Part shown: positions 1 to 58,890 of the stretch, in pieces
Layout of the letters: each line of letters opens with the position of its first letter
How positions within the stretch are numbered: the first letter of the stretch is position 1
Position numbers and translations under genes: made by a program
Assembly (NCBI GenBank): GCA_017516075.1
Contig: JAFWDS010000013.1
Location: forward strand, 1 to 58,890
Direction of reading: 5' to 3'
DNA: 58,890 bases
From: Candidatus Saccharimonadota bacterium
GTDB taxonomy: Bacteria; Patescibacteriota; Saccharimonadia; Saccharimonadales; Saccharimonadaceae
Notes under the pieces: generated by a model
The model's database searches: none
Seen by the model: the letters and a program-made list of their open reading frames with translations, nothing else
What the model was told of the DNA's origin: nothing

Positions 1-24
1 AGCCAGGATCAAACTCTCCATCTT
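1..24 (-). rRNA. rrs: 16S rRNA, 5' end only (partial)
   Basis: The first 17 bases are the complement of the universal 16S 5' motif AGAGTTTGATCCTGGCT, so the 16S gene begins near base 24 on the minus strand and runs out of the window to the left. The exact mature 5' end is estimated by comparison with other bacterial 16S genes. Its leader (about 25-265) contains a palindromic element and a promoter at 272-300. Confidence 0.93.
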
Positions 25-126
25 TGAGCCAGTTTTCCGTATCTTGGCGTTTTTCGCTTCTCGCTCGTCGAATAGACGCGCTTCGAAGCGAGAAAACACC
101 AATCTACGAAAAACTGATCTCAAATC
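23..126. repeat. Palindromic element, family A, copy 1 (16S leader)
   Basis: Inverted arms lie at about 23-41 and 105-126 (tttgag, then agttttccgta, pairing with tacgaaaaact, then ctcaaa). The core shares the family A signature: atct-ggcgttttt near the left arm, a gcgcttcg segment, and gagaaaacaccaatct next to the right arm. The other copies are at 12709, 25525 and 37063. This copy lies upstream of 16S and is inverted relative to the rRNA, whereas the others follow RNA genes. It may fold as part of the rRNA processing leader; that is inference. Confidence 0.75.
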
Positions 127-258
127 TACATCTCCAAAGTGAGATTAGATTTAACGTTGTGTTTGAAAACTCAACATAAAATAAAACTGACGATGATTAA
201 TTGCACAACTAAATTGTTAAAATATTTCTAAGGTGCGATAAAATAACTACTCGCAGCT

Positions 259-1455
259 TTAGACTGATACCATCTTATCGCACTTGGTTTTTTTTGTCAA
301 GGGTTTTTTTGACTTTTTCGCGAACTTTTTGCGGATTTTCTGAGTTTCAGTGGGCGTAAACCACCACATCGCTATGAGAACTCCTAGCAGGCAAAATGCC
401 AACAGAACTAGCGGGGCTTCATCGATATCGTCACTTGCGGTTCCCTGGCCAGTTTCTGGAGCCTTGAGAGTGACTACTTCTGGTACAGATAATATTGTGG
501 GCTTCGTTTCTGGGGCTAAAGTAGCTTGCTCAGATTGGGACAATTCTAATGTTTCCTCCTCGGATTGCTCGAGTTGGAGCAATTCTGGCATTTCTCCTTC
601 CGATTGCTCGAGGGTTGGTTCTGCTTCTGGTTCCGGTTCGAAATTCAATCCTGAATTTGTTGGTCCAGTTTCTGGCGCAACTGCTGCGATTTCGACATTG
701 GTTTCTTCGTTCTGTTCCTCTATTTGCTCTCTAGGCGGAAAGAATGACACACCCTGGTCGCCCGAAACGTACATTTTACATTCGGTGCCATAAGAGTAAT
801 CTGGTTCCCTGAGACAGCTCAGATAATTAGTGCTTCCCTGGGCGTTAAACATATTATGTTCTGCAAAGACAGAGAAAGTGATGATTCCTTGTGTATTTTC
901 AACGAGATGCGAGCCAGCTACAGAGAGCTCTACCTCTTGCCAAGCCGAAATCCAATTTGGACCATCGATAGAGGAAATGCCAGCATACGTCTTGCGAAGA
1001 CCTTCCATATAGCCGTCATAGAAGTGCTCGTAATCTCCGTTGTAAACCTGAGCTTTCCAGTTCTCAAACCAAGCGATATAGAGGTGCTCGAGCTCTAATT
1101 TCTCTTCTATACCCATCTGTTTTAGCATCATATCTTCATCGAAAAACAGGACCTTGATGGTTTCTTCGGCCGGATTTACCGAAGTGATCCAAAATTGACC
1201 CTGCATGAAGCTGTCTAGAGCGCTGTATTTTGGACCTTTTTCGTACATACTGAAACTAAAATCCATCTTGCAATCTTGGTTGTCACCGCATTCCTCTTCT
1301 TTTTCTTGTTCGACTTCTTGGTAAAAATCAAGCAATTCCTCTACTGTCCACCAGGTAGTGCCTCTGGCTTCCATCATAGCCGAAGTTGGCTTGATAGGCG
1401 CAAGCAGCAGTCCAGATATTAAAATTGATAAAAAAAGTATGGGGATTTTTTTCAT
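259..1455 (-). CDS. Secreted, C-terminally membrane-anchored protein of unknown function
   Basis: The 398-residue protein starts at ATG with a good ribosome site (gaggag). It has a clear signal peptide (about residues 1-26, MKKIPILFLS...PTSA), an extracellular domain I do not recognise (about 27-250), and a low-complexity acidic Glu/Ser/Pro linker (about 250-340). A single membrane helix follows (about 350-370), then a Lys/Arg-rich tail. Ahead of the helix there are APETG-like motifs resembling the sortase LPXTG signal, so it may be sortase-anchored or simply membrane-anchored; the motif is not a perfect LPXTG. The 3' end overlaps the likely rRNA promoter. The function is unknown. Confidence 0.8.
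   Translation of the reverse strand: MKKIPILFLSILISGLLLAPIKPTSAMMEARGTTWWTVEELLDFYQEVEQEKEEECGDNQDCKMDFSFSMYEKGPKYSALDSFMQGQFWITSVNPAEETIKVLFFDEDMMLKQMGIEEKLELEHLYIAWFENWKAQVYNGDYEHFYDGYMEGLRKTYAGISSIDGPNWISAWQEVELSVAGSHLVENTQGIITFSVFAEHNMFNAQGSTNYLSCLREPDYSYGTECKMYVSGDQGVSFFPPREQIEEQNEETNVEIAAVAPETGPTNSGLNFEPEPEAEPTLEQSEGEMPELLQLEQSEEETLELSQSEQATLAPETKPTILSVPEVVTLKAPETGQGTASDDIDEAPLVLLAFCLLGVLIAMWWFTPTETQKIRKKFAKKSKKPLTKKTKCDKMVSV
272..300 (-). promoter_or_regulatory. Probable rRNA promoter
   Basis: Read on the minus strand there is a perfect -35 TTGACA (295-300), a 17-bp spacer and a -10 TAAGAT (272-277), pointing at the 16S gene about 240 bp away. It lies inside the 3' end of the surface-protein gene ending at 259. 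An inverted repeat GTGCGATA/TATCGCAC (about 233-283) overlaps the start of the leader and could be a hairpin. Confidence 0.6.
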
Positions 1456-1593
1456 AATTCTCCTCTGTTAAATTTAATTTAGAGGAGTATAAGCACAGAT
1501 CAAGAAAAACTTCAACCCCCCACCTAGTCATTTTGGTGTCATAAGCGTTTTGCGACAGGGGCGGAGTTTTGGGTTTATATATCTCTGTTGTGC

Positions 1594-1668
1594 TTGACTT
1601 TTTTAGTATATTGTGCTATAATTAGGTTATTAGGTTTGACCTGATGTGGCACAGAGGTGAGCACATTT
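1594..1668 (+). promoter_or_regulatory. Promoter and leader, copy 1 of a duplicated regulatory region
   Basis: The -35 TTGACT (1594-1599), a 17-bp spacer and -10 TATAAT (1617-1622) form a strong sigma-70 promoter. The following leader is almost identical to the one at 2588-2662. Both carry the AGGTTTGACCT mini-palindrome and a second segment beginning gatgtggcac and running through gaggtgag to acattta. In this copy ATGTG and CACAT can pair around that second segment. Because the conservation runs past the promoter into transcribed RNA, a structured leader or operator is likely. Confidence 0.75.
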
Positions 1669-1760
1669 ATAGATTAAGAAAGGATTATTAATCCCTGTTA
1701 TACCTAGACTATGTCTAGTTTGATATAGATTGTGAGAGCTTTATATCGTTTGAGAGGAAG

Positions 1761-2525
1761 GTGAAGAAATTGGTAAGAAAGGCAACGGAGCTGAAGGATC
1801 TGAAGGAGCTTAATCTTGATCCGCGTACACGCGCTCAGATTAAGCAGAGGATGAAGACAAAGGGATGGTCTCTCGAGGATTTGGTATCTGTGGTTAGACG
1901 CGAAGCTTTTCGTAATACTGCAATTGGAGTACCATTTGATAGTGGAGCTGTCTGGTTAAAAGCGTCAATTCGCGCTCTTGATGAAGCAGGCTTCATACGG
2001 CACGATATCGTCTACTACGATAACCCTATATACCAGGATGGCAGGTATGAGCATCTTCGTAAGATAGATATTCATATCGAAATGGCGCGGAAGATTTCAC
2101 GCTTCTATAAGCGTGTTTTTATTCACAACTCCTCCGCTGCGGAAGCTGGAAATGTGGTGCTTGAATATATTGAGCATCTCGAAAACCTGAGGAACCCATT
2201 TAACCGTTATGAAGAAGATAATGTAAATTTCAGCATCACTACAGACTACAGGCAATTCTACGAATTTCTCGGACATGTTTATTCAATTATTGATAACGTC
2301 AGAGGTCGTAAATCGGATTCCGAGAGGCTCATTAAGATTCTCAGTATGAGCTGCGGGTTTGTAGAGGCAGATAAAAGATGTCTGACCTTAGGAGAAATCG
2401 CAAAAGTGTTAGGTATTTCGGAAGCACGTACTAAAATGCTTGAGTGTAAAGCTATGGGTTTCGTAAGGACATATTGTACTCTTCTCCCGCCTATTACTGA
2501 CTTTATAAGCGTTGAGTCGTTTTAA
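1761..2525 (+). CDS. Putative transcription factor with a sigma-region-4-like C-terminal HTH
   Basis: The 254-residue (GTG start) or 251-residue protein is predicted soluble. The C-terminal stretch from about 215 to 245 (LTLGEIAKVLGIS..., then a recognition-helix pattern with KMLECKAMGFVR) looks like the helix-turn-helix of sigma-70 region 4 or related regulators. I cannot assign the N-terminal 200 residues to a family. The aggaaggtg ribosome site is too close to GTG 1761, so the in-frame TTG at 1770 is an attractive alternative start. It is transcribed from the promoter at 1594 with a long leader of about 130 nt and ends in a terminator at 2544. The next gene has the same promoter/leader, so the two are probably co-regulated. 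Confidence 0.6.
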   Translation: MKKLVRKATELKDLKELNLDPRTRAQIKQRMKTKGWSLEDLVSVVRREAFRNTAIGVPFDSGAVWLKASIRALDEAGFIRHDIVYYDNPIYQDGRYEHLRKIDIHIEMARKISRFYKRVFIHNSSAAEAGNVVLEYIEHLENLRNPFNRYEEDNVNFSITTDYRQFYEFLGHVYSIIDNVRGRKSDSERLIKILSMSCGFVEADKRCLTLGEIAKVLGISEARTKMLECKAMGFVRTYCTLLPPITDFISVESF

Positions 2526-2543
2526 TCCTTTCTGAGTCAAAAG

Positions 2544-2573
2544 AGGGTCGCGTCTTATGATGCGGCCCTTTTT
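2544..2573 (+). terminator. Intrinsic terminator
   Basis: A gggtcgc/gcggccc stem (one G-U pair) with a 10-nt loop is followed by TTTTT, directly after the stop of the 1761 gene. Confidence 0.8.
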
Positions 2574-2587
2574 CATGCCTATTATGC

Positions 2588-2662
2588 TTGACTTTTTTGT
2601 TGTTTTGTGCTATAATTAGGTTATTAGGTTTGACCTGATGTGGCACCGAGGTGAGAACATTT
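2588..2662 (+). promoter_or_regulatory. Promoter and leader, copy 2 of the duplicated regulatory region
   Basis: The -35 TTGACT (2588-2593), 17-bp spacer and -10 TATAAT (2611-2616) are followed by the same leader as at 1594-1668, with only a few substitutions. The unrelated coding regions downstream show that the non-coding part was duplicated or is under common constraint. Confidence 0.75.
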
Positions 2663-2731
2663 AGAATCTAGCAAAGCATAGTAACAAGATGGATAGTGAC
2701 AGTTTACAAGTACGACTCAAAGGGGGTAAGT

Positions 2732-3109
2732 ATGGGGAAATCAAAAGGTGAAGTCACAAAATGGAGATTATTACCTACGAATCAAATTGACAAAGGAAAG
2801 TACACAGAGATTATGAAGAGCCTGGCCGCTTTCATGCGCAGTACCGAGAAAACCGAATGTGAACTACCTCCCGAAAGCATCATGCTGGAAGGAGCAATTC
2901 CTATTGACGAGGAGTACTGCAATTGCGTCAGGACGTCTTGGCTGAAAAAAGTCAAAAAAGATGATAGGATGTTCTATGCGGAAACCAAGTCTGGCAGCAT
3001 CTATGAGTTTCATCCATCCCATATGGATTGGCTTATGGTTTTCACTTTCGGTGAAATTGCGCAGTTTGGGGGTATCGAAATCTGGTATCCGAACAAGGTA
3101 AGATTCTAA
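2732..3109 (+). CDS. Small soluble protein of unknown function
   Basis: I chose the ATG at 2732 (125 residues, MGKSKGEVTK...) because it follows a strong agggggtaag ribosome site; the longer reading from GTG 2696 lacks one. The protein is mixed alpha/beta, with a CNCVRTSW segment and a basic middle (KKVKKDDR). It has no signal peptide and no membrane helix, and I recognise no family. It has its own promoter/leader identical in type to that of the preceding HTH gene, plus its own terminator, so the two are separate transcripts that probably answer to the same signal. Confidence 0.6.
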   Translation: MGKSKGEVTKWRLLPTNQIDKGKYTEIMKSLAAFMRSTEKTECELPPESIMLEGAIPIDEEYCNCVRTSWLKKVKKDDRMFYAETKSGSIYEFHPSHMDWLMVFTFGEIAQFGGIEIWYPNKVRF

Positions 3110-3113
3110 TCCT

Positions 3114-3141
3114 AAAGACCACGCAAATGCGTGGTCTTTTT
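3114..3141. terminator. Bidirectional intrinsic terminator
   Basis: A perfect 10-bp stem (aagaccacgc/gcgtggtctt) with an AAAT loop is flanked by A- and T-tracts. It lies between convergent genes (the 2732 gene and gyrA), so it can stop both. Confidence 0.85.
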
Positions 3142-3153
3142 CATGCTTCTAAG

Positions 3154-5793
3154 CTATTTGGCAGGTTTGTCGTTCCCTGGCTTGTCGGCAGTCTTATCTG
3201 TTTTATCGTCCTCGGAAGAATCTTCTTCTGGGAGGACAATACCGATAGAGGCAACTGTGTCGCCTTCGCTCATCTTCATGATGCGGACGCCCTGAGTGGC
3301 GCGGCCTAGAGTTGGAATCTCTTTCATAGCGACGCGGATAGCTTGACCCTTGGTGGACATCATAATCACCTCTTTAGCAAGTGGATCTAGGGTATGAACA
3401 GCGACGATTGGGCCAGTTTTCGCGGTCACCACGGCAACCTTGATACCGACACCACCACGTTTATGAGGCGGGAAGTTGGAAACTAGGGTAGCTTTACCGT
3501 AACCATTGGCTGAAACAGCGATGAGTTTCTGATTTGGGTCGGTGATGACGTCCATACCGACGATTTCATCTTTCGGACGGAGACGCATACCTCTGACACC
3601 CATGGCAGAGCGGCCCATAGCGCGTACCTCTTTTTCGTTAAATCTAGTCGCCTGGCCAGCAGAGGTAGAAATCACAATATCGTTCTCTCCTGTCGTCTCT
3701 TTGACCCAGCGAAGTTCGTCACCAGCGTCTAGCTTGATAGCGATAAGACCATTAGAGCGGACATTATAGAAATCTTTGATAGCGGACTTCTTGATGGTGC
3801 CCTTCTTGGTAGCCATAAAGAGATAGCCATCGCTACCTGCATCACCTTGCTTGATGATAGAGGTGATTTTCTCCTCTGGATGCATATTGAGCATATTGAC
3901 AGCGGCGGTGCCCTTGGCGGCTAGAGAAGCTTGTGGGACTTCGTAGGCTTTCATGCGGAATAATCTACCCTGATTGGTGAAGAATAACAGATAGTCGTGA
4001 GAATTAGCAGTGAGAATCTGCGCGATAACGTCTTCTTCCTTGGTAGTCATGCCGCGTTTGCCCTTGCCACCTCTGTTTTGCTTACGGAAGTCTGTTTGAG
4101 GGACGCGTTTCATGTAATTCTCGGCGGTGAGTAAGATGACACTTTCTTCCTCTGGAATAAGTTCTTCTTCGGAGAATTTGCCAACTTCGTGGTTGATAAT
4201 CTTGGAGCGGCGCTCATCGCCGTATTTTTCCTTCAGGGCGAGGAGTTCTTCCTTGATGACGCGGAGGATTTCCTTCTCATCAGCGAGAATAGCCTCTAAT
4301 TTCTTGATTAAATCGTGGAGTTGCTTCAATTCGTCCTCAATCTTGTCACGCTCCAAACCTTGGAGACGGCGAAGCTGCATCTGCAAGATAGCGTTAGCCT
4401 GAATTTCAGAGAGACCGAAACGCTTCATGAGTTGCTGATCGGCGTCATCATAAGATGAACGGATGACCTTGATTACCTCGTCGATATTATCTAGGGCAAT
4501 CTTTAACCCCTCTAAGATATGGGCACGCTCTTTGGCTTTCTTTAGCTCAAACTCGGTACGACGACGTGTGACGACCTGGCGGTGTTTGATGAACTCAGCG
4601 AGAATCTCTTTGAGACCGAGGATACGAGGTTGGACCCCGTCAACTAATGCAAGCATATTGTAATGGAAAGAAGTCTGAAGCGGGGTGAGCTTAAAGAGTT
4701 GATTTAGAATCTTCTTGGGGAAGGCGTCTTTTTTGAGCTCTACAACGATGCGGATTTTACCTCTGGCGGATTCATCGCGAGCATCGGCGATGTGGTCAAG
4801 CTTTTTAGAGAGGACGAGCTCACGGACTTTCTCAATAAAGCCCTCTTTGCTCATGCCGTATGGTACCTCTGTAATAACGATGTTGTAACGACCGTTCTTG
4901 CGCTCTTCAATATTGGTGACGGCGCGGATGATGACCGAGCCCTTTCCTGTGGCGTAGGCTTGTTTCATTGGGCTACCGCCGTAAACTTCGGCACCGGTTG
5001 GGAAATCTGGGCCTTTGACGTGTTTCATCAGTTCATCTAGGGTAATATCTGGGTTGTCAATTTGGGCAACGGTAGCGTCGACCAATTCTCCGAGGTTGTG
5101 AGGTGGAATATTGGTGGCCATACCGACAGCGATACCCATCTGACCATTAAGAAGGATATTAGGGAGAGCGGCAGGAAGGACCACTGGCTCCTGCTCGGTA
5201 CCATCGAAGTTATCACGGAAATCTACGGTGTCTTTCTCGATATCGGTAAGGAGCTCGGCACCGACTTTGTCCATGCGAGCTTCGGTGTAACGGTAAGCGG
5301 CTGGTTCATCTCCGTCCATCGAACCAAAGTTACCTTGGCCTTCGATAAGAGTATAGCGCATCTTCCAGGGTTGAGCGAGATTGACCATCGCCATATAGAT
5401 AGATGAATCGCCGTGAGGGTGGTATTTACCCATGACGTCACCGACGATACGAGCGGATTTCACCGTAGCGTGAGGGGCTTTCCAGCCGTTTTTGTTCATG
5501 GTGTAGAGGATACGGCGATTTACAGGCTTGAGACCATCGCGGACGTCAGGTAAAGCACGGTCGACGATGACCGACATCGAGTAGCGGAGGAAGTAGTCCT
5601 CCATGGTGTGCTCGACAGGTTTAATCTCGATGCCATCTTGGGCGGAGCTCTCGTCGACCTTCGGGCCGCGTCCGGCCGGCCCGTCGCCACGGGCGGCCGG
5701 CGCTACCTCTCCGACGGACGCGCTCCGAATTCCCTCAGGTCCGTCGAGAGCCTCCGCCCCTTTGTCATTGTTGTTACTCTTGTCATCTTCCAT
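3154..5793 (-). CDS. gyrA: DNA gyrase subunit A
   Basis: This 879-residue protein is the breakage-reunion subunit of gyrase, which introduces negative supercoils with GyrB. The winged-helix core begins near residue 60 (MEDYFLRYSMSVIVDRALPDVRDGLKP). The catalytic tyrosine lies in AAYRYTEARMDK. The GyrA-box QNRGGKG is intact, which separates it from ParC. The six-bladed C-terminal domain follows, with an acidic/Lys tail. It starts 9 bp after gyrB with aaggagg, so the two form an operon. The N-terminal 12-51 region is unusual: it is encoded by a GC-rich palindrome (5641-5758) and is not part of the conserved family. Confidence 0.97.
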   Translation of the reverse strand: MEDDKSNNNDKGAEALDGPEGIRSASVGEVAPAARGDGPAGRGPKVDESSAQDGIEIKPVEHTMEDYFLRYSMSVIVDRALPDVRDGLKPVNRRILYTMNKNGWKAPHATVKSARIVGDVMGKYHPHGDSSIYMAMVNLAQPWKMRYTLIEGQGNFGSMDGDEPAAYRYTEARMDKVGAELLTDIEKDTVDFRDNFDGTEQEPVVLPAALPNILLNGQMGIAVGMATNIPPHNLGELVDATVAQIDNPDITLDELMKHVKGPDFPTGAEVYGGSPMKQAYATGKGSVIIRAVTNIEERKNGRYNIVITEVPYGMSKEGFIEKVRELVLSKKLDHIADARDESARGKIRIVVELKKDAFPKKILNQLFKLTPLQTSFHYNMLALVDGVQPRILGLKEILAEFIKHRQVVTRRRTEFELKKAKERAHILEGLKIALDNIDEVIKVIRSSYDDADQQLMKRFGLSEIQANAILQMQLRRLQGLERDKIEDELKQLHDLIKKLEAILADEKEILRVIKEELLALKEKYGDERRSKIINHEVGKFSEEELIPEEESVILLTAENYMKRVPQTDFRKQNRGGKGKRGMTTKEEDVIAQILTANSHDYLLFFTNQGRLFRMKAYEVPQASLAAKGTAAVNMLNMHPEEKITSIIKQGDAGSDGYLFMATKKGTIKKSAIKDFYNVRSNGLIAIKLDAGDELRWVKETTGENDIVISTSAGQATRFNEKEVRAMGRSAMGVRGMRLRPKDEIVGMDVITDPNQKLIAVSANGYGKATLVSNFPPHKRGGVGIKVAVVTAKTGPIVAVHTLDPLAKEVIMMSTKGQAIRVAMKEIPTLGRATQGVRIMKMSEGDTVASIGIVLPEEDSSEDDKTDKTADKPGNDKPAK
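5641..5758. repeat. In-frame palindromic insertion in the gyrA N-terminus
   Basis: Outer arms at 5641-5660 and 5737-5758 are nearly perfect complements (ggcggag-ctctcg-cgacct type). The interior is a very GC-rich set of inner hairpins (ggcccgtcgccacgggc, 5688 region). The element keeps the reading frame and encodes about residues 12-51 (rich in Gly, Ala, Arg, Asp), ahead of the conserved GyrA core. The base composition is far from that of the surrounding gene. Confidence 0.75.
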
Positions 5794-5802
5794 AGTTCCT
5801 CC

Positions 5803-7788
5803 TTAGAAGTCCAAATCATCAAGGTTAACAGATGCGGCGCCGGCTTGGATGAAGTTTTTGCGGAGTTCGACTTGGTCTCCCATTAACTTTGTAAACACAG
5901 CGTCGGCCTTTTCGGCGTCTTCGACGTGAACTTTCACTAAAATGCGGTTCTCTGGGTCCATGGTGGTCTCCCAGAGTTGCTTGGCGTCCATTTCGCCAAG
6001 ACCCTTGAAACGTTGCTGAGCGGTGTAACCGGCTTGCTTGAATCTTTCTTGAGACTCGTCGATCTTGGTGCCAGCTTTTTTTCTCTCTTCAATTTTCTCG
6101 GATAGCTTATTCTCGAGAGCGACCTCGTCGTAAACGTAATCAATCTTGCGAGTATTACCGGTGCCCTTAATCAAGCCAAATAGAGGCGGCTTCGCCAGAT
6201 AGACATGGCCCTCTTCGATGACTTGAGGCATATAGCGGAAAAAGAAGGTCATGAGAAGGGTAGCAATATGGAGACCATCGACGTCGGCATCGGTCATAAA
6301 GATGATTTTGTCGTAACGGAGACCATCGATATTAAACTGTTCGCCGATACCTACGCCAAGGCCTTTGATAAGAGAAACGAGCTCTTGATTGGCGAGCATT
6401 TTATCGAGACGCGCGCGCTCGGTATTTAGGACTTTACCCCTTAAAGGTAAGATAGCTTGAATCTGAGGATTGCGACCTTCCTTGGCGGAACCAGCAGCGG
6501 AGTTACCCTCTACGATGAAGAGTTCACAATCTTCCCTGTTGCGACTGGAGCAATCGGCCAATTTACTAGGGAGATTCAATCCTTCAAAGGCACCTTTCCT
6601 AATGACGTTATCTCTAGCGGCGCGAGCAGCCTTGCGAGCGCGAGCGGCTAGAGTGGCTTTATTCACGATTTTCTTGGCGATAGCGGGGTTTTCCTCGAGA
6701 TAATAGCCGAAATACTCTGTCACTATCTTATCGACAATACCGCGTACTTCTGGGTTGCCAAGCTTGTTTTTGGTCTGACCTTCGAACTGCGGATCTGGGA
6801 GTTTGACCAAGATAACAGCGGTGAGACCTTCTTTGATGTCGTCACCAGTGAGGTTGTCGTCTTTCTCTTTGAGCAGGCCATTTTTCCTAGCGTAGTCATT
6901 GACAGTACGGGTCATACCGGTTCTGAAACCAACTACGTGCATACCGCCATCTGGGGTGAGAACGTTGTTAGCGAAGGGTTTCATGATTTCGGTGTATGTA
7001 TCGTTGTATTGCAAGGCAATCTCTGCGCCAACATCGCCAACTTGTTTGTCGACATAAAAGATGTCGTCAGAGATGACCTCTTTGCCGTTATTGAGGCGTT
7101 TGACATAGCTTTTGATGCCGCCCTCGAAGTAAAATGACTCTTTTTCGCCAGTGCGTTCATCCTTGACGGTAATGAGGATACCTTTGGTCAGATAGGCTTG
7201 GTGGCGAGCATAGCTAGAGACCCAGTTAAAATCAAAAGTTGTAGTCTCTTTAAAGATAGAAGGATCAGGGTAAAAAGTGATAGAGGTGCCAGAGTCGCGC
7301 GGAGAACCCTTGGTAACCTGAAGTTCCATAGTCGGCTTACCGACGTCGAACTCGATGTGATGGGTCTTGCCGTCTCTGTAAACTTCGGCAATCATGTGGG
7401 TGGATAGAGCGTTTACTACGCTTGAGCCGACACCGTGGAGACCAGAGGACACCTTATAACCGCCGTCACCGAATTTACCACCGGCGTGGAGCACAGTGAG
7501 CACTGTCTCTAGAGTAGATTTGCCAGTTTTTGGGTGGATATCTACAGGGATACCACGACCGTTATCGTCTATACGGATGCCGCCGTCGTTTAAGATAGTG
7601 ATGTCTATTTTGCTAGCGAAGCCCGCGATGGCTTCATCGATGGAGTTATCTGCGATTTCCTTGATAAGATGGTGTAAGCCGTCATAACCGGTAGAGCCGA
7701 TATACATACCAGGACGCAGACGAACAGGTTCGAGGCCTTCGAGCACTCGAATCTCTGACGAGTCATATTCTCCCGCTTTATCTGTCAT
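5803..7788 (-). CDS. gyrB: DNA gyrase subunit B
   Basis: This 661-residue protein is the ATPase subunit of gyrase. GHKL ATP-binding motifs are visible: EIADNSIDEA with the Mg-binding Asn, DNGRGIPVD, and GGLHGVGSSVVNALS. The TOPRIM metal site appears as FIVEGNSAAGSAKEGR and DADVDGLHI, and the C-terminal GLGEMDAKQLWETTM is present. The length matches the short type without the enterobacterial insertion. The mRNA has an ordinary leader (-10 TATAAT about 40 bp upstream, aagaggt ribosome site). gyrA follows directly. Confidence 0.97.
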   Translation of the reverse strand: MTDKAGEYDSSEIRVLEGLEPVRLRPGMYIGSTGYDGLHHLIKEIADNSIDEAIAGFASKIDITILNDGGIRIDDNGRGIPVDIHPKTGKSTLETVLTVLHAGGKFGDGGYKVSSGLHGVGSSVVNALSTHMIAEVYRDGKTHHIEFDVGKPTMELQVTKGSPRDSGTSITFYPDPSIFKETTTFDFNWVSSYARHQAYLTKGILITVKDERTGEKESFYFEGGIKSYVKRLNNGKEVISDDIFYVDKQVGDVGAEIALQYNDTYTEIMKPFANNVLTPDGGMHVVGFRTGMTRTVNDYARKNGLLKEKDDNLTGDDIKEGLTAVILVKLPDPQFEGQTKNKLGNPEVRGIVDKIVTEYFGYYLEENPAIAKKIVNKATLAARARKAARAARDNVIRKGAFEGLNLPSKLADCSSRNREDCELFIVEGNSAAGSAKEGRNPQIQAILPLRGKVLNTERARLDKMLANQELVSLIKGLGVGIGEQFNIDGLRYDKIIFMTDADVDGLHIATLLMTFFFRYMPQVIEEGHVYLAKPPLFGLIKGTGNTRKIDYVYDEVALENKLSEKIEERKKAGTKIDESQERFKQAGYTAQQRFKGLGEMDAKQLWETTMDPENRILVKVHVEDAEKADAVFTKLMGDQVELRKNFIQAGAASVNLDDLDF

Positions 7789-7898
7789 TTTTACCTCTTC
7801 TTAATTTTGTCTTTATCTATTATACACCTTAAACGTTAAAAATCAAGTATTTAAGATGTTAAATAGGTGATTTATTCGCGGTTCATTGTGCACCTGAT

Positions 7899-8067
7899 AA
7901 AACACTATTAAACAATTTCTTCGCTTTACGCCTCTCGCGATCGTCAAAATTACAACAGATTAGGCGGACTCGCCCTGATATTTCAGTATCAGATTCTCGT
8001 CCGTAACTGTTGTAATTATGACTGTCGGAGAGGCTATTTATGCTCAGAAATTGCCTAATAGTGTTTT
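7899..8067. repeat. Nested palindromic element J (gyrB upstream region)
   Basis: Outer arms at 7899-7920 and 8046-8067 are 22 bp with two mismatches (aaaacactatt.../...aatagtgtttt). Inner arms at 7930-7957 and 8008-8034 pair around gcctctcg/gagaggc and attacaaca/tgttgtaat. Two small hairpins sit at the centre (ggcggactcgcc; ctgatatttcagtatcag). The right outer arm is preceded by TTTATGCTCA, a signature shared with the elements at 19763 and (as TTTATGC) 20601 and 38314. Nothing coding is visible in 7789-8074. Confidence 0.75.
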
Positions 8068-8074
8068 TGCCATG

Positions 8075-10651
8075 TCAATCGTTTTGCTGATTTAACCAGC
8101 CGTCTAAAAACCCTCCCTCGCTTGAATTTTGGGGCGTAGGAGCGGTTTTAGGCTCAAAGATGGACTCATTAGCGTCTTCCACATTTGCGGCCGCCTTAGC
8201 GCGTTCTGCGGTGCTCCAGCGGTCTTCAATTTCTTTTTCTACGTCGGCACGAGATTTGCCGTATTTGGTGGCGGAGTAAACCTTGAGGTTTTCCATGAGC
8301 TCATCGTTTGGTTTGCCCATAAAGTCGTAGGGCGGGAGGCTCATAGTAAATGGCGCAGATGGCATATCAAACATCATGACCTTGGCTACGGAGGCGAAGT
8401 TTGGAGTTTTAGTGAGATCTTCGGCGGTAAAGGTGGGAGTAAAGGCTTTAACCATGAGTTCAGCGTCTGTGACACCAATACGACCGCAAACAATCGTACC
8501 AACGTTACCTAGAAGCGCTTCCCTGATTTTCTCGGTGAGCTGGGTCATGAACTGATTGGCGACAATAAGATTAAGGCGGTATTTCCTGGCCTCAGAGAGA
8601 ATAGATTCAAAGCTATCTGTAGCAAAGTTTTGGAACTCGTCAACATAAAGACAGAAATCTTGGCGCTCGTCCTCTGGCATATCTTGGCGGCTCATAGCGG
8701 CTTGTTGGAATTTCATCACGAAAATCATACCGAGAAGATTGGAGTTGATGTCACCGAGTTTGCCTTTGGAAAGGTTGACGAGGAAGATTTTTTTATTATC
8801 CATGATTTCCCTGATGTTGAAGCCGGATTTGACCTGTCCTAGAGTGTTTCTCATGATAGTGTTGGCGATGAATGGGCCCCATTTAGATGCAAACCAAGTA
8901 GTAACTTCACCGGAATCGCTGGATTTCTGGGAGGCTGGGAACTCTTTGGTCCAGTAGTCGTAGACGGCTTTGTCGGTGACGAATTGAAGCTTGTATTTAA
9001 CAAACTCTGGGTCAGTGAAACACTGGGGGATATCAATAAAGGTGGCACCAGCCGGGTCGGACATGAGGAGAAGAGCGGCGTTTCGGAACATGTGTTGACC
9101 ACGAGGGCCAAAGAAGCCTTGGTTCTGCGGATCGAACAGAGACTGAAGCATACTGATCCCCTCTTGGACGATGAAGTCTTTCTGGTCATCATTGGTAAAT
9201 TCAAACATATTCATACCGACTGGGTGCTCGATATCAGATGGGTCGAAATAAATGATGTCGTCGATTCTTTCTTCTGGAACGCGCTTCAAAATTGCCTCTA
9301 CTGCATCACCATGCGGATCGATAAAGGCAAAACCACGACCATCACACATATCTTGAAAGGCAAGGTTTTCGAGGAAGACGGATTTACCCATACCAGTTTG
9401 ACCAATGATGTACATGTGGCGACGACGATCTTTTTCTTGGAGATAAATTGGCTTTTTGTTGCCTCTAAATTCGTTCGTACCAAGGAAAAGACCTTCAGTG
9501 GCGAGTTTGGCTGGGCCGTCAACTTGTTTAGTGAGCTGGCGCTCGACGTTGGAGCTAGGGATGGAGCTCTGCTCTGGTAGGTGATAAATAGAGGCGAGTT
9601 CGACACTATTTAGGATGTTTGACTTGATGCCAACTGGGAAGAATCTAAAAGTGTAGTCAATAGATAGCTTTTTGGGGTCTTTTAACATATTGACCTTGAA
9701 ACCGTTTTGTTCTGGGGAGTTGAACTGCGAAAACGCCGAGACAATACTGCCAACAATTGCTGCGGAGCGAGGTTCAGAGCTAGAGCTTGCAACGATCCTT
9801 ATCAGCGTCTCAAAGGCTGGATAGCGCATTTTGTTACTGATAGCTTCGATTTCGCTCTGTTTGTAATTGGTGACTACCTCGGTTTTCTTTTCTTCTCTCT
9901 CTGCTGGCGGCTCGAATGGCGCTCTCATGATATCTATAGCGAGCTGACCAAACAAGGCTCCACCTGTAGTAACCTTTTTTCCTTCTTGGACATTTTTGAC
10001 ATATTCTTTGCCTTTAGATGTCCAATTTTTTTGTGCAGGACGACACGAAATTTGTACAGAAGCCCCTTCGCCTTTACTCACGCCGCCGAGAGCATTTAGG
10101 AGCGCGAGCGAAGCGTCTCGTTTGGTTTCTTCGTAGGTGGCAATTGGAAGATAATATTCTTTGTTAAGAGTGAGTTCAGCTCCAGCTACTGCACTAGTGC
10201 CTGCGCCGCCTTCGAAGATGTTCTCTACTCGATGTTCTTCTATCCTAGCGGTAGGATAGGCAGACTGAATGGCCTGCTTGATGGTTTCGGTGAGTTCAGA
10301 CGGAACGACAGCGTAATAATGGATGAAATTATCTTTAGCGACAATCTCAAAGGAGAAATGTCTCTCACCATATAGCCGAGTTTTGAGACCTTTTTCGGTG
10401 GTAGAGGTAAGAATAGAATACATAATCTGGGCTTTAGAGATAGCTTCATTGGCGATATCACGCTTATCTCTGCCTCCTCCGTCAATATCATCGGTGGTTG
10501 GAGGTAGATGGATTAGGAGCGGTTTCATTTTGAGGCTGCGTTCGTAGCGGTTTTTCTTGCGAAGCTTGGAGATTCTGGCACCAAAAACTATTGCAATGAG
10601 TAGGATAAAAGCTACAACCATTATCAAAATCACCACCCTTGTGTCTGGCAT
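8075..10651 (-). CDS. VirD4/TraD-like coupling ATPase (type IV secretion / DNA transfer family)
   Basis: The 858-residue membrane-anchored ATPase has an N-terminal membrane helix (about residues 5-25), a long N-terminal domain, then Walker A GQTGMGKSVF (near 420) and Walker B FCLYVDEFQNF (near 670). ANQFMTQL follows as sensor-like segment, and SLPPYDFMGKP lies near the C-terminus. This order matches the HerA/TraD/VirD4 superfamily that pumps DNA or protein through type IV systems. No VirB-type partners are in the window, so the exact role (DNA uptake, pilus assembly or transfer) is open. It follows the acidic 159-residue gene after 78 bp with its own agaggagc ribosome site. Confidence 0.75.
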   Translation of the reverse strand: MPDTRVVILIMVVAFILLIAIVFGARISKLRKKNRYERSLKMKPLLIHLPPTTDDIDGGGRDKRDIANEAISKAQIMYSILTSTTEKGLKTRLYGERHFSFEIVAKDNFIHYYAVVPSELTETIKQAIQSAYPTARIEEHRVENIFEGGAGTSAVAGAELTLNKEYYLPIATYEETKRDASLALLNALGGVSKGEGASVQISCRPAQKNWTSKGKEYVKNVQEGKKVTTGGALFGQLAIDIMRAPFEPPAEREEKKTEVVTNYKQSEIEAISNKMRYPAFETLIRIVASSSSEPRSAAIVGSIVSAFSQFNSPEQNGFKVNMLKDPKKLSIDYTFRFFPVGIKSNILNSVELASIYHLPEQSSIPSSNVERQLTKQVDGPAKLATEGLFLGTNEFRGNKKPIYLQEKDRRRHMYIIGQTGMGKSVFLENLAFQDMCDGRGFAFIDPHGDAVEAILKRVPEERIDDIIYFDPSDIEHPVGMNMFEFTNDDQKDFIVQEGISMLQSLFDPQNQGFFGPRGQHMFRNAALLLMSDPAGATFIDIPQCFTDPEFVKYKLQFVTDKAVYDYWTKEFPASQKSSDSGEVTTWFASKWGPFIANTIMRNTLGQVKSGFNIREIMDNKKIFLVNLSKGKLGDINSNLLGMIFVMKFQQAAMSRQDMPEDERQDFCLYVDEFQNFATDSFESILSEARKYRLNLIVANQFMTQLTEKIREALLGNVGTIVCGRIGVTDAELMVKAFTPTFTAEDLTKTPNFASVAKVMMFDMPSAPFTMSLPPYDFMGKPNDELMENLKVYSATKYGKSRADVEKEIEDRWSTAERAKAAANVEDANESIFEPKTAPTPQNSSEGGFLDGWLNQQND

Positions 10652-10729
10652 CTCAGTTAGCTCCTCTTATTGTTGTAAAATTAACACGGATTTTGCTGTT
10701 GTAAAAAATACTAAAACAGGTACGGCGGG

Positions 10730-11209
10730 TCATGATAGTACTCCTTTTTGTGGGTTTTCTCGTATCTCGTTGACCATGTCATCTAACACCTTTGGATCAA
10801 TCTCTTTTATCTTGTTTTCGAGGCTTTTTAATTCCTTGTCTGACAATTTATCATCTTGGAGAATTTTGGTTATTTCGTCTGGATATGGCGCACTCTGCTC
10901 TTCGGTATTTATCCCTGGCGGCATAAGTTCTACGACTTCACCTAGATGCTGGTCGTTTTCTTGAGGCTCTATGGCGTTATTGGTTGGTTCTAGAGGTACA
11001 GATAAGGCCGTGCTACCAATTTCTTGATTTTTGTTAGTGGGAATTTCTGGGGTTAATGGAGCGTTTGGTTTAGCGTTTTCTGGAGACCAATTTGATAAAT
11101 CAAGGTTTTCTTCGGAAGGATTTGTGTTGATATTTTCGTCGGCAACACCGGCGCCAGCAGAAAAAAACTGCATTCCGTCGCTTTTTTTACCTCCGCTATT
11201 ATTATCCAT
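10730..11209 (-). CDS. Acidic, Pro/Asn-rich protein of unknown function
   Basis: The 159-residue protein is mostly predicted disordered (about 1-105: Asn, Pro, Glu-rich), with a short helical C-terminus (about 105-150: EITKILQDDKLSDKELKSL...). It has no signal peptide or membrane helix. It is likely the first gene of an operon with the VirD4-like ATPase, and may be an accessory of it. A -10 TACAAT (11216-11221) lies only 6 bp before the ATG, so its mRNA is probably leaderless. I recognise no family. Confidence 0.65.
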   Translation of the reverse strand: MDNNSGGKKSDGMQFFSAGAGVADENINTNPSEENLDLSNWSPENAKPNAPLTPEIPTNKNQEIGSTALSVPLEPTNNAIEPQENDQHLGEVVELMPPGINTEEQSAPYPDEITKILQDDKLSDKELKSLENKIKEIDPKVLDDMVNEIRENPQKGVLS

Positions 11210-11226
11210 ATGCTTATTGTATCACA

Positions 11227-11580
11227 CTATGCGCGTTTCATGACTAAAAATTCTGCCAAAATTATGAAAAACACGATTAGGCTGATTGTCCACAGATTGA
11301 TTGCACCAAAGGATCTTGCCATCATCAGCATAATCGGGCCAAAGGCTAGTACCGCAGAATACAGGTAGTCTTTTGGTCTGGTGGCAGATTTTTTGAAGGC
11401 CATGCGAGAAAATGCCTGCCAAAGCAGTGTCATGATTCCGAAAGTAACGATATAGATTGTTGTAAAAAATAATAAAACTCCGAACGGGCCTATTTCCGTC
11501 GGAGAAGTAACATTTAGCATTAGTATCAAAGCTGCGAGTCCTACTATGCTGATAGTGTAGATAATGCGGTTATGCTTCAT
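11227..11580 (-). CDS. Small multi-pass membrane protein
   Basis: I placed the start at ATG 11580 (117 residues, MKHNRIIYTISIVG...) because TATAAT (11587-11592 on the minus strand) lies 6 bp upstream; the longer reading would run through the promoter. About four hydrophobic helices are visible (SIVGLAALILML; GVLLFFTTIYIVTFGIMTLL; YLYSAVLAFGPIMLMMA; LWTISLIVFFIILAEFLV), with a short basic cytoplasmic segment between the second and third. No family is recognised. It lies just upstream of the acidic-protein/ATPase operon, with its own promoter. Confidence 0.6.
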   Translation of the reverse strand: MKHNRIIYTISIVGLAALILMLNVTSPTEIGPFGVLLFFTTIYIVTFGIMTLLWQAFSRMAFKKSATRPKDYLYSAVLAFGPIMLMMARSFGAINLWTISLIVFFIILAEFLVMKRA

Positions 11581-11667
11581 AACTTCATTATAACACAACT
11601 GATTTGATCCCCCAAGTAATTTATTTATGGTTGAATGATTTGGAGGGAGGCGGGGGCTATCCGGCAC

Positions 11668-12119
11668 TTAAATCTTAACTATTGACCTGAGCCCTGGTCC
11701 GCCTTTCCCTTTTTGACCGCTTCACGCAAGGTGAAGCAAATGTCCTTGTTAGTGTTTCCTTCCACTCTGGTTTATTTTAAAGAAGGTGCTAGTGAAAGAT
11801 TTGCTAACGCGCTCTACGCTTTTCTATCTTTTGGATAGATTTAGCGGAGCTCTAGGTAATTCCTATTGTTGTAATTTATGGCTAGAAATTACCTTTTCGC
11901 CCGCCAAGTATTACGTTTTTTCAAGTTTCATTTTATTAAGGTTCCTTTGTTTTTACGTTTTTGTTTAGTCATCTCGACTGCTTTTATCGTAGCATATTAT
12001 GCTAAAAAAATCAATAGATTTGTTCAATTTTATCGATGTAATATTTACAACATTGACTCTATATATTCCCTGTTCTAAATAGTTGTTCGTTTTGTTGTGT
12101 TTTTTACAACAATATATTA
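11668..12119. other. Intergenic region without a recognisable gene
   Basis: The sequence is AT-rich towards the right, with small inverted repeats (ttcacgcaaggtgaa; aggtaatt/aattacct around 11854-11895). Short open frames exist on both strands, but none has a convincing ribosome site or protein-like composition. A small RNA cannot be excluded. Confidence 0.4.
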
Positions 12120-12305
12120 GCAATAATTCAATTCTAATGTGAGCGAGCATTGAGCAAGCCTGAGAAAGTTTTAATGGAATTTAGGAAAATTTGACTCGCG
12201 AACCGTGAAGACAGCCGTGAGACGAGCAAATTTTCCGTTAAAAATTCCATTAAAACTTTCCCAGCGTGCAGCGAAGCGCGAGCGAATATAGAATTGAATG
12301 ATTGC
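12120..12305. repeat. Nested palindromic element, family C, copy 1 (tmRNA upstream)
   Basis: Outer arms are 12120-12135 and 12290-12305 (gcaataattcaattct type, one mismatch). Inner arms are a perfect 19-bp pair, 12163-12181 and 12242-12260. Between outer and inner arms lie the family C signatures gagcgagcattgagcaagcc and gcgaagcgcgagcga, found again inverted in the element at 43545. The centre, with ccgtgaagacagccg, recurs in the element at 19763. It ends directly before the tmRNA promoter. Confidence 0.8.
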
Positions 12306-12307
12306 TA

Positions 12308-12336
12308 TTGTGTTTTGTAAGAAGTTATGGTAAAAT
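12308..12336 (+). promoter_or_regulatory. tmRNA promoter
   Basis: -35 TTGTGT (12308-12313), a 17-bp spacer and -10 TAAAAT (12331-12336) end 11 bp before the tmRNA 5' end. Confidence 0.55.
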
Positions 12337-12347
12337 TAACAACAGTT

Positions 12348-12705
12348 GGGGCTGATCATAGCTTAGACGGGATATTAACAGTTACAAGGCGCACCGATTA
12401 AATACCGTAAGTATTAATAAGTGCTAAAAACACGAAAACTGCGCATGTTGCTTACATGCCAGCTTATGCCTAGTTTGATTTTATAGGCTGATCTCAGACT
12501 AAGATTTCGTAGGTTTGGGATTATCATACAACGAGATTAAGGTTGTTTAATTGGCGAGAAATAACTCGAAAATATAGCCATGGCTTTCATTAGTTTCGTT
12601 TTCTGCAGCTGATGATATACGCCAAGACAAAACAGAAGACTATGTGCGTAGAATTGTGACCCAGTGATGTTTCGGACGCGGAGGCAGTATCCGCCAGCTC
12701 CACCA
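12348..12705 (+). ncRNA. ssrA: Transfer-messenger RNA (tmRNA)
   Basis: This 358-nt RNA rescues stalled ribosomes with SmpB. The acceptor stem GGGGCTG (12348-12354) pairs with CAGCTCC followed by encoded ACCA (ending 12705). A resume frame starts at GCT 12423 and reads AKNTKTAHVAYMPAYA before TAG 12471-12473; the tag ends in small hydrophobic residues as proteolysis tags do. The pseudoknot-rich body lies between. The T-arm stem is GCGGA/TCCGC but its loop is GGCAGTA, not the usual TTC-type loop, which is unusual for a tRNA-like domain. Confidence 0.93.
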
Positions 12706-12708
12706 CCG

Positions 12709-12814
12709 ATTTATTGCTAAAATGCTCCATCTGGGCATTTTTTTGTGCTCACTCGTCCATAAGACGCGCTTCGCACGGAGAAAATACCCATCTGAAGCAT
12801 TTTATCTAATAAAT
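12709..12814. repeat. Palindromic element, family A, copy 2 (tmRNA 3' flank; probable terminator)
   Basis: Arms at 12709-12726 and 12796-12814 are complementary (tattg-taaaatgct type). The left side forms a small GC hairpin around ccatctggg followed by TTTTTTT, resembling an intrinsic terminator for tmRNA. The right side has the family A block gagaaaatacccatct. The element starts 3 bp after the tmRNA CCA end, in the same orientation as the copies behind the two tRNA-Val genes. Confidence 0.8.
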
Positions 12815-12872
12815 AGCGTCCCGCAGGATGCGCTTTATTCAAAGAAATCACCAATCTGACGGGTTTTATTAA
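12806..12872. repeat. Degenerate family A relic
   Basis: A second, shorter palindrome partly overlapping the previous one retains caccaatctgacggg and a matching cgtcccg arm, but has lost the T-tract half. It looks like a decayed copy of family A. Confidence 0.45.
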
Positions 12873-12918
12873 CGAAATTACGTCAATATAATAGCGTTCA
12901 GTGGGTTAATTTAACTTC

Positions 12919-13159
12919 AAAATCGTTTTGGAAGTCAATCCCAAAACGATTTTTGTTTATAAATAAAAACTAAATCAGAATTCACTTCCGATTTAGTTTT
13001 CATAATAAGATTCTTTTGCTAAACTTTTCTTTTAAAGAAAAGTTTAGCCCAATAGAATAAGACCGGTAACTGCGAGGAAAACCGGTCTTATTGTAGAGTG
13101 TGGAGTTATTTTGGCTAATTTTTTGTTTTGACCTTTTGAATAATTTTTTTATTCAAAAG
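12919..13159. other. Array of five strong hairpins between tmRNA and comM
   Basis: Consecutive stem-loops have unrelated stems: 12919-12954 (aaaatcgttttgg pairing), 12966-13000 (aaaactaaatc pairing), 13018-13048 (gctaaacttttcttt, almost no loop), 13056-13092 (aataagaccgg pairing) and 13133-13159 (cttttgaataa pairing). Several are flanked by T or A runs like terminators. The 12873-13350 stretch holds no open frame I would call. It could be stacked terminators or a structured RNA. Confidence 0.6.
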
Positions 13160-13350
13160 CTATCTCTATAATAACGCGAAAAAATGCTAATGTCAACACT
13201 TTTTTGATACTTTTTTTGTACAATTTTGCCAAGTTTTCCACAAGCAGAATGTGTAACCTGTTATGTTTTTTGTTGTTAGCAAAACGTTTATGTTCCAATA
13301 ATTCATGAATTAGGGTTGAAGTTTTTGAAGTACCATGCTAAATGTAGCGC

Positions 13351-14865
13351 ATGATATCAAAAATACATTCAGCAATTCCCTACGGCTTTGAAGGAAGGCT
13401 GGTTGAAGTCGAGGGAGATATGAATCGTGGGCTTCCAGCTTTCAATATTGTGGGCATGGCAAACAAAACAATTAACGAAGCAAAGGATCGAGTGCGCAGT
13501 GCACTAGTGAATTCTGAGTTTAGTTTTCCGGATAAAAAAGTCACTATTAGTTTGGCGCCGGCGGAACTACAGAAGGATGGTGCATATTTGGACCTACCGA
13601 TTGCTCTGAATGTTTTGGTTTTGTCTGGACAGCTACTCAAAAGTGACGTGAGGGATCATCTATTTGTGGGCGAATTATCTCTCGATGGCGCTATAAGGCC
13701 AGTCAGAGGTATTATTAATATCGTTGAGGTCGCAAAAAAAGCCGGCTATAAAGAGATTTTCGTACCAAAAGCAAACCTGCCGCAAGCGTCTCTAGTTAGC
13801 GGTCCTACTATTTATGGCGTCAACACGCTACAAGAGCTATATTTATTTTTAAAGAAGCAGGCGGGGCTGGCTACTGCGAGCCACGAGATGCCGAGTCGTG
13901 CAACTAGCGATGATATCAATATGGTGCTGCTCGACCATATTCGTGGTCAACAGCTAGCCAAAAGAGCGATGCAAATTGCAATTGCTGGACATCATAATAT
14001 CTTAATTTCTGGGCCACCGGGTGCTGGCAAAACCTTACTAGCTAAAGCCTCTGCTAATCTTTTGCCGGATCTAACACCAGAAGAAATGGTCGATATCACC
14101 AAACTCTACTCTATAGCCGGAATAGCGACAGACGAAATAATTAAGGAGCGTCCGTTTAGGAATCCACATCACACGGCGAGTGCGACATCAATCATTGGTG
14201 GAGGAGCAGGGGCTAATCCCGGTGAAATCTCTTTGGCGCACAAGGGTATTCTGTTTCTAGATGAGATTCCAGAGTTCGCACGCTCGGTGCTCGAAACATT
14301 GCGACAACCATTAGAGGATAAAACAATTGCGATTTCGCGCGCGAACCGCAAATCTACTTATCCGGCGGATTTTATGTTGGTTGCGACGATGAATCCCTGT
14401 CCTTGTGGGTATCTCGGTGACCCTACGCATGAATGCAAGTGTACGGAAACGCAGATTCAGAACTATCAGAAAAAGCTCTCTGGGCCTTTGTTTGATCGTA
14501 TTGATATGAACGTAGAGGTTGAGAAAGTCGCAAATCAAGATTTGAGGCAAAATGCGCCTGCGACATCAGACGAACATACTGTTGTAAAAAATACCATAAC
14601 AGAGGCAATCGAGCGCCAAAGGCGACGTTATGGGCGAAGTGGAGTGTATAATAGTTCCCTTTCTTCGTTTGAAGTTTCAAAGCTTTTGAAGCTCGAGCCT
14701 TGCGCTGAGAAATTGCTGGCGGATGCTTCGGAAAGACTTAGTTTGTCAGCAAGAGCATATTTTAAAACCATTAAAGTTGCGCAGACGATTGCCGACTTGG
14801 AGGGCGCTGAGATCGTCAAACAGAATCATTTGGCGGAGGCTTTGACCTTCCGAAAACGGCAATAA
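13351..14865 (+). CDS. comM: YifB/ComM-type AAA+ ATPase (Mg-chelatase family)
   Basis: The 504-residue protein has a Lon-substrate-like N-terminal domain (about 1-180), an AAA+ core with Walker A GPPGAGKTLLAKA (near 222) and Walker B ILFLDEIPEF (near 305), and the C-terminal helicase-type cap (about 400-504). ComM is a hexameric helicase that promotes branch migration when transforming DNA is integrated. In naturally competent, parasitic CPR bacteria this fits uptake of host DNA. It stands alone between the hairpin array and the infC operon. Confidence 0.92.
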   Translation: MISKIHSAIPYGFEGRLVEVEGDMNRGLPAFNIVGMANKTINEAKDRVRSALVNSEFSFPDKKVTISLAPAELQKDGAYLDLPIALNVLVLSGQLLKSDVRDHLFVGELSLDGAIRPVRGIINIVEVAKKAGYKEIFVPKANLPQASLVSGPTIYGVNTLQELYLFLKKQAGLATASHEMPSRATSDDINMVLLDHIRGQQLAKRAMQIAIAGHHNILISGPPGAGKTLLAKASANLLPDLTPEEMVDITKLYSIAGIATDEIIKERPFRNPHHTASATSIIGGGAGANPGEISLAHKGILFLDEIPEFARSVLETLRQPLEDKTIAISRANRKSTYPADFMLVATMNPCPCGYLGDPTHECKCTETQIQNYQKKLSGPLFDRIDMNVEVEKVANQDLRQNAPATSDEHTVVKNTITEAIERQRRRYGRSGVYNSSLSSFEVSKLLKLEPCAEKLLADASERLSLSARAYFKTIKVAQTIADLEGAEIVKQNHLAEALTFRKRQ

Positions 14866-14884
14866 TAAAACTGGCAATTCCCTC

Positions 14885-14913
14885 TTGACTCTTGGGGAGG
14901 GTTTTGATATAAT
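14885..14913 (+). promoter_or_regulatory. infC operon promoter
   Basis: -35 TTGACT (14885-14890), a 17-bp spacer and -10 TATAAT (14908-14913) lie just after comM. The predicted transcript starts near 14920 with a short leader carrying the infC ribosome site. Confidence 0.75.
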
Positions 14914-14949
14914 TGATAACAGGTTAATTCAAGAGAAGAAAGGACTACT

Positions 14950-15468
14950 ATAAAAAATTTATCACGGACTAGACTAAATGGAGAGATTCGTTATCATGAG
15001 GTCCGCGTCATCGGTTCGTCTGGGGAGCAGCTAGGCATTATGTCTAGTCGCGAAGCCCAACTTCTTGCGAATGAACAGGGAGTGGATTTGGTAGAAATAG
15101 CTGCCAATGCTAATCCGCCGGTCGTTAAAATCATCGATTGGGGTAAATACCAATATCAAAAGATGAAAGAAGAAGCCAAAAATCGCAAAAAGGCTCGCGA
15201 AAAGCAGTCCGAGCTTAAACAAATGAAGATTGGTCTCAAAATTTCAGATAACGACCTTAACATCAAAGTTCGTAAAATGCGTGAATTCCTGGACGACGGA
15301 GATAGAGTAAAGATTTTAATTATCTTCCGCGGTCGCGAGATGGCTCACAAAGAGATTGGAAATGACTTGCTTAATAAAGTTATCGGTCTCTTAGGCGAGG
15401 GTATCGTGATTGAGAGTAAACCGCAAATGAACGGACGAAACCTATCAGCGCAAGTACGAAAGAAGTAA
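14950..15468 (+). CDS. infC: Translation initiation factor IF-3, probable AUA start
   Basis: IF-3 binds the 30S subunit and checks the start codon. The conserved N-domain needs the residues upstream of the first ATG (15040): [20 protein letters not shown] is encoded from 14956 on. The in-frame reading is open back to 14920 without ATG, GTG or TTG. An aagaaagga ribosome site precedes ATA at 14950, making it the best start (172 residues, normal IF-3 length). infC is known for rare starts (AUU in most bacteria) that let IF-3 autoregulate, so an AUA start is biologically sensible. It heads the infC-rpmI-rplT-rpmB operon. Confidence 0.85.
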
Positions 15469-15539
15469 TTTCCTACTTCCAAGGCTTACTGGTTGCACAT
15501 TCTGGGGGAAATATCAACTATAAAGAAAGGAAATCTATT

Positions 15540-15734
15540 ATGCCGAAGTTGAAGACGCATAAAGGTACCGCGAAACGTATCAAGGTTACTGGTTCTGGTA
15601 AATTGGTGCGCGAACGGGCATTCGGGAATCATATTCTCGCCAAAAAATCTAAAGCCAGGAAGCGCAATATGAAAACTTCCGCTTCTATCGATGGCAAAAT
15701 TGCTAAAAACGTTAAGAAAGCATTGGGGGTTTAG
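15540..15734 (+). CDS. rpmI: 50S ribosomal protein bL35
   Basis: The 64 residues begin [22 protein letters not shown], the L35 signature, and the protein is highly basic as expected. It follows infC by 71 bp with an aaagaaagg ribosome site and precedes rplT by 2 bp, the classic infC-rpmI-rplT order. Confidence 0.96.
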
Positions 15735-15736
15735 TC

Positions 15737-16084
15737 ATGAGAGTTAAAAGAGGCGTCGCGGCGCACGCGAAACACAAGAAGTTGTTACAAAAAACCAAGG
15801 GGATGCAGCATTATCGTCGTCGCAGTTTCCGTCTTGGTAAACAGGGCGTGATTAAGTCTTTGCAATATAGCTACAGAGATCGTCGTAATCGCAAACGCGA
15901 TTTGCGCGCGCTCTGGATTACGCGTATCAATAACGCATCAAGAGAGCTTGGTCTTTCCTACTCTCAGTTGATTGCGGGGCTCAAGGCCAAGAATATCAAT
16001 CTTGACCGCAAAGTTCTCGCTGATCTTGCCGTGAATAATCCTGAAGCATTCAAAGCAATTGTAAATACTGTGAAGGAGAAATAA
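15737..16084 (+). CDS. rplT: 50S ribosomal protein bL20
   Basis: The 115-residue basic protein shows the L20 pattern [17 protein letters not shown]...[16 protein letters not shown] and [21 protein letters not shown]. It helps early 50S assembly and in many bacteria represses its own operon. It is translationally coupled to rpmI and directly followed by rpmB. Confidence 0.97.
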
Positions 16085-16085
16085 A

Positions 16086-16313
16086 ATGGCGATTTGTGAA
16101 ATTACTGGAAAAGGCAAGATGTATGGTCACAATGTTTCCTTCTCCCAGAGGCACACCCGCAAGGTGTTTAAGCCGAACGTGAGTAAGAGAACTTTGGTAA
16201 TTAATGGCCAAAAAGTTAAATGCAACGTTTCGACCCACGCGCTACGTACTTTGAAGAAAAAGGGATTAATCGAAACTCCAAAAGCACGTGCTGAGAAGAA
16301 ATCGAACAAATAA
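16086..16313 (+). CDS. rpmB: 50S ribosomal protein bL28
   Basis: The 75-residue protein begins MAICEITGKGKMYGHNVSFS, the L28 start, with RTLKKKGLIETP at the C-terminus. It lies 1 bp after rplT. L28 in the infC operon is not the enterobacterial arrangement (rpmB-rpmG), so it is a lineage feature. A strong terminator follows. Confidence 0.95.
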   Translation: MAICEITGKGKMYGHNVSFSQRHTRKVFKPNVSKRTLVINGQKVKCNVSTHALRTLKKKGLIETPKARAEKKSNK

Positions 16314-16330
16314 TTTATAAATCTTACTAT

Positions 16331-16361
16331 AAAAACCCATCGCCTTAAACGATGGGTTTTT
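16331..16361 (+). terminator. Terminator of the infC operon
   Basis: A perfect stem aaaaacccatcg/cgatgggttttt with a 7-nt loop and T-tract lies 17 bp after rpmB. Confidence 0.85.
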
Positions 16362-16407
16362 GTTGGTGGTCTAGTTTTTTCCGCGATTCCTTTTTTTTAG
16401 GTCGTGC

Positions 16408-18096
16408 CTATGAAGCTTTGTTATTTTTCTGGGTAGAACGATATTCTTGTAGGGTTTCTGGGTATTTTCGAATTGTTGGCTCAAGTGCATGGTAAAATTC
16501 GCTGTCTTGATCCTCGGACACAATAGTTTCAACTTTCATAAACTCTTTCTTAGGGACGAAAGAAACGCTGATTGAGCTATTCGGACCTTGATTAGAATGT
16601 TTCGAAACGAGACCATCGCTGTTAGCTTCTTGTCGAGATGCGTCATATAATGAGACTTGAAAGCTATTCGGACTAAACTCTTCCGGGGTTTCAGGTAAGC
16701 TAGTATTCTCATTTTCCAAATTGAACTCCAATTTCTCAGTGATTTCTTCGATGGTTTTTTTGAGATAATCTATACGTTTGGAAGACTCGATTGTTGCTAT
16801 GCGCTTGTAATCCTCCGAGCTAGCACTAATATCTCTGGTATTTTTTGGCAACGAGATGGCACCTTGATAATAGTCCATGCTGCGTATTTCTGCAATTTTT
16901 TTATAACAATCTAAGTATTCGTCATTTTCATCGATTGATTCAATTAGCGCTTTGCCTCTGTTTTTTTGTTTTTCGTCATAAATTGATTCCTCTATATTCA
17001 CGATTGGGATATCAAAATATTTAGCATGTCGGAGTGCAGCCTCAGAAATCCTTCCATTAGTAACAACTATATAATCTGGTCTTTTCGGTATGCCATTTTC
17101 AGAATAGCGTCTCAATAGCACTTCGTTATAGGCAACTCTATTACCGCCCTGGATTGCTCCAACTATGTCTAATTTGCTTTCATCTAATAGAGTATCACTT
17201 TTGCCTGATGTATTGCTCGTTCCACCGTCTTGATTATGAATACTGATAATTGAGTCTGCTTTTACGTTTTCAAATCCATATATTAAATCGTGTGGCGAGT
17301 TAGGCGAATCGCCAACAAAGCCTTTGTTGTTGGTATCGGAATTATGAAATGAACATGACATAACATCACCACGCGCATTTGCTGCCCTGGTCCCAAAACC
17401 GGTAACGTTCTCGGCTTGATCCTGTCGCTCTACCCATATGGCTGGGTTGTTCATCAACTCTTGATAGGTTTCGATGCCTATATTATCGGGTATTTTTTCG
17501 CCTCGGTCAAGAGCTTCTTTGTTGGCTCTTCTGTAATCTATTGTTGTCGTAAGCATAGTATATGGCAATCCTTTTAGGTCATAGATGGTTATTTCGTCGT
17601 CTTCGTAAAGAATAGTGCGTTTTGAAATACCCGAATCGCCGGACAAAACTCCGATTTCCAAATCATCTATGCTGAGCAGGCGAGAATTTAAATCCTTTTC
17701 TACTATTTCTTGTGTCCTTTGATTTTTTAACCGCTCGTTTTTTGCTCTCTCGAAATGACTTCGCGCCTGAGACATATCCGTCCGGAGTAATTCCTGCTCA
17801 CGCTCTTGCGCTTCCTGTTTGGCTTTTTCCCGTCGTAGCTTAGTTTCTTCCTCTTCCCTACGTAGCTCCTCTTCGCGCGCCGATCTCTGTTCTGCAAATT
17901 GTTTAGCAATTGTTGCGCGATCGACTCGTCTAGCTTGAAGACTATTAAATGCTAGGGGATTGATAGTAGTCTGATGAGAGGACTGATATTCGACTCTCTT
18001 TCGTTGAGCGGCTTCGGGATCAAAAGGAGGATATTCAGCCTCGGCATCTCGATTGTTTGAGTCCTGTTCGGTATTGTTGTTGAGCTTTTCTGACAC
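16408..18096 (-). CDS. Large cytoplasmic protein of unknown function with a coiled coil
   Basis: The 562-residue protein starts at GTG with an aagggga site; it has no signal peptide and no membrane helix. Residues about 60-135 form a charged Glu/Arg/Lys coiled coil. A folded middle domain (about 165-400) contains motifs such as GGNRVAYNEVLLRRY and RPDYIVVTNGRISEAALRHAKYF, followed by IPIVNIEESIYDE. The tail (about 430-562) is low-complexity. I do not recognise the domain. An enzyme or effector working on host or bacterial targets is conceivable but unsupported. It is a single-gene transcript with a TATAAT upstream. Confidence 0.65.
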   Translation of the reverse strand: MSEKLNNNTEQDSNNRDAEAEYPPFDPEAAQRKRVEYQSSHQTTINPLAFNSLQARRVDRATIAKQFAEQRSAREEELRREEEETKLRREKAKQEAQEREQELLRTDMSQARSHFERAKNERLKNQRTQEIVEKDLNSRLLSIDDLEIGVLSGDSGISKRTILYEDDEITIYDLKGLPYTMLTTTIDYRRANKEALDRGEKIPDNIGIETYQELMNNPAIWVERQDQAENVTGFGTRAANARGDVMSCSFHNSDTNNKGFVGDSPNSPHDLIYGFENVKADSIISIHNQDGGTSNTSGKSDTLLDESKLDIVGAIQGGNRVAYNEVLLRRYSENGIPKRPDYIVVTNGRISEAALRHAKYFDIPIVNIEESIYDEKQKNRGKALIESIDENDEYLDCYKKIAEIRSMDYYQGAISLPKNTRDISASSEDYKRIATIESSKRIDYLKKTIEEITEKLEFNLENENTSLPETPEEFSPNSFQVSLYDASRQEANSDGLVSKHSNQGPNSSISVSFVPKKEFMKVETIVSEDQDSEFYHALEPTIRKYPETLQEYRSTQKNNKAS

Positions 18097-18215
18097 GATA
18101 ATCCCCTTAATTATTATTTCAATTCATTATAACACAGAAACCATCTTGCTAGCATTTTCTTCTTTAATAGGCTACCTTTCTAAAACTACTTCTAATAAGG
18201 TTAATCAAAATGAAC

Positions 18216-18299
18216 TGGCTCTATTTTTATCAATGATTCCGCTGTAGCCGACACAAAAATCCACCGTTTGAAGCGGTGGATTTTTGATAAATTGAGCCA
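18216..18299. terminator. Nested terminator hairpin downstream of rnpB (element H)
   Basis: A perfect terminator stem at 18255-18285 (aaaaatccaccg/cggtggattttt) is enclosed by a second inverted repeat, 18216-18233 against 18284-18299 (tggctctattt...atcaa / ttgat-aaattgagcca). The two stems overlap on the right side, so they may be alternative folds. Confidence 0.7.
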
Positions 18300-18326
18300 C
18301 ACAAAGTGCGTCTCTTCGTTTACTCT

Positions 18327-18354
18327 GAAAAAGAAAAACGAGTTTTTCTTTTTC
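18327..18354 (-). repeat. Perfect hairpin at the rnpB 3' side
   Basis: gaaaaagaaaaac/gttttt-ctttttc pair with only a few loop bases. It lies just beyond the RNase P RNA 3' end and probably marks processing or termination. Confidence 0.6.
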
Positions 18355-18367
18355 TCTCGTAAACTCG

Positions 18368-18712
18368 AGCCTTCAATAAGCCGGGTTCTGTAATCTCTAA
18401 AGAGACCGATGGCCATCTATCTAGACGCTACATTGCTATAGCGCTCGAGCGGTAAGCGTGCATCCCCGAGCCAGGGTACTTAGCACTCCTTGCAACAGGT
18501 AGGGTTTGCCGCTGCATCGTATCGCTACAATGCACTGTGAGCTCTTACCTCACTCTTTTCACCCTTACCATGCACTCTAAATAGAGCACATGGCGGTATT
18601 GTCTCTGTGGTACTTTCCCTATCCTTACGGACGGTCGCCGTTAGCGACTACCATGCTCTGTGTTGCCCGGACTTTCCTCTTTTTTAAAAAAAGCGACCAT
18701 CTTTCTGGCTCT
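18368..18712 (-). ncRNA. rnpB: RNase P RNA, bacterial type
   Basis: The catalytic RNA matures tRNA 5' ends. On the minus strand the conserved GGAAAGTCCGGGC (CR-I/P4 region, about 18665-18680) lies near the 5' end, and ACAGAACCCGGCTTA (P4 3' strand) near 18377-18390, about 300 nt later, as in type A/B RNase P. The body also contains TAGGGTAAGG-like and GAGCTCACAGTGCATTG segments typical of the specificity domain. Ends are estimated from the promoter and the terminal helix. Confidence 0.9.
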
Positions 18713-18718
18713 ACGATA

Positions 18719-18746
18719 ATTATATCACAGGACGAATAATTGTAAA
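18719..18746 (-). promoter_or_regulatory. rnpB promoter
   Basis: Minus strand: -35 TTTACA (18741-18746), 16-bp spacer, -10 TATAAT (18719-18724), ending about 7 bp before the RNA start. It sits next to the stop codon of the Nudix-RNase H gene. Confidence 0.65.
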
Positions 18747-18748
18747 GA

Positions 18749-19597
18749 TTACTTCTTGAGAATCTTATCTATGGCGATATTTGCTTCTGAATCGGCTATA
18801 GTGTTGTTGGAGCGCGAAACGTGCACAAAAGAAACCGCGTCAAATTGTTTAAGCTTCTGTTCGATATCAGTATAAATCGGGGAGATGTCCTGGTTTTTGA
18901 TGCTAAAAATGCCATTTAATTGGTTGACCACCATTAGACTATCCGAAACAAACTTGACCGTCTTATACCCTAACTCGATGGCGCGATCTACGCCCTTTCG
19001 CATAGCATAATATTCGGCCATTCTAGAGGTAGCAAAACCAATGAATTCGCCATTTTTTTCGATAATTTGACCAGCGTGATCATGGATACAATACCCAATA
19101 CCGGAAGGGCCAGGATTGCCACGAGAGGCGCCGTCGACATTGATAGTAATAGCGTTGGCGGTGTCACGAGGAGAGACATGCTCGGCATGAACCTTCCCCT
19201 CCTCGATTTCGAGAACCGTTAAGGTAGTCTCTGCCAGATGGACATTGGATGAGGAAAGATCTTTAATAAACTTATAAGCAGTATACCTGTCGCGAGGAGT
19301 TGGCTTGGCTTTTTCATTAATGGCTAGCTCGTAAACAATATAAAGATTGCTAAGCTGACTAGAGCCCTCGGGAGCAAGAAAGGTAATGACATCTTTCAAG
19401 TGGACAGCAGAAGCAGTCAAACCGACGTATTCGTCTAGAGCTCTCGCCATAGCTTCTTCTGGTTGTTCACCGAACTTAATCTTGCCAGTCGGAAGTTCCC
19501 AAAAAACCGGGCCTTCACTGCGACCGCGGCTTTGCTTCATAATTAGGATGCCATCATCCTGTTTAATTATACCTACTACTCGGATTCTTTGCTTCAT
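18749..19597 (-). CDS. Nudix-RNase HI fusion protein
   Basis: The start is ATG 19597 with an aaggag site (282 residues). The N-terminal domain (about 1-140) is Nudix-like: GKIKFGEQPEEAMARALDEYVGL occupies the Nudix box, but two glutamates of the REUXEE core are replaced by Ala and Tyr, so hydrolase activity is doubtful. The C-terminal domain (about 150-282) is a complete RNase HI fold with acidic residues in NVDGASRGN, RMAEYYAM, VSDSLMVV and TIADSEA. It could remove RNA from RNA-DNA hybrids while the Nudix part binds a nucleotide. Element I follows upstream at 19609. Confidence 0.8.
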   Translation of the reverse strand: MKQRIRVVGIIKQDDGILIMKQSRGRSEGPVFWELPTGKIKFGEQPEEAMARALDEYVGLTASAVHLKDVITFLAPEGSSQLSNLYIVYELAINEKAKPTPRDRYTAYKFIKDLSSSNVHLAETTLTVLEIEEGKVHAEHVSPRDTANAITINVDGASRGNPGPSGIGYCIHDHAGQIIEKNGEFIGFATSRMAEYYAMRKGVDRAIELGYKTVKFVSDSLMVVNQLNGIFSIKNQDISPIYTDIEQKLKQFDAVSFVHVSRSNNTIADSEANIAIDKILKK

Positions 19598-19608
19598 ACC
19601 CACTCCTT

Positions 19609-19736
19609 GGTCCTGCTAGCCTGTTTTCCCCGTAATATATACAAGGTGGGTAAAATCTTATGCGATACACCCACGGGTGTAAGCCACGAAATCCCTATAA
19701 CATGATTATTCAGGAAAATCATGCTGCTAGCAGGAC
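19609..19736. repeat. Palindromic element I (GGTCCTG-bounded)
   Basis: Arms 19609-19628 and 19713-19736: ggtcctgctagc/gctagcaggac with a second block gttttcc/ggaaaat. A perfect 16-bp inner palindrome tacacccacgggtgta is at 19666-19681. Its left boundary GGTCCTG is also found at the left edge of the elements at 20601, 38314 and 53725. Confidence 0.75.
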
Positions 19737-19762
19737 TTAGCTTTATTATACCACTTTAGGTG

Positions 19763-19942
19763 GTAAGATGCCAGTAGTTTTATTCGCGTCTACGCTTCAC
19801 GCCGAGAGATTTTTTGGAAAATTTTTAACGGAAATTACTCTTGTCTCGCGGCTGTCTTCACGGCTCGCATGAGATAATTTCCTAAATTTTCTAAAAACTC
19901 TCTCGGGTTTGCTTTATGCTCATAAAACTACTGGCATCTTAC
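19763..19942. repeat. Nested palindromic element K
   Basis: Outer arms 19763-19782 and 19923-19942 are perfectly complementary over 20 bp (gtaagatgccagtagtttta). Inner arms near 19802-19824 and 19884-19906 pair as ccgagag-ttttt-gaaaattt. The centre carries cggctgtcttcacgg, the inverse of the centre of the family C element at 12120. The right arm covers the last codons of the M50 protease gene. Confidence 0.8.
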
Positions 19943-20577
19943 ATCCCTACTATGAAGTAGAAGAAGTTCAAAATGCCATCCATGCCGCTCACCATCAGAT
20001 GCGAGAAGACTTCACCGAGGATGAGGATCAAAGCGTAGACAACGATAAAGCCATAGCGTTCCATGTTTTGCAAGACATTGCGTACCCCATCAGGAGAGAT
20101 AGCATATAGGACACGTGAGCCGTCTAACGGCGGGATTGGAATAAGATTAAACAAGAGAAAACCGAGATTCACATAGACTAATTCTACAAAAATAAACTGC
20201 CAAACATCTCCACCGACGCCATAAACGAGCCCGGAAAAATGACCGATCAAAAAACAGATGAATGCTAGAAGAAAATTAGTAAAAGGTCCGGCGATAGCGA
20301 CAAGCGCCATGCCCCAAACACCCCATTTAAGATTACGCGTATCTATCGGTACAGGCTTGGCACCACCAAAAACAGGGGCATTGAGCAGATATAAAACAAC
20401 TGGTACCAAGATAGACATGTAGGGGTCAATATGCTTGATTGGGTTAAAAGTTAGGCGACCGGCGTCTCTCGCGGTATGGTCTCCGAGCCAGTAGGCGACA
20501 GCTCCATGAGCTAGCTCGTGCAAAATCACCGACCCCACCACGATTAGAAGAATAAGTATAATATATAAGATATTCAT
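19939..20577 (-). CDS. Site-2-protease-like M50 membrane metalloprotease
   Basis: The start ATG 20577 (212 residues, MNILYIILILL...) is preceded by TATAAT at 20585-20590 with a 7-bp gap, so the mRNA is probably leaderless; a longer reading would run into a palindrome. The zinc motif HELAHG (near residue 20) and the second motif LIPIPPLDGSRV (near 150) are both present, within about four to five membrane helices. It fits the short family of M50B proteases that cut membrane-bound substrates. The substrate is unknown. Confidence 0.88.
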   Translation of the reverse strand: MNILYIILILLIVVGSVILHELAHGAVAYWLGDHTARDAGRLTFNPIKHIDPYMSILVPVVLYLLNAPVFGGAKPVPIDTRNLKWGVWGMALVAIAGPFTNFLLAFICFLIGHFSGLVYGVGGDVWQFIFVELVYVNLGFLLFNLIPIPPLDGSRVLYAISPDGVRNVLQNMERYGFIVVYALILILGEVFSHLMVSGMDGILNFFYFIVGM

Positions 20578-20600
20578 ACTTAGTATTATATCATTATTTT

Positions 20601-20782
20601 GGATGGGTCCTGGTTGCACAGGTTTTTCTGATAGCTGGACTTAAAATTTTAAGCACGTCATACGCTGGGACGCCGGCAGAACCGCCCCTTCGGGACGAAC
20701 CTGCCGGGTCCGTCAGGAATATACGTGTTAAAATTTTAAATCATTTTTATGCTATCAGAAAAACCCGTGCAACCACCCATCC
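20601..20782. repeat. Nested palindromic element, family B, copy 1
   Basis: Outer arms 20601-20635 and 20751-20782 pair over about 32 bp (ggatggg...gatagc with gctatc...cccatcc; the left arm carries a 3-base insertion). Inner arms ttaaaattttaa lie at 20641-20652 and 20728-20739. The core (about 20653-20727), from gcacgtcata through cccttcgggacgaacctg to atacgtgt, is nearly identical to that at 38370-38441, while both sets of arms differ completely between the two loci. Confidence 0.88.
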
Positions 20783-20787
20783 AAAGT

Positions 20788-21234
20788 CTAATTTAATACT
20801 ATTACTTCTTTAGTAGCTGGGAGGGAGTCGAGGTTTTTGACTTTGAGCTTTTTCTCGGTACGAGCAGTAAGTTTGAGTTCTGAGACCATACCGTCGACAT
20901 TGCCCATTGAGACGATAAGCCTTGGTTCAATTTCGCGGACGGCGCGAACAGAGGAAGTACAGAGGATGTCAGCGACTATGTCGTCGAGATTTTCTGCTAT
21001 ACCACCGATAATACCGGTATGAATGCCGCCAATTTCGACATCGTAAATAGTCTTGCCGCTCTTGGTAGCTACACCGCGAATGGTGGCATCGCCGATTTCG
21101 AATTCGCCAGGACCATGGATGACACCAACTTTTAGATTGGCATCGATGTCGCCGCTGGCGACATTGAACTTGATGGTGGTTTTTTTGGTGGTGATAATGA
21201 TATCATCTGGACCTTTGCTTTCTATTTCAAACAT
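20788..21234 (-). CDS. Degenerate metallo-beta-lactamase-fold protein (UlaG/YfnR-like)
   Basis: The 148-residue protein is made mostly of short beta strands: VGVIHGPGEFEIGDATIRGVATKSGKTIYDVEIGGIHTGIIGGIAENLDDI resembles the GPGEYEV-type region of Zn-dependent hydrolases of the beta-lactamase fold seen in CPR genomes. The histidine-rich HxHxDH metal site is not visible, so catalysis is doubtful. It lies 8 bp after the winged-helix gene (21243-21848) and is likely co-transcribed. Confidence 0.55.
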   Translation of the reverse strand: MFEIESKGPDDIIITTKKTTIKFNVASGDIDANLKVGVIHGPGEFEIGDATIRGVATKSGKTIYDVEIGGIHTGIIGGIAENLDDIVADILCTSSVRAVREIEPRLIVSMGNVDGMVSELKLTARTEKKLKVKNLDSLPATKEVIVLN

Positions 21235-21242
21235 TTTTACTC

Positions 21243-21848
21243 CTATCCTTTTATTAATCTTTCTGGGTCAATGATTTCGGTGATTTCCATCTCTAATACG
21301 TCGCTAATAAACCTATCGTGAACACTCTTTCTGTAGGTGAAATCATCTGGAGAAAGGATGACATAATTAATAGGTTTTCCCTGTTTCTTCTCTATAACTT
21401 CGGCCCAACGCGTGAGTTTTTTAGTCTTGTCGTTGCCGATAATAAGAAGATCGATGCCGTCCTGGCCGGGTAAACGATTGGTTACAATAAGGCCTTTCAA
21501 ATAATTCTTGACTGGACGAGAGTATTCTTCCCATGTGGTTTCTTTGATATCTTGATCACGGAGTGAATCAATTCTTTTACCAAAAATATCAATGAGTGGA
21601 CGATAAAATGGATGTTTACTATTGGCCGAGTAATAAACTTTGTTGTCGAAGGTTTCGTTTTTGATGACTCCGATACTTTCTAGATTGAGTAGTTCCCTTC
21701 GGACTGAATTGATTTGCTCGTCAATTACTCTAGTCATTTCGCGAACATAAAAAGATTTTTCGGGGTTTTCGAAGAATAGTTTTAAGAGTTTGGCACGGGT
21801 TTTGGAGCCAAATAATTTTTCGGTTGGTGTGTTATTTTCTTTGCTCAT
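21243..21848 (-). CDS. Winged-helix regulator with a nucleotidyltransferase-like C-terminal domain
   Basis: The 201-residue protein has an N-terminal ArsR-type winged helix (about 10-85: TRAKLLKLFFENPEKSFYVREMTRVI..., NSVRRELLNLESIGVIKNE). A C-terminal domain (about 100-200) contains GLIVTNRLP and GIDLLIIGND, resembling minimal nucleotidyltransferase-like folds. Such fusions occur widely in CPR bacteria and archaea; the ligand or target is unknown. The putative -10 TAAAAT (21858-21863) is only 9 bp before the ATG. It is the first gene of an operon with the beta-lactamase-fold gene. Confidence 0.65.
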   Translation of the reverse strand: MSKENNTPTEKLFGSKTRAKLLKLFFENPEKSFYVREMTRVIDEQINSVRRELLNLESIGVIKNETFDNKVYYSANSKHPFYRPLIDIFGKRIDSLRDQDIKETTWEEYSRPVKNYLKGLIVTNRLPGQDGIDLLIIGNDKTKKLTRWAEVIEKKQGKPINYVILSPDDFTYRKSVHDRFISDVLEMEITEIIDPERLIKG

Positions 21849-21894
21849 CTTGTATATATTTTAGCACGAATCAAAAAAACCGAAAAGGTGTGTC

Positions 21895-22809
21895 TTATTT
21901 TTTTATACCATCTAGACGTTCTATGATGTATGGATAAATTTTATCTAGTTCGAGCCAAATAATCTTTTTGTTTCTCTTAAACCAAGTAAGCTGGCGTTTG
22001 GCTAGATGCCAATCTTCGTAGAAACACTGCTCTTTGGCTTCTTCTAGAGTCAGTTCTCCCTGAAGATATTTCCAGGCGTATTCGTAGATATCGCTTTTCA
22101 TAGCGCCACTACCCCAACCATATTTTTTAACTAATGCTTTAGTTTCTCGATATAATTCATCACAAAACATGATGTCGAGACGTTTTTTAAGTCGTTCTCG
22201 GAGTAACTCCGCATCCCATTTGATGCCGATAATCAGGTAGTCTCCTTTGATGTTGTTACGGTCCGAACAAGTTTTTTGTTCAAAATCGCCGATTTTTTCA
22301 CCGGTGGGACCTTTGAAGTGGTAATCATAGATTAGCGCATCGATATAGAGGCCGGTACCACCAACGATAATCGGAACTTTGTCGCGCGCTTTAATATCCT
22401 TGATTTTTTCTTCTGCGTAATCTTTCCAGTCAGAGACAGTGAAACGCTCACCTGGTTCGACCAAATCGAGAGCATAGTGAGGGATTCCCTGCATTTCTTC
22501 CTTGGTGGGCTTAGCGGTGCCAATGTCCATACCTTTATAAATCGCACGAGAGTCAGCGGAAATAATTTCACCATCAATCGCTTTAGCGATCTTAATAGAT
22601 ACGCCAGTCTTGCCAGACCCGGTTGAGCCTAAAAGTATTATCGTTGGATAATCAAAAACTGCTTTTTCGGAGCTTTGGACTTTCTCATTGTCATTTTTAC
22701 AACTTCCAGTCAGGTGCTCGCTCCTTATTCGCTCACTGCGTTCGCTGGGGTCGCTCGCACTCTGTGGCGTTGTAAAAGATGACATTCGAAAATCTGGTCT
22801 AAGTCTCAT
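21895..22809 (-). CDS. miaA: tRNA dimethylallyltransferase
   Basis: MiaA adds an isopentenyl group to A37 of tRNAs reading UNN codons. The P-loop is GSTGSGKTGVSI (near residue 61), followed by DSRAIYKGMDIGTAKPT and the conserved GGTGLYIDALI. The C-terminal LAKRQLTWFKRN motif is intact. The protein is 304 residues, but its first 50 are atypical: about residues 9-40 come from a palindromic insertion (22690-22783) ahead of the conserved core, and the start at 22809 has a good gaggag site. It lies 30 bp downstream of thrS in the same direction. Confidence 0.93.
   Translation of the reverse strand: MRLRPDFRMSSFTTPQSASDPSERSERIRSEHLTGSCKNDNEKVQSSEKAVFDYPTIILLGSTGSGKTGVSIKIAKAIDGEIISADSRAIYKGMDIGTAKPTKEEMQGIPHYALDLVEPGERFTVSDWKDYAEEKIKDIKARDKVPIIVGGTGLYIDALIYDYHFKGPTGEKIGDFEQKTCSDRNNIKGDYLIIGIKWDAELLRERLKKRLDIMFCDELYRETKALVKKYGWGSGAMKSDIYEYAWKYLQGELTLEEAKEQCFYEDWHLAKRQLTWFKRNKKIIWLELDKIYPYIIERLDGIKK
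22690..22783. repeat. In-frame palindromic insertion in the miaA N-terminus
   Basis: Arms near 22690-22703 and 22769-22783 pair (gtcatttttacaac / gttgtaaaagatgac), and imperfect pairing extends to about 22671 and 22800. The core is rich in gctcg/cgagc repeats. It is translated as a Ser/Arg/Glu-rich stretch ahead of the P-loop, with no stop codon. Confidence 0.65.
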
Positions 22810-22839
22810 TTATGCTCCTCGAAAGCAGTTTTTGATTCT

Positions 22840-24583
22840 CTAGTCTAATCCTTTCAAGAACGAAGCGAGCTTGGCAAGTTTGACTTTTTCTTCTCTATCG
22901 CGAAGGCGGACGGAGACGATTTTTTCCTCGGCGTCTTTCGGTCCGACAATGAGGACGCAAGGGATTTTCATCTCAGTAGCGCGCTTGATTTTCTTGCCTA
23001 AGGAATCGGCTGAATCATCTACAGTGTAGCGGAGCTCATTGTATTTGAGAGGTTTATCTAGAACTACATTATCAAGAATGCTAGTTATCTCTGAGACATA
23101 GTCACCAACCTTGTCATTGATAGTAAGGATACGGACTTGTTCTGGGGCGCACCAGAATGGGAACCAGCCACCAGTGTGTTCGATAAAGACAGAGAGGAAG
23201 CGCTCGATGGAACCAAGGGTGGCATGGTGAATCATGACTGGACGCTCTTTTTCACCCTTGCTATTGATATATTCGAGGCCAAATCTCTCTGGCTGGACGA
23301 AATCTAACTGAATGGTAGCAAGCTGATGTTCGCGACCGATAGCATCATCGGCCATGAAGTCAATTTTGGGGCCATAGAAGGCAGCTTCGCCCTCTTGTTC
23401 GAAGTAGTCGAGACCGTTGTCGATAGCAGCTTGCTTAATCTGTTTTTGAGCCATTTCCCAGAGTTTCTTATCTCCTAGGTATTTGTCTTCGTCAGAACGA
23501 TAGGAGAGACGAGCGCGGAGTTTTTGCATGCCCATAGTTTCGTAGAGTTCTTTGACTATACTAACTAAGCGCTTTACCTCATCTTTAATCTGGTCATTGC
23601 GGCAAAAAACGTGAGAATCGTCCTGAGTAAGTGAGCGTACCCTGGAGAGACCACCAAGCTCACCGGTCTTTTCATCGCGATAATCGGTGGTCGCTTCCAT
23701 ATAGCGCACGGGCATATCCCTGTAAGTGCGAGGACGAGAGGCAAAAATCTGAGCGTGATGCGGACAGTTCATTGGTTTCATGGCAAAATCTTCACCGCTA
23801 ACCTGGGAATGTACCATAAAGAGTTCGTCGCCGAATTTGGCGTAGTGACCAGAAGTTTTATAGAGGTCTGTCTTAGTAATGTGGGGAGTCCAGACCTTTT
23901 TGAACCCTTCCCTCCCTCTGAGGCTTAAAGAGTAATTCGCCACTAGTTCGCGGAGTTCGGTGCCGCGAGGGGTAAAGAGAGGAAGGCCAGCGCCGACAAG
24001 ATCCGAGAAACAGAACAAATCTAGCTCTTTGCCGAGTTTTCTGTGATCACGTTTTTTGGCTTCTTCTTGTTGAGCAAGATAATTGTCTAGCTCTTTTTCG
24101 GTTGGAAAAGCGACACCATAGATACGAGTGAGCATTTCGCGTTTTTCGTCCACGCCAGTAAGCGCCAGCGACACGGGCTAGTTTGAAGGCACCGACTTCG
24201 GAGGTATTTTTAAGATGTGGACCTTTGCAGAGATCTGTAAAGACATCGCCTAGATCATAAAAAGATATCTCGGCGTTCTCTGGTAAATCTTCGATTAGCT
24301 CGATTTTGTACTTTTGATTGTGGTCCCGAGCCCAATCTAAAGCCTCGGATTTTTTGACGACACGTTTCGTCATAGGGAGTTTGCGGGCAATAATTCCGCG
24401 CATCTTCTTCTCAATTTTTTGTAAATCCGAATCTGATATTTTGGTTTTGCCAAAATCGATATCGTAATAAAAGCCGTTGTCGATAGCTGGGCCAATACCA
24501 AAAGCTGCATGAGGATAAAGCTCTTGCACGGCGGCGGCAAGAACGTGACTTAAAGTATGGCGCATTTGCTCTAAATTGTCCAT
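22840..24583 (-). CDS. thrS: Threonyl-tRNA synthetase, interrupted by a frameshift
   Basis: Two overlapping frames make one enzyme. The N-terminal part (24583 down to about 24160) has the editing domain with HTLSHVLAAAVQEL and the GPHLKNTSEVGAFKL segment. It runs to GAYWRG, after which the frame is lost. The other frame (about 24158 to 22840) resumes exactly with DEKREMLTRIYGVAF and holds the class II catalytic core (FTPRGTELRELV, RYMEATTDYRDEKTGEL, GGWFPFWCAPEQV). The N-terminal TGS domain is absent. The junction lies at the invariant AYWRGDE motif and needs a +1 or -2 shift. Because this synthetase is essential, a sequencing error, recent mutation or recoding are all possible. Confidence 0.85.
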
Positions 24584-24640
24584 TTCTTTTTTCCCATTTA
24601 ATTACTATAATTATAGCACATAATATGGGGTAAATAGAAT

Positions 24641-25300
24641 TTATCGTTTGGCTATGCCGCCTCGAATATGCAGGGTTTTTACGACTCTACGCAGTGTTTC
24701 GTCAAAACTATCGTAGATCCTGATATTCGGTCCAAAAACTTGGCGCAACTCGTTTTTGATATCATTAAACTGGGCACAACCTAGAACAATTTCTTTAGGA
24801 TGAAGCTTACTCTTTTTAACAACGCTATCAATACTCTCTTGTATTTCCTCGATTGTTAGTTCTCCGTCGTCAATTTTGTCTGGCCAAGTATCAAGTGGTA
24901 GGGAGATGCTCTTTCTTTTCAAGCAATAAACAAACTTATGAAAAGACAATGTCCGAGCGACTGCAGAGGTGGTCAGAATTAAGACATCTCTTTTAATAAA
25001 ACTATCTGGTTTTTTTAATTTCATACCGAGAAACATTTGTTTGCGATACTTTCTTTTAAAATAGTTAAGATTAGTAATGGATAAAAAATGATTGGCAAAA
25101 ACAATCAGGTCAACTTTATTAATATATGATTTTAGATCTTTTTTGATGATAGCGCGAGACTTGATGGGATTATTCTGCAGTTTCTTGGCGTTTCGCCAAT
25201 CGATTATGCGAATTACCTCTACTACTGGTAATTCTTCCTCGAGTTTGTCTGCGAACAATTCCCCACCAAACCCACTATCGAAAACTAATACTTTAAGCAT
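24641..25300 (-). CDS. Glutamate/aspartate racemase-like protein, catalytic site incomplete
   Basis: The 219-residue protein follows the MurI fold: N-terminal FDSGFGG (usually DSGVGG), LIVFANHFLS where active racemases have ACNTAS, and VLGCAQFND where they have GCTHYP. The first catalytic cysteine is missing and the second remains, so two-base racemisation is unlikely. It might bind an amino acid, work as a decarboxylase-like enzyme or be a decaying gene. It is followed by thrS in the same direction and has an aggaga-type ribosome site. Confidence 0.6.
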   Translation of the reverse strand: MLKVLVFDSGFGGELFADKLEEELPVVEVIRIIDWRNAKKLQNNPIKSRAIIKKDLKSYINKVDLIVFANHFLSITNLNYFKRKYRKQMFLGMKLKKPDSFIKRDVLILTTSAVARTLSFHKFVYCLKRKSISLPLDTWPDKIDDGELTIEEIQESIDSVVKKSKLHPKEIVLGCAQFNDIKNELRQVFGPNIRIYDSFDETLRRVVKTLHIRGGIAKR

Positions 25301-25371
25301 AAAAAATACTCTCCTTAACCCCGGATTGTATCATGTTTTAGAGATCCCGAAATAATGGATTGTTTTTTTGT

Positions 25372-25385
25372 GAGACAAATGTCTC
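25372..25385. promoter_or_regulatory. 14-bp perfect palindrome upstream of tRNA-Val
   Basis: gagacaaatgtctc is an inverted repeat about 50 bp before the tRNA promoter; it could be an operator or a small hairpin. Nothing else is seen between 25301 and 25412. Confidence 0.3.
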
Positions 25386-25412
25386 ATTTCTTTTTGAAAC
25401 AGATACGTTTTT

Positions 25413-25441
25413 TAAACAGATGTCGCTAATTGTGGTATAAT
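25413..25441 (+). promoter_or_regulatory. tRNA-Val(TAC) promoter
   Basis: -35 TAAACA (25413-25418), 17-bp spacer, -10 TATAAT (25436-25441), ending 9 bp before the mature tRNA start. Confidence 0.65.
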
Positions 25442-25450
25442 ATACCTAGT

Positions 25451-25527
25451 GGGTTGTTAGCTCAGTTGGCTAGAGCGTCTCGTTTACACCGAGAAGGTCG
25501 GGGGTTCGAGCCCCTCACAACCCACCA
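25451..25527 (+). tRNA. tRNA-Val (anticodon TAC), CCA encoded
   Basis: The acceptor stem GGGTTGT/ACAACCC, D-arm AGCTCAGTTGGCTAGAGC, anticodon stem TCTCG/CGAGA with loop TTTACAC, and T-arm GGGGGTTCGAGCCCC are all canonical. The encoded CCA (25525-25527) is also the first part of the left arm of the palindrome that follows. Confidence 0.97.
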
Positions 25528-25632
25528 TTAGAGTTGAAAGGCGCCATCTCGGCGTTTTTTCGTACTTGCTCTATCAATAATAGCGCTTCGCGCGAAGAAA
25601 ACACCAATCTGACGCCTTTCAATCTCTAATGG
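25525..25632. repeat. Palindromic element, family A, copy 3 (tRNA-Val(TAC) 3' flank)
   Basis: Arms 25525-25545 (ccattagagttgaaaggcg) and 25611-25632 (gacgcctttcaatctctaatgg) pair almost throughout. Next to the left arm, CGCC-ATCT-CGGCG followed by TTTTTT is a compact intrinsic terminator. The core then reads acttgctctatcaataatagcgcttcg in pieces and ends with gaagaaaacaccaatctg. The element begins at the CCA of the tRNA. Confidence 0.85.
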
Positions 25633-25643
25633 ACAGCGGAATC

Positions 25644-25695
25644 GAAAGGCGCCATCTCGGCGTTTTTTCGTACTTGCTCTATCAATAATAGCGCT
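25644..25695. repeat. 52-bp direct repeat of the left half of the preceding element
   Basis: Positions 25644-25695 repeat 25536-25587 exactly or nearly so, from gaaaggcgcc to tagcgct. The copy stops at the glycosyltransferase gene, whose TAG stop codon (25694-25696) is built from its end. It lacks a right arm, so it looks like a truncated duplicate. Confidence 0.85.
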
Positions 25696-27319
25696 ATTGC
25701 TTTACTATTTTCTTGGTGACGTCAAATTTTTCCATATATAGCCCAAGCATGAGGCGGGTTTGAGCGTAAAAAGCCGCTAAAGACTGATACAAAATTGAGG
25801 TAATAGGCATGAGAATCCATTGTAAAACCATGAGAATGGTCTTGCCTTTGCGGTACTTTGCTGGGCGCTTCGGTAACATCCTTAGAGAAATAAGCACCGT
25901 AATCAAAAGGCCAATAGAGGCAAGAGTTTCCACTATACTCACGATGTTTGGTAAATTATACACCACCATGGTATGAGATGAGAGATTCATGATCATAGGT
26001 ACCCAACCACCAAAGGCAACAATGGGTGCGAGGATAGCCAAAGTAACGTGCCCGTCTAGTAGCCGCCAGAACTTTGGGAAAACAATCCAAAACGGCACCG
26101 GGCGACGTTCGCGTCGAACAAATAATTTACTACCAACATATGCGACATCGCTAGCGCCATAATACCAACGACGTACTTGAATGAACTGCGCCTTGATGGT
26201 TTTCCAGAGAGTTTCATCAATTACGGCATCTTGATATATCGGAATCCGTATCGGTAGCACCGAATAATTCCCTCGGAAAAAGAATAAGCTGCGCCAATAC
26301 TGATGTCCATCCTCTACGATGGTTCTTTTGGACCAGAAATTCATGGCTTTTAGGGCTTGGAGTGGTTGAGAATGTGAAGCAAAGTTGCGAATCACGTGCG
26401 GGCGCATAGTGGTAATTACGTTGAAAAACGAGTTTGATACGGCAATGACTCGAGTGGGCGCTGGAGCGTCCCAGATATTATTCATGAAAAGCGAGACGGG
26501 CTGATAGCTCAGCTGTTGACGATTGGGGTGAGTAATGAACTCATAGGCCACCGAATCCAAATACTTTGGTGCCATACGATTATCGCTATCTAAAGATGTA
26601 ACAATGGTGTTTTCGATAGGCAGCTGATTTTTTTCAAAATACTCGGCAACACGATAGCCAGCGTAGGTGAGATTGGGGCCTTTACCAATTACTTCTCCTG
26701 GAAGATTGGCGGGATGTTTAACTAAGAGAAAATCTTTGAAGACGCCTTGATATTTTTGAGACAAAGCGAGAGCGACTTGTTCGATTGCTTCCCCACCGCG
26801 CTCCTCGTATGCGAGAGTGAAAACGATGTGGTCACTTGGGAAAGTGTTGTTTTTAACCGCCTCGATGGATGGTTCTAGGATTTCAATTCCCTCATTGTAG
26901 GCCGTCATAATAACTGCGTGATAGACATCTTTGGGGTTCGGGTATTCACTCTGCATCGACATCATCATTTTGAGATTTTCGACATGCTCGCCAAAATGAT
27001 AGCTCTTATTGTCGTCATCATGAATACGCGTGTAAGCTTCTTGAGGATGTTCGAGGTCCTCCATACGTTTTCGCCAGTTGACTTTTTCAGCGCGCTTGAT
27101 GACTTCGTAACCCTGAACCGTACGATAAGCAACACTGATAGCTTTAACCAAAGTGGAAGAAATGATGATAAAGAGATAGATGGCGCCTAGCACTGGATCG
27201 ACCCAAGACAAAACGAAGAGTAGAATAATAGCACCATAGGAAACCACCCCTGGCAAAATTTCAAAGAAACGATACAGCTTGGTACGTTTGCCCTGAGGAA
27301 TTTCAAGACTTACACGCAT
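25694..27319 (-). CDS. Processive family 2 glycosyltransferase, membrane-bound
   Basis: The 541-residue protein has two N-terminal membrane helices (about 20-65), a cytosolic GT-2 domain (about 130-380), and further C-terminal membrane helices (about 410-520). Catalytic motifs resembling cellulose/hyaluronan synthases are visible: MTAYNEGIE, the DxD-type TSLDSDNRM, EDGHQYWR, and QVRRWYYGA (Q/RxxRW-type). It probably polymerises or transfers sugars for surface polysaccharide. It is the last gene of a three-gene operon (28277 to 25694), starting immediately after the stop of the 120-residue gene (TAAATG). Confidence 0.85.
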   Translation of the reverse strand: MRVSLEIPQGKRTKLYRFFEILPGVVSYGAIILLFVLSWVDPVLGAIYLFIIISSTLVKAISVAYRTVQGYEVIKRAEKVNWRKRMEDLEHPQEAYTRIHDDDNKSYHFGEHVENLKMMMSMQSEYPNPKDVYHAVIMTAYNEGIEILEPSIEAVKNNTFPSDHIVFTLAYEERGGEAIEQVALALSQKYQGVFKDFLLVKHPANLPGEVIGKGPNLTYAGYRVAEYFEKNQLPIENTIVTSLDSDNRMAPKYLDSVAYEFITHPNRQQLSYQPVSLFMNNIWDAPAPTRVIAVSNSFFNVITTMRPHVIRNFASHSQPLQALKAMNFWSKRTIVEDGHQYWRSLFFFRGNYSVLPIRIPIYQDAVIDETLWKTIKAQFIQVRRWYYGASDVAYVGSKLFVRRERRPVPFWIVFPKFWRLLDGHVTLAILAPIVAFGGWVPMIMNLSSHTMVVYNLPNIVSIVETLASIGLLITVLISLRMLPKRPAKYRKGKTILMVLQWILMPITSILYQSLAAFYAQTRLMLGLYMEKFDVTKKIVKQ

Positions 27320-27682
27320 TTAGCCTTCCCCGTGCAAGCGTATTGCGACCAGAAGTGTCCCAAAAATCAGTGCCGTAGTAGTAATGAGAAAAAACTTCGC
27401 CATGCCACTGCCTCTTTTGTGAAAAACTCTAGTCGCAAGAAAACCATGCAAAACTCCAAGAATTAGCGCGAGAATCGGGAACGCTAGCATGTCTAGCCAA
27501 GTACCATCACGGTATCCACCGATATCGCCGTAGCCGGTTTTAACTACGGAAGCGTTTGGATTAAGGGTAACAACCGAATAAATGAATAGGGCGGTTGCAA
27601 GAATTAGATTTAGAATCATCAAAAGTAGTAGACCGCGCTCGGTTTGATAGATTTTGACGAAATCTTCTTTAAGATTTTTCAT
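27320..27682 (-). CDS. Small membrane protein, three helices
   Basis: The 120-residue protein has membrane segments near 16-38, 68-88 and 98-116, with the rest short loops. No family is recognised. It overlaps the DUF308-like gene by 14 bp and abuts the glycosyltransferase start (TAAATG), so translation of all three is coupled. It may be a partner of the glycosyltransferase. Confidence 0.7.
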   Translation of the reverse strand: MKNLKEDFVKIYQTERGLLLLMILNLILATALFIYSVVTLNPNASVVKTGYGDIGGYRDGTWLDMLAFPILALILGVLHGFLATRVFHKRGSGMAKFFLITTTALIFGTLLVAIRLHGEG

Positions 27683-28277
27683 TATAGACTCCAGTGAGCT
27701 TTTCGGCTAAGGTGTTAACCTGCTGAATGAACATCCCGTCACCGATAATACCGATAATACCAGTGAGAATCATCATCCAGCCGATGAGCGTAATCACTGC
27801 CCCTTCGAAGAATGTGATAAAGACGCCAATAACAAGCATCAGAAGCGCTAGAATGAGAACGTATTTCCAGGTGATGATACCGGCGGCATGAAGTTTAATG
27901 GCGGTATTCATACGGATGAGCGCTTCGTAGACCATCCAGATACCGATAGCGATACGGAAAACACTGGCGATTCCCTCTCCCATCACTAATACGGCAATAC
28001 CGATAAGGGCGGATATGATACCAATAAGAAGATTGTTGTTAAAGAAATCGTTTTGACCTTTAACGAGAAAATACGTAATAACCTGATAAGTACCCTTGAC
28101 TACGAAAAACACACCAACGATGTAGGCAATGATTTTTATGATAGTTTCCGGCCAGATGATTAAAAGAATACCCAAAATAACAGTAGCGAGCGATTCTAAG
28201 ATCGCCGTCCATGCGGACTGTTTTAAACTAGTACCTATTGAATCTACTGGACGTTTAATAATTTCCACCTTAGACAT
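27669..28277 (-). CDS. HdeD/DUF308-family membrane protein
   Basis: The 202-residue protein has six hydrophobic helices in tandem (ILESLATVILGILLIIW; IIAYIVGVFFVVKGTYQVI; LLIGIISALIGIAVLVMG; and three more). This is the repeated-pair layout of HdeD-like proteins, some of which are acid-stress membrane proteins. Its role here is unknown. It is the first gene of the glycosyltransferase operon and shares a divergent promoter with tRNA-Thr. Confidence 0.75.
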   Translation of the reverse strand: MSKVEIIKRPVDSIGTSLKQSAWTAILESLATVILGILLIIWPETIIKIIAYIVGVFFVVKGTYQVITYFLVKGQNDFFNNNLLIGIISALIGIAVLVMGEGIASVFRIAIGIWMVYEALIRMNTAIKLHAAGIITWKYVLILALLMLVIGVFITFFEGAVITLIGWMMILTGIIGIIGDGMFIQQVNTLAEKLTGVYNEKS

Positions 28278-28296
28278 AAAATAACTCCTTTGGATA

Positions 28297-28320
28297 ATTA
28301 TAACACAAATGTGTTATAAT
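28297..28320. promoter_or_regulatory. Divergent promoter on an inverted repeat
   Basis: ATTATAACAC (28297-28306), AAAT, GTGTTATAAT (28311-28320) form a 10-bp inverted repeat whose outer ends are two -10 boxes (TATAAT) facing opposite ways, one for tRNA-Thr (starts 28330) and one for the gene at 28277. No clear -35 is seen on either side. Confidence 0.6.
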
Positions 28321-28329
28321 GGAATAGGT

Positions 28330-28405
28330 GCCGATGTAGCTCAGTTGGTAGAGCAGCTCATTCGTAACGAGCAGGTCACAGGTTCGATCCCTGCCATCGG
28401 CTCCA
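28330..28405 (+). tRNA. tRNA-Thr (anticodon CGT), CCA encoded
   Basis: The acceptor stem GCCGATG/CATCGGC, anticodon stem GCTCA/CGAGC (an A-C mismatch closing) with loop TTCGTAA, and T-arm CACAGGTTCGATCCCTG fit a tRNA reading ACG. CCA is at 28403-28405, next to the convergent relA gene at 28409. No family A palindrome follows this tRNA. Confidence 0.95.
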
Positions 28406-28408
28406 TTT

Positions 28409-29884
28409 TTATTTGGAGTGTTTTTGGCGTTTTTTGGTTTGCGGTTGATCTGGTCGAAGTGCACGCATAAGTTTGGCTCTGGCGTGCGGAGTAAATATTT
28501 TATCGAGCCAACTAGACTTGGGAGTTTGATTTTTGGAAGTCAAAATTTCGACAATGTCGCCTTGTTCTAATTTTTTGTTCAAGTTACTCATCTTGCCGTT
28601 AATCTTGACTCCAACCACATGGTCGCCAATTTCAGAGTGGAGCTTGTAGGCAAAATCAAGTGGCATGGCGCCGGCGGGAAGGTCCAGAATATCTCCTTTG
28701 GGAGTATAAACAAAAATTTTGTCTGCAAATAAGTTGAGTTTAAGTTTTTTGAGATCAACTTTTTTACCCTCGCGAAGCTTGGCGGCGGTCATTTGCAGTT
28801 CGGTAATCCAAAGAAGATTGGTGGGAAGATGTTCAATCTTTCCACTTTTGTAGTTTTCGGTGAGTTTTTGTTCGTTGTAATAAAAGCTGGCGGCTAGACC
28901 ACGTTCGGCATATTCGTGCATTTCACGAGTACGAATCTGAAATTCTACAATATGCTTGTCCTTGGTAATGACTGTAGTGTGGAGAGATTGGTAGCCGTTT
29001 TGTTTTGGCATAGCAATATAATCTTTGATGCGACCATTCATCGGCATATAAAGCGAGTGGATAATACCAAGCGTAAGATAGCAATCGGTGATATCATCTA
29101 CTATGATACGCAAAGCTGTCAGATCATAGATTTCGTTAATGTTTTGATTATGCTTGGCGAGTTTTTTGTGAAGTGAATAAACTGACTTCACGCGACCAGA
29201 GATTTCAAAACTGATTTTCTCTTTTTTGAGAGCAGAAGAAACCTCTTCTTTAATTTTGTTGAGAGATTTTTCGGCAGATTTGTTATATTTATCAATAAGA
29301 TTCTTTAATTCCTCAAAACGGCGTGGGTCAACATATTTAAAAGCGAGGTCAGCCATCTCTACTCGCAAAAGCCCCATATTGAGCCGATCGGCTAGAGGAG
29401 CAAACACTTCGAGAGATTCTTTGGCGATTTTTTTCTGCTTGTCAGGCGGAAGGGCGGAAAGCGTGCGGAGGTTGTGCAATCTATCGGCGAGCTTGATAAT
29501 GAGCACACGAATATCGTCGCCGAGTGCTATCATTAGTCTGAGAAAATTATCCTTCGTGGCAGGGAGATAAGTGTCAATATCGCGCATGCCGTTACGAGCA
29601 GTCGAAAGCTTGGTGACGCCATCGACCAAAAATGCAACAGAATCACCGAATTCTTGGCGGATATCTTCTAAGGTTAAACTAGTATCTTCAACCGTGTCAT
29701 GTAGGATGCCAGCAATAATCGTGTCTTCATCCATTCCCCATTCTTCGAGGATTTTTTTAACAGCAAGCGGGTGAACTATGTAGGGTTCACCCGTTTTGCG
29801 AAACTGCCCTTCGTGAGCTTTTTTGGCAATCTCAACCGCATGCTTAATACGTTCGGTTTTTTGATTACTACTTTGCTCTACCAT
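28409..29884 (-). CDS. rsh: RelA/SpoT-type (p)ppGpp synthetase/hydrolase
   Basis: The 491-residue alarmone enzyme has an N-terminal HD hydrolase domain (IVHPLAVKKIL, ILHDTVEDT, LADRLHNLRT) that looks active. A synthetase domain follows (DLTALRIIVDDITDCY, KDYIAMPKQNGYQSLHTTV). A TGS domain (DKIFVYTPKGDILDLPAGAMPLDFAYKLHS) lies near 390-455. The C-terminal helical and ACT parts are missing, so it is a shortened long RSH. It starts one base from the stop of the 288-residue membrane gene and is tail-to-tail with tRNA-Thr. Confidence 0.95.
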   Translation of the reverse strand: MVEQSSNQKTERIKHAVEIAKKAHEGQFRKTGEPYIVHPLAVKKILEEWGMDEDTIIAGILHDTVEDTSLTLEDIRQEFGDSVAFLVDGVTKLSTARNGMRDIDTYLPATKDNFLRLMIALGDDIRVLIIKLADRLHNLRTLSALPPDKQKKIAKESLEVFAPLADRLNMGLLRVEMADLAFKYVDPRRFEELKNLIDKYNKSAEKSLNKIKEEVSSALKKEKISFEISGRVKSVYSLHKKLAKHNQNINEIYDLTALRIIVDDITDCYLTLGIIHSLYMPMNGRIKDYIAMPKQNGYQSLHTTVITKDKHIVEFQIRTREMHEYAERGLAASFYYNEQKLTENYKSGKIEHLPTNLLWITELQMTAAKLREGKKVDLKKLKLNLFADKIFVYTPKGDILDLPAGAMPLDFAYKLHSEIGDHVVGVKINGKMSNLNKKLEQGDIVEILTSKNQTPKSSWLDKIFTPHARAKLMRALRPDQPQTKKRQKHSK

Positions 29885-30750
29885 TAGACATCGATTTTCT
29901 TATTCTTCTTGTGCTTCAAGACGATTCTGACAACTGCGGCGATGATTGCTGCGAGAGTTGCAATAACTAAGGCCAAAAACCAAATTGGACAGATGATAAC
30001 GGTCTTCTCTTGAGTATTTGCTACGCCATTATAATAAATGGTCTGGCTGATTTTGACTACACCGAGCGATGGCAAATTGCTGACTTCGCGCTCGATGTGG
30101 CGAGTAGTGTCTGGCATAATGATTTCGGAGTATTCGCCTTCGTCTTCTTCGGTTGGTAGAATGACGCGACCGCTAAAGAAGTCTGAAACGGCGATGACAA
30201 AGGTGGCGTCAGCGTGGACGTTACCTTTGTTCTCGATGAGTGCGCTCAAAGTGATAGGGGGAGCGACCACGAAACCAGGAATGTTGTTTTCGAGAACTTC
30301 ACCTTCATGATTAGTTTCACCGGCTACAGTAGCATAGACGATGCTCGCCATCTCGAAGACGTTTTGGACGGCTACACCGCTAGATTGTTTAGCTTCGTTG
30401 TTGGAAGACACCGTAATAGCGGCATATTGACCGCCGGCTGGGGCATTTTCTGGGACTTCGATGGTAAATTCGATTTCTTTGGTTTCGTTTGGCTTGATTT
30501 TGCCGGTAGGCTCGGAAATCTTAATCCATTTGGCAATCATGGTGTGATTTGAATCGGTAACAAGATCTGCCTCGTAATCTTCGCCTACTACACCGTATGG
30601 CGAAATGCCGATTTTGTATGAAAAATCTTCTGTAGCGTCGGCCGGGTTGACAATTTTGATACTACCTTTTTCGGTTTTGCCCGCCGCCAGCGAAAACCTT
30701 TGACTCATCGGTAGAACAGTAAATGCATTGATATCCATGAATTCCTCCAC
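29884..30750 (-). CDS. Membrane-anchored protein with a DUF916-like beta domain
   Basis: The 288-residue protein has a beta-sandwich N-terminal part (RFSLAAGKTEKGSIKIVNPA, WIKISEPTGKIKPNETKEIEFTIEVPENAPAGGQYAAITVSS), similar to domains in WxL-interacting surface proteins. One membrane helix lies near 255-278, followed by a Lys-rich tail. No signal peptide is seen at either start (30750, or ATG 30738), so membrane insertion may be unusual or an upstream start may be missed. It precedes rsh without a gap. Confidence 0.65.
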   Translation of the reverse strand: MEEFMDINAFTVLPMSQRFSLAAGKTEKGSIKIVNPADATEDFSYKIGISPYGVVGEDYEADLVTDSNHTMIAKWIKISEPTGKIKPNETKEIEFTIEVPENAPAGGQYAAITVSSNNEAKQSSGVAVQNVFEMASIVYATVAGETNHEGEVLENNIPGFVVAPPITLSALIENKGNVHADATFVIAVSDFFSGRVILPTEEDEGEYSEIIMPDTTRHIEREVSNLPSLGVVKISQTIYYNGVANTQEKTVIICPIWFLALVIATLAAIIAAVVRIVLKHKKNKKIDV

Positions 30751-30777
30751 AATTATTTGTTCTATTATATCAAACTT

Positions 30778-31329
30778 TTATTCGATTGACAAAATTTTAC
30801 CGGTGCCGAGCTCCAATTTGAGTAGGCGCTGGTTTTTGGAGCCTCTAAAACGCAGGCTCAAATCACGTTGGCTCAAGATAAAGGGGCCGTCGATGATGGC
30901 GTCGAGAGATTTTAAAAATTCCCAAGGTTCTTTACCATACTCCTTGATGAGCTCGTGGGTAAAACCAGTGAAGCTCCAGACATTCCAGCCGAGCTCACTA
31001 CGTACCCAATCCGCAATTTCCTTACAAGCTTTAGCTTGAACAAATGGTTCTCCTCCGCAAAAGGTCAGTCCAGCTTGACCGTGGAACTGTTTTAATTCTT
31101 CTTTGACGTCGTCTATCTTGGCAAGATAGCCGGCATCGTAGTCCCAGGTCTCTGGATTTTGGCAGCCTTTGCAATGATTGGGGCAGCCCTGAGTCCAAAG
31201 GACTGCGCGGAGACCATCGCCGTTGACGATATTGTCGTGCTCGAGCGGCGCCGAGAGGCGAATGTAGCCCTCCGGTGTCTCGAGCTGGCGCGAAATCTTC
31301 TCTAGTGTTACTTTATGCCAATCTGTCAC
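30778..31329 (-). CDS. nrdG: Anaerobic ribonucleotide reductase activating protein
   Basis: The 183-residue radical-SAM enzyme generates the glycyl radical on NrdD. The cluster motif appears as CPNHCKGC, i.e. CxxxCxxC, followed by GGEPFVQA. It begins with GTG that shares one base with the nrdD stop (TAGTG), so the two are translationally coupled. Length and position match the NrdD-NrdG pair. Confidence 0.93.
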   Translation of the reverse strand: MTDWHKVTLEKISRQLETPEGYIRLSAPLEHDNIVNGDGLRAVLWTQGCPNHCKGCQNPETWDYDAGYLAKIDDVKEELKQFHGQAGLTFCGGEPFVQAKACKEIADWVRSELGWNVWSFTGFTHELIKEYGKEPWEFLKSLDAIIDGPFILSQRDLSLRFRGSKNQRLLKLELGTGKILSIE

Positions 31330-33524
31330 TATTTGCCTTTCGCGCAGCTACATACCTTTTCAAACGGGAGGTCGCCTTCGAGACGGCCGCAGTGCGGGCA
31401 GCGGTCACCGGTGATGATGCCAGAGAAGCCGCAGACCGGGTCACGATCGACTGGATGGTTGACCGAGCCGTAGCCAATACCACAATCGTGCATTTTGCGA
31501 ATGACCGATTCAAAAGCGGCAATGTTTTGAGACGGGTCGCCGTCTAGCTCGATATAAGTGATATGACCCGCGTTGCAAAGATTGTGATACGGAGCCTCAA
31601 TTTCGATTTTATCAAAAGCGCTGATAGGATAATAAACGGGCACATGGAAAGAATTGGTGTAGAATTCCCTGTCGGTGACGCCTTTGATTTTGCCGAATTC
31701 TTTGCGGTCGATTTTGGTAAAGCGGCCAGCGATGCCTTCGGCTGGGGTGGCGAGGAGCGAAAAGTTGAGTTTGTACTTCTTGGAATACGAATCGCATCTT
31801 TCGCGCATGTGGGTAATAATATCAAGGCCGAGATCGCGAGAATCTTCGTCTTCGCCGTGATGTTTGCCGGTCATAGCGACGAGGGTTTCGGCGAGGCCGA
31901 TGAAGCCGATTGAAAGAGTACCGTGCTTGATGACATCGCGAAGAGTATCATTGGGACCGAGTTTTTCGGAACCAAACCAGTTCCCTTGCCCCATGAGGAA
32001 TGGGAAGTTGCGGACATGTTGGTTGGCCTGGAATTCGAAACGTTCTAATAATTCGTCTTTTACAAGATCCATCTTTTCGTCGAGTTCTTTGTAGAAGCCT
32101 TCCCAATCAGCCTCTTTGCGCTCACCAAGGCAAATGCCGTGTTTGATACCGATGCGGACCAGATTCACCGTAGTGAAGGACAAATTGCCGCGACCGGTAA
32201 CAATGCCGTCAGACTCTGGAAAAACAGAGGCAAAGACGCGCGTACGACAGCCCATGGTGGCGATTTCGGTGCGATAATCGCCTTTTTTATAATACTTGAG
32301 ATTGTAAGGAGCATCAATGAAGCAAAAGTTCGGGAACAAGCGCTTAGCAGAAACTTCCATAGATTTCTTGAATAAATCATAGTTCGGATCTTCTGGATTG
32401 TAATTAATTCCCTCTTTGACTTTGAAAATGCTGATTGGGAAAATTGGGGTTTCGCCTTTGCCGAGACCATTCTCGGTAGCAGTGAGGAGGTATTTAGAAA
32501 CTAGACGGCCAGCAGGAGTAGTGTCGGTGCCAAAATTGATTGAGGTAAATGGGACCTGAGCGCCAGCACGAGAGTGCATGGTGTTGAGGTTATGAACAAA
32601 ACCTTCCATAGCTTGCAGAGTTTCGCGTTCAACGTCTTCATTTGAAGCTTCAATAACCTCTTTGGGCCATTTAGCTTTTTGAAGCTTTTGGTCGTCGCCA
32701 TAATCATAGTCATCTTTAACATCGAGGGAGAGTTTTTTGCCAGAAAACTTGTTGTATTTTTCGAGATTGCGTTTTAAGGCTTTACGAAAAGACTTATTGA
32801 CGCCTGGAGCCATTGCATAATCGAAATTTGGAATAGATTGACCGCCGTGCTGCTCGTTTTGGTTAGCTTGAAGTAAAATTGCCGCAAGTGCACCATAAGA
32901 ACCGATGGAATTCGGAGTACGAAGATGACCATGACCAGTATTAAAACCGCCATTTTCAAACATTGGGATTGGATCTGATTGGCAACAAGTAAGCGTGCCC
33001 GTAGCATAAAAGTCTAAATCATGAATATGAATATCACCATTGTCATGCGCAAAAGCAATGTCTGGGCGAAGTAAAAGCGATTTTGCAAAGACCTTGGAAC
33101 CTTCAGCACCGAATTGAAGCATTTTGCCCATGGCGGAGTTGCCATCGACGTTAGCATTAGAACGCTTGATGTCGGAATCTTCTGAAGCGTCGGCGTGAGA
33201 AATGGTGCGATATATCATCATAAGGTCGGACTTGGCTTCACGACGGCGTGAACGCTCTTGGCGGTATTGGATGTAGGCGCGAGCGGTCTTTTTGAAGCTC
33301 GATTCCATTAAAACTTCTTCGACGATGTCCTGGATTTGCTCGACATTGGGCGTACGATTGGTGATTTCCTTGTCGGCACGAGCTAGGACTTTTTCGGTGA
33401 GGGCTTTGGCGCGGTCGTATTTAAATTCTTCGGTGGCTAGGCCGGCTTTGGCGATAGCTTCGGTGATTTTTTCTGGATCAAATTTGACGATTTTTCCGTC
33501 TCTCTTGACGATTCTTTTGAACAT
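31329..33524 (-). CDS. nrdD: Anaerobic (class III) ribonucleoside-triphosphate reductase
   Basis: ATG 33524 follows a perfect aaggagg site (731 residues). The N-terminal ATP-cone (about 3-95) senses dATP/ATP. The core shows GYGSVNHPVDRDPVCGFSG, which contains the glycyl-radical region, and a C-terminal zinc site (CPHCG, CSC). It reduces NTPs to dNTPs without oxygen, and no other ribonucleotide reductase is in this window. It is followed by nrdG. Two NrdR-like operator boxes surround its promoter (33561-33609). Confidence 0.95.
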   Translation of the reverse strand: MFKRIVKRDGKIVKFDPEKITEAIAKAGLATEEFKYDRAKALTEKVLARADKEITNRTPNVEQIQDIVEEVLMESSFKKTARAYIQYRQERSRRREAKSDLMMIYRTISHADASEDSDIKRSNANVDGNSAMGKMLQFGAEGSKVFAKSLLLRPDIAFAHDNGDIHIHDLDFYATGTLTCCQSDPIPMFENGGFNTGHGHLRTPNSIGSYGALAAILLQANQNEQHGGQSIPNFDYAMAPGVNKSFRKALKRNLEKYNKFSGKKLSLDVKDDYDYGDDQKLQKAKWPKEVIEASNEDVERETLQAMEGFVHNLNTMHSRAGAQVPFTSINFGTDTTPAGRLVSKYLLTATENGLGKGETPIFPISIFKVKEGINYNPEDPNYDLFKKSMEVSAKRLFPNFCFIDAPYNLKYYKKGDYRTEIATMGCRTRVFASVFPESDGIVTGRGNLSFTTVNLVRIGIKHGICLGERKEADWEGFYKELDEKMDLVKDELLERFEFQANQHVRNFPFLMGQGNWFGSEKLGPNDTLRDVIKHGTLSIGFIGLAETLVAMTGKHHGEDEDSRDLGLDIITHMRERCDSYSKKYKLNFSLLATPAEGIAGRFTKIDRKEFGKIKGVTDREFYTNSFHVPVYYPISAFDKIEIEAPYHNLCNAGHITYIELDGDPSQNIAAFESVIRKMHDCGIGYGSVNHPVDRDPVCGFSGIITGDRCPHCGRLEGDLPFEKVCSCAKGK

Positions 33525-33560
33525 TGATACCTCCTTCTTGTTCAAAAATTTATGTGTTGT

Positions 33561-33614
33561 ACGCTACATTTAGTGTCTGTACTCTAGTATATAACACTAA
33601 ATATGGAAATGCAA
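33561..33614 (-). promoter_or_regulatory. nrdD promoter with two NrdR-like boxes
   Basis: Minus strand: -35 TTGCAT (33609-33614), 17-bp spacer, -10 TATACT (33586-33591). Box 1 at 33561-33576 reads ACGCTACATTTAGTGT (13 of 16 match to the usual ACACWATATMTWGTGT pattern) and lies at the transcription start. Box 2 at 33594-33609 reads ACACTAAATATGGAAA (11 of 16) and overlaps the spacer. They are spaced 33 bp apart, about three helical turns, as in other nrd operons. Confidence 0.65.
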
Positions 33615-33700
33615 GAGTTTTTATGCTTATATTTTGAGAATGTTGGGGGCTATAAAAGAGAGCTCAAAGAACGGAGGCCATAGAATCTAAATAAAGGCGA

Positions 33701-35227
33701 CTAGGAGCCAAAAAGGCAGCGAACTGAGTAGCCGAGCCTGCGATTGCTGTTACTGGTTGAATAGACGTCACCCGAATAGAAGAACAAGCTACGAGCGTTC
33801 GTGGAATTAGAGAAGGAAGTAGCAGACCAGTAGAGGCCGTAGCTACCGACAGCGCCAAACGACCCATCGAAGTAGCTGCCAGCGAGCAGAAAGTCTGGAG
33901 TGGTGCTAGGACCAGCCTGATTATAGAAATTGCTGGTAGATTGACCCCATACACCAGTAGACATACCATAGTTTGTAGCTAGATTATAGAAGTCTGAATC
34001 TTGTGCAGTAGTAGCATCAAATGTAGCGGTATATCTACTGGTTGGTAGTTTCCAGTTCTTCGGGCAGATACTATAATCTGCGTCGGTATTATCGGTACTA
34101 ATGCTTCTACCGGAGCCGAGAGTAGCAGTATCCCATGAATAGTAGGAGTAGCATGGCGTGTCTTGACCACTTGCGCCACAATTTTCTTTATTGCCACTAT
34201 TGAAGACGTAGGCGTAATTATTAGTGCCAAATTGAGTGCTATCTGTGAGATTATTATCTGCATCGTTTTTAACGGCAGAGGCGGGGAGGATTAGCTTGCC
34301 GTCCGATACTGTCCAGCCGTCTGTGGTAGGTAGGGTGTAATTTGAGTCAAAGTCAGTGTCTTCACTAGACAATGCGGTGCCACCGGCGATGTTGAGGTTC
34401 TCGGTCATCCAGTATTTACCATCGGCAAGCTTGGCTATGGTATATTCTTGTTCATCGCGTTTATCTACTACTTTGGCGGTGTCATGTGTATTTGGAAGCA
34501 ATTGCGCAATAGTAGTAGATGTAAGATCTTGCATATAGATTTTTTTGTATGGGGCGGCGGCATTATGTGGATGGACCATAGTGTATTTGACTTGTCCTGT
34601 GTAAGTACCGGCAGATTGAGTAGGGCTGATGTAGGCTTGGTAGGTAGTTTTAAAGGAGGCTCCTTCGGCAGAGGCGACTGTATCGGTACCGGATTTTCTT
34701 TTGGCGACTAGAGCGTAATCGTCTGGGGCTTCTTGGAAGGTAGAGTAGTCTGGGTCGCCTTGTTCTTTATCCGTATCGTCAGTGCTACCAGCAATAATAA
34801 TGGGATAGGTGGGAGTAGGGCTAGTGATGGCAGTAAGTTTCATGGCCCAATTTGAAGTATTGCCCGAAGTAGCAGTGCCTGTAGTGATATCATAAGTAGA
34901 GCCTAAAGTAGAACTCGTGAGGACATTTTTGCCATCTTCATCATCAGTATATCCTATAGCGTAGATGGCAAATCCTTCGCTATCATTACACATGGCTTTG
35001 ATGGTGGTTTCACCAATGGCGGAATTATATTGACCATTAGCAATAGTAGCATTATGAGAATCCATGCCAGTACCAGAAATAGAACAAGAAACCGGGACAG
35101 TGATATTGATTTCATCCACTACGTCGTCGGCACGAGTGATTGAGCTGGCAAGAACTAGCCCAATACTAGTAGTTGCTCCTACTAATCCAGCCATAATTAA
35201 TAACGATTGATTGATTCTTTTATTCAT
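33701..35227 (-). CDS. Secreted FISUMP-domain surface protein
   Basis: The 508-residue protein has a signal peptide (about 1-33, ending near SSITRADD) and an N-terminal beta-rich domain (about 35-230, pilin- or adhesin-like, ending YTGQVKYTMVHPH). The C-terminal FISUMP domain (Fibrobacter major paralogous type, about 232-508) shows VVDKRDEQEYTIAKLADGKYWMTENLN, CPKNWKLPTSRYT, GLYWSATSF and RLGYSVRC. These domains are common in surface proteins of bacteria with complex lifestyles. The same architecture recurs in the giant protein at 55675-58890, so they are paralogues. Confidence 0.8.
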   Translation of the reverse strand: MNKRINQSLLIMAGLVGATTSIGLVLASSITRADDVVDEINITVPVSCSISGTGMDSHNATIANGQYNSAIGETTIKAMCNDSEGFAIYAIGYTDDEDGKNVLTSSTLGSTYDITTGTATSGNTSNWAMKLTAITSPTPTYPIIIAGSTDDTDKEQGDPDYSTFQEAPDDYALVAKRKSGTDTVASAEGASFKTTYQAYISPTQSAGTYTGQVKYTMVHPHNAAAPYKKIYMQDLTSTTIAQLLPNTHDTAKVVDKRDEQEYTIAKLADGKYWMTENLNIAGGTALSSEDTDFDSNYTLPTTDGWTVSDGKLILPASAVKNDADNNLTDSTQFGTNNYAYVFNSGNKENCGASGQDTPCYSYYSWDTATLGSGRSISTDNTDADYSICPKNWKLPTSRYTATFDATTAQDSDFYNLATNYGMSTGVWGQSTSNFYNQAGPSTTPDFLLAGSYFDGSFGAVGSYGLYWSATSFSNSTNARSLFFYSGDVYSTSNSNRRLGYSVRCLFGS

Positions 35228-35291
35228 TATGCATAACCTTTGTTATAATTCTTGTGTTTATTATATACGTATTCTAAAGTAAAAGCAATAA

Positions 35292-36215
35292 CTAGCGCAA
35301 GAAGCCATTGATAATTCTAGATTCGGCTTCTTTTTGGGTTAACCCTAAGGTCATAAGTTTGGTGAGCTCGACGGAGGCGATTTTGCCGATGGCAGCTTCG
35401 TGGATGAGCTCGGCATTTTTGGTTTTGGCATCTAAGGCTGGGATAGCGTGAACTTCGGCCCCGTCCATGATAATAGCGTCGCAGGCGGAGTGGCCACGGC
35501 ATTTATTATTCCCTACTATTGTGGCTTTGAAAAGCTGCCTGGAATAGTCCTGAGCAATGGAGCGCGAGTCGATGTCGGCAGTGGAATCCTGGCCATTTAG
35601 TTCGACATGGTAGACCGATTCGACGGTTTGACGGCCGTGGGTTAAGAGTCGCTCTTTGACGATGAGCTTGGCGGATTTATCGAGAGCGGCGGTGGTGGTA
35701 CGGATGGTGCTATCTACGCCTCTAATTTGCTCTAATTCTAGGACCGCTTCGGAGTTTTCGCCGAGTTCTACTTCGGTGGTGGGATTTAAGATCTTCCCTC
35801 CTGGGCCTTTGCCGAAGCCATAGTGTTTTTCGATATACTTGATTTTGGCGTTTTTGCCAACATGGAATCTGTGGATGCCGTTATGCACGGAATCCTGACC
35901 GCCGCAATTATAAATACCGCATCCGGCGACGATAATGACATCGGCATTGTCGCCAATATGGAAATCATTATAGACATCTTCTTCGAGTCCGATCACGCTG
36001 ATAGCGACTGGAATGTGGACGGTTTCGTTTTTGGTGCCAGGTTTGATGTAAATGTCCAGGCCGGATTTGTCTTTTTTTGGTACGACGTCGATGTTATCGG
36101 TAGAGTTTCGGCCGATGGATTTACCGTTGACGCGGAAATTATAAGCACCCTCAGGAACTTCAAAAGTACCAGTGACTTCGCAGAAAATTTGTTTTTCTTC
36201 GTCGGTTAATTGCAT
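35292..36215 (-). CDS. SufB/SufD-like Fe-S scaffold (SMS-type)
   Basis: The 307-residue protein has a right-handed beta-helix core and C-terminal motifs of SufB: HGRQTVESVYHVELNGQDSTADIDSRSIAQD, KCRGHSACDAIIMDGAEVHAIPAL, and HEAAIGKIA, which holds the conserved glutamate and potential Fe-S ligands. It is much shorter than SufB or SufD, matching the single-scaffold SmsB of minimal SUF systems. It overlaps sufC by 10 bp. No SufS, SufU or SufE is present nearby. Confidence 0.88.
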   Translation of the reverse strand: MQLTDEEKQIFCEVTGTFEVPEGAYNFRVNGKSIGRNSTDNIDVVPKKDKSGLDIYIKPGTKNETVHIPVAISVIGLEEDVYNDFHIGDNADVIIVAGCGIYNCGGQDSVHNGIHRFHVGKNAKIKYIEKHYGFGKGPGGKILNPTTEVELGENSEAVLELEQIRGVDSTIRTTTAALDKSAKLIVKERLLTHGRQTVESVYHVELNGQDSTADIDSRSIAQDYSRQLFKATIVGNNKCRGHSACDAIIMDGAEVHAIPALDAKTKNAELIHEAAIGKIASVELTKLMTLGLTQKEAESRIINGFLR

Positions 36216-36901
36216 GATCCCCTCCTTATGAGCTGCGGCAACAGCTTGGCTGGCGTGCCTTTTTGCTTAATCTTGCCGCCATCTAACACAATAATTTCGT
36301 CGGCGAGTTTTAGGATTCTTTCTTGGTGCGAGATGATGATTAAAGTGACGTTGTCTGATTTTAACTTTTTGAACACTTTGACGAGATTATCAAAACTCCA
36401 GAGGTCGATGCCGGCTTCGGGCTCGTCAAAAATGATGATTTTGGCATTTCTCGCGAGCACGGAGGCGATTTCGATGCGCTTTAATTCTCCACCGGAGAGT
36501 TTATCGTTGATTTCTCTGGTTAAATACTCCGGGGATAAGCCGACTTTTTGGAGACACTGAGTAGCATCTTCTTTCGAAATTAATTCCCCACTGGCGATGT
36601 TTAAGAGTTCGTAGACGCTGATACCTTTTAAATGCACTGGTTGCTGGAAGGCATAGGCGATACCCTTCTGGGCACGAGCGGTGATGCCTAAGTTCGTAAT
36701 ATCTTCTTTATCTAGAGTGATTGTACCGGAGGTTGCTGGCTTGATACCTATAATAATATCAGCAAGAGTGGATTTGCCACTGCCATTAGGGCCAGTGATG
36801 GCGGTGAGGGAGTTTGATTTAAAAACAAGAGAAATCTGGTCTAAGATTTTTGCCTTAGACCCATCTCTAGTACTGAAACTAACATCTCTCAACTCTAGCA
36901 T
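36206..36901 (-). CDS. sufC: SufC-like ABC ATPase
   Basis: The 231-residue ATPase energises assembly of Fe-S clusters on the scaffold. Walker A GPNGSGKSTLADII, signature LSGGELKRIEIAS and Walker B IIIFDEPEAGID are typical of SufC, which has no membrane partner. A TATAAT (36909-36914, minus) lies 7 bp before the ATG, so the mRNA appears leaderless. It heads the two-gene minimal SUF operon. Confidence 0.92.
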   Translation of the reverse strand: MLELRDVSFSTRDGSKAKILDQISLVFKSNSLTAITGPNGSGKSTLADIIIGIKPATSGTITLDKEDITNLGITARAQKGIAYAFQQPVHLKGISVYELLNIASGELISKEDATQCLQKVGLSPEYLTREINDKLSGGELKRIEIASVLARNAKIIIFDEPEAGIDLWSFDNLVKVFKKLKSDNVTLIIISHQERILKLADEIIVLDGGKIKQKGTPAKLLPQLIRRGSCN

Positions 36902-36922
36902 CTGTTAAATTATAGCATAAAA

Positions 36923-36941
36923 AATGGTGGGGATTACAGGG
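36923..36941. repeat. Duplicate of the 3' end of tRNA-Val(CAC)
   Basis: aatggtggggattacaggg is an exact 19-bp repeat of 37171-37189 (the tRNA 3' end with its CCA, on the minus strand), 248 bp away. The segment between contains only palindromes E and A4. It is a possible integration footprint, or an arm copied from the tRNA. Confidence 0.85.
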
Positions 36942-37062
36942 TTACTTTTGCTTCGCAAAAGTAGCATCTTGGGGCGTCGTCTCGGAAATAATTAAGCGAG
37001 CTTAATTATTTCACTCGACTCCTACCAAGAGTGAACCTACGGTTCTCGCCCTGTGAATACCT
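36925..37062. repeat. Nested palindromic element E
   Basis: Arms ggtggggattacaggg (36925-36941) and ccctgtgaatacc (about 37049-37062) pair imperfectly. Inside lie a perfect hairpin ctacttttgcttcgcaaaagtag region (about 36943-36964), a pair tcttggggcgtcg/cgactcctaccaaga, and another perfect hairpin gaaataattaagc/gcttaattatttc (36987 region). It is distinct from the other families. Confidence 0.6.
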
Positions 37063-37172
37063 TATTATTCAAGATTAAAAGCCGGCAGATTGGTCTTTTC
37101 TTCTTGCGAAGTGCTATTTATGATAGAGCGAGCAAGAAAAAAGGCCGAGATGCCGGCTTCTAACTTGAATAA
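37063..37172. repeat. Palindromic element, family A, copy 4 (tRNA-Val(CAC) 3' flank)
   Basis: Arms 37063-37088 and 37151-37172 (ttattcaag, then aagccggca / tgccggctt, then cttgaataa). Read in the tRNA direction (minus), GCCG-GCATCT-CGGC with TTTTTT comes first, then the gcacttcg and gaagaaaagaccaatct blocks, as in the other copies. It ends directly at the CCA of the tRNA. Confidence 0.85.
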
Positions 37173-37249
37173 TGGTGGGGATTACAGGGCTTGAACCTGT
37201 GACCTTACGAATGTGAATCGTACGCTCTAGCCAACTGAGCTAAATCCCC
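37173..37249 (-). tRNA. tRNA-Val (anticodon CAC), CCA encoded
   Basis: Minus strand: acceptor GGGGATT/AATCCCC, D-arm TAGCTCAGTTGGCTAGAGC, anticodon stem TACGA/TCGTA with loop TTCACAT, T-arm ACAGGTTCAAGCCCTGT, and encoded CCA at 37173-37175. Its 5' end shares a promoter region with prfA. Confidence 0.96.
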
Positions 37250-37259
37250 ATTTATATGC

Positions 37260-37268
37260 TATAATTAT
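37260..37268. promoter_or_regulatory. Overlapping divergent -10 boxes (prfA / tRNA-Val(CAC))
   Basis: TATAATTATA reads as TATAAT (37260-37265) on the plus strand, 6 bp before the prfA ATG, and as TATAAT (37263-37268) on the minus strand, 13 bp before the tRNA. The two transcripts start within the same few bases and must compete. No clear -35 is seen. Confidence 0.65.
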
Positions 37269-37271
37269 ACC

Positions 37272-38309
37272 ATGGATTTAGAGAAGTTAAAAGAGGAACT
37301 ATCGCAGATTGAGGAATTTCTGGCGAAGCCAGAGGCGTATGCCGATAGCGAGTTTGCCACGAAGTCGAAGCGTGCAATGATTTTACGAGAGATTTTGGAT
37401 TTGAATAAAAAAATTGAACGGCTGGAAAACAATCTGGCGGAGGCTGATTCCCTGTTGAATGACCCGGAACTCGGCGAAATTGCAAGAGAGGATTCGGAAA
37501 AAATCAAGAGTGAGCTTGAAAATGCACGCGAGAAGTTGGATGAGCTTTTGATTCCGCGCGACCCAGAAGACGATAAGCCGGCAATCATTGAAATCAGGGC
37601 TGGGGCCGGCGGCGACGAAGCATCGCTGTTTGCTGGCGAGCTTGAGAGAATGTATATGAAATACGCTGAGCGGCATGGGTTAAAGTTTGAGCCGATTTCA
37701 GAGAATCAGAATGAGGCCGGCGGAATGAAAGAAGTTATCTTTAAGCTGACCGGCGATAACGCCTATGGACAATTGAAATTTGAAGGTGGCGTGCACCGAG
37801 TGCAGCGCGTGCCAGTGACGGAGTCGCAGGGGCGAATTCATACCTCTACCGTGACGGTGGCGGTGCTCCCTGAGGCATCAGAACATGATTTGGAGATTAA
37901 ACCAGAAGATCTCAGAATTGACATTTATCGTTCGGGTGGGCATGGTGGTCAGGGGGTGAATACGACTGATTCAGCAGTAAGGATTACGCATTTACCGACC
38001 GGGATTGTGGTCGCAATGCAAGATGAACGTTCGCAACAGCAGAACCGCATTAAAGCGATGAATGTATTAAGGACTCGGTTGCTTGAAAAAAAGAAAGAAG
38101 AAGAGCGCAAGAATGCTTCTGAAGCGCGGAAGTCGCTGATTGGGACTGGGGATCGCTCGGAGAAAATTCGGACTTATAACTTTCCGCAAGACCGCGTTAC
38201 TGACCACCGGATTCATTATTCGCGTTCAAATATCCCAGCGGTGATGGACGGGGATATTGATGACATCATCAGCGAGCTAGTTAAAAATGAAAGAGAACTC
38301 ATCAAATAA
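37272..38309 (+). CDS. prfA: Peptide chain release factor 1
   Basis: The 345-residue RF1 reads UAA and UAG. The GGQ peptidyl-hydrolase motif appears in [18 protein letters not shown]. The codon-recognition domain is as in RF1 ([16 protein letters not shown]). Both TAG and TGA stops are used in this window, consistent with the standard code. The mRNA is probably leaderless (TATAAT 6 bp upstream). prmC follows as its natural partner. Confidence 0.95.
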
Positions 38310-38313
38310 TTCT

Positions 38314-38497
38314 CGGCGGGTCCTGGCTGAACCTGTTTTTTCGGATGCGGGACTTGATTTTTCGAGCACGTCATACACTGGGACGCGGGCAGAACCGTCC
38401 CTTCGGGACGAACCTGTCCGGTCCGTCAGGAATATACGTGTCGAAAAATCAAATCAGAACTTTATGCATCCAAAAAAACAGGTTGCAGCCATCCGCC
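38314..38497. repeat. Nested palindromic element, family B, copy 2
   Basis: Outer arms 38314-38348 and 38466-38497 (gaacctgtttttt...ggatgc / gcatcc-aaaaaaacaggtt), inner arms near 38354-38365 and 38441-38450 (gatttttcg/cgaaaaatc). The core about 38366-38440 matches the copy at 20653-20727 almost base for base. The right arm starts inside the prmC start codon (ATG 38464) and continues into its first codons, so the element spans the prfA-prmC junction. Confidence 0.88.
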
Positions 38498-39132
38498 TAG
38501 TAGACTTTTATGGACATGTTTTTCTTATTACGCCAGATGTCTTAGTTCCCCGCCCCGAGACCGAGATGATAGTTGATGCGGTACTGAATCTCGTGGGTAA
38601 GCCGTATCTCTCTGGCGTGAAGCCGAGTCCGGCAAAATTGCCTACTGATATCAAAATCGTAGATGTGGGGACTGGGTCGGGGGTGATTGCGATTACTTTG
38701 AAGCTGGAGATTCCGGAAGCGGAAGTGACTGCTGTAGATATTTCTGATAAAGCACTTGAAGTAGCAAAACAGAACCGAGACAAGTTTGACGCAAATATTA
38801 ATCTCCTAAAGTCCGATTTGCTAGAGAAAATTGATTTCGAGCCAGATGTCGTAGTGGCGAATCTACCTTATGTAGACAAAGATTGGGATTGGATAGATAA
38901 GGAGGCTTTAAAAAAAGAGCCAGAGATTGCGCTTTATGCCGAGGACCATGGACTTGCTCTAATCAAACAATTAATTGACCAAGTCGCAAAACGTACGATT
39001 CCCTTTTTAATACTTGAAGCCGACCCGTGCCAGCATGACGACATTATAAACTATGCAAGAAAAAAGGGTCTCGAGAGACTCGAGACCCGAGGATTTGTGC
39101 TTACTTTGAGTAACCCTCAAGTGTCACATTAA
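38464..39132 (+). CDS. prmC: Release-factor glutamine methyltransferase
   Basis: PrmC methylates the GGQ glutamine of RF1 and RF2. I chose ATG 38464 (222 residues) because the frame upstream is only the family B palindrome. RLVDFYGHVF and PRPETEM match PrmC, and SAM is bound by VDVGTGSGVIAITL. The usual NPPY motif is NLPY here. The N-terminal helical RF-binding domain is largely missing, so the enzyme is shortened or the palindrome has replaced it. The 3' end overlaps the convergent htrA gene by 32 bp. Confidence 0.85.
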   Translation: MHPKKQVAAIRLVDFYGHVFLITPDVLVPRPETEMIVDAVLNLVGKPYLSGVKPSPAKLPTDIKIVDVGTGSGVIAITLKLEIPEAEVTAVDISDKALEVAKQNRDKFDANINLLKSDLLEKIDFEPDVVVANLPYVDKDWDWIDKEALKKEPEIALYAEDHGLALIKQLIDQVAKRTIPFLILEADPCQHDDIINYARKKGLERLETRGFVLTLSNPQVSH

Positions 39133-40333
39133 TCGCAGTTTCATTGCCGTCACGAACCACAGTAAGCTGAATGGTGTCGCCGGGTTTGTATTCGCCAATG
39201 AGGCTAGAGAGTGAGCCGGATTTGCCAACTTCTACGCCGTTAATCTTGGTGACGATATCTTTGTCTTTGAGGCCGGCTTTGGCGGCTGGGCTATCCTTGA
39301 TAATGGCTGAATAGCTAGAAGGACTATAAAGATAGGCGCCGGAGCTTACTGGCAAATTGTAGGCTTTGGCAGCTTCTGGAGTAATTTCTACCGAATAGAC
39401 GCCTAGGTAAGTGCGCTCGGCTTTGCCGGTTTCGGTGAGTTGACTTAGCATGCCTTTGATGCTGGAAATCGGAATGGCAAAGCCCATGTTCTCGGCAGAA
39501 GAGCTGGTAGCCGTATTAATACCGATGACTTCGCCAGCGGCATTGACAAGTGGGCCGCCAGAATTGCCAGAATTAATAGCTGCGTCAGTTTGAATCATGT
39601 CAGATAGAGTTTCGGTGCTGTAGCCAGTGCCATCTGATGCAGTGATGGAACGCCCGGTGCCAGAAATGATGCCAGACGTAACAGTGTTTTGATATTGACC
39701 GAGAGCGTTACCGATAGCGATAACTTGTTGGCCGACGGAAATAGTCTTGGAATCGCCGAGTTTGGCAGCGTTAAGATCTGAGACATTATCAATTTTCAAA
39801 AATGCGATATCGTTTAACGGATCGGTAGCGACGACTTTGACGTCTTCGTAGGTAGTACCGTCATCTAGAACTACTGTGACTTTGGTGGCGCCGTTGATGA
39901 CGTGCTTATTGGTCAACACATACCCATCACCAGTGACGATAACACCAGTACCAGCAGCGGACGAATCGTAGCTGCGACCAAATAAGTCGGTGGTCTTGGT
40001 AGATGTCATGATGGAAACGACGCTTTTTGCAACTTTGTTAGCGATGTCGGCGATGGAGCCTTCGGTGAAATTAGCCGAATTACCATCGCTGCCGCCGCCC
40101 AAAAACGTGATAGGTGTAGAAGTTTTTTCAAAAGCGATACAACCAAGCGCTAGACCAGCTCCGCCTAAAACCAAAGCGCAGACTGAAAGCCCGACGGCAA
40201 GCGCAGATTTGTTGCCAACTTTGGTCTCCTTTTTTGACTCGTTGGGTGCAGTAGGTTCGTTTTTTTCTGCCATACTGTCTTCTTGGTTGACTTTTTTTGC
40301 TTCAACAATTTCGCCCTTTTCTTTTGAATCCAT
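39101..40333 (-). CDS. htrA: HtrA/DegP-like membrane-anchored serine protease
   Basis: The 410-residue protein has an acidic/Lys cytoplasmic N-terminus (about 1-42) and a membrane helix near 43-68. A trypsin-like domain with His in TNKHVI, Asp in NDIAFLKID and Ser in GNSGGPLV (about 110-300) precedes a PDZ domain (about 310-405: IIKDSPAAKAGLKDKDIVTKING). It degrades misfolded envelope proteins. It is followed by, and overlaps, the convergent prmC 3' end. Confidence 0.92.
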   Translation of the reverse strand: MDSKEKGEIVEAKKVNQEDSMAEKNEPTAPNESKKETKVGNKSALAVGLSVCALVLGGAGLALGCIAFEKTSTPITFLGGGSDGNSANFTEGSIADIANKVAKSVVSIMTSTKTTDLFGRSYDSSAAGTGVIVTGDGYVLTNKHVINGATKVTVVLDDGTTYEDVKVVATDPLNDIAFLKIDNVSDLNAAKLGDSKTISVGQQVIAIGNALGQYQNTVTSGIISGTGRSITASDGTGYSTETLSDMIQTDAAINSGNSGGPLVNAAGEVIGINTATSSSAENMGFAIPISSIKGMLSQLTETGKAERTYLGVYSVEITPEAAKAYNLPVSSGAYLYSPSSYSAIIKDSPAAKAGLKDKDIVTKINGVEVGKSGSLSSLIGEYKPGDTIQLTVVRDGNETAINVTLEGYSK

Positions 40334-40342
40334 TTTACCTCC

Positions 40343-41125
40343 TTAGATATTAAATATTGGGTTACTAAAACATAAAACTATTATTCCGATCAGGATGACC
40401 CCAAACACAACTGGACCAATGATGTGTTTGAAGCGAAAATCGTCTTGGTATTTAATCATAGCTTGACGTGCGTAGTTGTAGACAAATGCAAAGATAGTCA
40501 GAATGATGGCAAGCTGTGGGATGCGGATGCCGGTGGAGCCAAAGGTATAAATAATAGCCCAGGAATGACAAAGCCAGGCGATTTCGGCAAAGATGAGACC
40601 ACAAACTAGCGTAGTGAGAGTAAAATCTTTGTCGTCGCTTTGAGCTAGGACGTGACGGCTGGCGGAATAACCAATCAAGAAAGCTAGAATTACGATGGCG
40701 ACAGAATTGAGATTGGCACACATGATGGTTGAGGCTGACACGCCAAGAAAGACGGCGATGAGAGACTGAACGAGGTTGGCAGTCTCGGATGATAAAGGTT
40801 TGATAAAGAGAAGCCAAACGGAATAGAAGAGCATCAGGATAAAGTCTACTGGTAAGAAAGAGGGGCCGGCGTAATAGGCTAGCAAGACCACACTGATGCC
40901 AACGATGAGGTCTACTAAGTTTGACTTGAGATTTAAAGTAAAATAGCGAGCGCGAACAGCAAAGATGCGCCATTTGGAGACTAAGACTAGGATGATGCCA
41001 AGAATTGGGCTGCCGGATAATACGGTAATTAATACGGAGCCAACACCGAGCAAGAGATTCAGAAAAACATGTACCATGTTGCTCATGATGTTGCGAGATT
41101 TTCTTACTAACACATAGTCTGCCAT
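40343..41125 (-). CDS. Multi-pass membrane protein of unknown function
   Basis: The 260-residue protein has seven to eight hydrophobic segments (for example MVHVFLNLLLGVGSVLITVLS, LVDLIVGISVVLLAYYAG, TLVCGLIFAEIAWLCHSW, IIGPVVFGVILIGIIVLC). I recognise no family. A TATAAT (41134-41139, minus) lies 8 bp before ATG 41125. It is followed by htrA 9 bp later, so the two are probably one operon. Confidence 0.7.
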   Translation of the reverse strand: MADYVLVRKSRNIMSNMVHVFLNLLLGVGSVLITVLSGSPILGIILVLVSKWRIFAVRARYFTLNLKSNLVDLIVGISVVLLAYYAGPSFLPVDFILMLFYSVWLLFIKPLSSETANLVQSLIAVFLGVSASTIMCANLNSVAIVILAFLIGYSASRHVLAQSDDKDFTLTTLVCGLIFAEIAWLCHSWAIIYTFGSTGIRIPQLAIILTIFAFVYNYARQAMIKYQDDFRFKHIIGPVVFGVILIGIIVLCFSNPIFNI

Positions 41126-41184
41126 ATTCCTATATTATATCAAATATTTGAAATAAAGCTTAAAATAATGATATAATTAGGGCT

Positions 41185-41853
41185 ATGGAACCAACTTTTT
41201 TTCAGAAGCATCCTTTGCTCAAAGATTTGCTGAGTTTGGCGTCTTTTATCGTGGCGATAGTTCTAGGGACTCTGTTTTTGAATACATATATTTATCGTTC
41301 GTATAATGTAGTTGGGCAAAGTATGGAGAATACTTTGCACCAGGATGACAGAGTAATAGTAAATCGTGCCGCGGTGACGTGGGCGCATTTTACCGGAAAT
41401 GAATATGTGCCGGAGCGCGGTCAGATTATTGTGTTTCTCAATGAGGACGAAGAGAAGGTGAAAGAATACAAAGCGCAAGGGATTTCTAATCCTCTGACCT
41501 GCACTGTGCCTTCTAACATCAACGACCAATATATCATCAAACGGGTGATTGCCTTCCCTGGTGAGCGAGTGACCGTAAAAGACGGCGCGATGACAATCTA
41601 CAACGAAGAGCACAAGGATGGTTTTGTCTACGATACAGAATGGCGTAAGTCCGAGACTGATGGGCCAAAAGAAAAGACTTCGGGCGAAGTAGATTTGACT
41701 GTGCCAGAGGGCGAATTGTTTGTGTCTGGGGATAATCGTGAGGGGTCGAATTCTTGGGATTCTCGAAATGGTCTCGGTACAATTCCCTACTGCAGAATTA
41801 TCGGACCAGTCGTAATGAGGCTGTTCCCACTAGATAGAATTAGAACGTTCTAA
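41185..41853 (+). CDS. lepB: Signal peptidase I
   Basis: The 222-residue enzyme cleaves signal peptides from exported proteins. An N-terminal membrane helix (about 12-35) precedes box B GQSMENTLHQDD (catalytic Ser) and box D YIIKRVIAFPGERV (catalytic Lys), then the C-terminal box VSGDNREGSNSWDSR. TATAAT (41172-41177) lies 7 bp before the ATG, which suggests a leaderless mRNA. Confidence 0.94.
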   Translation: MEPTFFQKHPLLKDLLSLASFIVAIVLGTLFLNTYIYRSYNVVGQSMENTLHQDDRVIVNRAAVTWAHFTGNEYVPERGQIIVFLNEDEEKVKEYKAQGISNPLTCTVPSNINDQYIIKRVIAFPGERVTVKDGAMTIYNEEHKDGFVYDTEWRKSETDGPKEKTSGEVDLTVPEGELFVSGDNREGSNSWDSRNGLGTIPYCRIIGPVVMRLFPLDRIRTF

Positions 41854-41903
41854 TTCTAGTCGTGACGGGGTTGTTCCTATTAGATATAATTAGAACATTC
41901 TGA

Positions 41904-42746
41904 TTATTGTTTGAGTTTTTCGATAAGATTCTTGAGCTCGGTGTCGTTTTTGCATTTGAAGGTGAGAGCACGACCGGATATTTTAGTAGGAATGTTGTAC
42001 TTGGCGGAGAGAGCGTCTTCATCTTTGCGATATTGGATAGATTTGATGGCGGCGACGCTGGATTTGGGCTTGGTGGTGGCAAAATAATGCTCAACTTTGC
42101 GGGCGGTCCAACCTTCTTTGACGATTTTGGGGAGAACTTTTTTGATGGTGGCTTCGTCACGCGAAACGAGTGGGCGCATGACACCCTCTGTGAGCTTTTC
42201 TTTGACCATGATTTTTTTGACATCGTCTGGAAGGCTGAGGAGGCGGATGGTGTTCTGGACAGTGGCTTCGGACTTGCCGACCTTGGCGGCGATGTCTTCG
42301 GTGCTGAGGTTGAACTGGTTTTTGAGCTTGGCATAGGCCGTGGCTAGTTCGATGGCGTTCAAATCTTCACGCTGGGCGTTTTCAATGACGGAGAGTTCGA
42401 GGCGATTCTGTGAATCTAGCGTGCGGACGATGGCAGGGATTTTGTCGAGACCGGCAAGTTTGCTGGCGCGCCAACGGCGTTCGCCGGCGACGATTTTGTA
42501 TTTGCCGTCTTCTTTGGTCACTACGATGGGTTGCAAGACGCCGTGCTCTTTGATAGAAGCGGCTAAGGCTTCAATGCCTTCCTCGCTAAATTCCCTTCTG
42601 GGTTGCTCTTCGTCACGAACGATGTCGGTGAGTTTGAGCTGTTTTAATTCGCTTTCTTTCTTGTCTTCTTTGGCGGTGGGATCAAACTCGTCGTCGATTA
42701 ATTCTGTGGGGATGAGTGATTCAAAACTGCGACCTAGACCTTTCAT
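41904..42746 (-). CDS. parB: Chromosome-partitioning protein ParB
   Basis: The 280-residue protein has the ParB nuclease/CTPase-fold N-domain (VRDEEQPRREFSEEGIEALAASIKEHGVLQPIVV, GERRWRASKLAGL). An HTH follows (LSTEDIAAKVGKSEATVQNTIRLL), then a C-terminal dimerisation part. It binds parS sites and loads onto DNA. The start overlaps the parA stop by 4 bp. Confidence 0.93.
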   Translation of the reverse strand: MKGLGRSFESLIPTELIDDEFDPTAKEDKKESELKQLKLTDIVRDEEQPRREFSEEGIEALAASIKEHGVLQPIVVTKEDGKYKIVAGERRWRASKLAGLDKIPAIVRTLDSQNRLELSVIENAQREDLNAIELATAYAKLKNQFNLSTEDIAAKVGKSEATVQNTIRLLSLPDDVKKIMVKEKLTEGVMRPLVSRDEATIKKVLPKIVKEGWTARKVEHYFATTKPKSSVAAIKSIQYRKDEDALSAKYNIPTKISGRALTFKCKNDTELKNLIEKLKQ

Positions 42747-43513
42747 TTGGTTCTCCTCTCTACTTCTTTGGTAAATGATTTGTAGGCTTTGGCGCCTTTG
42801 CTAAACTTGTCATAAACACCGACTGGAACGCCGTGCGACGGAGCCTCGGCAACGCGAACATTGCGCGGAATGGTGGTCTCAAAGGTGAGACTCTTAAAAT
42901 ATTTCTTGATTTCGTTGTAAACCTGGGTAGATAGGCTAGTGCGTTTGTCGTACATGGTGGCAAGAACGCCGAGAAGGCGGAGATTTGGATTGGCCTGTTT
43001 CATGACGAGCTTCATGGACTCTAAAAGCTGCGCTACGCCCTCCAAAGCATAGAATTCGGTCTGGACTGGAAGGAGGAGGTAGTGGCTTGCTATCATGCCG
43101 TTAACGGTAAGGAGACTAAGCGAAGGCGGGAGATCAATAATAATATAGTCGTAATTATTTTCTACAGCACGCACGGCGTCGCGAAGGCGGGTGAATTTCC
43201 TAGCCTGACTAGTGATCTCTACTTCGGCGTTGGCAAGCTCTGGTGTGGCAGGAGCGAGGTCGAAATGCTTGTATTTGGTGGGCTTGATAGCGGAATCTAG
43301 CTTGGCGGTGCCGAGGATGACATTGGTCATGGTGTCGCCGAGGCCATCGTTTTTCTCGATACCGAGGCCGGAAGTGGCGTTGCCTTGAGGGTCGAAGTCG
43401 ATTAAGAGGGTCTTGAACTTGTCTTTGGCGAGGTAATAGCTAAGATTAACAGCGGTAGTGGTTTTCCCTACTCCGCCCTTTTGGTTCGTAACACATATTA
43501 CCTTCGCAGTCAT
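42743..43513 (-). CDS. parA: Chromosome-partitioning ATPase ParA/Soj
   Basis: The 256-residue deviant Walker ATPase starts at ATG 43513 (MTAKVICVTNQKGGVGKTTTAVNL). The Walker A' KGGVGKTT and DFDPQGNATSGLG are intact. It moves ParB-DNA complexes on the nucleoid. The -10 TATAAT (43524-43529) lies 10 bp upstream, so the leader is at most a few bases. It is followed by parB with overlap. The longer open frame starts inside the palindrome at 43545. Confidence 0.94.
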   Translation of the reverse strand: MTAKVICVTNQKGGVGKTTTAVNLSYYLAKDKFKTLLIDFDPQGNATSGLGIEKNDGLGDTMTNVILGTAKLDSAIKPTKYKHFDLAPATPELANAEVEITSQARKFTRLRDAVRAVENNYDYIIIDLPPSLSLLTVNGMIASHYLLLPVQTEFYALEGVAQLLESMKLVMKQANPNLRLLGVLATMYDKRTSLSTQVYNEIKKYFKSLTFETTIPRNVRVAEAPSHGVPVGVYDKFSKGAKAYKSFTKEVERRTK

Positions 43514-43544
43514 AATACTTAAGATTATAACACAAAAATTAATT

Positions 43545-43710
43545 AAATAAAACAACTCAGTTTCGCTCGCGCTTCGCGTGCGCGCCATGAATAAAAAAAT
43601 AATTTCAGGCAGATTTTCACTTGTATTACCAGTACAAGATTCAAATCTGTGAAATTATTTTTTTATTCTTGGGCTTGCTCAATGCTCGCTCAATCTGAGT
43701 TGTTTTATTT
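43545..43710. repeat. Nested palindromic element, family C, copy 2
   Basis: Outer arms 43545-43560 and 43695-43710 are perfect over 16 bp (aaataaaacaactcag). Inner arms 43589-43607 and 43650-43668 are perfect over 19 bp. Between them lie gctcgcgcttcgcgtgcgcg and gggcttgctcaatgctcgctc, the inverse of the 12120 element blocks. The right arm touches the rplU stop, and the centre is a hairpin gattttcacttgta/tacaag-attcaaatc. Confidence 0.82.
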
Positions 43711-44017
43711 AGCCGATTTTGGTGATTTCAATCTCGGTGTATTTCTGGCGATGACCAGTTTCTTTGTGAACGCGTTTTTTGGCTTTGTAGCGAATAACGC
43801 GAACTTTGTCACCCTTGACTTCGGGCGCTACTACTTTAGCTGAAACTTTTACGCCCTTTACCGTAGGTGTGCCGACTTTGGTGTTATCGCCATCGATTAC
43901 GAGTAAAGCGTCAAGTTCGAGCTCTTTGGTGCCTTCCGGGAGGAGGTCCACCCGTAGGGTCTCTTTTTCGGTGACGACATATTGCTTGCCGCCGACCAGA
44001 ATGACTGCTTTTTTCAT
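43709..44017 (-). CDS. rplU: 50S ribosomal protein bL21
   Basis: The 102-residue protein begins KKAVILVGGKQYVVTEKETLRVDLLP and ends with the L21 signature KVRVIRYKAKKRVHKETGHRQKYTEIEI. Ordinarily it is followed by rpmA (L27), but no L27 is in this window. The gene stands alone, bounded by a palindrome at its 3' end. Confidence 0.95.
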   Translation of the reverse strand: MKKAVILVGGKQYVVTEKETLRVDLLPEGTKELELDALLVIDGDNTKVGTPTVKGVKVSAKVVAPEVKGDKVRVIRYKAKKRVHKETGHRQKYTEIEITKIG

Positions 44018-44091
44018 AATATTCCTTTATTTACTTTGACTATTATAGCATATAATAATGGATTTGGGAAGAGTTGGGAGATGCTGTTACC

Positions 44092-44117
44092 AAAACCACT
44101 CCTAGTGGAGTGGTTTT
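44092..44117 (-). terminator. Intrinsic terminator (surface protein gene)
   Basis: An 11-bp perfect stem aaaaccactcc/ggagtggtttt with a tagt loop lies after the stop of the 44150 gene, between it and rplU. Confidence 0.75.
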
Positions 44118-44149
44118 AGGTGAGGTGCGGACGATTTCTCTAAATCAGG

Positions 44150-45571
44150 TTATTCTGATTTTTTCGTTTCTTTCTTGTCGTCTTTTTCTTCGGTTTCTTT
44201 GGGGGCTTCTGGCTGCTTTGAAGTCTTCTCTTCTGGGGTTTCGTCTTTGCCGGTGGCTTTTTTCTCAACCTTGTTCAAGGTTTTCTTGGTGCGGTAGAAG
44301 TAGTAGCCGGCGCCGCCAATGCCAGCGATGATGACGATCGCGAGAATGATTTCGAGCGGACCGGTGTTTGGAAGCTCTTGGCAGCCTTCCATTTCGGGAT
44401 TGGTTTTGCAGTTCTTTTCCTTTTGGCAGCCTGGGAGGTTGGGATTATTGGCGCAATCTTCTGGTTCTGGGGTTGGCTCCGGTTCTTCGCAGGCTACTAA
44501 GACGGTAGCATTATCTGTTTTTTGCTCTGCGGAATTGTAAGATGCAGTGATGGTGTTGTTAAGCGTTTTGTTGCATAATGCTTGATCCCAACCAACTTGC
44601 GCCTGATAAACGACTTGAACAAGAGCACCCGGCGCAGCATCGCCTGTGTTATATCCACTGAGGTCGATAATATCATCAATTACTTTGCCGTCTTCGTTGT
44701 TGACATCAAATACTTTGGTACTGCCAGAGCGTAAAGTCAATCCTTCGTCATGAGCGTCTTTAAGAATTACATTGGTCAGGTTAGTGTTGCCTGTGTTTTG
44801 GAAGGTCACATGATACGTGACATAATCACCTGGTTTTGCAGTGACTTCTTCACTCCAGTTTTCACCATCCAAAGACACCATTTTATTAAACGACGAATCA
44901 ACTTTTTCTGCTACAAGTGTGTAAGTGATATGCCCGGAATATTCGGCGCAGCCTGGAACAACTCCATTTAAGAGGTTATATCCAATATATGTGCCGTTTT
45001 CGGAAAATAGATTAGTGGACAGAACTGAGCCATTGGCTTCTCCGCCGTTATGAATCTTGGCGGAGCCTGGTTTGTACCTCAATACAACGTTGTCGTAATC
45101 AGTTTTTAAATATGCTTCATCCCAAACTTTGCCATCGTGCGCGGTGTCGGTTTTTGATGTAACGTATTTCCAAGTAATTTCGCCCGTGAGTGTTCCGTCG
45201 GCATCTTTGCTGACTTTGGCTGGATAAGTGGCTGCCACTCTGGTGAGTAGGGCCAGACCAACGCCAGACGAATTGGTATCGGAGCCAGCATTATTGTGAT
45301 AGTAAATGTATACTTCGTATTCTTTGCCTGGTTCGATTTTCACTTCGTCGGTATAGTGATCTTCCGTCCCTGCTTCTTTGACGCGTACAAAATTGCGTTC
45401 GTCTCCAACCGCAACGTTATCGGTAATGGAATTGAAGGTGGCGTAGTCTGCGGGGCTTTGATTGGTGTAAGTGGGGCGCTCGCTTGGTCCCCAAGCAAAC
45501 GCAGTACCAGTTGCCACTAATCCGCCGAGTATGGTGATTCCACTGATTAGAGTTGTTAGTTTCTTATTCAT
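44150..45571 (-). CDS. Sortase-type cell-wall-anchored surface protein with a DUF11-like repeat
   Basis: The 473-residue protein has a signal peptide (about 1-27, ending ATGTAFA) and a long extracellular region. Residues about 250-360 (VDSSFNKMVSLDGENWSEEVTAKPGDYVTYHVTFQNTGN) resemble DUF11/beta-sandwich repeats of surface proteins. A Cys-rich linker (CANNPNLPGCQKEKNC) precedes LPNTG, a membrane helix (PLEIILAIVIIAGIGGAGYYFY) and a Lys/Glu tail. This is a textbook LPXTG signal, so a sortase should be encoded elsewhere. A ribosome site ggaaagg is present, and a terminator follows. Confidence 0.82.
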   Translation of the reverse strand: MNKKLTTLISGITILGGLVATGTAFAWGPSERPTYTNQSPADYATFNSITDNVAVGDERNFVRVKEAGTEDHYTDEVKIEPGKEYEVYIYYHNNAGSDTNSSGVGLALLTRVAATYPAKVSKDADGTLTGEITWKYVTSKTDTAHDGKVWDEAYLKTDYDNVVLRYKPGSAKIHNGGEANGSVLSTNLFSENGTYIGYNLLNGVVPGCAEYSGHITYTLVAEKVDSSFNKMVSLDGENWSEEVTAKPGDYVTYHVTFQNTGNTNLTNVILKDAHDEGLTLRSGSTKVFDVNNEDGKVIDDIIDLSGYNTGDAAPGALVQVVYQAQVGWDQALCNKTLNNTITASYNSAEQKTDNATVLVACEEPEPTPEPEDCANNPNLPGCQKEKNCKTNPEMEGCQELPNTGPLEIILAIVIIAGIGGAGYYFYRTKKTLNKVEKKATGKDETPEEKTSKQPEAPKETEEKDDKKETKKSE

Positions 45572-45596
45572 TTTGTTCCTTTCCCCATCCCTTTAA

Positions 45597-47585
45597 TTAT
45601 AATCCCATTTGGGCTGCTATATCGGCGAAATCACCGCCGTCTAATGTGCCATTTTCAGCTTCGGCTTGGCCGGGAGCATTTTCAGTAATCTCTGCAGCCT
45701 GAGCGGCCTCTTGGGCCTCAGCGGCGGCAGCTTGCTCGGCGGCGGCGGCACGTGCTGCTTCGTCAGCGGCAGCTTGCTCTCTAGCAGCTTGCTCAGCTGC
45801 AGCTCTGGCGGCTTCTTCGGCGGCCCTCTGCGCTTCTGCTTCGGCAGCTTCGCGTTGCTGACGCTCAGCTTCTTGCATTTGGGCTAGTTCGGCTTGCCTG
45901 GCAGCTTCTTCGGCCTGGCGACGTTGCTCGGCTTCGGCAGCAGCTTGGGCTTCAGCGGCGGCTTGGGCCGCAGCAGCTTCTTCTGCCCTCCTAGCTGCTT
46001 CCATATCTTCAGCTGCCTGTGTTTCTGCCGATTCATGATTGACCGCTTCTTGTGTTTCGTGCGCTTGTTCAGTATTTGCCTGAGACTGATCTGCTTGCAT
46101 AGGGTCGACGTATCCACCAGCATATTCCCTCTCTGCCTCTTCGTTTTTAGCTGGATGTTCGGGAGTTTCTGGAACTGGTTCGGGAGCTGGAGTAGGTTCG
46201 GGAGCTGGCTCTGGGGCCGGTTCGGGTTCTGGAGCCGGGGTTGGCTCTGGAGCTGGCTCGGGAGCCGGTTCTGGGGCTGGGGTAGGTTCGGGTGCTGGCT
46301 CAGGGGCCGGGGTTGGAGCTGGGGTTGGGGTTGGGCTTCCCTTCTCCCCTGGCTGCTCAACTTGACTGGTTGGCGGCGTGGTCTGTTCTACTACTATAGC
46401 CATGCCGGCATATAAGCCAGGTTTGGAATCTTTCTTGTTAACAACCTGCTCGCATCCATCTATGATATTGCCGTCTTCGCCATAAATGATTTTGACGTCC
46501 ATCGTGCCAATTTCTCCGCCCTGATTGTCTGGCCAGTAAAATTCATTGACTACTATACCATTTTCATTAGTGGAACAGCCAACAAGTTCCATATTGCCGT
46601 GCACAACGTTACCATTAGCATCTTTTTGGCGCATGTAAGCGTTTTCGTATTCGCCATTGAGAGTAACGCGGCGGGTGAAGGCCTGGTCCATAGTATTATC
46701 AAATTGTTGTTGGACCTTGGCATAATCCTCGGGGCTGAGGCTTTCGAGTTTTGCTTCGGTCTCGATAATGCTTAGACCCCTGAAGCCTTCTGGCTGCAAT
46801 TGTTCTGGTAGGTTTGCTAAATAGTCGGCAAAGCTTTCTACTTGGTTATGAGCAGTATACTTGACCATTTCGACTTCGTCATAATTACAGGCTTCTGCAA
46901 CTTCGGTAGCAGAAGCGAAGTTATATGGACCGGATTTGGTTTCGGACAGCCACATGCCCTTTTCGCCGTAGCCATCTTTGATGCCCATTTCGGTTTCTTC
47001 AAATTCCAACATATTGGCGTCGCGTTCGGTGTCTTCCTGTAGCTCTTCGAGTGCAGACGCTGGGACGTTGCCGCCACCTTTTTTATTGTTGTTGTGAGCG
47101 ACAAATAAACCAGCCGCGAGCCCTGTGGCTAAGGCTAGGGCTCCAACCTTAACGAAGAGGCTTCTTAGGCCTTTACTCTTTTTGAGCTTGTTTGGGTCAA
47201 CTTTACTTTTTTCTTTTTGGTTTTGTTGAGCTTCTAGATTGCGACCTTGACTCATGGTGTCAAGAATTTCCATGGCATATTTGCGATGCTCTTTGTTGTT
47301 GATGTCAAAATCTTCAATTCCACAGGCCCGTTTACAAAATGCCGAGAGAACTTCCCCGACTTGTTTTTTGCTGTTTTGGTCAAAGTTTTCTATACCTAAC
47401 TTTTTGGCAACTTCTGCAATGGTTTTGCCTACTTTTTCTCTTTGTATTTTCAATTCTTGTTCTTTGGCTATGTCGTAAGCTTTTTCGCCACGGTCTTTGA
47501 GCTTATGTCTTTCGGCGACGCCCATTTCGCCGGTTTCGGCGCGGTTGGTAGAGTATTTAAGATTGTTAGCTCCGTTTTCACTCAT
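45597..47585 (-). CDS. Ala/Pro-rich membrane protein with a coiled coil
   Basis: I chose ATG 47585 (662 residues) after aggaggtg. N-terminal ~130 residues are cytoplasmic and charged. One membrane helix follows (VKVGALALATGLAAGLFVAH, about 145-165). A mixed extracellular domain (about 170-410) precedes a Pro-Glu-Pro-Ala repeat (about 420-480) and a long Ala/Glu/Arg coiled-coil (about 520-660). Repeat-rich parts like this often span the periplasm or reach the host cell. I do not recognise the folded domain. It is translationally coupled to the upstream 109-residue gene (8-bp overlap). Confidence 0.72.
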   Translation of the reverse strand: MSENGANNLKYSTNRAETGEMGVAERHKLKDRGEKAYDIAKEQELKIQREKVGKTIAEVAKKLGIENFDQNSKKQVGEVLSAFCKRACGIEDFDINNKEHRKYAMEILDTMSQGRNLEAQQNQKEKSKVDPNKLKKSKGLRSLFVKVGALALATGLAAGLFVAHNNNKKGGGNVPASALEELQEDTERDANMLEFEETEMGIKDGYGEKGMWLSETKSGPYNFASATEVAEACNYDEVEMVKYTAHNQVESFADYLANLPEQLQPEGFRGLSIIETEAKLESLSPEDYAKVQQQFDNTMDQAFTRRVTLNGEYENAYMRQKDANGNVVHGNMELVGCSTNENGIVVNEFYWPDNQGGEIGTMDVKIIYGEDGNIIDGCEQVVNKKDSKPGLYAGMAIVVEQTTPPTSQVEQPGEKGSPTPTPAPTPAPEPAPEPTPAPEPAPEPAPEPTPAPEPEPAPEPAPEPTPAPEPVPETPEHPAKNEEAEREYAGGYVDPMQADQSQANTEQAHETQEAVNHESAETQAAEDMEAARRAEEAAAAQAAAEAQAAAEAEQRRQAEEAARQAELAQMQEAERQQREAAEAEAQRAAEEAARAAAEQAAREQAAADEAARAAAAEQAAAAEAQEAAQAAEITENAPGQAEAENGTLDGGDFADIAAQMGL

Positions 47586-47907
47586 TTTCACCTCCTAAAA
47601 AATCCGCAGCAAAATCCTGCATGGTTTGGCTGATGATTTCTTCTACGTCAATGCCGGCATTCTGGAAAAACTCTTCGAAGGCTTCTGGGGATTCTTCGCC
47701 TTTATCTAAGAGCTGGTTGAGCTCGGCGTCTTGTTCGTCGCTGAGGCGTCCAAAAATCGCATCGATGACTTTGTCGTCGAGCGCCTTCATTTCCTTTTCT
47801 CTTAATGCTTCAAGCTCTGCGGTATCATCTACTGGCAAAGCTTTCTTTTTGATGAGTTCATCGATAAACTGCCCTAGAGTTTGTCGATCCATTAAATAAT
47901 TATCCAT
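47578..47907 (-). CDS. Small acidic protein, DUF5663-like
   Basis: The 109-residue protein is strongly acidic and all-helical (MDRQTLGQFIDELIKKKAL..., LSDEQDAELNQLLDKGEESPEAFEEFF, VEEIISQTMQDFAADFLG). It resembles short conserved CPR proteins sometimes labelled DUF5663, but the match is from memory and uncertain. It overlaps the start of the Ala/Pro-rich membrane protein gene, so the two probably function together. Confidence 0.55.
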   Translation of the reverse strand: MDNYLMDRQTLGQFIDELIKKKALPVDDTAELEALREKEMKALDDKVIDAIFGRLSDEQDAELNQLLDKGEESPEAFEEFFQNAGIDVEEIISQTMQDFAADFLGGENE

Positions 47908-48012
47908 AACAGATTTTTGCTTAATATTAAGTTGACCTTTCTGCTTTTTAGTTTAGCATAAGCGAAACTTAAGGTCAACATTATTTTGTAATTATGACAT
48001 TTTTCTGAAATC

Positions 48013-48041
48013 AAAAAACCGAACATGGTGTTCGGGTTTTT
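48013..48041. terminator. Intrinsic terminator
   Basis: A ccgaaca/tgttcgg stem flanked by A- and T-runs is usable in both directions. It ends the minus-strand small-gene pair. Confidence 0.75.
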
Positions 48042-48054
48042 GATGGAAGCGAGT

Positions 48055-48174
48055 TTATAGCATATTCACGAAGAAAACGGCTAGTTCGTAAACGAAATCG
48101 AAGTGATTAAGGGGTAGTAGGCTGTTTCTTACATCGGTAATCCTTTCGTTTAAAGTTGATATTAAGATACTCAT
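48055..48174 (-). CDS. Possible 39-residue small protein
   Basis: ATG 48174 is preceded by aaaggagcac, a good ribosome site, and the frame (MSILISTLNERITDVRNSLL...) runs 39 codons to TAA 48055. It is hydrophobic at the C-terminus. It lies 42 bp after the 68-residue gene and just before a terminator, so it could be the second gene of a mini-operon. Coding status is not proven. Confidence 0.4.
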   Translation of the reverse strand: MSILISTLNERITDVRNSLLPLNHFDFVYELAVFFVNML

Positions 48175-48216
48175 ATTGTAATGTGCTCCTTTCGATAATC
48201 AGATGAATAACTAGGT

Positions 48217-48423
48217 TTAGGCAAGTAATTTTTCACTTTTGGCAAAGAGAAGAAATTTGTGACCACGTTCTTGGTTTAGTTTCCTGGCTTTGATCTTGTT
48301 GATGCTTTCCTTAGAAACTTTACTTGGTGCGATATATTCCATCTCTTTTTCGTATGGCTGATAGTCAATATCGTCTTTCCAGTCAGAGTTGATTACTTTT
48401 TTTGGTAGTGCTAGTTTTTCCAT
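48217..48423 (-). CDS. Small basic protein of unknown function
   Basis: The 68-residue protein (MEKLALPKKVINSDWKDDID...) is Lys-rich with an aaaggat ribosome site. It is soluble, with no Cys and no membrane helix. Size and charge resemble nucleic-acid-binding or antitoxin-like small proteins, but no family is recognised. It is probably co-transcribed with the 39-residue frame. Confidence 0.5.
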   Translation of the reverse strand: MEKLALPKKVINSDWKDDIDYQPYEKEMEYIAPSKVSKESINKIKARKLNQERGHKFLLFAKSEKLLA

Positions 48424-48578
48424 TTTGTTATCCTTTTTTGTTTTTGTTGGTTTTTGTTTTTGTTATTTGTTAGAATGTTTGTTTTATTTTCTAACTTGTT
48501 TTGAGTATAGCACACATTGGCGATTTTGTCAATAGTGTTTATGCTAAAAAATGGTGAAATTGTCAAATATACAGAGGT

Positions 48579-48819
48579 AAAATCCAATAGTATAAATTAC
48601 AAAACTGGACTTGGGCAGTTGTTTTTATTACAAAAATCGTCAGGCACTCGCGTCTTATTGCCTAATATCTTGGTTCCTATAATACTTAGTGGAACTGCCG
48701 TATTTAACCAACCGGTTTCTATTTAATACTCAGGCTGGACGCTCGCGCGCTGGATTTTTGTAATAAAAAACAACGGGCCAAATCTATTTAATGTTTTGTA
48801 ATTTATACTATTAGATTTT
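48579..48819. repeat. Nested palindromic element F over the ileS 3' end
   Basis: Outer arms 48579-48605 and 48793-48819 pair almost fully (aatccaatagtataaattac type), the right arm covering the last ileS codons and stop (48811). Inner arms 48613-48638 and 48753-48779 pair (ggcagttgttttt-attacaaaaatc). The core holds small GC blocks (ggcactcgcg; gctcgcgcg). It spans the gene end without changing the ileS C-terminus visibly. Confidence 0.78.
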
Positions 48820-51800
48820 CTCCAGGGATATGGTGATGTTTTCGCCGGAGATTTTGGCGATTTCATCGTGAGAATAGTTGGCGGAGCTGGTGATGTTGGT
48901 GGCGCCGACTTCGGTTTTGATGAGAGATTCGTAGCCTTTTGGAATATCGCAAGATATAGATAGCTTAATTTGGTCGTCTTGACGGAGACCAGCATGTTTT
49001 CTGGCGGACTGGACGGCGCGGATGATTTCGCGAGCCCGTCCTTCCTCCTTTAATTCGTCTGTAAGAGTTTTATCTAGAAAGAGTTTATCGCCGTTTTTAA
49101 CTTCTTTGACGTTGACTTCGTCGGCAATGATTTGCTCGTAGAAATCGTCTAGTTTGTCGCCATCGTAAGTGAGGCTCGAGAGAGGCTGGCGGATTTTGAT
49201 CTGGTCCTCGGTGTCAGACTTTTGCATGCGGAGTGCCAAGGCATCGGTAATAATCTGGCGGGTGCGAGCCATGTTTTCTAGGACGTTTTCGCGATCTTTT
49301 TCGATAGTGCCAGGCCAATACTGCAGGTGGACGGATTCGCCGGAGTCGGTGAGTTTTTGATAGAGTTCCTCGGATAAGAATGGGGTGAAGGGAGCGAGGA
49401 GGGCGGCAGTTTGGATGAGAGCGTCACGTAGGACGTAGAAGGCGACAATTTTGTCTTCCCTGTCATCGTTTTTGCTGAAGCGGCGGCGTGAACGGCGGAC
49501 GTACCAATTGGAAAGGTCGTCGATAAACGGCAACACGCCACTGAGGGCTTTAGGAATGTTATATTCTTCCATGCCTTCGGTGATTTCGTCGCGAAGCTGG
49601 TAGAAACGGTGGATGATCCATTTGTCTAGAGGAGAGCGGATGCGGACGGCCTCATTGAAATCTTCGGTGCCAAGGCCTTCGACCTCGGCGTAGGTGGTAA
49701 AGAAATCGTAAACGTTCCAGAGCATGCTGAGCTTGCGGTGGACGTCGGAAACATCTTTGTCTAGGAGGGCGAAATCTTCGCCAGAGAGGACTGGGGAGCT
49801 AAGTAAAAGGAAGCGGAGAGCGTCAGCAGAATACTGGTCCATGAGCTCGTTGGGGTCGGTGTAATTGCCGAGGGATTTACTCATTTTGCGACCGTCATTT
49901 CCGGCTAGAGTGCCGGTAGTGATGACGTTTTTGTAGGCGTTTTTGTGGCCTTTTTTGGCTTTCTCACCAAAGGCACCAATAGAAGCTAGGGTAGTATTCA
50001 CGGCGTGAACATAGTAAAACCAAGCACGGACCTGGCCGACGTATTCGACAATGAAATCGGCTGGGTAGTTTTTCTCGAACTTTGCTTTGTTTTCAAAGGG
50101 GTAATGAAGCTGAGCGAAAGGCATGGAGCCGGATTCAAACCAGCAGTCGAGGACCTTTTCGATGCGAGTGAAATGCTCGCCGTCGATGTCGAAGGTGATT
50201 TCGTCAACCCAAGGGCGATGGTAGTCATCGAGTTCTTTACCAGATAGTTCCTTGAGTTCGGCGTAGGAGCCGACGACTTTGACGGAGCCTTTGTCGCCCT
50301 TCCAGACCGGCATAGCGGTGGCCCAGAAACGATCGCGCGAAAGATTCCAATCTGGTGCGGCTTCGATGTTTTTGGCGAAACGGCCGTGTTTCAAATAACT
50401 TGGGAACCAATTGATGTGTTCGTTTTCGGCGAGCATGAGGGGTTTTTGACCTTCGATGTCAAAGAACCAGCTAGGGAAAGCACGATAGATAATACGTTCT
50501 TTGCTACGTGGATTGAAGGGGTATTCGTGCTGAATATAGTCAATTTTGTAGATAATTCCCTTTTCTTCTAGACATTTAGCGATGTATTTGTTGCCAGCCC
50601 AGACCTGAATGCCGTTTTCGTCGGTGTCGCGAACGCCAAGAGCGTGGAGCTCTTCGGCCATTTCTGGTAGATAGTAGCCGTTTTCGTCGAGACAATCAAC
50701 GAAATCTAGTTCGTATTGCTGTGCTAGGGCATAATCGTCTTCGCCGTAAGCTGGGGCGATGTGCACGATGCCGGTGCCGTCTTCGGCGGAAACGAAATCG
50801 CCAGGAAGGACCGTGTAAGTGTCTTTGCGAAGGACTGTTCCCTTGTCGCCACGGAGGCCTAAATCAAATAATCCGTCAGCGACTTTGATGATAGGTTCGT
50901 ATTTTTTACCAACTAGAGCGGTGCCCTTGAAGGCTTTTTCGGGCTTTTTGCCCTCGAATAATACTTTGGCACGTTCCAGGGAGACGATGTATTTCTCGCT
51001 ATCGATGTCGAAAACACCATAGTCTAAGTCTGGGTTCACAGCGAGAGCCAAATTGGCCGGCAGGGTCCATGGGGTAGTAGTCCAAGCAAGGAGATAGGTA
51101 GATTCAGAAATAGATCTTTCTCGGGGCGCTTCGTCGCGCCCGTCGTTACGGGACTCCTCGCTTCGCCTGCTCTCGTCGTCGCGGATGCCCCTCGAAAGAC
51201 TATTTTCTGAATCTAATAGCTTAAACTTGACATACGCTGATGGATCGGTGACGTTCTGGTAGGCGTCGTTATCCATGGTGACTTCGGCTTTGGAAACCGG
51301 AGTGGCGAATTTGGTGTCATACATCAGGACTTTGCGGCCTTCGTAGATTTTGCCAGCGTCGTAGAGCTGTTTGAAAGCCCACCAGACCGACTCCATGAAA
51401 TCCTTATTCATGGTGCGGTAGCAATTGTCAAAATCTACCCAGCGACCGACGCGGTCGATGGTGGCTCGCCAGGTTTCAGAATTTGCAACCATGGATTCGC
51501 GAGCTTTTTTGATGTAGTCTTCGAGGCTCCATTTAGTGCCAATCTCGCGGCGATCGGTGATGCCGAGCTGCTTTTCGACAAAATTCTCGGCTGGGAGGCC
51601 GTGGCAGTCCCAACCCCAGCGCCTCTCGACGCGGTAGCCGTTCATAGTCCAAAAACGTGGAACGGCGTCTTTGACGATAGAGCTAAGAAGCGTGCCGTGA
51701 TGAGGATTACCAGTAATAAATGGAGGGCCATCGTAAAAAACGTAGGATTTGTCAATCGGCCTCTGTTCGACTGATTTTTCAAAAACATGATTTTTCTTCC

Positions 51801-51864
51801 ACCAATCAGCGATGGCTTTTTCGTATTCAATCGCCTTACGGCGTTCTCCAGCTCTATATTTCAT
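48811..51864 (-). CDS. ileS: Isoleucyl-tRNA synthetase
   Basis: This 1017-residue class I synthetase charges tRNA-Ile. The HIGH-type motif reads PHHGTLLSS after PPFITGN, and KMSKS is intact (GRKMSKSLGNYT). The editing domain (TWTTPWTLPANLALAVNP) is present. About residues 217-255 are a Ser/Arg/Glu-rich loop encoded by a palindromic element (51100-51214), inserted just before the conserved editing-domain segment. TATAAT (51872-51877, minus) is 7 bp before the ATG, so the mRNA is probably leaderless. Confidence 0.96.
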   Translation of the reverse strand: MKYRAGERRKAIEYEKAIADWWKKNHVFEKSVEQRPIDKSYVFYDGPPFITGNPHHGTLLSSIVKDAVPRFWTMNGYRVERRWGWDCHGLPAENFVEKQLGITDRREIGTKWSLEDYIKKARESMVANSETWRATIDRVGRWVDFDNCYRTMNKDFMESVWWAFKQLYDAGKIYEGRKVLMYDTKFATPVSKAEVTMDNDAYQNVTDPSAYVKFKLLDSENSLSRGIRDDESRRSEESRNDGRDEAPRERSISESTYLLAWTTTPWTLPANLALAVNPDLDYGVFDIDSEKYIVSLERAKVLFEGKKPEKAFKGTALVGKKYEPIIKVADGLFDLGLRGDKGTVLRKDTYTVLPGDFVSAEDGTGIVHIAPAYGEDDYALAQQYELDFVDCLDENGYYLPEMAEELHALGVRDTDENGIQVWAGNKYIAKCLEEKGIIYKIDYIQHEYPFNPRSKERIIYRAFPSWFFDIEGQKPLMLAENEHINWFPSYLKHGRFAKNIEAAPDWNLSRDRFWATAMPVWKGDKGSVKVVGSYAELKELSGKELDDYHRPWVDEITFDIDGEHFTRIEKVLDCWFESGSMPFAQLHYPFENKAKFEKNYPADFIVEYVGQVRAWFYYVHAVNTTLASIGAFGEKAKKGHKNAYKNVITTGTLAGNDGRKMSKSLGNYTDPNELMDQYSADALRFLLLSSPVLSGEDFALLDKDVSDVHRKLSMLWNVYDFFTTYAEVEGLGTEDFNEAVRIRSPLDKWIIHRFYQLRDEITEGMEEYNIPKALSGVLPFIDDLSNWYVRRSRRRFSKNDDREDKIVAFYVLRDALIQTAALLAPFTPFLSEELYQKLTDSGESVHLQYWPGTIEKDRENVLENMARTRQIITDALALRMQKSDTEDQIKIRQPLSSLTYDGDKLDDFYEQIIADEVNVKEVKNGDKLFLDKTLTDELKEEGRAREIIRAVQSARKHAGLRQDDQIKLSISCDIPKGYESLIKTEVGATNITSSANYSHDEIAKISGENITISLEKI
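51100..51214. repeat. In-frame palindromic insertion in ileS
   Basis: Arms 51100-51127 and 51187-51214 pair over about 28 bp (agattcagaaata...ctttc-cggggc). The GC-rich core includes cgcccgtcgttacggg, similar to cores in the gyrA element. It is translated without stops as a charged loop, and the flanking residues (LDSE, STYLLAW) are normal IleRS sequence. Confidence 0.82.
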
Positions 51865-51910
51865 AGAGTATATTATAACATATTTTAGATTGATTGATGT
51901 ACTTAAAATA

Positions 51911-51973
51911 TTGCAAAGATTGTGAAAATGTGGTATAATATATAGTATGATTCTAAGGGGTGGTGTTCTTTAA
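51911..51973 (+). promoter_or_regulatory. Promoter and tiny leaderless ORF before the HD gene
   Basis: -35 TTGCAA (51911-51916), 17-bp spacer, -10 TATAAT (51934-51939). An ATG at 51947, 7 bp after the -10 box, opens an eight-codon frame (MILRGGVL, stop 51971-51973), which would itself be read as a leaderless start. The real gene follows with a separate aagaaaggtgg site. Confidence 0.45.
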
Positions 51974-51988
51974 GAAAGGTGGTAAAAA

Positions 51989-52618
51989 ATGGCAAGAGTT
52001 TATATTCCCGACGAACAAGCGATGTTTGCCTATCTGAGAGGAAGATTAGATGGGTCTGGTTTCGAACAATCACGAGCGGCATTGGTTTTTGTAAGAAGAA
52101 TCTATGCGGGGCAAGACTATGCGGGTGGCACTTCGAGTATCATCCATCCACTATCAATGGCGTGCGACGCTATCGCGTGCAAGGGTGTGACAGATGAAAT
52201 CATCGCAACTATGTTGCTGCACGATGTGTGCACAAATTGGAATATTCCGGTATCTGCTTTGCCGGTGAATGACATCGTGAAGCGCGCTATTAATCTGATG
52301 ATGATTTGCCCGTCTCGATGTAAAGACACAATTGAGACGAAGCGGCTCTGTTATCGAGAATTGCTTAATTCGAAAGAAGCAGTCATCTGTAAGGCGTTTG
52401 ATAGCTATGCTAATTTAAATGATATGGTGGATACTTTGAATGAGGAAATTGCAATCAGGAAAGATATTCGTGAGACCCACGCACTCTTGATGCCAATTCT
52501 GAAAGAAGCAAAGTATATTTATCCGGAATTGTCAGATATGTTGCATACAATACGCATCGTGCTTAAACGGACATTGATAATGATGGCGGCGTATCATAAG
52601 GTGAACTTAAAAAAATAA
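51989..52618 (+). CDS. HD-domain protein, small-alarmone-hydrolase-like
   Basis: The 209-residue protein has an HD domain: IIHPLSMACDAI, TMLLHDVC, and ICKAFDSYANLNDMV in order, as in the (p)ppGpp hydrolase half of RSH enzymes. There is no synthetase or TGS domain. It could therefore remove alarmone made by the RSH at 28409, or act on another nucleotide. It has its own promoter and a leader of about 45 nt with a good ribosome site (gaaaggtgg). It is convergent with mscS. Confidence 0.65.
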   Translation: MARVYIPDEQAMFAYLRGRLDGSGFEQSRAALVFVRRIYAGQDYAGGTSSIIHPLSMACDAIACKGVTDEIIATMLLHDVCTNWNIPVSALPVNDIVKRAINLMMICPSRCKDTIETKRLCYRELLNSKEAVICKAFDSYANLNDMVDTLNEEIAIRKDIRETHALLMPILKEAKYIYPELSDMLHTIRIVLKRTLIMMAAYHKVNLKK

Positions 52619-52631
52619 CTCTGCCTTCTAT

Positions 52632-52656
52632 GTAGCTCCTGCGGGGGCTACTTTTT
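52632..52656. terminator. Terminator between the HD gene and mscS
   Basis: Stem gtagctcc/ggggctac with TTTTT on the plus strand; it covers the last codons of mscS on the other strand. Confidence 0.7.
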
Positions 52657-53448
52657 ATTGTGAACGTCGAGCTGAGCGTATGGAATGTGAATCTTGTGTT
52701 CTTCTAGAGTAGTGACGATGACACGGAGGCAGTCGCGGCGGATTTGGAGCTGGTTCATAGGATCACAAGTGACGACGATTTGATAATTGAGTGAAGAATC
52801 AGTAAAAGCGGTGATTCCCTGGTATTTGGCGCTAGTAATGCCATCGTGATGTACGAGGCGTTTGATGATTTCATGCATGATAGTTTCGGCTTTTTCGACC
52901 TTGAGGTCGTAAGGCATAGGAATAGGAATATATAAATAGCCGGAAACGACTTCGACTTGGTCGATGTTGCGGTTGGCGATGGAAACGATGTTCATGGTGT
53001 TCATATCCTGAAGTTTGGTGGTGCGAAGGCTGATAGACTGGACTTGGCCCATGTTGTCGCCGTATTTAATCACATCACCGATACTATAATAACCGTCGGA
53101 GATGATTTCAAAACCGCGAAAAATGTCTTTCATGGCGTCTTGCAGAGCAAAGCCAATCACGATGGATGCGATACCGACACCAGCGAGCATAGAAGTGACA
53201 TTGACACCATAGATTTGCAGAATCACTAGGATAGTGAAGATAGCAATGACATAGCCGATGATACTCTTGAGCATGCGGATGAAAGTCTTGTTCTTTTTAT
53301 TGCTTAGGATTTTGGTGTTTTTCTTTTCTTTGCTGTTGAGGAATCTGGCGGCAATGGTGTAGATGAGTAAGGCGAATAGAATAACGATTAGCGACCAAAA
53401 GGCGCGTTGAACCCAAACATTTTTAAGCACATCTTCCAAAAACTTCAT
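52648..53448 (-). CDS. mscS: Small-conductance mechanosensitive channel (MscS family)
   Basis: The start ATG 53448 (266 residues) is preceded by TATAAT at 53455-53460 with a 6-bp gap, so the mRNA is probably leaderless. Membrane helices lie at about 15-38 and 65-85, with the pore-lining TM3 GVNVTSMLAGVGIASIVIGFALQDAMKD. The beta domain follows (GDVIKYGDNMGQVQSISLRTTKLQDM). It releases osmolytes on hypo-osmotic shock. Confidence 0.92.
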   Translation of the reverse strand: MKFLEDVLKNVWVQRAFWSLIVILFALLIYTIAARFLNSKEKKNTKILSNKKNKTFIRMLKSIIGYVIAIFTILVILQIYGVNVTSMLAGVGIASIVIGFALQDAMKDIFRGFEIISDGYYSIGDVIKYGDNMGQVQSISLRTTKLQDMNTMNIVSIANRNIDQVEVVSGYLYIPIPMPYDLKVEKAETIMHEIIKRLVHHDGITSAKYQGITAFTDSSLNYQIVVTCDPMNQLQIRRDCLRVIVTTLEEHKIHIPYAQLDVHNKK

Positions 53449-53455
53449 ATGCTTA

Positions 53456-53710
53456 TTATACCATATAAAAAAGCACTTCGTTGATAAGTGGGAGTTCGCG
53501 ACCACGCCAGGCGGCGCGAACCGAGCCGGTGTTGTCTAGGGCAAGAACGGTGGGGTATTCGACCACATCGTAGGCTTCGCAGAAATTAGTGTTGGTGTCT
53601 GGATCCATGGTCTCTACTTCCCTGCCGGTCTGACGACGGACGTTTTCAAGCCACTCGGTGACCGAGCGTGAATAGTCTTGGTTGTCTCTAAAAATACATA
53701 CTACACGCAT
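53456..53710 (-). CDS. Thioredoxin-fold protein without CXXC
   Basis: The 84-residue protein has a beta-alpha-beta start (MRVVCIFRDNQDYSRSVTEWL), DPDTNTNFCEAYDVVEYPTVLALDNTGS with the cis-Pro loop YPT, and a short C-terminus. The thioredoxin CXXC is replaced by DYSR-type residues, so it is unlikely to be a disulfide reductase. It lies downstream of nrdR in the same direction, with a palindrome (G) in between. Confidence 0.6.
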   Translation of the reverse strand: MRVVCIFRDNQDYSRSVTEWLENVRRQTGREVETMDPDTNTNFCEAYDVVEYPTVLALDNTGSVRAAWRGRELPLINEVLFYMV

Positions 53711-53724
53711 AGTTTAACTCCTTC

Positions 53725-53809
53725 CCGGTGGGTCCTGCCGGTCGTTCTCCTCCCCCAAAATTGACGGCAATTTTGGGGGACCTCGCCTCCCAAGCCCGTC
53801 ACCCACCGG
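53725..53809. repeat. Palindromic element G (GGTCCTG-bounded)
   Basis: Outer arms ccggtgggt (53725-53733) and acccaccgg (53801-53809). A perfect inner hairpin cccccaaaatt/aattttggggg spans 53752-53779. The left side reads gggtcctg, the boundary shared with elements I, B1 and B2. It lies between nrdR and the thioredoxin-like gene. Confidence 0.72.
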
Positions 53810-53821
53810 TGTAACACTTTA

Positions 53822-54277
53822 CTACCTTCCATGTTTATCTCTTTGTTCACGTAATATATCTTCAAAATCCTCCAAGGTCTTGAATTCGCGGAAAACGGAG
53901 GCGAAACGGACGTAGGCGACTTCGTTGACTTCGGCTAAGACATCAAGGACGGCTTCGCCGATTTGTTTAGAGGTGATTTCGTCGGTGTTGTAATTATAGA
54001 GGATGTCGCAAGCTTTGCTTACAACACTTTCGACTTCTAGTTCGGAATTGAAAAATTTACCAACGCTGCGGCGGACGGCGAGAAGGAGTTTGTCGCGATC
54101 AAAAATCTCTTTGTTGCCACTGCGCTTAGTGACGGTGAGAGGAGGCATTTCGATGCGCTCGTAGGTAGTAAAACGATGACCGTCTTTGGACTCGCGACGA
54201 CGTCGTATCATGTTGCCGTCAACAGTCTCGCGGCTTTCTAGAACTTTGCTGTCTCCGATTCTAATATTTCGTTCCAT
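53822..54277 (-). CDS. nrdR: NrdR-like ATP-cone repressor lacking zinc-ribbon cysteines
   Basis: The 151-residue protein has the conserved order of NrdR: an N-terminal stretch with DSKVLESRETVDGNMIRRRRESKDGHRFTTYERIE, then an ATP-cone domain (KRSGNKEIFDRDKLLLAVRRSV...ASVFREFKTLEDFE). In normal NrdR, four cysteines bind zinc in the first 35 residues (CPFC and C..C); here none remain. NrdR represses ribonucleotide reductase genes according to ATP/dATP level. Two candidate boxes are at nrdD. It lies just after ftsZ. Confidence 0.85.
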   Translation of the reverse strand: MERNIRIGDSKVLESRETVDGNMIRRRRESKDGHRFTTYERIEMPPLTVTKRSGNKEIFDRDKLLLAVRRSVGKFFNSELEVESVVSKACDILYNYNTDEITSKQIGEAVLDVLAEVNEVAYVRFASVFREFKTLEDFEDILREQRDKHGR

Positions 54278-54295
54278 CCGCGGCTCCTTTGATGA

Positions 54296-55453
54296 TTATT
54301 TCTTTTTCTTGCCGCGTAGACGTTCGCGGAGTGAGGGCGGGATGTCCATTTCATCGTCATCGGCGACTGGCTCTGGTTCTGGTTCGTGCTTGATGTTTTC
54401 CCACATGTTTGACTTGCTTTCGATGGCAAAATCTTTGGCTTCGGCAGTGGGTTTTTCATTCTCAAAATTGGTCTCTGGGGTGGCGACTGGCTCTGGCTCG
54501 TTGTAATATTCGGAATCAAAACCGGTAGCAACTACGGTGACGACAATTTCGTCCTCTAGCTCTGGGCGAATTGATGCACCAAAGATGATGTTAGCGTCTG
54601 GAGAAACAGCACCGGTGATGACCTCGGCGGCTTCTTGGATTTCGCTCATGGACATATCGTAGCCACCGGCGACACTGAAGAGGACGCCGCGGGCACCTTC
54701 GATTTTGACCTCGATGAGCGGAGACTCAACGGCTTGCTGGGCGGCAATGACGGCGCGGTTTTCGCCGCTGGCGCGGCCAATACCCATAAGAGCAGAGCCG
54801 GCGTTTTTCATAATGGCTTTAACATCGGCAAAGTCGAGATTGATTAATGAATGCTCAGTGATGAGCTCGGAAATACCCTGGACGCCTTGGCGAAGGACAT
54901 CGTCGGCAATTTTGAAAGTCTCGAGAAGTGGGGTGCGAGGATCGATAGTCTGGAGGAGGCGGTCATTTGGGATGGTGATGAGGGCATCTACCTGGCGAGC
55001 GAGCTTATCTATAGCTACATCGGCATTAGCACGACGACGAGCGCCTTCAAAGGTAAATGGCTTAGTGGCTACACCTACAGTGAGGATATCTTTTTTGCGG
55101 GCTTCCTCGGCGACAATGGGACCAGCACCAGAACCGGTACCGCCACCAGCGCCTAGGGTAATGAACACCATATCGGCGCCATCTAGGGCCTTGTCGATGG
55201 CTTCCCTGCCCTCTTCGGCGGCTTCGCGACCTTTCTCTGGGTCGCCGCCGGCACCGAGACCCCTACCGATGTGAACTTTCACATCTGCAGGGGAGTGATG
55301 AAGGGCCTGGGCATCGGTATTGATTGCTACAAATTCTACGCCAGAAAGACCGACTTCTTTCATGCGCTCCACTGCAGAACCACCGGCACCACCTACGCCT
55401 ACTACTTTGATACTTGCTTTGCTTTCCACCTCTGTTGGTTTTACTTCTGGCAT
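54296..55453 (-). CDS. ftsZ: Cell division protein FtsZ
   Basis: The 385-residue tubulin-like GTPase has GTP-binding motif GAGGGTGSGAGPIV, GGAGGSAVERM at the N-terminus, and NLDFADVKAIM. A disordered linker (about 320-370) precedes the C-terminal peptide DIPPSLRERLRG, which binds FtsA/other ring partners. It polymerises into the division ring. It has an ordinary leader with gagg before the ATG, and nrdR follows 18 bp later. Confidence 0.97.
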   Translation of the reverse strand: MPEVKPTEVESKASIKVVGVGGAGGSAVERMKEVGLSGVEFVAINTDAQALHHSPADVKVHIGRGLGAGGDPEKGREAAEEGREAIDKALDGADMVFITLGAGGGTGSGAGPIVAEEARKKDILTVGVATKPFTFEGARRRANADVAIDKLARQVDALITIPNDRLLQTIDPRTPLLETFKIADDVLRQGVQGISELITEHSLINLDFADVKAIMKNAGSALMGIGRASGENRAVIAAQQAVESPLIEVKIEGARGVLFSVAGGYDMSMSEIQEAAEVITGAVSPDANIIFGASIRPELEDEIVVTVVATGFDSEYYNEPEPVATPETNFENEKPTAEAKDFAIESKSNMWENIKHEPEPEPVADDDEMDIPPSLRERLRGKKKK

Positions 55454-55479
55454 AATATACCTCGCTTAATTTATTACTA

Positions 55480-55674
55480 GTATACACCTGATTTCTGGTT
55501 TTATCAAGGGGTTTATTTTGAGTAATTCTATTCCGAAAAAAATATAAGTGCGAAAAATTCGGAATAGAGACTATCTAGGCGTCACTCCTCTTAAGGGTCG
55601 CTGGGGCGACCGCGGGGATGCAGCAGAAATAACCCTGGCTATTCCTCTGCGGGGTAGGTAGAACGCTAAACGAA
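55480..55674. other. Intergenic hairpins between ftsZ and the giant surface protein
   Basis: A hairpin tctattccga/tcggaataga (55527-55568) and a small ggtcgctggggcgacc (55596-55611) lie here, with another inverted pair around ccgcggggatgcag/ctctgcggg (55610-55660). One may end the giant gene. No coding frame is seen. Confidence 0.5.
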
Positions 55675-58600
55675 CTAGCTACCTATCAAGCAACGGACAC
55701 TAAATCCGTAGATCTTATAGTGGCTGTAGGACGGGTACAAGGTCGTAGAGCTCAGGATCAGGTAGTAAGAGGAGTCGCCGCCGTCCGCCGACCTACTCCA
55801 ATAATAGCCGGCGCCATGACCCGCGGACGAGCCATTGAAGCTGCCGGAGTAAAGGAAGTTGTTGGGGAAGGCTCTAAAGCGATTGCTCATGATGTCACCG
55901 GTACCGGTGCCTGATTGGTTTTCTCCACTTCCATCATAGCTTCTAGAAAGGGTGCCGAAATCTTTAGTCGTGGTGCCACTGGTTGGCAAAGTCCAGTTGG
56001 TGGGACAGATAGAAGTACCTGCAGATTCAGAGCCGGATGCACCAACGGCGGACGAGTAGTAGGTGGTATTAGCCATCGCAGCAGCCCAGGTGTAGTAATT
56101 GCCATAGGATGAGATTGTAGAGGTTTTATAAGTACCACTGGTGGATGGGCTAGTGGCGTTGGCATAGTTTTCTGTATAGGTTGGGCTTTGTAGAGCACTA
56201 GAGTTATTGCTGTTATTGTAACGTGGAAAACGATAGCCTGGGTAGTTAGAAGTGCCAATATCTTCTAGCGTACTGGTAGATGAATTGTAAGTATCTACTG
56301 GCGGATTAGCAGAAGATTTGTAGATACCACCATTAGCGAAGGTAAGGGAGGTAGTAGAGGTACTAAAGTTGGCAGATTCTGAGGCAGCGAGACCAACGAA
56401 GCTTCCATAGGTTCCTGGAGTACCACCATAACCTTGGGAGAGAGATTCATTGGTGACGGTTGGATCATTGGTATTATTCCCCACTGTACCTTCGTGCTCT
56501 AGGCGGAGGTTTTCTATCATCCAGCAGTTATTGTCGGCTAGTTTTGCTATCGTATATACTTCATTATCACGTTTGTCAGTAAGAGCGATTACACTACCTG
56601 GAGTAATAACACCAGTAGAAGAATTGAACTCTGCTTTAGTTAAGGCATTACAATCAGTAGAAGTGAAATCTTGGAGATAAATTGGAGTACTAGATGGATC
56701 GGATGGATTAGTCTTTTCGGCTGGCACCCAGACAGCATACATAGTAATGATATTAGTACCATTAGTGGGGTAAGCTGGAGCATCTATAGTTTCCATCGGT
56801 CCGTAGATGACTGGGTCATTAGTATTATCGTTATCCGTGAAGTGAGCCCAAGCATCCGAATCGGTAGACCAACCAGCGAAACCGTTACCCGATTTCTTGA
56901 AGTTAGAGGCAAGGAGGATTACTGGGTCACCTTCGCCTACATTAGTTTGTTTAACGCTTTTTACACCAGTACTTTGGTCTATTGTGCCCATACCAGTACC
57001 ATCGTTACTAGACCCATTACCATCATATTGGATAGAGTAGACTGGGACCCAGTGGGCGTAGAGGGTAATGCTACTTCCTGCACCGGAGCCACTAGGCACC
57101 GTGTAGGTCTTACCTACGCCATATTCAGTATTAGTATTGTCTGAGTTATCGGCTACGGTGGACCAACCTTTAATCTTCCAGCCGGTAAGAGTCCATTTAT
57201 TATAAGCGGCGAGAGTGCCAGTTTCGGTACCAGTGCTGGGGTTATTGGTGAGGTTAATCATCTGCTCGCTAGTACCGTCGGAGACAGTTGTTGTACAACT
57301 GGCGTTAGCACTGGCGTAAGTCTGACAGTTATTCACGTAAGTGATGGTGTATTGGGGGACCCACTGGGCGTAGAGAGTGATAGTGGAGCCGGGAGCAGGA
57401 TTGAGATTAGTTATAGCGGTATTTGCAGCAATAGCAGTACCGGTGCCATCGGCGGCAGTATTCCAACCGTTGAAGGCCCAGCCAGTCCTAGTAAAACCAG
57501 CGCCTTGCTGTGCATTGGTGCTGTTTATTTCTACATTGGTTTGAGAAGCGACGGAGCCGGTGACTGGGTATTCGGTGGTGCCGTTGCCGTCATAGTTGAT
57601 GGTAGCGGTGCCGTTAGAAGCGACGCAGCGAATATTGTACCCCATCCTCTTATTATAGTTCGTGGTGGTAGCGTTAGCAGTGGCGGAGCTATAGTAGGCT
57701 GGCGTACCGCCAGAGGTTGAGGTCCAAAGATAGACCGCTGTGGTACTGGCAGGATTACTGGTGCCAGCTTTATAACCAGCTTTATAAAAATTGAATGGAG
57801 CGCTATAGGCATTTGAAGTGGTAAGGCTAGCTTTAGTTTTCAAATTATCATATTGGTTCCTGGTGGGGAGATCCCAATTCTTTGGGCAAATAGAGGATGT
57901 GACATTGGTGCCACTGGAGGAATAGTTAGTGGTGCTAGCTAAAGCTGAAGCCCAGGTGTAATAAATGCCGTAAGTAGAATCTATATATAATAATGGCGTA
58001 GTATAAGAAGTGGCATTATTAGTAGTCAAAAATGAGGAAGTGCTGGCGGGGAGGGTGAAAGTAGTGTTCTCAGCCAGGTCGGTATCGTCAATGGTGAGGG
58101 TAACCGTACCATCGCCATTAGGACCATATGTGCCGGTGCGGCCAAGATTTAAGTTGGTAGTCATCCAGCAGAGACCATCAGCTAGTTTGGATACGGTGTA
58201 TTGTTCTGGTTGTTCTGGACTCTCTCCGGTGGTGACTTTACCACGATAATCCAGAAGCGTAGCAGCAGGAGCATTAGCTGCGGTGGTGATGGGTGAATTA
58301 TAACAAGCAGCCGGAGACATATCTTGCATTTCGTTATGGTCTATAGTCTTTTCGGTGCCTACTGGAGTACTGGTAGTAAGATCTGCTAGGGTGGCTTGTT
58401 TCCATTGAGCATATAGTGTGATGGTGCTTCCTGCCGCAGTTAAGTCTTCTACTGATTCTTTGTCTTTATACCAGTCTCCAGTACCATCTGCCGCGGTATT
58501 CCAACCCCAAAAAACCCAGAGTTTGTCTGGGTCTCCTGTAATAGTATTATTGTCTGCATCTGTATAGCTAGCTCCAGTAGGCGCGGTAAGAGTATCTGCT

Positions 58601-58890
58601 GAAGTGAGTTTAGTAGCTATACCCTCCTGGATACCTTGGTTAGCTACTGCGCCAGTACCACCATTGGCATTAAAAGAAACTATATATTCAGTACAAGTTG
58701 CGTCCATAGTGAGATAATAGACAATCGCTCCATTACTAGCCATTTGATATGAGCCAGGAGTGACGGAATCTGCTACTTTGGTGCCATAATATATAGAAAA
58801 GGTATCATCTATATCGGTCTGGCTAGCAGTTTGGGATGGAGTCTTAAGTACACTAGCTGTAGTAGATAGTGGAGAAAAAACCGTAGAAGA
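55675..58890 (-). CDS. Giant surface protein with InlB-type repeats and two FISUMP domains (5' partial)
   Basis: The frame stays open from 58743 to the window edge (49 more codons), so the true start lies beyond 58890. In the visible part (about 1071 residues) there are four Listeria/Bacteroides (Flg_new/InlB B-type) repeats such as GWNTAADGTGTAIAANTA...ITLYAQWV. Two FISUMP domains flank them, one near the N-terminus (VSKLADGLCWMTTNL, CPKNWDLPTRNQY) and one at the C-terminus (TIAKLADNNCWMIENLRL, CPTNWTLPTSG, YGFSVRC). It has no LPXTG at the end. It is likely an extracellular adhesin, paralogous to the 33701 protein. Confidence 0.85.
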   Translation of the reverse strand, partial: SSTVFSPLSTTASVLKTPSQTASQTDIDDTFSIYYGTKVADSVTPGSYQMASNGAIVYYLTMDATCTEYIVSFNANGGTGAVANQGIQEGIATKLTSADTLTAPTGASYTDADNNTITGDPDKLWVFWGWNTAADGTGDWYKDKESVEDLTAAGSTITLYAQWKQATLADLTTSTPVGTEKTIDHNEMQDMSPAACYNSPITTAANAPAATLLDYRGKVTTGESPEQPEQYTVSKLADGLCWMTTNLNLGRTGTYGPNGDGTVTLTIDDTDLAENTTFTLPASTSSFLTTNNATSYTTPLLYIDSTYGIYYTWASALASTTNYSSSGTNVTSSICPKNWDLPTRNQYDNLKTKASLTTSNAYSAPFNFYKAGYKAGTSNPASTTAVYLWTSTSGGTPAYYSSATANATTTNYNKRMGYNIRCVASNGTATINYDGNGTTEYPVTGSVASQTNVEINSTNAQQGAGFTRTGWAFNGWNTAADGTGTAIAANTAITNLNPAPGSTITLYAQWVPQYTITYVNNCQTYASANASCTTTVSDGTSEQMINLTNNPSTGTETGTLAAYNKWTLTGWKIKGWSTVADNSDNTNTEYGVGKTYTVPSGSGAGSSITLYAHWVPVYSIQYDGNGSSNDGTGMGTIDQSTGVKSVKQTNVGEGDPVILLASNFKKSGNGFAGWSTDSDAWAHFTDNDNTNDPVIYGPMETIDAPAYPTNGTNIITMYAVWVPAEKTNPSDPSSTPIYLQDFTSTDCNALTKAEFNSSTGVITPGSVIALTDKRDNEVYTIAKLADNNCWMIENLRLEHEGTVGNNTNDPTVTNESLSQGYGGTPGTYGSFVGLAASESANFSTSTTSLTFANGGIYKSSANPPVDTYNSSTSTLEDIGTSNYPGYRFPRYNNSNNSSALQSPTYTENYANATSPSTSGTYKTSTISSYGNYYTWAAAMANTTYYSSAVGASGSESAGTSICPTNWTLPTSGTTTKDFGTLSRSYDGSGENQSGTGTGDIMSNRFRAFPNNFLYSGSFNGSSAGHGAGYYWSRSADGGDSSYYLILSSTTLYPSYSHYKIYGFSVRCLIGS

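Follow-up and report, generated by a model that had tools for sequence, protein, structure and literature searches.

How does a repeated DNA element keep its two arms complementary to each other when the arms themselves vary from copy to copy? The question is raised by two loci in the window, the whole 58,890-nt stretch of Saccharibacteria DNA analyzed here. A sequence-only reading had described them as nearly identical cores framed by locus-specific complementary arms, and had proposed that either the arms co-evolve by compensatory change or a templated process builds a matching arm after insertion.

Two window loci and their arms

Each of the two loci folds, as DNA, into one long hairpin of 184-191 nt, with folding energies of -58.8 kcal/mol for copy 1 and -55.9 kcal/mol for copy 2 (z = -11.8 and -11.1), and none of 200 shuffled sequences folded as well as either hairpin. 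The near-identity of the cores was confirmed (71 of 76 positions, 93%, between 20653-20728 and 38366-38441), as was the complementarity of each arm to its own partner, with local scores of 31.9 in copy 1 and 24.2 in copy 2. Pairing left and right arms across the loci gave scores of 9.7 and 9.5, while shuffled arms gave a mean of 7.0 and a maximum of 11.2. The assertion that the arms share no sequence did not hold: the left arms are identical at 35 of 53 positions (66%) and the right arms at 39 of 54 (72%), and the two copies align without gaps over 151 nt at 80% identity. The bases common to both loci's arms sit at conserved motifs, namely GGGTCCTG, TTTTTC and GACTT on the left, and AAATC and CCACCC on the right. 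Moreover, the unit is more than the 75-nt core: in full, and referred to here as element B, it measures about 183 nt. Its two window copies and their surroundings comprise the following features:

20600..20783, + strand: palindromic element B, copy 1; intergenic and antisense to the genes on either side
20598..20604, + strand: copy 1 outermost locus-specific arm, TTTGGAT; mirror ATCCAAA at 20779-20785 (exact 7, local score 10.5)
20605..20652, + strand: copy 1 left arm; begins with the conserved end GGGTCCTG (20605-20612), a motif conserved in the copy alignment
20653..20728, + strand: copy 1 conserved core, GTCATAC[A/G]CTGG ... CGTCAGGAATATAC, with apical stem; 13 matches in its own genome
20729..20778, + strand: copy 1 right arm; terminates in the conserved CCACCC (20773-20778); inverted repeat I3
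19939..20574, - strand: Peptidase M50 gene; other flank of copy 1
20788..21234, - strand: gene of unknown family; stop codon 5 nt from copy 1
38315..38497, + strand: palindromic element B, copy 2; in frame in prmC, close to the N-terminus
38318..38365, + strand: copy 2 left arm; begins with GGGTCCTG (38318-38325)
38366..38441, + strand: copy 2 conserved core; 93% identity to the copy 1 core
38442..38494, + strand: copy 2 right arm; terminates in CCATCC (38489-38494); inverted repeat I17
38287..39132, + strand: prmC (HemK family) open frame; reads through copy 2 as 10 residues, the insert RVLAEPVFSDAGLDFSSTSYTG...KKQVAAI, then RLVDFYG...
37272..38309, + strand: prfA (release factor 1), with PCRF and RF-1 domains; overlaps the prmC start

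At the prmC site, copy 2 lies in frame before LVDFYG, where empty orthologues read, e.g., MNDKLVDFYG.

The window also holds other repeats. A second palindromic family, 72-77% alike, occupies positions 41-105, 12729-12793, 25546-25610 and 25639-25695, with one copy just 3' of the tmRNA (which ends at 12705) and one just 3' of a tRNA (which ends at 25524). A direct repeat of 101 nt with 85% identity lies at 1585-1685 and 2579-2679. In addition, a long inverted repeat at 51099-51215, within a class I tRNA synthetase frame (48811-51864, minus strand), is probably another in-frame palindrome, with TCGGGGC-type arms. Elsewhere in the genus, an 88-nt insertion with two hairpins was found directly 3' of a tRNA near position 57267 of G191:C3, when compared with G056:C3; it is present in one of these two close species, between flanks that are 98-100% identical.

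Copies, distribution and reading frames of element B

The core has 13 matches in its own 924-kb genome, a count in which one interrupted copy scores as two. It was found in 18 of the genomes sampled from the genus, 40 genomes representing other genera in the order yielded none, and a pattern scan of named genomes returned 105 further stretches; among the matches listed, all were from Saccharibacteria, many of them from the ruminant gut. Altogether, more than 130 copies were collected across Saccharibacteria, of which 131 distinct copies were tallied. In an alignment of ten copies from the own genome, the conserved parts follow one another as GGGTCCTG (left end), TTTTTC, GACTT, core, AAATC and CCACCC (right end), with freely varying stems between the arm motifs. 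A DNA search of plasmids and a peptide search of phages left element B unmatched, and the insert peptide had no match among solved structures; four exact 16-mer matches in viral contigs were attributed to chance, as judged by structure.

Some copies have particular settings. Two, on the minus strand of L038 (969 and 1338), have no core apical stem and lie near each other and near a complete copy. Five others (L072, L073, L110, L114 and L127) lie 11-16 nt 3' of the stop codon in paralogous genes of surface-protein-like type that end in SVRCLAR or similar; since several of these have about 55 nt of far-side sequence in common, they were probably spread by gene duplication.

When an open frame of at least 180 aa was required, 93 of the 131 copies were found inside genes, mostly housekeeping ones, and the other 38 look intergenic or unresolved. 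The host genes include tatD, tsaD, trmD, alaS, pheT, dnaX, lepA, mnmA and exonuclease III, names that were assigned by sequence motif, part of them being tested. A preferred frame accounts for 62 of the in-gene copies and encodes the peptide EPxFSxAGLEFSSTSYAGxPAEPSLRDEPVGSVRNIRVENSN, while 20 copies lie in the opposite orientation and 11 in other forward frames. Irrespective of frame or orientation, the host frame is open in all 93 copies and the remaining frames are mostly closed, which argues for translation of the insert; the predicted product would add roughly 50-60 residues. No clear gene disruption by element B was seen among the collected copies. A self-splicing intron or translational bypass was rejected, as the host frame is always open, and so was an intrinsic terminator, as both orientations occur and copies are mostly in genes.

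Paired changes, host-codon mirrors and core turnover

Over all pairs of copies, median identity was 0.79 for the cores, 0.49 and 0.50 for the two arms, and 0.43 for unrelated flanks. Two copies of one genome, located in trmD (L086) and alaS (L136), have arms that are 90% and 89% identical and cores that are 96% identical, with flanks at 0.48 and 0.40. Finding recent copies with nearly the same arms at unrelated sites indicates that arms travel with the core and that their divergence comes later. For young copies, within unrelated flanks, the earlier expectation that transposition would transfer the arms unchanged is thus correct.

Divergence of the arms proceeds pair by pair. At the same gene site across species, 311 pairs had changed on both sides while keeping Watson-Crick pairing and 176 had changed on one side only, in counts that pool related sequences and hence non-independent events; this agrees with the proposal that the arms co-evolve. 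All four Watson-Crick pairs are present at most helical arm columns. These columns contain 3940 Watson-Crick pairs, G-U pairs numbering 48 on the element strand and 84 on the opposite one, and 164 mismatches of other kinds, a count confined to helical columns because conserved internal-loop mismatches confound a broader one. Watson-Crick changes accompanied by so little G-U do not correspond to RNA-type drift. The strong covariation and the conserved internal loops could be explained by a structured RNA, be it riboswitch-like, an intron or a bypass element, undergoing ordinary RNA covariation. However, G-U pairs are not only rare, they are also not enriched on the transcribed strand: forward coding copies have 23 in sense and 54 in antisense, whereas selection on mRNA structure predicts the reverse. 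Furthermore, copies occur in both orientations relative to transcription, an open host frame is unneeded for a spliced or skipped element, and Rfam gave no relevant match at either curated or permissive thresholds. We regard a structured RNA as extremely improbable.

Compensatory evolution could instead be selected at the DNA level, if a recombinase or transposase were to recognize the folded single strand through its unpaired motifs. Integron integrases recognize folded single-stranded attC sites via such motifs. The conserved unpaired motifs of element B, set within freely varying Watson-Crick stems, would fit this explanation, as would the very low G-U content of either strand and the isolation of the paired changes, which mostly affect single base pairs and not tracts, a pattern that selection on a DNA hairpin would give too. 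What it does not predict is that native host codons are mirrored beyond the element ends, nor that the arms of one copy (L418) are still mirrored when half of its core has been lost. Selection for a DNA hairpin is therefore considered unlikely, and template switching is the more plausible source of the paired changes.

The mirrored codons were found in the outermost arms, which lie beyond the element ends and are host DNA. In trmD and alaS, host codons that are conserved (EFA, KMA) make up the left outer arm, and their reverse complement forms the right one; this mirror was seen for element B and for other palindrome families, and is absent in species without the insertion. In exonuclease III genes, the conserved GTAIL motif forms the left arm, and the right arm of each species matches its own synonymous codons with a score of 17.75 of 24, versus 11.1 of 24 for those of other species (permutation p = 5e-5). 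In one of these genes (L130) the mirror, as read by eye, extends over 27 nt without mismatch, whereas empty exonuclease III genes have an ordinary loop, e.g., FTKIKPLSI...FGDPCTEGR, with no mirror. At the 3' end of rpsO, the right arm of another palindrome family is a mirror of the final codons plus the stop codon, and the empty alleles of several species contain the native left sequence only. Among the very close genomes G056, G191 and G196, the rpsO insertion is present in two and absent from G056. The empty G056 allele could in principle be a deletion, but the native left sequence occurs without its mirror in several other species. This strongest pre-insertion case concerns a palindrome family other than B. 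Overall, native host codons are mirrored in occupied and not in empty alleles of rpsO, trmD, alaS and exonuclease III, which lends support to the suggestion that a templated process builds the matching arm. In the two youngest in-gene B copies, the outer mirror spans just 5-6 bp (GGCAG/CTGCC and GGCGC/GCGCC), which could represent a short palindrome that was already there.

The cores also turn over. Among exonuclease III genes, the B core is forward in five and reversed in five, inside homologous outer arms, as expected from template-switch spacer inversion (PMC8604942). Palindrome families R and S are reverse complements of each other and occupy the same trmD and tatD sites, and one lepA position is occupied by element B in one species and, in two close relatives, by a different palindrome. 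Two chimeras (L249 and L262) combine B-type outer arms with another core. Moreover, some palindromes contain another one inserted at their apical loop, and two such cases show apparent direct repeats (GACGG and TCCCCC). A nested palindrome family, seen at L006, L009, L253, L260, L269 and L162, has the conserved frame GTCGTC...CTCGA / TCTGCTCGGCTCC; its apical stem differs at each place yet is self-complementary, resembling the B pattern in miniature.

The two nested insertions into hairpin loops, the chimeras and the short symmetrical flanks of young copies raise the alternative that cores insert into inverted repeats already in place, such as terminators or other palindromes, so that the arms would belong to the target and not to the element. 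However, the arms of young copies match across unrelated genes, conserved motifs run through the arms, and the empty alleles of tatD, trmD, alaS, exonuclease III and rpsO have no mirror. Arms already forming inverted repeats when the core inserted, the situation that the sequence-only reading had set against its own proposal, were thus found in nested insertions and not as a general rule. We judge this alternative very improbable, with insertion into ready-made palindromes accounting for some nested cases only.

The same reading knew of no described mechanism for such arms. In fact, template switching between inverted repeats has been described as a possible source of one-step matching changes, stem extension, arm homogenization and spacer inversion (PMC8794818, PMC8604942), and paired changes, stem extension and spacer inversion were all found at orthologous sites of element B. 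What we observed comprises copies lying in frame, young copies with common arms, paired changes, a host-codon mirror, core inversion and nesting. We consider it probable that element B is a coding palindrome that moves, and that template switching homogenizes its arms at the DNA level. Under this model, a small non-autonomous palindrome of Saccharibacteria would spread among genes and intergenic sites, its copies usually being retained only where the reading frame stays open, and each new copy would start with its parent's arms. The arms would then fold on each other in single-stranded DNA, and one would repeatedly serve as the template for the other, through template switching during replication. 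Such re-copying would keep the arms complementary while their sequence drifts, could extend the mirror outward into adjoining host DNA, and could invert the core between the arms. A bolder version, which we hold with as much doubt as conviction, is that the palindrome grows into its host: hairpin-guided replication would reverse-copy flanking codons, essential genes would come to carry mirrored conserved motifs, and cores would be exchanged, inverted or nested inside persistent, self-homogenizing arms.

Movement of element B presumably occurs by transposition with a helper. No transposase was identified for it: a Y1 transposase was not detected in the own genome (G000) and is present in 2 of 60 genomes of the genus. 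A reverse transcriptase was likewise not detected in the own genome and is present in 39 of 60; as the own genome nevertheless has 13 core matches, a reverse transcriptase does not appear to be a required helper. The reverse transcriptases of the genus (e.g., L350-L353) are about 330-480 aa long and possibly belong to diversity-generating retroelements.

Element B among known palindromic repeats

The closest parallel is found in the Rickettsia palindromic elements (Ogata et al. 2000, 2002), which, as summarized in PMC10969869, are inserted in frame into housekeeping genes unrelated to one another and are also found in intergenic DNA. Both are palindromes of about 100-180 bp with many copies, a preferred frame and a conserved peptide, and neither has a known mobilizer. 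Element B, at about 183 nt, shows the palindromic, many-copy organization of these elements (about 100-150 bp), as well as their in-frame insertion in unrelated genes with a preferred frame (93 of 131 copies, 62 in one frame). It is found in another phylum, and no Rickettsia palindromic element family was among the NCBIfam matches listed at E up to 10. Element B behaves as a coding palindromic element of the Rickettsia type, with no homology detected between the two. Moreover, while Rickettsia palindromic elements are reported to lose repeat identity over time (PMC6649704), the arms of B stay complementary as they change, and absorb host codons.

Coding palindromes are also known from nematomorph mitochondrial genes, where repeat conversion or template switching has been proposed (PMC6649704). 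In both systems, inverted repeats are embedded in protein-coding sequence and their arms are kept complementary; for the nematomorph palindromes, no repeated element with a conserved core is described, whereas B is a multi-copy seed with imperfect internal loops. REP/RAYT repeats and MITEs derived from IS200/IS605 resemble B as short hairpin repeats in many copies. REPs measure 20-40 bp (PMC3733652) and are, unlike B, mostly extragenic, and the Y1 (RAYT) transposase that is the hallmark of the REP/RAYT system was not detected in G000. A classical MITE has terminal inverted repeats, a target site duplication and ends in common with an autonomous transposon; B shows conserved ends (GGGTCCTG / CCACCC), with no target site duplication established and no autonomous partner found, and apparent direct repeats were seen only for two nested palindromes. 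Finally, B would have in common with template-switch mutation the one-step matching change, stem extension, homogenization and spacer inversion (PMC8794818, PMC8604942); known events of this kind are short and scattered, whereas in B the process would involve long mobile hairpins and extend over many nucleotides of the host's conserved codons.

In-frame palindromic elements are already known as a kind. Within the open-access literature searched, and allowing for an earlier description elsewhere, the new aspects are the lineage, how many essential genes are involved, the upkeep of complementarity and the host-codon mirroring. The system offers many natural replicates in which arm conversion by template switching is separable from RNA compensatory evolution, and it carries a warning, as strong covariation, which is usually read as proof of functional RNA structure, can stem from DNA-level copying. 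It may also represent one way in which new loops arise in essential proteins. Coding palindromes have so far been treated as a peculiarity of Rickettsia, with decaying hairpins; here, reduced gut bacteria of a candidate-phylum genus carry several such families in many essential genes, with arms that are actively kept complementary.
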